Shown piece by piece: positions 1-26,749 of a stretch of DNA of 26,749 bases. This stretch comes from a virus. The notes below the pieces were generated by a model. The model made no database searches and was not told the origin of the DNA. It saw only the letters and a program-made list of their open reading frames with translations. A program made the position numbers and the translations under genes. Each line of letters starts with the position of its first letter. The stretch's first letter is position 1. The stretch covers positions 1 through 26,749 of IMG/VR virus record IMGVR_UViG_3300025617_001204. One strand, given 5' to 3'.

Positions 1-1
1 T

Positions 2-79
2 ACACAGGTTTCTACACACTGGACTGTTTCGGTTGTAATAGCTATTGTATCTATAGTTATTGTAATAGCTTGTATATAG
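2..79 (+). CDS. C-terminal end of a small membrane protein (partial)
   Basis: The frame starting at base 2 is open from the window edge to a TAG at 77-79. It encodes about 25 residues: a short polar stretch with Trp, then a continuous Val/Ile/Ala segment (VVIAIVSIVIVIA) typical of a transmembrane helix, then Cys-Ile. The repeated TAGCTATTGTAT and TTGTAATAGCT words here partly follow from this repetitive hydrophobic coding. I cannot say what the full protein is; a holin-like or other small phage membrane protein is possible. The gene starts outside the window. A competing frame (frame 1) is also open to base 90 but reads as an unlikely Cys/Tyr/Ser mixture. Confidence 0.45.
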   Translation, partial: TQVSTHWTVSVVIAIVSIVIVIACI

Positions 80-159
80 CTATAATATAATATATAGCTA
101 TTGTATATAATATATATATATATATAAATAAAATATAATATAATAATCCACAAAAACAA
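80..159. promoter_or_regulatory. TA-rich leader upstream of the chaperonin operon
   Basis: This 80-base gap is almost entirely A and T, with an alternating TA run around 104-126. TAGCTATTGTAT at 95-106 repeats a word found at 39-50, and a palindrome TATAGCTATA lies at 75-84. No clear TAnnTTTG box is visible, so a promoter is inferred only from position. The DNA would be easily melted, and a promoter, a replication-related site or simple spacer are all possible. Confidence 0.35.
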
Positions 160-1752
160 ATGATTGAGAAAAAAATTTATTTTGGAGACGATGCCTGGGA
201 AAAAATAGTATCAGGTGTTCAGCAATTAGACGAGGCTGTTGGGTCTACTTTGGGACCAAACGGAAGAACGGTTATCCTAGAGGATGATTTCGGGAACCCT
301 CACGTTACAAAAGATGGTATTACTGTAGCTCAGAGTTTGGTTCTATCTGATCCTGTTGAGCACTTAGCTATGAGTACTGTTCGCCAGGCCTCAAAAAAAA
401 CAGCCCTTCGGGCTGGGGATGGAACTACTTCGTCTATAGTTTTGGCTCATGCATTATTGCAAATCATAGGGAAGTATAAAACTCAAGCTTCTAGCGTTCA
501 CGAAATCAAGAAGGGGGTTTACGATTGCATGAAGCAAGCCGTGAAGAGAATCAAAGAAGTTAGTCAAGACATCGACAATACAAAATTGAAGCAAGTGGCT
601 ACTTTGTCGGCAAATGGGGATGAGTTAATCGGGGGACTTATTGCGTCTGCATTTGAGAAGGTAGGAAAGGACGGTGTTGTTTCTGTTGAAGAATCCTACA
701 ATGAAGAATCATACATGACGCTGAAGGAGGGAACTAAGATCGACAGGGGATATGCATCTCACCACATGGTTACAGACCTCAACAAAAGAGAGTTTTCAGT
801 TAAAGACCCACTTATTTTGGTGTGTGCTGCTGAAATTCAAGGACCTCAACAGATCTTAAGTGTTCTAGAGTTTTGCGCAAAGAACAACCTTCCAATCATT
901 ATCGTAGCAAACACAAGTGATGAGTTTGTAGCTACAATGATTCTAAACAACAGACAGGGTAGATTTAAGTCTTGTGTGGTTAATCCTCCAGGAATCGGAT
1001 ACAAGAGAGATGAGCTGCTTCAAGATCTAGCACTTATGACTGGGGCTGAGTTTGTCAGTGAAGACATGGGAACTGATCTAGGCTCTATAACTCCTGATAT
1101 GCTTGGTAGAGCTTCGAAGGTTGTCGTTAAAGAAGGGGAAACCGTTCTATTCATCGACGAGCAACCAGAGGAAGTGGACCAGATTAAGGCTTACTTGCAT
1201 GAAATGATGCAGGATATTAAAAACGAAGACCAGATGTGGCATCTAAGAGATAGACTCTCCAAGCTTACTGGTGGTGTAGCAACCATAAATGTTGGTGCTT
1301 CAACAGAAGTGGAGATGAAAGAGAAGAAGGATCGTGTAGATGATGCCATATCAGCTTCCAGAATAGCCCTAAAAGAGGGTGTTTTGCCAGGAGGAGGGTC
1401 TTTTTTACTAAAATTATCTAAAAAATTGACAAACGGATGGGATGAAGAGGCGGATTTAACTGATTCTTACAAAGAAGGGTGGAATTACTTGTCTAAATCA
1501 CTTCAAGCTCCCGTTAGAAGACTGCTAGACAACAGTTATTACGATGAAAAAAGTAAAAACATAATTTTAGATAAAGTTACACACTCAGAAGACTTCATTG
1601 GGTACAATGTTAAAAGCGAAAAAATAGAAGATTTGCTGGAAACTGGAATAATCGACCCAACAGCAGTCACAATAAACGTATTGGAGAACGCTGTAAGTGT
1701 GGTTTCTGAGCTAATAACAACAGATTGTGTAATAACAAACGTAAGAGCATGA
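160..1752 (+). CDS. groEL: Phage-encoded chaperonin GroEL (Hsp60, group I)
   Basis: ATP-driven protein-folding chamber subunit, expected to form rings in the host cytoplasm. The 530 residues align along the whole of bacterial GroEL (about 548). The nucleotide site shows LGPNGR at 31-36, KDGITV at 51-56 with Asp52, and AGDGTT at 85-90 with Asp87, in E. coli register. The apical domain follows with the PGIGYKR segment, then KLTGGVATINVGASTEVEMK. The catalytic Asp equivalent to Asp398 is Asp395, followed by EGVLPGGGS. The C-terminal Gly-Gly-Met tail of cellular GroEL is missing; the protein ends in TNVRA. The stop overlaps the groES start (ATGA), so the two are probably translated together. An ATG after an A-rich tract supports the start. 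The gene looks intact and likely active, serving folding of virion proteins. Confidence 0.95.
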   Translation: MIEKKIYFGDDAWEKIVSGVQQLDEAVGSTLGPNGRTVILEDDFGNPHVTKDGITVAQSLVLSDPVEHLAMSTVRQASKKTALRAGDGTTSSIVLAHALLQIIGKYKTQASSVHEIKKGVYDCMKQAVKRIKEVSQDIDNTKLKQVATLSANGDELIGGLIASAFEKVGKDGVVSVEESYNEESYMTLKEGTKIDRGYASHHMVTDLNKREFSVKDPLILVCAAEIQGPQQILSVLEFCAKNNLPIIIVANTSDEFVATMILNNRQGRFKSCVVNPPGIGYKRDELLQDLALMTGAEFVSEDMGTDLGSITPDMLGRASKVVVKEGETVLFIDEQPEEVDQIKAYLHEMMQDIKNEDQMWHLRDRLSKLTGGVATINVGASTEVEMKEKKDRVDDAISASRIALKEGVLPGGGSFLLKLSKKLTNGWDEEADLTDSYKEGWNYLSKSLQAPVRRLLDNSYYDEKSKNIILDKVTHSEDFIGYNVKSEKIEDLLETGIIDPTAVTINVLENAVSVVSELITTDCVITNVRA

Positions 1753-2003
1753 AAGCATTAGGATTATTTGTGGTTATAAGACCAATTTCAGAGACTATCG
1801 AGTCCAAGGGAGTGATTTTATCAGCTCAAACAGAGAAAAACGTTAGATATCTTCCAGGAGAGGTCATTACTTGCGGAAACGATGTGAAAATGTTAGAGCC
1901 AGGAGACGAAATCTACTACGATAAGATGGCTGCAAGCGATATTAGAGTAGGTGAGGACAAATATCTGGTTCTTATGGAAAATGGATGCGTTGTTAAAAAA
2001 TGA
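1749..2003 (+). CDS. groES: Co-chaperonin GroES (Hsp10)
   Basis: An 84-residue GroES, the lid of the GroEL chamber. The start is ATG at 1749, overlapping the groEL stop as ATGA. A TTG 24 bases upstream is in frame, but the ATG gives the normal N-terminus (MKALGLFVVIRP, compare the MxxRPLxDRVVVxR-type start of cellular GroES). The mobile loop that contacts GroEL is ESKGVILSAQTEK, with the hydrophobic tripeptide V-I-L. The barrel core follows: PGEVITCGN, LEPGDEIYYDK and KYLVLMENG. Length is slightly below the usual 95 residues. The order groEL then groES is the reverse of cellular operons. The stop again overlaps the next gene as ATGA. Having both subunits suggests that the phage does not depend on the host lid. 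Confidence 0.92.
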   Translation: MKALGLFVVIRPISETIESKGVILSAQTEKNVRYLPGEVITCGNDVKMLEPGDEIYYDKMAASDIRVGEDKYLVLMENGCVVKK

Positions 2004-2740
2004 AAAAAATCCCTTTATTCGATTATGAAAGGGATAGAATAATAATGGAGACGTCTTTTGTTTACAATGGACAAAAATATTTGTTTTTTCCCGAAGGAGT
2101 TGACTTTTACTCCCTCTACAGAAGCGAGAGGAAGGTTAACTCTTTGCAGGAAATCGAATATATAGGCGAAAAGTTTATATGGCTTAACAGAGATTTTGAC
2201 TTTGACTTGTTTTGTTCTCACATGATCGATATGACAGATAGATCAAATGGACACGTAGTCAGAACGTACTCAAAAGAGAAAATCATAAGAGCCTGTGAAT
2301 CAGCATATAACGGAATACTTAGCGGTAAAATCCCCTACTGTGCTAGAAAAAGGAAAGTAATTTTTAATCCTATCAAGATGATAGACAAGACAGAGAAAAT
2401 GAAAATAGTAAATAGCCTTCTACATCCAAGAAAAGTTTTTGAAGAAAAAGACATTTGGGACGCTGTGGAGGTTATAGAGGGAAAGATAACAATGAAGAGC
2501 CTTGGGGAGCAATTGAATTGTAGCCCACCTACGGTTAGAAAAAGCATAAATGACAGTATGTTATCGAAAATTAAAAAAATAAACGAGGAAAGAAAGAGAA
2601 TACGCCACCAGAATCTCATTTTAAGCGCAATTAAGAGCATTATAGACGAAGGGTCTAAGGTTACTGTGCGAGAGGTTAAAAGAAGGGTTCCTGTTAGAGA
2701 TCACGACCTTCTTCGCTGGATTGCTTATCACGAATTTTAG
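2000..2740 (+). CDS. Putative DNA-binding protein with C-terminal helix-turn-helix
   Basis: A 246-residue protein coupled to groES by an ATGA overlap. The N-terminal two-thirds is mixed and unrecognised: aromatic strands such as SFVYNGQKYLFFPEG, then Asp/Phe-rich text. Residues about 165-186 (MKSLGEQLNCSPPTVRKSI) look like a helix-turn-helix: a 'LGEQLNCS' helix, a turn, and a recognition helix PTVRKSI. A Lys/Arg-rich helical stretch follows. Sharing an operon with the chaperonins suggests early or middle expression. Its 3' end overlaps the convergent minus-strand gene by 47 bases. A transcription regulator is the simplest reading; a replication or packaging accessory role cannot be excluded. 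The specific family is not recognised. Confidence 0.7.
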   Translation: MKKIPLFDYERDRIIMETSFVYNGQKYLFFPEGVDFYSLYRSERKVNSLQEIEYIGEKFIWLNRDFDFDLFCSHMIDMTDRSNGHVVRTYSKEKIIRACESAYNGILSGKIPYCARKRKVIFNPIKMIDKTEKMKIVNSLLHPRKVFEEKDIWDAVEVIEGKITMKSLGEQLNCSPPTVRKSINDSMLSKIKKINEERKRIRHQNLILSAIKSIIDEGSKVTVREVKRRVPVRDHDLLRWIAYHEF

Positions 2741-3218
2741 AATTCATCTTCTTTATAGCCATTCTATAAATCCTGTCTGTATAGGTATCGCCTTTCATGA
2801 TGGGATTTATTCTTGGGTTTTCGCTGAATGTCTCTTTCATTAGCAGCCTTTTGTATACGTGGTTTACTATTCTCTTTGATTTAGCAGATAGCTCATAAAT
2901 AGCCTTTCTGTTTGAAACCTCATTCTTTTTTCTCCACACAACAATATATTCTGCTTCTCTAAGCTTCCAAAAACGATCTCTGTCCCACTCCATTATATTT
3001 GCGTACTCCTTAAATGCTGTAGAGTCAAATCTACCTTCGTCATATAAGAAAAGAAGCATCTCCAGGTCAGAATCATTTAAATTGTACTTTCTTTTTACAT
3101 AATACCTTACTATTCTCCAGTATTTCAAGAAGTTGTATTTCCTTTCCCTTTCGTATCCTATATGGTATTTTTCCTTTTGTTTTACTCGTTTTCGAAGCAA
3201 GGGTCTTTTTTCATGCAT
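2694..3218 (-). CDS. Winged-helix (MarR-like topology) DNA-binding protein
   Basis: The only minus-strand gene in the window, 174 residues. After a very basic N-terminus (RPLLRKRVKQKEK), residues about 46-125 show a winged-helix layout. It consists of a helix LNDSDLEMLLFLYDEG, the helices TAFKEYANIM and RDRFWKLREAEYIVV, a wing of basic and polar residues (WRKKNEVSNRKAIYEL), and a final helix SAKSKRIVNHVYKRL. This matches the topology of MarR-family regulators, though I make no assignment to a named subfamily. It converges with the HTH gene and diverges from the small-protein cluster, so the 3219-3283 gap would hold both promoters. It could control the switch to the rightward genes. Lys and Arg are abundant, fitting nucleic-acid binding. 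Confidence 0.75.
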   Translation of the reverse strand: MHEKRPLLRKRVKQKEKYHIGYERERKYNFLKYWRIVRYYVKRKYNLNDSDLEMLLFLYDEGRFDSTAFKEYANIMEWDRDRFWKLREAEYIVVWRKKNEVSNRKAIYELSAKSKRIVNHVYKRLLMKETFSENPRINPIMKGDTYTDRIYRMAIKKMNSKIRDKQSSEEGRDL

Positions 3219-3242
3219 AGAAAAGTGAATTTTATTTATTTG

Positions 3243-3250
3243 TATATTTG
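3243..3250 (+). promoter_or_regulatory. Putative Bacteroidota -7 promoter box before the small-gene cluster
   Basis: TATATTTG fits the Bacteroidota -7 consensus TAnnTTTG and lies 33 bases before the ATG at 3284, in the divergent gap with the winged-helix gene. I see no convincing TTG element at about -33, so the call rests on one box in AT-rich DNA plus its position. Confidence 0.5.
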
Positions 3251-3283
3251 CTCATGATAAGATAATGATAAAAATCGTTACAT

Positions 3284-3583
3284 ATGGCATCAAAAGTAGA
3301 TAAATCTAGCATGGCTTGCAACAAGCCAAGAGCTAGTACTAGACCAGGAAAGAAAAAAATGGTTAAAGCGTGCTCTGGTGGAACAGAAAAAATAGTTCAC
3401 TTCGGAGCCAAAGGATATGGTCATAATTACTCTTCTGCTGCCAGAAAATCATTCAAAGCTAGACACAAGTGTGGGTCAGCTACAAATAAATTGAGCGCAA
3501 GATACTGGGCTTGTAAAAACTTATGGGCTGGAAAAGGAGGGTCCACTAAATCATCTCCTTCAACTAGACGAGGTAAATATTAA
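3284..3583 (+). CDS. Small basic phage protein, SFKARHKC/ARYWACKNLW type
   Basis: A 99-residue Lys/Arg/Ser-rich protein, first gene of the rightward small-gene cluster. The N-terminal third is low-complexity basic text with two Cys (SMACNKPRAST, MVKACSGGT). The C-terminal half holds the recognisable part: IVHFGAKGYGHNYSSAARK, SFKARHKCG and ARYWACKNLWAGKG. Proteins with this 'SF.ARH.C...RYWACK.LW' signature are, to my knowledge, common as tiny genes in marine phages and are sometimes detected in virions. Four Cys and a His could form a metal site. Function is unknown; a nucleic-acid-binding virion protein is an inference from charge and position. Confidence 0.8.
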   Translation: MASKVDKSSMACNKPRASTRPGKKKMVKACSGGTEKIVHFGAKGYGHNYSSAARKSFKARHKCGSATNKLSARYWACKNLWAGKGGSTKSSPSTRRGKY

Positions 3584-3586
3584 ATT

Positions 3587-3940
3587 ATGAATCCAAAAAA
3601 AGCAAAAGAATTTACGGGAGTTGGTTCAACCAAGTATAAAGGTCCTAAAAAGGATAAAATGGGTCCTATAACAAAATCAGAAAACGAAAGTTATGGTTTT
3701 AAAAATAAGGATGTAAGTCATTTAAAAAATAAATACAGGCTTATAAATAAATATAGTTGGGGGGGAGGAAAACATACCAAACAAGATAGCGTTAAATATG
3801 ACGAAGGTTTTAAATTTGGGCAAAAAAATCATTATAACAAACATATCAACATGCGACAGGCTGATAATTACTATGATCAAGGAGTTAGGGAAGGAAGAAT
3901 GGTTGGTAGTGGGAAAATAAAGCCGAAAGATAAAAAATAA
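3587..3940 (+). CDS. Unknown basic protein, EFTGVGSTKYKG family copy 1
   Basis: 117 residues, starting 3 bases after the previous stop. The N-terminus carries EFTGVGSTKYKG followed by PKKDKMGPITKS and YGFKNKDV. The same motif in the same order opens the next gene, so the two are paralogues or share a duplicated segment. The rest (YDEGFKFGQKNHYNK, ADNYYDQGVREGRMVGSGK) is Gly/Tyr/Lys-rich with two similar GYxxGxxxG-type stretches that suggest a short internal repeat. It ends in a Lys tail (KIKPKDKK). No known domain is recognised. The family and charge resemble its neighbours, so a virion-associated or DNA-binding role is possible. Confidence 0.75.
   Translation: MNPKKAKEFTGVGSTKYKGPKKDKMGPITKSENESYGFKNKDVSHLKNKYRLINKYSWGGGKHTKQDSVKYDEGFKFGQKNHYNKHINMRQADNYYDQGVREGRMVGSGKIKPKDKK
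3608..3643 (+). repeat. Duplicated 36-base segment, copy 1 (partner 4012-4047)
   Basis: This segment encodes EFTGVGSTKYKG. Its partner at 4012-4047 matches at 33 of 36 bases, and all three differences are silent third-position changes. Protein-level constraint plus a fairly recent duplication or gene conversion explains this best. Confidence 0.85.
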
Positions 3941-3951
3941 ACATTAATGTT

Positions 3952-4278
3952 ATGGATCCGTTAAAAGTCAAAAGCAAGAAAGCTAAAATTAAAAGCAATC
4001 CTTCTAGTAGAGAATTTACTGGAGTTGGTTCAACCAAATATAAAGGAAAGAAAAAATCAGAACAAGGTCCAAAGACAAAGCCATCTGGATATGGTCTTAG
4101 ACCAGATAGAGCTGACTTAACTAAATCTAGTTATGAAAGCACCCCTTTCAAAAACCGAGACATCGATACGTTGATGAGTAAAAGAAGAAAGTTTGTTCCT
4201 GAGCCAGTAAGAGATGTACAGGTTACAAACAAGAAAGGTGAAAGCAAAATGATTTACAAACCAGGAAAAAATAATTAA
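3952..4278 (+). CDS. Unknown basic protein, EFTGVGSTKYKG family copy 2
   Basis: 108 residues, 11 bases after copy 1. After a Lys/Ser leader it has EFTGVGSTKYKG, then KKKSEQGPKTKP and SGYGLRP, colinear with copy 1. The FKNRDIDTLMSKRR stretch corresponds to FKNKDVSHLKNKYR in copy 1. The C-terminus (PVRDVQVTNKKGESKMIYK) is unlike copy 1 and looks like a short beta hairpin. Function is unknown. The shared blocks point to a tandem duplication followed by divergence of the C-terminal halves. Confidence 0.75.
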   Translation: MDPLKVKSKKAKIKSNPSSREFTGVGSTKYKGKKKSEQGPKTKPSGYGLRPDRADLTKSSYESTPFKNRDIDTLMSKRRKFVPEPVRDVQVTNKKGESKMIYKPGKNN

Positions 4279-4279
4279 T

Positions 4280-4384
4280 ATGCCAACTGTAGGAAAAAAG
4301 AAATTTAGCTATACAGCAAAAGGAAAAGCAGCAGCAAAAAGCTATGCAAAAAAAACTGGTAAAAAAATAAAAAAGAAATACTAA
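4280..4384 (+). CDS. 34-residue basic miniprotein, MPTVGKKKF...YAKKTGKK type
   Basis: A very short gene starting 1 base after the previous stop. It reads MPTVGKKKFSYTAKGK, an Ala/Lys helix, then YAKKTGKKIKKKY. Miniproteins of this pattern (MPxVGKKKFxYTxKG...AKKTGKK) recur in phage structural neighbourhoods, to my knowledge without assigned function. The pattern, tight packing and next-gene overlap (TAATG) support it as a real gene despite its length. It is strongly cationic, with about 13 Lys in 34 residues, and could bind DNA or acidic virion proteins. Confidence 0.75.
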   Translation: MPTVGKKKFSYTAKGKAAAKSYAKKTGKKIKKKY

Positions 4385-4551
4385 TGAGTCATCCATTAAA
4401 AGGACATAAAGGGCTTGGGGACACTGTAGAGGCTTTTACTACCGCCACTGGGATCAAAACCATTGTCGATAAGGCAGCTAAAGCAATGAATAAAGATTGC
4501 GGATGTTCAGGTAGAAAAAAAACTCTTAACGACATGTTTCCGTACAAATAA
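4384..4551 (+). CDS. 55-residue miniprotein, GLGDTVE...DCGC..RK..LN.MFPYK type
   Basis: Starts on the last base of the previous stop codon. It reads GHKGLGDTVEAFTTATGIK, TIVDKAAKAMN, then KDCGCSGRKKTLNDMFPYK. I recognise this layout (a 'GDTVE..T.ATGI' helix, a second helix, a CGC/RK turn and a final 'LN..FPY') as a recurring tiny protein in Bacteroidota phages, including crAss-like ones. The paired Cys could bind metal. Function is unknown. It supports a Bacteroidota phage origin for the window. Confidence 0.8.
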   Translation: MSHPLKGHKGLGDTVEAFTTATGIKTIVDKAAKAMNKDCGCSGRKKTLNDMFPYK

Positions 4552-4556
4552 CAGAT

Positions 4557-4715
4557 ATGGCTACAAAAAGTAAAACAAAAGCCAATAGAGGCAATAAGAT
4601 TTGTCCAGCAGGAATTGCTTGGGCTAAGCGTACTTTTGATAAGTACCCATCTGCTTATGCTAATATGGCTGCATCTAAATATTGTAAAGACCCTAACTAC
4701 GGTAAAAAGAAATAA
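4557..4715 (+). CDS. 52-residue protein, KYPSAYANMAASKYCKD type
   Basis: Reads NRGNKICPAGIAWAKRTFD, then KYPSAYANMAASKYCKDPNYGKKK. The 'WAKRTFD.YPSAYAN..ASKYCKDP' signature is a small viral family that I believe is catalogued as DUF5872; that identification is from memory. Two Cys (ICPAG and KYCKD) flank the helix and might pair or bind metal. No activity is known. The stop is followed after 2 bases by the next gene's GTG start. A virion or DNA-binding role is inferred only from its neighbours and charge. Confidence 0.75.
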   Translation: MATKSKTKANRGNKICPAGIAWAKRTFDKYPSAYANMAASKYCKDPNYGKKK

Positions 4716-4717
4716 TT

Positions 4718-4966
4718 GTGGCTGGAGCATTAGAGAAGTGGCGTAAACAAAAATGGGTTCGTATTGGTGCGGATGGCTCTATAAAGGGTGAATGCGGTAC
4801 TAGTAAAAACAAAAAGAATCCAGACAGATGTTTGCCTTTGTCTAAAGCAAAGAGCCTTTCAAAGTCAGAAAGAGCTAGTACGGCTAAAAAGAAAAAAGCT
4901 GCTGGAGCAAAAGGAAAGCAGTTTGTTAGTAATACCAAAAAAGCAAAAGTATCATTTAAGAAATAA
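4718..4966 (+). CDS. Small basic protein, WVRIG...CGTS...PDRCLPLSKAKSLS type
   Basis: 82 residues with a GTG start at 4718, 2 bases after the preceding stop; no ATG is available before the conserved part. It reads EKWRKQKWVRIGADGSIKGE, CGTSKNKKNPDRCLPLSK, AKSLSKSERASTAKKKKAAG, then a basic tail. The 'KWV.IG...G.CG.S..KK.P.RC.P..KA.S.....R....RKKAAG' layout is widespread in phages and marine metagenomes; I believe it is DUF6321, unverified. Two conserved Cys are present. The C-terminal half is a Lys/Ala helix. Role unknown, possibly nucleic-acid binding. Confidence 0.8.
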   Translation: MAGALEKWRKQKWVRIGADGSIKGECGTSKNKKNPDRCLPLSKAKSLSKSERASTAKKKKAAGAKGKQFVSNTKKAKVSFKK

Positions 4967-4970
4967 AAAA

Positions 4971-5363
4971 ATGGCAAAGAAAACAAAAGGAGGAACAACA
5001 AATCCTTCATACGAAAGAAACAACTTAAAGAACACAACTATAGATAAGTTGAGAAAGTTAGAGCCAGAAAGTAGCTTTAACACAGAAGACGCTATTTCTA
5101 GAGCTAGAGAGAATGTTAGATATACAACATCTATAGCTCCAAAAGATACTGTCAATGTTACTGGATATACTAGAGACGGAAAAGAATATCAGATGTTTTC
5201 TAAAAAAGGGTCCCCTAACGAACAGATGCAAAAAGACATGGGCGGTATTTCAAACACTTTTAGACCAGGAGGAGGATATAATACTCCAGAAGAGGATCCT
5301 TACTACGTAGGAAATTACAATTACAAACCATCAACACCAAAGAAAAAAACCACAAAAAAATAA
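4971..5363 (+). CDS. Unknown 130-residue protein
   Basis: The start is ATG at 4971, preceded by AAATAAAAAA as at other starts here and 4 bases after the previous stop. The frame is open further upstream, but that part overlaps the previous gene. It opens MAKKTKGGTTNPSYERNN, then a helical part (TIDKLRKLEPESSFNTEDAI, SRARENVRY), a beta-like VNVTGYTRDGKEYQMFSKKG, and a Gly/Pro/Tyr-rich tail (FRPGGGYNTPEEDPYYVGNY) ending in Lys/Thr. No domain is recognised. Composition suggests a partly disordered virion protein; this is inference. Confidence 0.75.
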   Translation: MAKKTKGGTTNPSYERNNLKNTTIDKLRKLEPESSFNTEDAISRARENVRYTTSIAPKDTVNVTGYTRDGKEYQMFSKKGSPNEQMQKDMGGISNTFRPGGGYNTPEEDPYYVGNYNYKPSTPKKKTTKK

Positions 5364-5369
5364 AAGATT

Positions 5370-5495
5370 ATGAGAGGAATTAACGAAACAAAAGCCGACT
5401 ACCTAAAAAGAATCGGGAAAACAGTTGAAGCTCCAAAAGTGAAGGTTCAGGTCGAAGTTAAAAAAGAAGCTAAGCCTTCTAAAAAAAAGAAATAA
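5370..5495 (+). CDS. 41-residue basic miniprotein
   Basis: Starts 6 bases after the previous stop. It reads MRGINETKADYLKRIGKTVE, then APKVKVQVEVKKEAKPSKKKK. The first half looks like a short amphipathic helix; the second is alternating Lys/Val followed by a Lys tail. It is not recognised. Support comes from clean packing between neighbours, the shared Lys-tail style and an A-rich start context. Confidence 0.6.
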   Translation: MRGINETKADYLKRIGKTVEAPKVKVQVEVKKEAKPSKKKK

Positions 5496-5501
5496 CTTAA
5501 A

Positions 5502-5651
5502 ATGGAAAATTTGAAGATATATACATTAAACGGAGTAGCATTGCTATTTAGTATGTCGCAAATAAACCCATATCTTCAAACAATTTCTTTATTATTGGCG
5601 ATAGTTTATACAGCAATACAAATCTATAAAAAACTCTTTAAGGATGGCTAA
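5502..5651 (+). CDS. 49-residue membrane protein, possible holin-like
   Basis: Starts 6 bases after the previous stop and overlaps the next gene's start by 8 bases. It reads MENLKIYTLNGVALLFSMSQ, INPYLQTISLLLAIVYTAIQ, then IYKKLFKDG. There are one or two hydrophobic segments (about 9-18 and 26-42) joined by a polar turn (SQINPY), with a basic C-terminus. This is the shape of tiny holin-like or antiholin-like proteins found in many Bacteroidota phages. With the 3TM holin gene further on, it may tune lysis, but no direct evidence separates that from another membrane role. Confidence 0.7.
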   Translation: MENLKIYTLNGVALLFSMSQINPYLQTISLLLAIVYTAIQIYKKLFKDG

Positions 5652-5928
5652 AATAGACCTTGATGGTGACGGTAAAGCGGACTTGAGTATATCTCTTGGT
5701 CAAATAATTATGATTGGCACTTTGTTTGTCTCCATAATAGGTTCATACTACACCTTAAGTGGTAGACTAGCTGTTGCTGAAGCTGAGGTTGCAAAGCTAA
5801 AGTACAATGAGAAAGAATATACCTGGAAGGCTCAAAGAGCAATAGAGGCAGAAGTTGATAAAATGATGCTCGAAATGAGAGATTTTATGAAAGATCTTGA
5901 GTATCTTCAAAAAGACAAAAAAAGATAG
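5644..5928 (+). CDS. Small membrane protein: Ca-type loop, TM helix, coiled coil
   Basis: 94 residues. The N-terminus DLDGDGKADLS (Asp5, Asp7, Asp9, Asp13) fits the D-x-D-x-D-G-x-x-D calcium loop of EF-hand, dockerin and thrombospondin-3 type motifs. A transmembrane helix follows (about 18-37, IIMIGTLFVSIIGSYYTL), then a long charged helix (LAVAEAEVAKLKYNEKEY to the end) likely to form a coiled coil. It lies just upstream of the lysis genes, so a spanin-like, antiholin or inner-membrane anchor role is possible. No named family was identified. The gene at 6205 has the same parts in a different order. Confidence 0.75.
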   Translation: MAKIDLDGDGKADLSISLGQIIMIGTLFVSIIGSYYTLSGRLAVAEAEVAKLKYNEKEYTWKAQRAIEAEVDKMMLEMRDFMKDLEYLQKDKKR

Positions 5929-5935
5929 ATAAGCT

Positions 5936-6184
5936 ATGGGATTAGGAAAATCTGCAAAGTATTATGCTAGCAATCCTTTAGCAAGGGCTAAGAAGCTTGC
6001 GTACGATAAAAAGTATCAAAAGAAACCAAGCGCAGTAAAGAAGCGTATTGAGTGCAATAAGTGGAATCGAAAGAACGGAACCTATGGTAACGGAGATGAA
6101 ATGGATTGCTCTCACAAAAACGGAACATTAATATCAGAACACAGAAAACCTAACCGAGCAAGGGGAGGAGCATTAAGAAAATAA
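5936..6184 (+). CDS. Small basic phage protein, GTYGNGD..D.SH..G...NRARGG type
   Basis: 82 residues. It reads MGLGKSAKYYASNPLARAKK, LAYDKKYQKKPSAVKKR, IECNKWNRKNGTYGNGDEMD, then CSHKNGTLISEHRKPNRARG. This layout (KYY..NP.AR.KK...K....P, an NR..GTYGNGD turn, D.SH..G, then NRARGG) is a tiny protein type that I have seen repeatedly in tailed-phage late regions. The D-x-SH and downstream Asn/Arg recall a minimal HNH-like His-metal arrangement, but the full HNH motif is not there. Function unknown; very basic, so DNA contact is plausible. Confidence 0.7.
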   Translation: MGLGKSAKYYASNPLARAKKLAYDKKYQKKPSAVKKRIECNKWNRKNGTYGNGDEMDCSHKNGTLISEHRKPNRARGGALRK

Positions 6185-6204
6185 ATCAATTTAAAACAAT
6201 AGAC

Positions 6205-6501
6205 ATGAATTTAATTTACATTACCCTCGGATTATTAATTTTACTAATAATAGTTAATATTACCGCAATTTACCTTACCAAAAAAGGGCTGACTAAAGAC
6301 GACAATAACAATATGATTCCAGACATTCTTGAGGAGAAGTTTTCTCAACTCAAAGACGAGGTTTCATTTAAAGTTGATCGAGTTGGAGAAGAGATGAAAG
6401 ACGTTGCAAAAGCGATCAAAGAAGTTGGAAGCCAGCTAGGCGATGTTCCAAAAGCTATCGTAACAAGTAAATCTAGATCTGGACGCAAGCCCAAAAAATA
6501 A
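6205..6501 (+). CDS. Small membrane protein: TM helix, Ca-type loop, coiled coil
   Basis: 98 residues. An N-terminal transmembrane helix (about 3-24, IYITLGLLILLIIVNITAIY) is followed by KDDNNNMIPDILEE. There Asp32, Asn34, Asn36 and Asp40 with Ile-Pro fit a thrombospondin-3 or dockerin-like Ca loop (D-x-[DN]-x-[DN]-x-I-P-D). The rest is an amphipathic charged helix (EEKFSQLKDEVSFKVDRVG, DVAKAIKEVGSQLGDV), probably a coiled coil, with a basic tail. It directly precedes the endolysin gene. An i-spanin-like role (membrane-anchored, coiled coil) is a guess from topology and position; no lipoprotein partner is visible. Confidence 0.75.
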   Translation: MNLIYITLGLLILLIIVNITAIYLTKKGLTKDDNNNMIPDILEEKFSQLKDEVSFKVDRVGEEMKDVAKAIKEVGSQLGDVPKAIVTSKSRSGRKPKK

Positions 6502-6507
6502 TCTTCA

Positions 6508-6966
6508 ATGAAAATAAGCGATCACATTTCTTTTAAAGAAGCAATTAGATCGAATACAGCTAAAAGACTAAACATAGATAATAGTCCGAATAGTTACCAG
6601 ATATCAAATATGGTGGGAACTGCTGTAAAAATCTTTGAACCTCTTCGAGAGTGGGTTGGAGGACCTGTTAAAATAAATAGCTTTTTTAGATGTGAAAAAT
6701 TGAATCGTGCTATTGGTGGAGCAAAACGCTCGCAGCATATGGAAGGAAGAGCTATGGACATAGATGACACATTTGGTCACAAAACCAATGCCGAGATGTT
6801 TCATTTCATTAAACACAATCTAAACTTTGATCAGTTGATATGGGAGTTTGGAAACGAAGAGAATCCAGACTGGATACACGTATCTTATGTTTCAGATGAC
6901 GAAAATAGAGGCAGATGCCTTATCGCTGAAAAAATAGATGGTAAAACTAAATATAGAACTATATGA
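6508..6966 (+). CDS. M15 family peptidase, probable endolysin
   Basis: 152 residues, a zinc D-Ala-D-Ala carboxypeptidase-like fold (peptidase M15A / M15_3 type) expected to cut peptidoglycan cross-bridges at lysis. Zn ligands are readable as His77 and Asp84 in SQHMEGRAMDID, and His124 in WIHVSY. Glu113 in FDQLIWEFG is the likely catalytic acid. The N-terminal ISFKEAIRSNTAKRLNIDN and INSFFRCEKLNRAIGGAKRS are also typical. Length fits stand-alone phage endolysins of this type. There is no signal peptide, so it needs a holin, and the next gene, overlapping by ATGA, supplies one. Confidence 0.93.
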   Translation: MKISDHISFKEAIRSNTAKRLNIDNSPNSYQISNMVGTAVKIFEPLREWVGGPVKINSFFRCEKLNRAIGGAKRSQHMEGRAMDIDDTFGHKTNAEMFHFIKHNLNFDQLIWEFGNEENPDWIHVSYVSDDENRGRCLIAEKIDGKTKYRTI

Positions 6967-7445
6967 GCGATCAGAAGCAACATAATGCTAAAAAACCGTT
7001 TAAAGACACTGGATTAGGCAAGATATTGCTTGGAATTTTACCTGGAGTTGTAAAAGGGGCTTCTAAGTTTTTGCCAGACTCAGGGATTACTGGAATTATA
7101 AAAAACCTTATAGACAATGACCCAGACATGTCTGATGAGGAAAAAGCTGCTGCTCACGACCAGTTGGTCCAGCTTTACAAGTTAGAGGTGGAAGATAGAG
7201 ACTCTGCTAGAAAGAGAGAAGCTGCTATAATTAATTCTGGAGGAAAAGACTGGATGATGTCTTTGACTGGTATAGTTGGACTATCTGCATTTGCTTTTTT
7301 AGTCTACACTGTTGTAACTACAAATGTCCCAGAAAGTAATAAAGAAATTTTTATTCATATGATCGGTATCGTTGAAGGCGTTGCTCTGAGCATTTTTGGA
7401 TACTATTTCGGTTCTGCTGTAAAGAAGGACAATAAGAGCGACTAA
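6963..7445 (+). CDS. 3TM-type holin
   Basis: 160 residues. The N-terminal third is a possibly amphipathic segment (GLGKILLGILPGVVKGASKF). Then come an acidic helix (DMSDEEKAAAHDQLVQLYKL), the charged EVEDRDSARKREAAI, a transmembrane helix at about 98-118 (WMMSLTGIVGLSAFAFLVYT), the short loop NVPESNKEI, and a second at about 129-151 ending GYYFGSAVKK. The ExEDRxSAR...W...YYFGSS pattern resembles the GTA/phage 3TM holin family (Pfam Holin_3TM, by memory). Translation is coupled to the endolysin. It should form the inner-membrane lesion that releases the M15 enzyme. Confidence 0.82.
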   Translation: MSDQKQHNAKKPFKDTGLGKILLGILPGVVKGASKFLPDSGITGIIKNLIDNDPDMSDEEKAAAHDQLVQLYKLEVEDRDSARKREAAIINSGGKDWMMSLTGIVGLSAFAFLVYTVVTTNVPESNKEIFIHMIGIVEGVALSIFGYYFGSAVKKDNKSD

Positions 7446-7482
7446 AGCACCATAGGTCAAATAAGTGTGTCCTGTTATTTTG

Positions 7483-7490
7483 TAAATTTG
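7483..7490 (+). promoter_or_regulatory. Putative Bacteroidota -7 promoter box before the fibre genes
   Basis: TAAATTTG fits TAnnTTTG and sits 13 bases before the ATG at 7504, in a 58-base gap after the holin gene. The surrounding TTTTGTAAATTTGCA resembles the box at 3243. No good -33 TTG is seen. If used, the leader would be only about 6-8 bases long. Confidence 0.55.
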
Positions 7491-7503
7491 CATAAAAAGC
7501 AAG

Positions 7504-10128
7504 ATGGCAAGAATATCTACTTACGCTCTCGATACTACCCCTAGTTTAACCGACCTCTGGATCGGAACCGATTCTGCTACGCAGCAAACAAAGAACTTCA
7601 GCGTAGACAGTATTGTTAATCTATTAAATGATAATTCATTAATAGATCAGTTCGATGGAGTTATCTACGAGTTTAAGACACTAGGATCTGAGCCACAACC
7701 TTCTGGAATATTAAACTTTTCTGGTCAAAACTCATTACCCACATCTGTAAATGTTGTCACGACAATATATCTTAGTAAGATTAGTGGATCTGGAGATGTT
7801 GTAACTCAATACATACAGGCATTTGATCAGCACTACATTAAAATAAACCAACAGGGGAATTTAAACGTATACGGTGTTTACCAGGTTAACTCTGTAGAAA
7901 ACCATGATTCCAACTATCTTTTACTACAGGTAAACTTCATAGAAGGAAACGGCACTTTCCTGCCAAGCGAGAGATTTTTTGTATCGAACTACCAGTCTGT
8001 AATAGACAAGGATTTTAGTGACGACTCTGTAACTGAATTTGGAGATGTTACTAGTGCTGGTTCTGGAAAGATCATAACCGATCAAGAAAGAACAAACTAT
8101 AACGAAATCCATACAAATGGTCTTCGTCATTCTGATGTAATAGATAGTTTGATTTCTACTGGCTCAGACGTGCCTTTATCCGCAAATCAAGGAAAGATAC
8201 TAAAGGGATACATAGACACGATAAACACGCTCTTATTAAGCGATAACGTTAATCTAGACTCACTACAGGAAGTCGTAGACTTCATTGAGTTAAATAGAGA
8301 TACTCTTGAGTCATTAACCATATCTAGCATTGCTGGTCTTGAAAGCGCATTAAATGGAAAAGTGGACAAGATTGTTGGAAAGCAACTTTCTCAAGAAGAC
8401 TTTACTACAATATTAAAAACTAAGCTAGACGGAATTGCTGATGGAGCAGAAGTAAACGTTCAAGCAAACTGGGCTGAATCGATAATCACCAACGATGCTT
8501 ATATTAAAAATAAGCCAACAGACGTAACTGATTTGTCTATTCATAATGCTACAGAGCTAAATGATATAAACAGCTCTGGCTCTGGATACATAATCACAAA
8601 TGCTGAAAGATCTAGAATAGAGGATGATTTAGTAGAAAAGACTCAGACGGTTACTGTTACTGGAACTGCCTCTGAAATTACTGTTTCTCCTAACACACCT
8701 CAAACATTAGACTCTAACATATCATTTAACGTAGGTCTTCCTGAGGACGTTACAGTTTCAAATGATTTGACTGTAGGTAACAACGTAGACGCTACAGGAA
8801 ATGTTACTGCAACAGGAGACGTTATTGGGGATGATTTGATTGCTCAAAACGTAATTAAAATCAACAACCCTCAAGCTACTTCGCCAGCGATAGATAATGG
8901 TATATACATAAAACAGGAAGGTGATCATGACGAAATGCACTTCGTGTACCATAACCACGATCTTAGTTTGTCTACTATTACAGAAGAACTTACATCGGGG
9001 ATACTCTATGGAGGAGAATTAAGCAAAGCTAATGACACTCAATTCACGATACAGGCAGGTAAGGGTATTATTGTAAATTTAAATAAAACAATTGCATCTG
9101 AGCCTCATCCTGAGATTATTTACGTTGAGTGGAATACTCAGACCATAGATGTTTTTAATTTAGATTCGTTAGATACGCATCAATTAAATTCTTGGATTTA
9201 CATTGATGATAGTGGAATTATCAATCAGCAATCAAATCCATTCACAGACGCACAATATCAAAGTAAAATAACTATAGGATCTGCAATTCATTCAGAAGGA
9301 GTTTTGAGGTTTGCTAGAACATTTCCTAAGACGGCTTATAGTAATTCAGATCAGTTTAATTCTTTTATTAGAATGTTTGGTCCTATCAAGAGATCGGGTC
9401 ATAAGATAACTGCAAATGGAATTAACCTCTCTTTAAATAGAGCTTCTGGGGTGTCTTTTGCTTTAGGAAGAAATTACACTGCAAATCCTAATTTTCCTTC
9501 AAATATTATTGACGGAGCCAAAACCCTAGCTACTATACATAGATATTATACGGATGGAGCTGGAGACTTTATTAGGGATGACGGTCCATTAGGACAGGGA
9601 TACACTGTTATGGATCCAACTAAGTTTGATAATGGATCTGGAACCTTAGCTAATATGCCTAACAATAAATACTCTATACAGAGGGTTTATTTTTTTCCAT
9701 CAACACCAGACCTACTTATAGTTTATTACGGAAGAAACTACTACGCCAACAAGGAAGTTGCTGAAAAAAGTATATTTCTAGAAGAATTTTCTGAAGCCAG
9801 CAATACGGCTGAACAAGCGATTCATGTTGCTACAATAGTAGTTAAAAAAGAGGCTGTTGATTTAAGCGCAGCTACCGACTCTCACATATATCAAGCAGGA
9901 TTGTTTAGAAACCTTTCTGCTAGTTTTTCTGGAGGAGTGGATGTTAACGCTGGTATTAATGATTTATCAGACGTATCAATTAACTCTCCGCAGGAAGGTC
10001 AGTCGTTGACTTACAATGCCGTAGATGGTGTTTGGACCAACGCAGCTGGAGGTGGAGGAGACTCAGCGAAAGAGGCGACATACCACTTGGTAGGTCTGTC
10101 GGATATGTATTATGCACAAAACTTATAA
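7504..10128 (+). CDS. Tail fibre / adhesin protein, 874 residues
   Basis: The N-terminus MARISTYALDTTPSLTDLWI / GTDSATQQTKNFSVDSIVNL is a common virion-attachment start in Bacteroidota phage fibre genes. Residues about 180-190 read FGDVTSAGSGKIITDQERTN, and a related SGSGYIITNAERSRI occurs near 360. A helical middle contains PLSANQGKILK and the classic fibre motif KLDGIADGAEVNVQANW at 307-323, then IKNKPTDV. A beta-helical Thr/Val/Asn-rich part follows (DVTVSNDLTVGNNVDATGN). The C-terminal part is a globular beta domain, with DLSDVSINSPQEGQSLTYN near residue 820 and a Gly-rich turn. It would be a trimeric fibre binding the host surface. First gene of the fibre module, behind a promoter box. 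Confidence 0.85.
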   Translation: MARISTYALDTTPSLTDLWIGTDSATQQTKNFSVDSIVNLLNDNSLIDQFDGVIYEFKTLGSEPQPSGILNFSGQNSLPTSVNVVTTIYLSKISGSGDVVTQYIQAFDQHYIKINQQGNLNVYGVYQVNSVENHDSNYLLLQVNFIEGNGTFLPSERFFVSNYQSVIDKDFSDDSVTEFGDVTSAGSGKIITDQERTNYNEIHTNGLRHSDVIDSLISTGSDVPLSANQGKILKGYIDTINTLLLSDNVNLDSLQEVVDFIELNRDTLESLTISSIAGLESALNGKVDKIVGKQLSQEDFTTILKTKLDGIADGAEVNVQANWAESIITNDAYIKNKPTDVTDLSIHNATELNDINSSGSGYIITNAERSRIEDDLVEKTQTVTVTGTASEITVSPNTPQTLDSNISFNVGLPEDVTVSNDLTVGNNVDATGNVTATGDVIGDDLIAQNVIKINNPQATSPAIDNGIYIKQEGDHDEMHFVYHNHDLSLSTITEELTSGILYGGELSKANDTQFTIQAGKGIIVNLNKTIASEPHPEIIYVEWNTQTIDVFNLDSLDTHQLNSWIYIDDSGIINQQSNPFTDAQYQSKITIGSAIHSEGVLRFARTFPKTAYSNSDQFNSFIRMFGPIKRSGHKITANGINLSLNRASGVSFALGRNYTANPNFPSNIIDGAKTLATIHRYYTDGAGDFIRDDGPLGQGYTVMDPTKFDNGSGTLANMPNNKYSIQRVYFFPSTPDLLIVYYGRNYYANKEVAEKSIFLEEFSEASNTAEQAIHVATIVVKKEAVDLSAATDSHIYQAGLFRNLSASFSGGVDVNAGINDLSDVSINSPQEGQSLTYNAVDGVWTNAAGGGGDSAKEATYHLVGLSDMYYAQNL

Positions 10129-10140
10129 CAATATATTTAT

Positions 10141-10148
10141 TAAATTTG
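10141..10148 (+). promoter_or_regulatory. Putative Bacteroidota -7 promoter box before the second fibre gene
   Basis: TAAATTTG, 16 bases before the ATG at 10165, in the 36-base gap after the first fibre gene. The A-rich tract AAAAAATAAAAAAAG between box and ATG resembles other translation starts here. The -33 region is weak. Confidence 0.5.
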
Positions 10149-10164
10149 TAAAAAATAAAAAAAG

Positions 10165-12267
10165 ATGGCAAATTCTATAACCTTAAGTCAAAGTTTAGTT
10201 GACGATATTGCACAGAAGATAACCGATGGAACAGCTACGGCTGAACAGGTTGTTCTGTATACCAAAGGTCTTAATCAACTACAAACAGGAAATGATTTTC
10301 AATCAGTCGTAATTGGACTGTCTCAATCCGCAGTTGATGCAATTGATTCTGCAAACGCACAATTTCAAGAAGATTCGCAAACAGCCTTAAATACTTTTAG
10401 TCAGACTGCAACAAACATTGACACATCTGCGAGCAACGCTGTATCTGCCATCAATACAGCAAAAGACACTTTAGTTGCTACAGATGCTGAGCTAACCACA
10501 GCAATAGATGCTCTTCCTAATGATACTGCAATAACAAAAATAGTAGAAGATTCTAAGAGATCAGTTTATTCGGAACAAATGCCGCACTGGGACGGTGTTC
10601 ACCATTTGCCTAGATATTTTAAAGGATATGGAACGACTGAGTCTGAAGGGTTTAAAGATTTAATTCACCCATACGATGGACCTGCTTACCTGGAGTATAT
10701 TGAAATGAATACAACTAGTGGTGTATGGAGACTTAAAAGCCATAGACACGAAGTATTAGACGAAATCCCAGTATTATATACTTCAAGTACTTATGATACC
10801 GCTGCAGGAACAGCATATGTTTATGGCGATAAAACGGTTTACAGAGGTTATTATGACCTAGACAGCACGCATAATTATTGGATGGTAGATATAAATGACA
10901 GTCCAGGGTCATCCTCAGGTCAATGGCCTGCAATGACTTCTATTTATGGACCTAATGGCCAAAGTAGATATATGCAGTCTGGATGGGCATGGAGAGGTAT
11001 GAGACCTGGATTTATAAGAACATCCAACGAAACAGGGGGTAATGAAAACAGAACGTCTTCAATGTTTGCGGCTGTAATAGTGGGAACTTACAAAAAAGAT
11101 TTTTGTATAAACAGACCTGGTTATTCTCATGAGGTTTACCTTTCATCATCCATGAACCCTCAGTATGCTCAAAATAGTTATAACAACAGACCAGAGTGGG
11201 AGCAAGGTTTGGATAGAGGAGGAATGAGAGTTGGTGAGTTAAATCAATCAGACCTATATGATTGGAATGGAACAAAAAACCTTGGAGGATCAAGTACAAT
11301 AGGAGATTTCCTTTATCATGAGCGTTTTTCGTTTAATAGCTTCCAAAGCACAGGAATGGGTAATATCTCTTACAACATGAACACTAATAAGTTTATGTAT
11401 ATGGATATTAATACTTCTGCTCCATACGATAGAAAACCAAAGCTAATGACGGTTGATTCTACATTTAATTTAAGAGATGTTTCTCTAGGAAAGACAGCAA
11501 CAGGAGCTGACCTTTATGACCCAGTCGCTTCTGGGAAAATGACTATTGAGATTGATAGTGAATTAGATTTAAGAGGAGAAGCTGATGCTATAACTTCATT
11601 GGCTCGTGTAGATGATTATGATGAGCATGGAGGGCAAGTAGTTCTTTGTGACAACGACACTATTGTTAATGTTTGGGCTTACACAACTGGAACCAATAAA
11701 ATTAGAGCCGTAAGGGCAGTTAAAAACGGAACGAACGATGAGTACATTTTTGATCAAAAATGGGATAGAACCTTGCAATCTTATCAGCAAGACACTTCTT
11801 ACTACGGAGTAACAAACGTAGTTACAAACGATGGTAGATATGCAGTTTTATACACTCATGATTACTATTACGGAGGAGGTATCAATGGATTTATAGTTAG
11901 GGTTTCGGATGGTGCATTATTGCAGTTTGAGCTTCACAATACTGGTACTGGTATACATTTAATTCCATTAAAACATGATCTTATAGGGTTCCACAGAAAT
12001 AGAGGTAACTCCTGGAAGTTTGATATTAGTATGGATTATTTATTTGCAACATACACTGATGGGACAAACATATCAAGTGAAATAGAGATTGGTACACAAT
12101 ACAGAGAAAATTGGTTCAGTAAAGCAGAACATCATTGGGATTTTAGAAGACGCAGAACAAGTACGCAGTTCAACATATATAATCCATATAACTATTTAAT
12201 GGAATACTATAATACTGACGGAACAAGAAAGTCTCAGTATGATAAAAATTTAAACCTAATACCATAA
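10165..12267 (+). CDS. Tail fibre / host-recognition protein, 700 residues
   Basis: The N-terminal 150 residues are helical: SQSLVDDIAQKITDGTATAE, QVVLYTKGLNQLQTGNDFQS, then Ala/Asp/Thr-rich heptad-like text (TALNTFSQTATNIDTSASNA) that could form a trimeric coiled coil. The rest is a large beta-rich domain full of Tyr, Trp, Gly and Asn (GYYDLDSTHNYWMVDIND, MQSGWAWRGMRPGFIRTSNE, YTHDYYYGGGINGFIVRVSD), consistent with a receptor-binding or carbohydrate-binding head. The N-terminal block resembles the start of fibre genes in other marine phages. No enzymatic motif is visible. The gene ends 6 bases before the next. Confidence 0.75.
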   Translation: MANSITLSQSLVDDIAQKITDGTATAEQVVLYTKGLNQLQTGNDFQSVVIGLSQSAVDAIDSANAQFQEDSQTALNTFSQTATNIDTSASNAVSAINTAKDTLVATDAELTTAIDALPNDTAITKIVEDSKRSVYSEQMPHWDGVHHLPRYFKGYGTTESEGFKDLIHPYDGPAYLEYIEMNTTSGVWRLKSHRHEVLDEIPVLYTSSTYDTAAGTAYVYGDKTVYRGYYDLDSTHNYWMVDINDSPGSSSGQWPAMTSIYGPNGQSRYMQSGWAWRGMRPGFIRTSNETGGNENRTSSMFAAVIVGTYKKDFCINRPGYSHEVYLSSSMNPQYAQNSYNNRPEWEQGLDRGGMRVGELNQSDLYDWNGTKNLGGSSTIGDFLYHERFSFNSFQSTGMGNISYNMNTNKFMYMDINTSAPYDRKPKLMTVDSTFNLRDVSLGKTATGADLYDPVASGKMTIEIDSELDLRGEADAITSLARVDDYDEHGGQVVLCDNDTIVNVWAYTTGTNKIRAVRAVKNGTNDEYIFDQKWDRTLQSYQQDTSYYGVTNVVTNDGRYAVLYTHDYYYGGGINGFIVRVSDGALLQFELHNTGTGIHLIPLKHDLIGFHRNRGNSWKFDISMDYLFATYTDGTNISSEIEIGTQYRENWFSKAEHHWDFRRRRTSTQFNIYNPYNYLMEYYNTDGTRKSQYDKNLNLIP

Positions 12268-12273
12268 TAAACT

Positions 12274-12759
12274 ATGAAACTATTATATAAAGATCTTAAC
12301 GTAGTTTTAGCCGTTATAAACGAAAACGAACCAGCATATGCTATCTTAGACGGAAATGATTTATGCGAAAAAGTAGCTAATAATGTGAGCGTGAATGTGG
12401 GTGACTGGAAACAGGAAGGACAGCCAGCAAGAGCTATAACAGATAGTGAGTGGAAAAGTTATTTAGGAACAAACACACATTTAACAAAGGAAGTGATGCT
12501 TTCTAACTCAGGATCAGCTATTGAAGAAAAGCTAATCGATGCTTCAGAAGAAATAACAACTTATTGGAGCTCAATAGATATGCATCAATCAGTACCGCTA
12601 GATGAAACTTGCTTGTTACTTTCTTTATTTGATGACATGGAAAAATACCAATATTTTGGCATTGTAAGCGTAGAGTCACTCAAAAGCGGTAACCCTGTTT
12701 TAGTAAAAGCTCTAGAAGCACCAGAAACAACCACAACTACCGAAGCACCTGCTGAATAG
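12274..12759 (+). CDS. Unknown 161-residue protein with Thr-rich tail, fibre module
   Basis: An alpha/beta protein of unknown family. The N-terminal third looks like beta strands (LLYKDLNVVLAVINENEPAY), followed by a helical, acidic middle and a Leu-rich CLLLSLFDDMEKYQYFGIVS. It ends EAPETTTTTEAPAE, the same poly-Thr-Ala-Pro style used between the domains of the large protein downstream. It may be a fibre chaperone, connector or collar component. The shared tail suggests that it once continued into, or exchanged segments with, the neighbouring fibre gene. No transmembrane segment is evident. Confidence 0.7.
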   Translation: MKLLYKDLNVVLAVINENEPAYAILDGNDLCEKVANNVSVNVGDWKQEGQPARAITDSEWKSYLGTNTHLTKEVMLSNSGSAIEEKLIDASEEITTYWSSIDMHQSVPLDETCLLLSLFDDMEKYQYFGIVSVESLKSGNPVLVKALEAPETTTTTEAPAE

Positions 12760-12784
12760 TAGAAACCTAATAAAATAAAAAGGC

Positions 12785-15700
12785 ATGGCAAGCAGTCTAT
12801 CAGATAAGGCTATATTTATATACGATACATTCTTTAGTGCGGATATCACACAAGGGCAGCTTGATTCCCAAATAAAACAATCTTCTCTTTTTAGGATTGC
12901 ATTCGAAGAGGTTATATCTTATCCGAATCTTTTAGATCAAATGAAAGCTCACGACAGGTACGATGAGCTTATTGGTATTAATACCGAAGCGTATCAAATG
13001 ATATCTGATAATGCTACAAGAGAAGAGAATTCGCAGCTTGAAGCAAATGCATTTATATTTATCACAAACGAAGAAAATAGTGCTTCTGATTTTGGTAACT
13101 TTTTAAATACAGTATCTGGTCATATTGGTTTTGGTAAAATTATTAATAACCCAAGAACAGCCTATGAAATTGCATCTAATGCTCATGCAGTAGATCTAAT
13201 TTTAGGAAACGATGAAGCTGTTGCTGCTCTTTTAAATGCACCCAATGGGTTAACTGCTTTTGGGAAAGATGCTACATCAGCACAAAAAATATTTTCACAA
13301 GACGAGATCTTCAAGTCGCTAAGGTCGTCTCTTAGATTTAATCAATACCAAGTTTTACCAAGTCAGCCAGATAATGTGGCTCATAGGGTAAGATATGTTG
13401 GTGGTAAGTATATTATAGTAGACGACAATAACAATTATATTATGGTCAGCGATGATATGTATAATTGGACAAAAGTTTTTCACCCAGGATTGCTTGCCTT
13501 TAGAGCTGATGCAAGGGCAGATTGCATTGGATACGATCCCATTAACAAAGCATGGTTTTTCCACACAAGGGTAGCCAATCAGCCTCCAGTATACACGAAA
13601 GATTTTGTTAACTGGAATAATGTGTCTGGTACTTTTGGTAATAGTTACGGTACCACTATGGCTTATTTTGGTGGGAAGATATGGTGTAATTTTAGAAGTG
13701 CAGCAAATGCCACTAAAATAGGTTTCATTTCCTTGTCAGAGGGACAAGAAAGTTACAGCATCACTGAATTAGCTGTACAACCAGGATGGCTTGGGTCTTA
13801 CGGTGTTTCACCAGAATTTAGTGGTCAGGATGGAGACTATCCCTATATGATGTGGACGGACGGAGGCTATCAAGGTTCTTACATAGATAAGTACGGAATT
13901 TATAATAACAGGACGAATTCACAAGGAAACAGCTCCTGGTTTTATCTTTTTGATTCAACTTCTACAGGTTCAAGGGGACAAAGATCTTTGACATATGCTA
14001 ACGAAAACTTTTACGTATCTTATTACTATTCTGCTTCTAGTGACACCAGAATTGGTTTGTCAAAGTTCACTTTTACAGAAGAAGATTTTGAGTCAGGAGA
14101 TAACAATAATTCTACTAGCGTAGGAAGGGCTGTAAGCTATTGGTATCATTACGAGGGAACGACTGTAGTAGATGTTATATATAAGAACGGAGTTTATATA
14201 GCCTCTTACCCTAGCGGATATGCAACCAGTTTAAATGGTGTGGTCTGGGATAAGCAATTATTTGATGTGACCTATGAATTTAGAATCACAGATGTAGACG
14301 AAAGAGGTTTTGTAGGATGGGTTCCAGGAACAGATTTTGTTTTATCAAGCTACGATGCAACAGTATCTTCTGATTTAACAACGACAACTACAACTACTAC
14401 AACTACAGCGCCACAAAACCTACCTGAAGGAGTAACAGAGCTTGAATGCTTGATTGATACGACCGATGCTAGTGTTTTGGAATACAACGGAACTAAGATG
14501 GTTTTTAATAACAAGGACTATTATGAAAACACAAATTACGTTGTAACCACTGGTCAGTATAAAATATTGAATGTGCCAGAAGAGTATCCAATAGCTGTTC
14601 TTAACTATGGAAAATCACAAAACATAACTTACACAGGTGATATAAACAAAAAACACTTTAGTAAAGTTGTGGGGACTGACGCAGATCATGTATATGATTT
14701 TTTCTACGGTGACGTAACTATAAATGTAAAGGGCAACTTTGAACGTATTAGCTTATATTATTACAAGAAGCCTGGATTTACAGGATATTTAGGTATGGAA
14801 AAGATCCTTGTTCATCAAGACTATCTTTCAAATGGAGGCACAACTGCTGCTAATGACACCAGCAAAGTCTCTGATACTTCAATATATGCTGCGTCTGTCA
14901 GAAATTTTGACTGCGTAGGAAACGAAGCATTAGAGAAAACGGATTTAGTTAATATTGTATATACTACAACTACAACTACAGCTACTCCTTCTTACACAGA
15001 GATAATACCTCCAACAACAACTACTACTACTGCTGCTCCTGATTATGGGGATGAAAACTATACCACAGGAATTTCATTGATACCAGGAACGGAATATAGT
15101 ATTACTTTGGATGGACCAATTGCCGATAAGTTGGCTATTGACGGAACGACATTCGAGGATGCTGCAGCAGCAGGAAATAGATATGTATTAGGTGTTGGAA
15201 CATATATTTTCAATGTTGAGGCAGATTTGCCTATAGCCTTTGAAAACGCAACATCATCAGGCTATTTTGGACCACAACATTCTAACGTAAGTTATACAGG
15301 TGATTTTTATAAAAGATCTTCTAAAGGAATAAATGACGTTACTTATCATTTTTATCACGGTGAAGTAATACTTATAGTAGACCAGCCTTTCGTAACATTA
15401 AACTTGGTTACATTCGACACTGCTTATTCACCAGCCAACAATGCTTTTAGTTGGGATAGAAGCACAACCACAACAACTACATTGGCTCCAGCAACAACAA
15501 CCACTACAGATCCACAAACTCAGTATACTAGATGTTTGATTGAAGATGTGACAGTTACAGAATCTGCAGGAAACTATCTTTTTAATTCAGCTCCCTACGA
15601 AACAAATACAAAGTTGGGTATGAATACTGGTGTTTACATTTTTAGAGGCGTTCCTCAGACACACCCTATTGCATTTTTAAACTATGGAAAATGGAATAGC

Positions 15701-16402
15701 ATATCATATACAGGAGATCCAATGAAAAGTATTACTCACTTGGCTGAAGACGGTCATGAGTATTCTTATTATTATGGAGACGTTACTGTAAATGTAAATG
15801 GAGACTTTGGGATGATTAGTTATGATTGTAGCAATCATGGATATATGGGTGGACAAGACAGAATTTTGTTTTCAAGTAATTGTCCAGTTGCTGTACAACC
15901 AACAACAACGGCAGCACCTACCACCACAACGACTACTACTGTAGAACCGAACTCTATAACTACCACTAGTACTACTACTACTACTACTAGAGCTACTACA
16001 ACGACCACTACCACAGCAGCTCCTACATCAGCAGAATATTGTCTGGTTAGCGGATCACAAGGAAATATTGTTACATATGACAAAAATGGTCAATTAGAGT
16101 ATGTGTTTAATGGAAATAGTGGTCTTTATGGAATGACAACAGGAACTTACACTTTTAAAAACGTAAGTGCATCACATCCGATTGCTTTCCTTAACTTTGG
16201 TAAAACAAACCTTGTTACATATTCTGGCCAATATAATGCTGGTAACAAACAAGGTGTAGATGGAAATCAATATAGCTACTACTATGGAGATGTAACGGTA
16301 ACAATTAGCGGAGACTTTGGATTCTTATCTTACGAGTGTTACTACCACGGATACATGGGAGGACAAAATAATATAATATACGATAACACAACATGTTCTT
16401 AA
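12785..16402 (+). CDS. Giant fibre/adhesin: propeller-like region plus four cupredoxin-like domains
   Basis: 1205 residues. Residues 1-190 are helical (LSDKAIFIYDTFFSADITQG; VDLILGNDEAVAALLNA). Residues about 195-525 hold repeated strand sets such as VGGKYIIVDDNNNYIMVSDD / MYNWTKV and PVYTKDFVNWNNV, like BNR/sialidase-type propeller blades, without a visible active site. Then four domains of 110-130 residues follow, separated by poly-Thr-Ala-Pro linkers. Each has a strand of the HPIAFLN type, then YTGD, a YYYGDVTVxV strand and a final SYxCxxHGYMGGQ strand. Copies 3 and 4 keep His960/Cys1015/His1018/Met1021 and His1131/Cys1185/His1188/Met1191. It is probably a distal fibre displayed on the virion. 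The cupredoxin assignment is my inference from motif spacing. Confidence 0.8.
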   Translation: MASSLSDKAIFIYDTFFSADITQGQLDSQIKQSSLFRIAFEEVISYPNLLDQMKAHDRYDELIGINTEAYQMISDNATREENSQLEANAFIFITNEENSASDFGNFLNTVSGHIGFGKIINNPRTAYEIASNAHAVDLILGNDEAVAALLNAPNGLTAFGKDATSAQKIFSQDEIFKSLRSSLRFNQYQVLPSQPDNVAHRVRYVGGKYIIVDDNNNYIMVSDDMYNWTKVFHPGLLAFRADARADCIGYDPINKAWFFHTRVANQPPVYTKDFVNWNNVSGTFGNSYGTTMAYFGGKIWCNFRSAANATKIGFISLSEGQESYSITELAVQPGWLGSYGVSPEFSGQDGDYPYMMWTDGGYQGSYIDKYGIYNNRTNSQGNSSWFYLFDSTSTGSRGQRSLTYANENFYVSYYYSASSDTRIGLSKFTFTEEDFESGDNNNSTSVGRAVSYWYHYEGTTVVDVIYKNGVYIASYPSGYATSLNGVVWDKQLFDVTYEFRITDVDERGFVGWVPGTDFVLSSYDATVSSDLTTTTTTTTTTAPQNLPEGVTELECLIDTTDASVLEYNGTKMVFNNKDYYENTNYVVTTGQYKILNVPEEYPIAVLNYGKSQNITYTGDINKKHFSKVVGTDADHVYDFFYGDVTINVKGNFERISLYYYKKPGFTGYLGMEKILVHQDYLSNGGTTAANDTSKVSDTSIYAASVRNFDCVGNEALEKTDLVNIVYTTTTTTATPSYTEIIPPTTTTTTAAPDYGDENYTTGISLIPGTEYSITLDGPIADKLAIDGTTFEDAAAAGNRYVLGVGTYIFNVEADLPIAFENATSSGYFGPQHSNVSYTGDFYKRSSKGINDVTYHFYHGEVILIVDQPFVTLNLVTFDTAYSPANNAFSWDRSTTTTTTLAPATTTTTDPQTQYTRCLIEDVTVTESAGNYLFNSAPYETNTKLGMNTGVYIFRGVPQTHPIAFLNYGKWNSISYTGDPMKSITHLAEDGHEYSYYYGDVTVNVNGDFGMISYDCSNHGYMGGQDRILFSSNCPVAVQPTTTAAPTTTTTTTVEPNSITTTSTTTTTTRATTTTTTTAAPTSAEYCLVSGSQGNIVTYDKNGQLEYVFNGNSGLYGMTTGTYTFKNVSASHPIAFLNFGKTNLVTYSGQYNAGNKQGVDGNQYSYYYGDVTVTISGDFGFLSYECYYHGYMGGQNNIIYDNTTCS
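14444..16399 (+). repeat. Four tandem cupredoxin-like domain copies with Thr linkers
   Basis: Approximate copies are 14444-14822, 15059-15455, 15530-15883 and 16037-16399. Linkers of consecutive Thr codons (any ACN) lie at 14378-14407, 14963-14980, 15014-15031, about 15463-15510 and about 15901-16020. Copies 3 and 4 are most alike and also share a Cys at each end of the domain (Cys917/Cys1033 and Cys1086/Cys1204), possibly a disulfide or a domain clamp. Copies 1 and 2 keep the fold pattern (PIAVLNYG...YTGD; PIAFEN...YTGD) but not the ligand residues. Confidence 0.8.
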
Positions 16403-16414
16403 ATAAATAAAAAA

Positions 16415-16891
16415 ATGGCAAAGCAAGGCATAGATTTAGGTGTAGCAGGTGACCTAACAACTGGAGACAACATCAGAGATGCTTTCGATAAGGTTAACGA
16501 TAACTTTACTGAAGTATATTCTGATATTGTAAACCTGCAAAATGATGACGCAAATGACGTTACACAAGTTAATGGACGTACAGGTAATGTTGTACTAAAC
16601 ATTAATGATGCAAAGTATAGTGTTGCAGAGGTTGCAACAAGTACAACGGCGGTTGCAGGAGCTATTTATGTTCTTACGGCTAACGTTATTCTAACACTTC
16701 CAGCAACACCTGCAGTTGGAGATAGTGTAAAAATAGCAAACCTTTCACAAGTTGACACTTGTCAGATTGCAAGAAACGGTGAAAAAATATTGGGACTTGT
16801 TTCGGACTTAACGTTGAACAACAGATATAGTTCATTCGAGCTTGTTTATAGCGGATCTAATAAAGGGTGGGTAATAATAGGACAAAACTAA
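16415..16891 (+). CDS. Short tail fibre protein, 158 residues
   Basis: Starts after AAATAAAAAA. The N-terminus GVAGDLTTGDNIRDAFDKVN / DNFTEVYSDI is the common phage fibre motif 'GDxLRDAFxKVNxNFTELY'. Then VNGRTGNVVLNINDAKY, another fibre motif, and a beta-rich C-terminal domain with YVLTANVILTLPATPAVGD, DTCQIARNGEKI and WVIIGQN. This small complete fibre or collar protein probably trimerises. It lies between the giant fibre and another virion protein. Its exact place in the virion is unknown. Confidence 0.8.
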   Translation: MAKQGIDLGVAGDLTTGDNIRDAFDKVNDNFTEVYSDIVNLQNDDANDVTQVNGRTGNVVLNINDAKYSVAEVATSTTAVAGAIYVLTANVILTLPATPAVGDSVKIANLSQVDTCQIARNGEKILGLVSDLTLNNRYSSFELVYSGSNKGWVIIGQN

Positions 16892-16909
16892 TTTTTAAAA
16901 AATAAAAAA

Positions 16910-17788
16910 ATGGCAACACTTTCACAGTTTTTCGGAGACGCAGTAGCATCAGGACAATCAGAACACATAACAGATCCTAGGAAATTTCCAGCAGTTTACT
17001 GTAGGTATCCTAGAATAAAAACCAATGAATCCACGATTCATAGTGCATATCAATATCAGTTTTGGAACGCTATGAATGTATATAGAAATATAAACAGTGC
17101 TGATCTGGCTGTAAATGGAGGTACTGAAGATGGTCCAGCTGAAACTTGGGCTACCAATATGGTAAATTCTCCTGCAGAGCAAGCATACGCTAAAGCAGAA
17201 TTTTTTGACACTAGAAAAAGAGGAGAAGTAAAACAATACACAACTGCAGACATAGGTACGTATAAAGTTTTATGTGACATTACAAATGAAACAGGTCATT
17301 TGGCTTGGGTGGTTACTCCTTCAGCACACGGTATAGACTTAAGTGTTGAACAACCAGATACTGCGATTAGAATCACGGTTGATGGTATTGCGTACGAGTT
17401 TACTGCTCAATTTATACACTACCAAACATCAAATACGTTGTCTAGACAAAGATTAATTTGGGGTAATGTTTCTCCTGGTAGTTCTTCTGGTGCAAACTTT
17501 ACATCAATGCATTCTTGGGGTAGCTACTACGACCCAGGAACATATAGAAATTCAGCAGATGGGTATATTGGGTATGGTCATAATGGAGTATTGTATTCAC
17601 CCTCCTCGAGTTGGTCATTAATGAATCCATGGGGTATGAACCTTTTCGCAGGAGTCAAAGGATTAAGATTCGAAAACAGTATAAAAGTTGAGGTTAAAAT
17701 GAATAACTTAGCTGCTATGCCAACTGCTGAATTTGCTGAATACGCTGCTGCTGCTTGGACATTTGATTATAAGTTACCAGGATTTTAA
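16910..17788 (+). CDS. Virion structural protein of the fibre module, 292 residues
   Basis: Begins MATLSQFFGDAVASGQ, a short hydrophobic start found at the beginning of several phage tail and fibre proteins. The body is a beta-rich, Ser/Gly/Tyr-rich domain (SHGID-type loops, FTSMHSWGSYYDPGTYRNSA, GYIGYGHNGVLYSPSSS) and ends NNLAAMPTAEFAEYAAAAWT / FDYKLPGF. There is no enzyme motif. It could be a receptor-binding tip or a decoration protein. It starts after the A-rich tract AAAAAATAAAAAA. Confidence 0.7.
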   Translation: MATLSQFFGDAVASGQSEHITDPRKFPAVYCRYPRIKTNESTIHSAYQYQFWNAMNVYRNINSADLAVNGGTEDGPAETWATNMVNSPAEQAYAKAEFFDTRKRGEVKQYTTADIGTYKVLCDITNETGHLAWVVTPSAHGIDLSVEQPDTAIRITVDGIAYEFTAQFIHYQTSNTLSRQRLIWGNVSPGSSSGANFTSMHSWGSYYDPGTYRNSADGYIGYGHNGVLYSPSSSWSLMNPWGMNLFAGVKGLRFENSIKVEVKMNNLAAMPTAEFAEYAAAAWTFDYKLPGF

Positions 17789-17791
17789 TAA

Positions 17792-18010
17792 ATGAAGCAT
17801 ATTAGGAAGATTTCTGTAGGAGCAAACTACAAGGATGCTATGCATTATATGGTTGATCAAAGTGTGATGGCAGGTGATTGGAAAATACATGCCGTCACAC
17901 AGGATGATCTTAGTTATAATGTATGGATACAAAAAGGCGATGAAATAAAAAAATGGAAAGAATTTAATAAAAACATGCCAATAACAATCGAATATAATGT
18001 CAACTTTTAA
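17792..18010 (+). CDS. Conserved 72-residue phage protein upstream of terminase
   Basis: Reads MKHIRKISVGANYKDAMHYM, VDQSVMAGDWKIHAVTQDDL, SYNVWIQKGDEIKKWKEFNK, then NMPITIEYNVNF. Proteins with this start (M+HIRKISxGxNYKDAMHY) and end (W+xFNKxMPI+xEYNxxF) are frequent beside terminase genes in Bacteroidota and marine phages, to my knowledge uncharacterised. It starts 3 bases after the previous stop and overlaps the next gene by 14 bases, so translational coupling is likely. The predicted fold is a compact alpha/beta with a terminal strand. Confidence 0.8.
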   Translation: MKHIRKISVGANYKDAMHYMVDQSVMAGDWKIHAVTQDDLSYNVWIQKGDEIKKWKEFNKNMPITIEYNVNF

Positions 18011-18557
18011 TCCATTACAGAAGTTTTTAATTACACCTAACGGAAATTCAGAGTACAACAGAGAGAAGAAAGGCGTCATAGTAACCTCTTCTATAGAAAA
18101 TCACAAAGACGTAAACCGAATTGGTAGGGTCGAAAATGTTCCTATAGGATATGATGGAGATATAGCTATTGGAGATCTAGTTGTTATTCACCATAATGTT
18201 TTTAGGTCTTACTACGACATGAAGGGTTATGAAAGAAAAAGCAAAGAGTATTTCAAAGATAATTTGTATCTTGTAGATTTAAACCAAATATATCTTGTTA
18301 AGAAAAATAATAACTGGGATAGTTTTGATCATTTTTGTTTTGTCACTCCGAAGAAAGAGGCGCAAAAGATGGTTAAGCTAGGAGATTACGAATCTAATCA
18401 GGGCTTTGTCTCTTATTCAAATAAGCACTTGGAAGCTATCGGAATAAACCAGGGAGACGAAATCGTGTTTGTTGATGATAGTGAATACGAATTTGAGATA
18501 GACGAGGTTAAAATGTATCGAATGAAGACTAACGACATTTGTATTAAATTAAATTAA
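17997..18557 (+). CDS. Two-lobed GroES-like protein, putative co-chaperonin
   Basis: 186 residues that appear to hold two GroES-type barrels. Lobe 1 (about 8-103) has KKGVIVTSSIENH as a mobile-loop-like segment, then RVENVPIGYDGDIAIGDLVV, then LYLVDLNQIYLVK. Lobe 2 (about 111-185) has HFCFVTPKKEAQ, NQGFVSYSNKHLEAIGI, NQGDEIVFVDDSEYEFEIDE and VKMYRMKTNDICIKL. The 'G-[ID]-x-x-GDEI' and final 'LYxVxxxxI' blocks parallel LEPGDEIYY and KYLVLMENGCVV of the phage's own groES. Similar proteins occur near terminase genes in other Bacteroidota phages, usually unannotated. It may cap GroEL or serve a structural, non-chaperone role. The assignment is by eye. Confidence 0.65.
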   Translation: MSTFNPLQKFLITPNGNSEYNREKKGVIVTSSIENHKDVNRIGRVENVPIGYDGDIAIGDLVVIHHNVFRSYYDMKGYERKSKEYFKDNLYLVDLNQIYLVKKNNNWDSFDHFCFVTPKKEAQKMVKLGDYESNQGFVSYSNKHLEAIGINQGDEIVFVDDSEYEFEIDEVKMYRMKTNDICIKLN

Positions 18558-18558
18558 A

Positions 18559-18633
18559 ATGGATAAAGATTACTGGTTCGCTACAACTACGTTCTCAGAA
18601 GGCTTTGAGTACGTGTATGTCAAAAGATATTAG
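18559..18633 (+). CDS. Possible 24-residue leader ORF
   Basis: ATG at 18559, right after the previous stop, reads MDKDYWFATTTFSEGFEYVY then VKRY and a TAG. It overlaps the next gene's ATG by 17 bases. An A-rich context (AAATTAAAATG) and a plausible protein-like composition support it, but it is too short to confirm. It might be a small peptide or simply couple translation of the next gene. Confidence 0.3.
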   Translation: MDKDYWFATTTFSEGFEYVYVKRY

Positions 18634-18910
18634 AGAAACTATAGAGAGGGTTATTGCTGCTGGAGAAAAGGCGGTAGAGGAGCTTATTAAGGTTGCTCAC
18701 GACGAAATCATTACTGACGATCCAGATCAGGATTTGGCTGCTGACAGACTTAAAAATGCAGCTGCAACTAAAAAGCTAGCCATCTTTGACGCTTTTGAAA
18801 TATTAAACAGAATCCAATTAGAGAGAGACAAGTTAGAGAACAATGATGAATCACAAGACAAAAAAGAAGTCGGATTCCAAAGTTTTGCAGAGTCAAGGGG
18901 AAGAAAATAA
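18617..18910 (+). CDS. Small helical protein, candidate terminase small subunit
   Basis: 97 residues from ATG at 18617. A TTG 12 bases upstream is in frame but would add only STC-type residues. The protein is all-helical and charged: SKDIRETIERVIAAGEKAVE, ELIKVAHDEIITDDPDQDLA, ADRLKNAAATKKLAIFDAFE, ILNRIQLERDKLENN, with a polar tail. Position immediately before TerL, size and helical make-up fit a terminase small subunit, which binds DNA and regulates packaging. No helix-turn-helix is obvious, so this is positional inference. It overlaps the TerL start by 68 bases. Confidence 0.6.
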   Translation: MSKDIRETIERVIAAGEKAVEELIKVAHDEIITDDPDQDLAADRLKNAAATKKLAIFDAFEILNRIQLERDKLENNDESQDKKEVGFQSFAESRGRK

Positions 18911-21134
18911 CGCTCTATTTACATACATAGATGTTGTTTCAGAAGAGGATTTAAGCAGAAGGAATAAAGAGAAGTCGTGGGCTTATGGCTATGATCGAGA
19001 ATCTGATTTAGTAGTTATCTCTAAAACTGGTCAAATTGGTAGGGTAATCAATATAAACGGATTAAAAATTGCATTACCTTTGCAGCCAAAAAAAATACAT
19101 GAGCGAAGCAAGGAAGAATCAGAGCAATTCTGGGAAGAAGCAGAGTACCCAAATCAACTATTTAAAATCAAGACCATATTCCAGTGGAATAGCATGCCGT
19201 CCTCATTCAAAGAGTCATGGATCCCTTACATTGAAGATGAGTTCGAGAGAAGAGAAAGTGGTTATTGGTTTAAAAATAATGGCACACCTACTTATATTAC
19301 TGGGAGCCATTACATGTATTTACAATGGACAAAGATAGATGTAGGTAGGCCCGACTTTAGGGAATCAAATAGAATATTCTTTATTTACTGGGAAGCATGT
19401 AAGGCTGACGAAAGATGCTATGGACTATGCTATCTAAAAAACAGACGTTCAGGGTTTAGCTTCATGGCTTCTGGAGAGACCGTAAACCAAGCAACCGTTA
19501 CATCTGATGCCAGGTTCGGTATTTTATCAAAAACTGGAGCTGATGCTAAGAAAATGTTTACAGATAAGGTTGTTCCTATATCAACAAACTATCCTTTTTT
19601 CTTCAAACCCATACAGGATGGTATGGATAGACCGAAGACTGAGCTCGCATATAGAGTTCCAGCCAGTAAGCTAACAAGAAAAAGCATCGAGGACATAGAC
19701 CACGTAGAAGATTTAACTGGTCTTGATACTACAATTGACTGGAAAAACACAGGAGATAACAGTTATGATGGAGAAAAGTTAAGGCTTTTGGTTCATGATG
19801 AATCTGGTAAATGGGAGAGACCTGATAATATACTTAATAACTGGCGTGTAACAAAAACTACTTTAAGATTAGGTAGGCGAGTTATTGGAAAGTGTATGAT
19901 GGGATCTACCTCTAACGCTCTAGACAAGGGTGGAGATAATTTTAAGAAGTTATTTTACGATTCTGATCCACAAAACAGAAACTCAAACGGACAAACAAAA
20001 AGTGGATTATACTCATTGTTTATTCCAATGGAGTGGAACATGGAAGGATTTCTAGATTGCTTTGGACATCCAGTATTTAGAACTCCAGAAGAAAATGTTG
20101 TAGATGTCAATGGAGAGAACATTTACCAAGGGGTTATTGATTATTGGGAAAATGAAGTTGATTCATTAAAGAACGATCCAGATGCTTTGAATGAGTTTTA
20201 TCGACAATTTCCTAGGTCAGAAAACCACGCTTTCAGAGACGAATCAAAAAACAGCCTGTTTAATCTACAGAAAATATACGAACAAATTGATTATAACGAC
20301 ACTATTGGAGCAGAATCTCTTGTAATGAGAGGTGATTTTCATTGGGAAAACGGAGTTCGTGATAGCAATGTTATATGGACTCCATCAAGAAACGGAAAGT
20401 TTCACGTCACCTGGCTTCCACCAAAAGAGCTTAGAAATAATGTTATCCGTGAAAACGATACTTTTGCACCAGGAAACGCACATATTGGTGGTTTTGGGTG
20501 TGATTCGTATGACATCTCAGGCGTAGTTGGAGGCTTTGGATCAAAAGGAGCTTTGCATGGATTAACTAAAATCAACTTTGATAACGCTCCTTCGGAGATG
20601 TTTTTCTTAGAGTATGTAGCTAGGCCTCAAACAGCAGAGATTTTCTATGAGGATGTTTTGATGGCTATACATTTCTATGGAATGCCTATTCTTGTTGAGA
20701 ACAACAAACCAAGGATACTGTATTATCTAAAAGAGAGAGGCTATAGAAAATTTTCAACTAATAGACCAGACAAAATAAAGAACGACTTGTCAAAGACAGA
20801 GAAAGAACTAGGCGGAATACCATCTTCTTCCTCGGTCATCTCTATACATGCAGAGGCTATAGAAGCTTACATAGAGAAGAATGTTGGAGTAGATGTTCTT
20901 GGGTCATATAGAGATCCTGGTTCAATGGGAAAAGTTTATTTTATGAGAACCCTTAAGGACTGGTCTAATTACAACATATTTAACAGAACAAAATACGATG
21001 CAACAGTAAGCTCTGGCTTAGCTATAATGGCTAATCAAAGGTTTATAAACAAGCCTGTGAAAAAGCATAACAAAATAAGTGTTAAATTTGCAAAGTACAA
21101 CAATACGGGCTTGAACAGTGAAATTTTAGGATAA
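18843..21134 (+). CDS. terL: Terminase large subunit (TerL), ATPase-nuclease
   Basis: 763 residues, the DNA packaging motor. The ATPase domain shows a Walker A-like loop LKNRRSGFSFMAS (Arg201-Ser206, the non-canonical form seen in crAss-like TerL) and Walker B RLLLVHDES-type text, with Asp319-Glu320 followed by SGKWERP. The C-terminal RNase H-like nuclease has GFGCDSYDISG (Asp554, Asp557), LVENNKPRILYYLKERG (Glu619) and a later Asp/Glu region. It starts at ATG 18843 (ATGATG), overlapping the previous gene by 68 bases; a TTG at 18885 would shorten the overlap. Length fits phages of this group. It probably works with the portal encoded next. Confidence 0.9.
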   Translation: MMNHKTKKKSDSKVLQSQGEENNALFTYIDVVSEEDLSRRNKEKSWAYGYDRESDLVVISKTGQIGRVININGLKIALPLQPKKIHERSKEESEQFWEEAEYPNQLFKIKTIFQWNSMPSSFKESWIPYIEDEFERRESGYWFKNNGTPTYITGSHYMYLQWTKIDVGRPDFRESNRIFFIYWEACKADERCYGLCYLKNRRSGFSFMASGETVNQATVTSDARFGILSKTGADAKKMFTDKVVPISTNYPFFFKPIQDGMDRPKTELAYRVPASKLTRKSIEDIDHVEDLTGLDTTIDWKNTGDNSYDGEKLRLLVHDESGKWERPDNILNNWRVTKTTLRLGRRVIGKCMMGSTSNALDKGGDNFKKLFYDSDPQNRNSNGQTKSGLYSLFIPMEWNMEGFLDCFGHPVFRTPEENVVDVNGENIYQGVIDYWENEVDSLKNDPDALNEFYRQFPRSENHAFRDESKNSLFNLQKIYEQIDYNDTIGAESLVMRGDFHWENGVRDSNVIWTPSRNGKFHVTWLPPKELRNNVIRENDTFAPGNAHIGGFGCDSYDISGVVGGFGSKGALHGLTKINFDNAPSEMFFLEYVARPQTAEIFYEDVLMAIHFYGMPILVENNKPRILYYLKERGYRKFSTNRPDKIKNDLSKTEKELGGIPSSSSVISIHAEAIEAYIEKNVGVDVLGSYRDPGSMGKVYFMRTLKDWSNYNIFNRTKYDATVSSGLAIMANQRFINKPVKKHNKISVKFAKYNNTGLNSEILG

Positions 21135-21139
21135 CCAGC

Positions 21140-23560
21140 ATGTTAAGAAACGATTTTAAAGTAGCAAACATTTCTTTTCCAGATCAGCTGGCTGCTGATG
21201 CACAGAAAGAATCTAAGGAATTTGGTCTTACCGTCGGTAAGGCGATTGAGTCTGAATGGTTCAGGAAGGACAATGGAGCTGCTAGATTTTATAACAACAG
21301 GGATAATTTCCATAAGCTTAGAATGTATGCTAGAGGGGAGCAATCTGTTCAAAAATACAAGAACGAGCTTGCTATAAACGGAGACACATCCTATCTTAAT
21401 TTAGATTGGACTCCAGTTCCTATTATTCCTAAGTTTGTAGATATTGTTGTTAACGGAATGACCAATAGACTTTTCGATATAAAAGTTGAGGCTGTAGATG
21501 ATCTTGCCCAAGGCAGAAGAGTTAACTACAGAGAAGAGATCGAGAAGGATATGTTGGCAAGACCAATGCTTGAAGAGATTGGAGCTAAGACTGGCGTTAA
21601 TGGATTTGTAAATGATCCTGCAACTTTACCAGAATCAGAGGAAGAACTAGAGCTTCACATGAAACTCTCGTACAAGCAAAGAATAGAAGTAGCGGAAGAA
21701 AAAGCCTTAGAGGGCATATTAAATATAAACGACTACGAGCTTACAAGAAAAAGATTAAATGAAGACGCAACTGTATTAGGTATACAGGCTGTAAAGCACT
21801 CATTCAACACTCACGACGGAATCAAAGTAGAATATGTAGATCCAACAAATATAGTCTTTAGCCCTACTGAAGACCCTAATTTTGATGACTGCTATTATTT
21901 TGGAGAGGTTAAGAATGTAAACATTACTGAGTTAAAAAAGATAGACCCTTCTCTTTCACAAGAAGACATTAAGGAGATATCGAAACTTAGTTCTAAATGG
22001 GATGCTTATCAAGGAATAAGAGGGGGATACAAGACCGACAACTTTGATCAGAATACCGCAACCTTACTGTACTTCTGTTACAAAACAGATAAACAAATAG
22101 TATACAAGGTAAAAGAAACTACTACTGGTGGAAAAAGAGCGATTCGAAAAGACGATAGCTTCAATCCTCCACAAGAAGAGCAGGTTAAATTTGAAAAACG
22201 ATCAAAACGAATAGATGTATGGTACGAAGGTGTACTTGTTCTAGGAACAAATTTTGTCCTAAAGTGGGACTTGATGAAAAACATGGTGAGACCAAAGTCG
22301 GGGATTCAGAAAGTTTACTCTCCGTACATTGTAAGTGCGCCAAAAATTTACAGGGGTCAGATCGACTCTCTAGTGAAGAGAATGATTCCGTTTGCGGATC
22401 AGATACAACTATCTCACCTTAAACTACAGCAGGTCATCTCCAAAATGATTCCTGATGGGGTTTACTTGGACTTAGATGGTATTGCAAGCGTTGACCTTGG
22501 TAATGGGGCTGTTTACAATCCCAACGAAGCTTTGAATATGTATTTCCAAACAGGAAGTGTCGTAGGAAGAAGCTTTACTGAGGACGGAGAATACAATAAT
22601 GCAAAAATACCAGTTCAAGAACTTACTAGTACTGGTTCAAACGCAAAAATACAGTCTTTAGTTAGCATGTATAATCATTACATGCAGATGATTAGAGATG
22701 TTACTGGAATTAATGAGGCTAGAGATGGCTCAATGCCAAGTGAAAGAACTCTTGTTGGAGTTCAAAAACTAGCTGCTTTAAATTCAAATACAGCCACAAG
22801 ACACATATTAGAGTCTGGAATAGCTGTTACTTCTAAATTAGCTACAGCTCTATCCTATAGATTTTCTGATTTACTGGAATATAGCGAGATGAAAGATAGT
22901 TTTAGTTCTATCATCGGAAAAAATGCCATGAACATACTGGAGGATATAAAAGACCTTCACATTCATGACTTTGGAATTGAAATAGAGCTTCATCCAGATG
23001 AAGAAGAAAAGAATGTTTTAGAGTCTATGATTCAAATTGCATTGCAAGGAGATAAGATAGACCTAGAGGATGCTATAGATATTAGAAACGTAAGAAATAT
23101 TAAGCTAGCTAATGCTTTGTTAAAGGTCAGAAAGACTAGAAAAGAACAAGACGACTTGAAGATTAAGCAAGCTAATATAGATATGCAGACGCAATCTAAT
23201 GTTCAGTCAGCAGAAGCTGCTTCGCAATCGGCTATCAAGGAGATGCAATTTAAGTATCAAAACGAAATGGAGTTTGAGAAAGGCAAATCTATGCTTGAGA
23301 TGCAAAGAATGGAAAAACAGGCTGAGCTGGATTTAATGCTTTTAAAGCAAAAGCTACAGTTTGACCAACAGCTAAAGCAAATTGAGCAAGAGGGTATGTC
23401 TTCTAGGGATCAAGCTAAAGAAAAAGCAAAAGACGATAGACTTAACAAGCAAAGCACTCATCAGGCTGAATTAATACAGCAGAGGAAACAAGATACAAGT
23501 CCAAAAGATTTTACGGGATCTCAAAATACAGATGAGATGATGGATCAAATGATGGGCTAA
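21140..23560 (+). CDS. Portal protein
   Basis: 806 residues, forming the dodecameric DNA entry ring. The N-terminal half reads MYARGEQSVQKYKNELAING, LNLDWTPVPIIPKFVDIVVN and GMTNRLFDIKVEAVD, as in crAss-like portals. The middle has YVDPTNIVFSPTEDPNFDDC, YFGEVKNVNITELKKIDP and EARDGSMPSERTLVGVQ. The C-terminal 130 residues are a long Gln/Lys/Glu-rich helix (QSNVQSAEAASQSAIKEMQF, KSMLEMQRMEKQAELDLMLL) that would make a coiled-coil barrel, and end DEMMDQMMG. It starts 5 bases after the TerL stop and ends just before a small hairpin. Confidence 0.9.
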   Translation: MLRNDFKVANISFPDQLAADAQKESKEFGLTVGKAIESEWFRKDNGAARFYNNRDNFHKLRMYARGEQSVQKYKNELAINGDTSYLNLDWTPVPIIPKFVDIVVNGMTNRLFDIKVEAVDDLAQGRRVNYREEIEKDMLARPMLEEIGAKTGVNGFVNDPATLPESEEELELHMKLSYKQRIEVAEEKALEGILNINDYELTRKRLNEDATVLGIQAVKHSFNTHDGIKVEYVDPTNIVFSPTEDPNFDDCYYFGEVKNVNITELKKIDPSLSQEDIKEISKLSSKWDAYQGIRGGYKTDNFDQNTATLLYFCYKTDKQIVYKVKETTTGGKRAIRKDDSFNPPQEEQVKFEKRSKRIDVWYEGVLVLGTNFVLKWDLMKNMVRPKSGIQKVYSPYIVSAPKIYRGQIDSLVKRMIPFADQIQLSHLKLQQVISKMIPDGVYLDLDGIASVDLGNGAVYNPNEALNMYFQTGSVVGRSFTEDGEYNNAKIPVQELTSTGSNAKIQSLVSMYNHYMQMIRDVTGINEARDGSMPSERTLVGVQKLAALNSNTATRHILESGIAVTSKLATALSYRFSDLLEYSEMKDSFSSIIGKNAMNILEDIKDLHIHDFGIEIELHPDEEEKNVLESMIQIALQGDKIDLEDAIDIRNVRNIKLANALLKVRKTRKEQDDLKIKQANIDMQTQSNVQSAEAASQSAIKEMQFKYQNEMEFEKGKSMLEMQRMEKQAELDLMLLKQKLQFDQQLKQIEQEGMSSRDQAKEKAKDDRLNKQSTHQAELIQQRKQDTSPKDFTGSQNTDEMMDQMMG

Positions 23561-23561
23561 T

Positions 23562-23575
23562 ATACCATAAGGTAT
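23562..23575. other. Short inverted repeat after the portal gene
   Basis: ATACC at 23562-23566 and GGTAT at 23571-23575 form a perfect 5-bp stem with an ATAA loop, immediately after the portal stop. There is no T-run, so a terminator is not supported. It lies 8 bases before a -7 box and could be an operator or a weak RNA hairpin, or chance. Confidence 0.35.
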
Positions 23576-23582
23576 TTATAAT

Positions 23583-23590
23583 TATTTTTG
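23583..23590 (+). promoter_or_regulatory. Putative Bacteroidota -7 promoter box for the capsid genes
   Basis: TATTTTTG (TAnnTTTG) lies in the 61-base gap between portal and scaffold-like genes, 31 bases before the ATG at 23622. The A-rich leader AAATCAAATAAA precedes the ATG. This would give the capsid genes a separate promoter. No clear -33 element. Confidence 0.5.
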
Positions 23591-23621
23591 CAACAATATA
23601 CTTTAATTAAAATCAAATAAA

Positions 23622-24746
23622 ATGGCAGAATTTACAGTTAAGTCAGTGGGAGACGAAGAACCTACAGACCAAAAAGTAACTAGAGAGCCACAAGAGAATA
23701 AGATCGACCTGAGAGTATCAGGTGAAAACGATCAAGTTCAAGAGGAGCAAGTCTCTGAGGTGGTAGAAGAAAAAATTGAAGAAGAATTGCCTGTTGATAC
23801 CGTGCAGGAGTCTCAAGACGAGTTATCTGGTATAGAAGATCGAGAAAAGGCTATTGAGTATTTAAACGAAAAATACAATCTAGGCTTGAGGGAAGATCAA
23901 GACGTTCAGGAAAATAGCGAAAATGTAGAGCTTACCCCAGAATTAGAAGCTCTTTTGAAGTATCAAAAAGAGACTGGGAGAGGTTTAGAGGATTATTTAG
24001 AGCTTAGCAAGGATTATAAGTCAATGGACGAGAATGAATTGCTTAGAAACTATTTAAAACAAACTAAGCCTCATTATGACGATGACGACATAAGGTATCA
24101 CATAGAGAGTAATTTTATCTCCACGGATGATGATAGTGAACAAGAGTCACGTTCTAAAAAGCTCAAATATAAAGAAGAACTGTATAATGCTAGAGAGCAT
24201 TTTGAAACTCAGAAAGAGAAATACTATCAGCCACTTGAGTCAAGTGCAGCGGATGTCCCTAAAGAGTATCAAGAAGCCTTTAGTTTTTATAGTGATTATA
24301 CAAAGGACCTTGAAAGACAAGATCTAGAGATTAAGAAAAGAGGGGAGTTCTTTCAAAATGAAACCGATAAGTTTTTTGGTCAAGCCGAAAGTTTCGAGTT
24401 TGATTTAGGTGATCAAAAGGTAACCTATAAACTTAGCGATAAGGATTCATTAAAGAAACAAACTTCTGACATTAATGGATTTATTAATCGTTTTGTCGAC
24501 AAAGACGGTTTAATAAAAGATCCTGCTGGATATCATCGTTCAATGGCAATGGCAAATAACCCTGACGCTTTCGCAAAGCATTTCTACGAAATGGGAAAGG
24601 CTGAGGCAGTTGGTAGTTTAGTTAAAGAAACTAAAAACATCGATATGAGTGTAAAACAAAATGTTGGAAGCTCAGAAGACGGAAAGGTTAAGTTCAGAGC
24701 TGTTAGCGAGGATGGAGGTTCTAAATTAAGAATTAGAAAAAGATAA
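23622..24746 (+). CDS. Acidic scaffold-like head protein
   Basis: 374 residues between portal and major capsid genes, the usual place of the scaffolding protein. The N-terminal third is strongly acidic and disordered (QVQEEQVSEVVEEKIEEE, QESQDELSGIEDREKAIE). A helical middle follows (ELEALLKYQKETGRGLEDYL, ELYNAREHFETQKEKYYQ). The C-terminal part is charged and ends in a basic patch (KFRAVSEDGGSKLRIRKR) that could bind the capsid protein. Asp/Glu-rich DDDDIRYHIESN sits near residue 155. No protease motif is seen. A scaffold or assembly role is inferred from position and composition. Confidence 0.7.
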   Translation: MAEFTVKSVGDEEPTDQKVTREPQENKIDLRVSGENDQVQEEQVSEVVEEKIEEELPVDTVQESQDELSGIEDREKAIEYLNEKYNLGLREDQDVQENSENVELTPELEALLKYQKETGRGLEDYLELSKDYKSMDENELLRNYLKQTKPHYDDDDIRYHIESNFISTDDDSEQESRSKKLKYKEELYNAREHFETQKEKYYQPLESSAADVPKEYQEAFSFYSDYTKDLERQDLEIKKRGEFFQNETDKFFGQAESFEFDLGDQKVTYKLSDKDSLKKQTSDINGFINRFVDKDGLIKDPAGYHRSMAMANNPDAFAKHFYEMGKAEAVGSLVKETKNIDMSVKQNVGSSEDGKVKFRAVSEDGGSKLRIRKR

Positions 24747-24773
24747 AAACAACACACCTAAAATTTTTAAAAA

Positions 24774-26120
24774 ATGGCTGTAACAATGAATCCAACTCCT
24801 GCTGGAGTTGCTGTAACACCTGCTCCTTCAAAAGCAGTGTTATCAACAAACTACATCACAGATTTTGATTTCTTAAATCAATATCTCCCTGATTTATATG
24901 AAAAAGAATTTGAGCGTTACGGAAATCGTTCTATCGCTTCTTTCTTACGTTTAGTAGGAGCTGAAGTGCCTTCGAATTCCGATTTGATCAAATGGTCTGA
25001 GCAAGGGCGTTTACACGTTATCGTGAAAGCTGCTACTCGTTCAGGAGAAACTATCGCTGCAACTAAGCACAGTTTTAGAGTAAACCAAACAGTTATTATT
25101 TCTGACGGAGTAACTACTGCTAAAGCTCTTATTACTGGTACTACTACAGACGATATCACTGTAGCTGCTTATGGCGGTTCTACCTTAACTGCTGCTGGAT
25201 TAACTGGTACATCTGGTTTAACAGTATATGTTTATGGTTCTGAATTTAAAAAAGGAACTAACGGAATGTCTGGCTCTTTAGAAGCTAACTCTGACATCTT
25301 TGAGAATAGCCCAATTATCATCAAAGACAAGTACGAGGTAGCTGGTTCTGACATGGCTCAAATTGGATGGATTGAAGTAACTACTGAAAACGGAGCTACT
25401 GGATATTTATGGTATTTGAAGTCTGAGCACGAAACTCGTTTACGTTTCGAAGATTACCTAGAAACTTCTATGGTTGAAGGAGAACTTGCTGCTGATGGAT
25501 CTGCTGCTAAAACAGCTGGATACAAAGGTACAGAAGGTCTTTTCTCTGCTATTGAGTCTCGCGGTAACATTGCTACTGGATCTATTGCAGGCAAAACTGA
25601 CGTAGAGTCTATTGTAAAAGTTCTTGACAAACAAGGAGCTATTCAAGAGAACGTAATGTTCGTTAACAGAGCTAAATCTTTCGAGATTGACAACATGTTA
25701 GCTGGATTAAACACTTACGGAACTGCTGGAGCTGCTTCTTTTGGTTTATTCGATAATGACAAAGATATGGCTCTTGAGCTTGGATTCTCTGGATTTAATA
25801 TCGGGTATGACTTCTACAAGTCTGACTGGAAATACTTAAACGATGCTACTACTCGTGGAGCTATCGAAGATATCGATGGTGTAATTGTGCCTGCTGGTAC
25901 AACTACTATCTATGACCAAGTGCTAGGGAAAAACGCTAAGCGTCCTTTCTTACACGTACGTTATAGAAAATCTGAAGCAGAAGACAGAAAGTACAAAACT
26001 TGGACTTTAGGTTCTGCTGGAGGAGCTAGCACTAGCGATCTTGATGCAATGCAAGTACACTTCTTGAGTGAGCGTGCACTTTGTGTTATGGGAGCTAACA
26101 ACTTCGTATTATTGAAGTAA
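24774..26120 (+). CDS. Major capsid protein
   Basis: 448 residues. The N-terminus NYITDFDFLNQYLPDLYEKE / FERYGNRSIASFLRLVGAEV, followed by LIKWSEQGRLHV, and the C-terminal PAGTTTIYDQVLGKNAKRPF / LHVRYRKSEAEDRKYKTWTL / SDLDAMQVHFLSERALCVMG, match the HK97-fold capsid proteins of crAss-like and marine Bacteroidota phages. A Thr/Gly-rich beta insertion lies at about 95-165 (SDGVTTAKALITGTTTDDIT). Codon use differs from its neighbours: 11 of 16 Arg codons are CGT, and AGA, frequent in neighbouring genes, is used four times. This fits very high expression. A strong terminator follows. Confidence 0.93.
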   Translation: MAVTMNPTPAGVAVTPAPSKAVLSTNYITDFDFLNQYLPDLYEKEFERYGNRSIASFLRLVGAEVPSNSDLIKWSEQGRLHVIVKAATRSGETIAATKHSFRVNQTVIISDGVTTAKALITGTTTDDITVAAYGGSTLTAAGLTGTSGLTVYVYGSEFKKGTNGMSGSLEANSDIFENSPIIIKDKYEVAGSDMAQIGWIEVTTENGATGYLWYLKSEHETRLRFEDYLETSMVEGELAADGSAAKTAGYKGTEGLFSAIESRGNIATGSIAGKTDVESIVKVLDKQGAIQENVMFVNRAKSFEIDNMLAGLNTYGTAGAASFGLFDNDKDMALELGFSGFNIGYDFYKSDWKYLNDATTRGAIEDIDGVIVPAGTTTIYDQVLGKNAKRPFLHVRYRKSEAEDRKYKTWTLGSAGGASTSDLDAMQVHFLSERALCVMGANNFVLLK

Positions 26121-26128
26121 TCTTTATT

Positions 26129-26163
26129 AGGGAGGGGGTTTATTTAAGATCCCCTCCTTTTTT
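26129..26163 (+). terminator. Rho-independent terminator after the capsid gene
   Basis: A stem GGAGGGG (26131-26137) pairs with CCCCTCC (26151-26157) over a 13-base loop, followed by a T-run from 26158. It begins 8 bases after the capsid stop. G-U and A-U pairs could lengthen the stem outward by two. It is the only clear terminator seen in the window. Confidence 0.85.
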
Positions 26164-26187
26164 AAATCTAATTTAATTTTAATTATA

Positions 26188-26749
26188 ATGGCAACTACAA
26201 AAAAAGCGCAGACTTCTGCTAAAGAAACCTGGGTCGTTAAAGACAGACGATACGTTCTTATTGGAAACAAGAGTCCAATCACTTACTTACTAAGATCGTC
26301 ACACCACCCAAACAAACCACTACAATATTTTGACGGAGAGAATTATAGACCTCTTCGATACGCTTCAAATTCAATGACTCCTTTTATGGATGAGCAAGAT
26401 GGATACGTTATATCAACAGCAATTGAATTTGAAAATGGAGACCTCACCGTTCCTGCGAACAACACGAACTTGCAGAAATTCCTAAGCATATACCATCCTG
26501 ACGGAGACGTGGTTTATGAGGAATGGGATCCGCACAGAGATGCTCAAGAAGAGCTAGACATGGAAGAGTTTACCTTAGACGCTCAGATTTCGGCAAGAGA
26601 GATGCCTATTGAAGATCTTGAGGCTATAGCTCGAATTGTATTTAGAACAGATGTATCTAAGATGACTTCATCTGAAATAAAGAGAGACATGATTTATTAC
26701 GCTAGATCTAATCCAAGAGAGTTTTTAGATTACGCTAACGATCCTGACA
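26188..26749 (+). CDS. Conserved protein downstream of capsid gene (partial)
   Basis: Starts at ATG 26188 and runs off the window end; 187 residues are visible. It reads ETWVVKDRRYVLIGNKSPIT, YLLRSSHHPNKPLQYFDGE, NYRPLRYASNSMTPFMDEQD, then GDLTVPANNTNLQKFLSIYH and an acidic helical part (AQEELDMEEFTLDAQISARE). In crAss-like phages a gene with this 'VKDR.YVL.GN..PL.Y......L.YFD...G..RPLRYA.N..SPF.DEQ' pattern typically follows the capsid gene, as I recall. It is a probable virion or head-completion protein. It lies beyond the terminator, so it may depend on read-through or another start point. Confidence 0.8.
   Translation, partial: MATTKKAQTSAKETWVVKDRRYVLIGNKSPITYLLRSSHHPNKPLQYFDGENYRPLRYASNSMTPFMDEQDGYVISTAIEFENGDLTVPANNTNLQKFLSIYHPDGDVVYEEWDPHRDAQEELDMEEFTLDAQISAREMPIEDLEAIARIVFRTDVSKMTSSEIKRDMIYYARSNPREFLDYANDPD

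Follow-up and report, generated by a model that had tools for sequence, protein, structure and literature searches.

The tail fibers of phage T4 (gp37) and of Alteromonas phage R22Y carry iron-binding HxH motifs, with a role in receptor recognition advanced as the Trojan Horse hypothesis (PMC11705849), and tail proteins containing a YHYH domain are predicted to be metal-dependent (PMC7824862). The probable tail-fiber protein analyzed here comes from the virus record of an uncultured aquatic phage, of 26,749 bases ("the window" hereafter means this whole stretch of DNA). It has in common with the iron-binding fibers that metal sites are proposed on a phage tail fiber, but the ligands and their setting are different, and no H-x-H pair (two histidines at spacing 2) is found in it. 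Of the published ideas, that of iron-binding fibers comes closest to ours, though it involves another motif. The YHYH domain is likewise a conserved domain with a predicted metal site, and it co-occurs with the module described below in another viral protein; it is, however, a different domain and was not found in the window protein.

Amicyanin and other PF00127 proteins resemble the window module in the order of their ligands, in the C-x2-H-x2-M spacing, and in a profile homology that runs via an intermediate family. They differ in that the window module has a longer His–Cys spacing and a terminal cysteine pair and is part of a large probable virion protein, and in that the window family has no direct significant sequence match to them; no methylamine dehydrogenase gene was recognized within the 26.7-kb window. 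A module of cyanophages and pelagiphages is homologous, has an identical set of ligands, and is located in virion structural, tail-fiber, and baseplate proteins, whereas the HGYMGG ending, the conserved terminal cysteine pair, and the arrangement of four in a row on Thr-rich linkers are features of the window protein. The cupredoxin superfamily and its ligand set are already known; the large viral branch that we assign to it is unnamed in the libraries scanned, and no paper on a cupredoxin in a tail fiber, a cyanophage, or a virion was found in the open-access literature, and such a protein may be described elsewhere.

A probable tail-fiber protein with four module copies

The features of the 1205-aa protein, and the gene that follows it, are as follows (window positions):

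12785..16402 (+): 1205-aa probable tail-fiber protein with four tandem module copies (ORF, translation, homology search)
12785..13339 (+): residues 1-185, N-terminal region that is conserved and probably forms the attachment end (identity to relatives)
13385..14134 (+): residues 201-450, most variable region, candidate receptor-binding part (16-48% identity, two relatives)
14378..14407 (+): residues 532-541, Thr-rich linker preceding copy 1 (sequence)
14447..14914 (+): copy 1, C555-C710; ligand positions occupied by Y-Y-K-G, no site, terminal Cys pair present
15152..15460 (+): copy 2, spanning residues ~790-892; ligand set absent (homology search)
15464..15508 (+): residues 894-908, Thr-rich linker from copy 2 to copy 3 (sequence)
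15533..15883 (+): copy 3, C917-C1033, full ligand set (sequence, homology search)
15662..15664 (+): His960, first of the proposed copper ligands in copy 3 (sequence, alignment, profile comparison)
15827..15847 (+): CSNHGYM with Cys1015, His1018, and Met1021, proposed ligands of copy 3 (alignment, profile comparison)
15920..16015 (+): residues 1046-1077, Thr-rich linker from copy 3 to copy 4 (sequence)
16040..16396 (+): copy 4, C1086-C1204, at the C terminus; ligand set complete; model pLDDT 95.7
16175..16177 (+): His1131, first of the proposed copper ligands in copy 4 (sequence, alignment, profile comparison)
16337..16357 (+): CYYHGYM with Cys1185, His1188, and Met1191, proposed ligands of copy 4 (sequence, alignment, model)
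16415..16891 (+): downstream gene, N-terminal match to T4 gp9/10 (baseplate/tail-fiber connector)

The identification of this protein as a fiber is probable and draws on gene neighbors and architecture. The gp9/10-like product of the next gene supports a tail location, and a gene upstream of the 1205-aa ORF matched tail-fiber families. Nothing relevant was found when the fiber was searched directly against Pfam, PHROGs, NCBIfam, and PDB sequences, and neither the whole fiber nor its N-terminal 532 residues matched anything in the phage collection (tblastn); since no fiber homolog was detected in that collection, the evidence for a virion location is indirect. The gene directly before the fiber (12274-12759, +) also has a Thr-rich end, TTTTTEAPAE.

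Residues 1-150 were 62–100% identical to those of complete relatives, with identity dropping beyond them in the fiber comparison, and the N-terminal part alone was found in two further loci (91% and 77% identity). The variable middle part probably contacts the host; an attachment end combined with a host-contact region is the usual layout of a fiber. A structure model of residues 186-899, built from four sequences, was too low in confidence for use (pLDDT 41). Segments bearing tryptophan within or after residues 201-450 (YNWTKV, VNWNNV, and GVVWDKQ) resemble repeat blades, and a beta-propeller is one conceivable form of the middle part.

When copy 4 was compared with all six reading frames of the window, exactly four copies were recovered, every one in the 1205-aa protein, and the C-x2-H-x2-M motif occurs twice in that protein. 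Tandem copies, with this motif in copies 3 and 4 and a histidine of HPIAFLN lying 54–55 residues upstream, had been described in the first-pass annotation, and translation and search agree with it: H960 lies 55 and H1131 lies 54 residues before the ligand cysteine. The amicyanin residues used there for comparison, Cys92, His95, and Met98 (with His53), are correctly numbered on the 1aac sequence, in which the His–Cys spacing is 39, making that of the window longer. Copies 3 and 4 each conform to the type-1 pattern of a histidine followed by Cys-x2-4-His-x2-4-Met on the last loop, and each contains three cysteines, i.e., the terminal pair (C917/C1033 and C1086/C1204) and the ligand cysteine. One could suppose that the motif arose by chance in a low-complexity fiber, as the protein has many Thr-rich stretches, yet this is vanishingly unlikely: one or more C-x2-H-x2-M motifs appeared in 0.165% of 20,000 residue shuffles and two in none of the 20,000, and the ligand set is common to dozens of viral contigs, so that the family alignment refutes a chance origin.

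Module family and relationship to blue copper proteins

Relatives of copy 4 in IMG/VR numbered 69, and a profile-guided scan reported 194 related stretches, 80 of which were kept. No bacterial or archaeal relative was found among 84,980 species, represented by one genome each and scanned with the two most conserved patterns. Most contigs encode a single module, often in proteins of ~500–1500 residues with Pro/Thr-rich linkers, and in other proteins the module occupies many internal positions; four copies per protein were seen only in the window clade (L001-L005 and L007). What is particular to this clade is the series of four tandem copies on Thr-rich linkers, two of them siteless, behind a highly variable region. 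Module-carrying proteins have matches in several PHROGs, whose functions are structural, tail-related, or unknown, and may also contain fn3, Mtd_N, and YHYH domains; this variety of matches and domain partners indicates that the module is mobile between virion proteins. One protein combines the module with YHYH, fn3, and Mtd_N domains (L058:4593-8951). In another (L069:6420-8264), partial HGYMGG modules lie beside a second, cyanophage-like C-x2-H-x2-M stretch (YYQCSNHSIM).

The cyanophage-type module came to light through a weak tblastn match between a relative of the window module and Cyanophage S-TIM5, whose structural protein (YP_007006091.1) contains NHPIRF...YYYCVNHSLMGG. The tblastn matches of copy 4 itself in the phage collection were weak, covered at most 56% of the query, and fell mostly in nucleotide-kinase genes; we treated them as chance. 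At E 1e-3, 276 phage records carry the cyanophage-type module, mostly those of Synechococcus and Prochlorococcus phages, with Pelagibacter and Methylophilales phages also represented, and a search with reversed sequences as control for this profile returned no matches. The first-pass annotation had considered two such sites joined by Thr linkers unusual for a phage fiber; by this number of records with a related module, such a site as such is not unusual in phages. Among the matches listed, the proteins were mostly annotated as tail fiber, baseplate, structural, or hypothetical, and none of these annotations mentioned copper. The module sometimes occurs twice per protein, and Pfam, PHROGs, and NCBIfam recognized it in none of the copies scanned.

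Profile comparisons linked these families in two steps. The window family aligned with the cyanophage-type family at a probability of 96.7–97.3% (hhalign), with the HP histidine and C-x2-H-x2-M aligned. In turn, the cyanophage-type family matched a cupredoxin set of 26 sequences (amicyanin and Copper-bind proteins from genomes) at a probability of 83% (P 8e-6, score 34.5) with the four ligands in register, against a maximum score of 13.7 among 60 column-shuffled controls; a combined viral profile scored 29.8 against a shuffled maximum of 13.1. The window family alone scored 14.5 against the same set, with a shuffled maximum of 16.2, and was thus not significant. Its profile matched amicyanin at P 0.035 over 23 columns, short of a direct sequence relationship, and PF00127 Copper-bind was detected above its curated cut-off neither in the window nor among 38 family members. 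The earlier reading of the domain as amicyanin-like held largely, though not in full: the profile chain, together with the structure model and the joint loss of ligands described below, argues for a cupredoxin-type domain with a type-1-like set, whereas an identity as amicyanin itself was rejected, the scores of the window family against Copper-bind falling within those of shuffled controls. The claim of homology to blue copper proteins depends on this two-step chain through an intermediate family rather than on any direct match.

For copy 4, AlphaFold2 returned a confident all-beta model (pLDDT 95.7, pTM 0.88). In domain numbering, the proposed ligands are His47, Cys101, His104, and Met107: the first histidine immediately precedes strand 49-52, the cysteine lies at the end of strand 96-101, and the second histidine and the methionine are in the loop before the last strand. 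In the PDB, most Foldseek matches were to copper proteins (amicyanin, pseudoazurin, plastocyanin, multicopper oxidases, and copper nitrite reductases), with amicyanin near the top and several of its entries reaching a probability of 0.93–0.99; none had an E-value below 1e-3 (best 7e-3). A second aligner gave Z 5.6–6.7, with the non-cupredoxin SO1698 leading or tied and copper proteins following; we did not accept values under 8 as establishing the Greek-key beta-sandwich of cupredoxins, as unrelated folds also appear at 5.6–6.7 and the aligner itself cautions that scores of this size may reflect a common arrangement. The structure prediction and search that had been suggested yielded a confident all-beta model with mostly cupredoxin neighbors, and no single match that was significant. 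Among predicted viral structures, the best match was R4TIA3 (E 6e-12, TM 0.88, 35% identity), followed by a protein of Aureococcus anophagefferens virus and then a YHYH-domain protein of Mimiviridae sp. ChoanoV1; the BFVD entries among the close matches were R4TIA3, A0A076FH44, and A0A5B8IDC5. From the matches in Aureococcus anophagefferens virus and ChoanoV1, the fold of copy 4 appears to occur also in viruses of eukaryotes.

Ligand retention and candidate roles of the module

We evaluated the conservation of the proposed ligands across the family. The HP histidine and the cysteine, histidine, and methionine of the motif are invariant in a 38-row alignment, an invariance that is partly by construction because C-x2-H-x2-M was the criterion for choosing rows and was itself present in some of the search peptides. 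When all profile-aligned copies spanning the four positions were counted, with no ligand filter and with search bias remaining, all four ligands were present in 168 of 177 distinct viral copies. Five of the nine exceptions keep no ligand, three keep one, and one keeps three. Were an equal number of losses spread independently, ~28 copies with some loss would be expected, and the minimum in 5,000 simulations was 23, against the 9 observed; this simulation ignores relatedness, and the exceptions are spread over several different contigs. Since three or four ligands are missing together in eight of these nine copies, the four residues behave as one unit, and this near all-or-none retention suggests that the site, where kept, functions as a whole.

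Within the window clade, the full ligand set of copy 4 is present in each relative compared. Copy 3 is missing one ligand in L001 and the entire set in L007, and copy 1 has none of the four in any relative. The terminal cysteine pair persists throughout these copies, copy 3 of L007 included, which sets the pair apart from the site and leaves the ligand cysteine as the odd one out. A disulfide through Cys1015, which the first-pass annotation had named as an observation that would speak against a copper site, is accordingly disfavored, the terminal pair being kept where copy 3 lost its ligand cysteine.

These data also bear on the nature of the metal. The domain could hold zinc or iron, or no metal, and be a plain Ig-like fiber decoration with a conserved polar patch, as might be argued from copies 1 and 2, which retain fold-defining sequence without ligands, and from a structural match of moderate strength. 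We consider this unlikely, if still worth weighing, given the joint loss of three or four ligands and their register with Copper-bind proteins via the intermediate family.

The reading that we favor, and hold to be reasonably probable, is that of a tail fiber with four cupredoxin-fold modules in which the predicted copper of copies 3 and 4 belongs to a structural, metal-stabilized surface module. The fiber would consist of a conserved N-terminal part, a variable host-contact middle, and a C-terminal run of four such modules with Thr-rich linkers. Through their His, Cys, His, and Met set, copies 3 and 4 would bind extracellular copper or copper present in the lysate, while copies 1 and 2 would have the same fold and no metal site. 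The metal would mainly lock a small module into a rigid, protease-resistant shape, the module acting as an Ig-like fiber-surface or adhesion unit, and electron transfer would not be its main purpose. That the siteless copies keep the sequence pattern of the fold suggests that the fold is useful without metal. The sequence, the ligand set, its conservation and joint loss, and the homology chain to Copper-bind proteins are what the data show directly. Within this reading, we infer the fiber location, the copper occupancy, and the structural role; the structural role is its least sure part and the cupredoxin relationship its surest.

Type-1 ligand sets serve electron transfer in cellular cupredoxins, and a complete type-1-like set that is retained as a unit could likewise form a redox-active blue copper site, transferring electrons or quenching or generating oxidants at the host surface. 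This role is very unlikely in our estimation, as no redox partner gene was recognized among the proteins scanned, and the long flexible linkers and siteless copies favor a mechanical one. A copper lure, i.e., an exposed site recognized by a copper-uptake or copper-binding outer-membrane protein of the host and thereby aiding attachment, would fit the C-terminal position of copy 4 and the constancy of its ligands in the relatives compared, and has a published counterpart in the iron-binding HxH tail fibers and their Trojan Horse receptor hypothesis (PMC11705849). It nevertheless seems distinctly unlikely: the most variable and most host-contact-like part of the protein is residues 201-450 rather than the modules, the module lies at many internal positions elsewhere, and the cyanophage-type module is found in baseplate proteins too.

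A broader proposal, that blue-copper modules on the virions of marine phages, and possibly of large algal viruses, work at the surface of the host, either binding receptors in a copper-dependent way or serving as redox groups, and make the virion a carrier of copper, is speculative and rather improbable. If the module does bind copper, widespread structural proteins of marine viruses would be metalloproteins, named so in no database consulted, and the idea of a metal-carrying virion would be extended from iron to copper. The related module of cultured cyanophages makes the biological role accessible to tests in phage-host systems that already exist, and the copper claim itself can be checked with a single small domain.

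Source phage and neighboring genes

The terminase, the portal, and a structural protein match those of an uncultured podovirus from Manatee Spring at 63%, 54%, and 58%, respectively, and those of Flavobacterium elemo phages at 42–54%. From these similarities, the source phage is most likely a podovirus related to Flavobacterium/Cellulophaga phages, and its host is probably a member of Bacteroidota. Module profiles had no match in the Manatee Spring and Flavobacterium elemo phage stretches (38 and 42 kb).

The window also encodes a GroEL (Cpn60; 160-1752, +) and, in an overlapping TTG-start ORF, a match to GroES (Cpn10; 1725-2003, +), an arrangement shared with related podoviruses. A Peptidase M15 domain protein (6508-6966, +) is probably an endolysin, and the Manatee Spring phage encodes a counterpart. 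Two adjacent ORFs (3587-3940 and 3952-4278, +) are ~46% identical across 60 residues and probably represent a tandem duplication.
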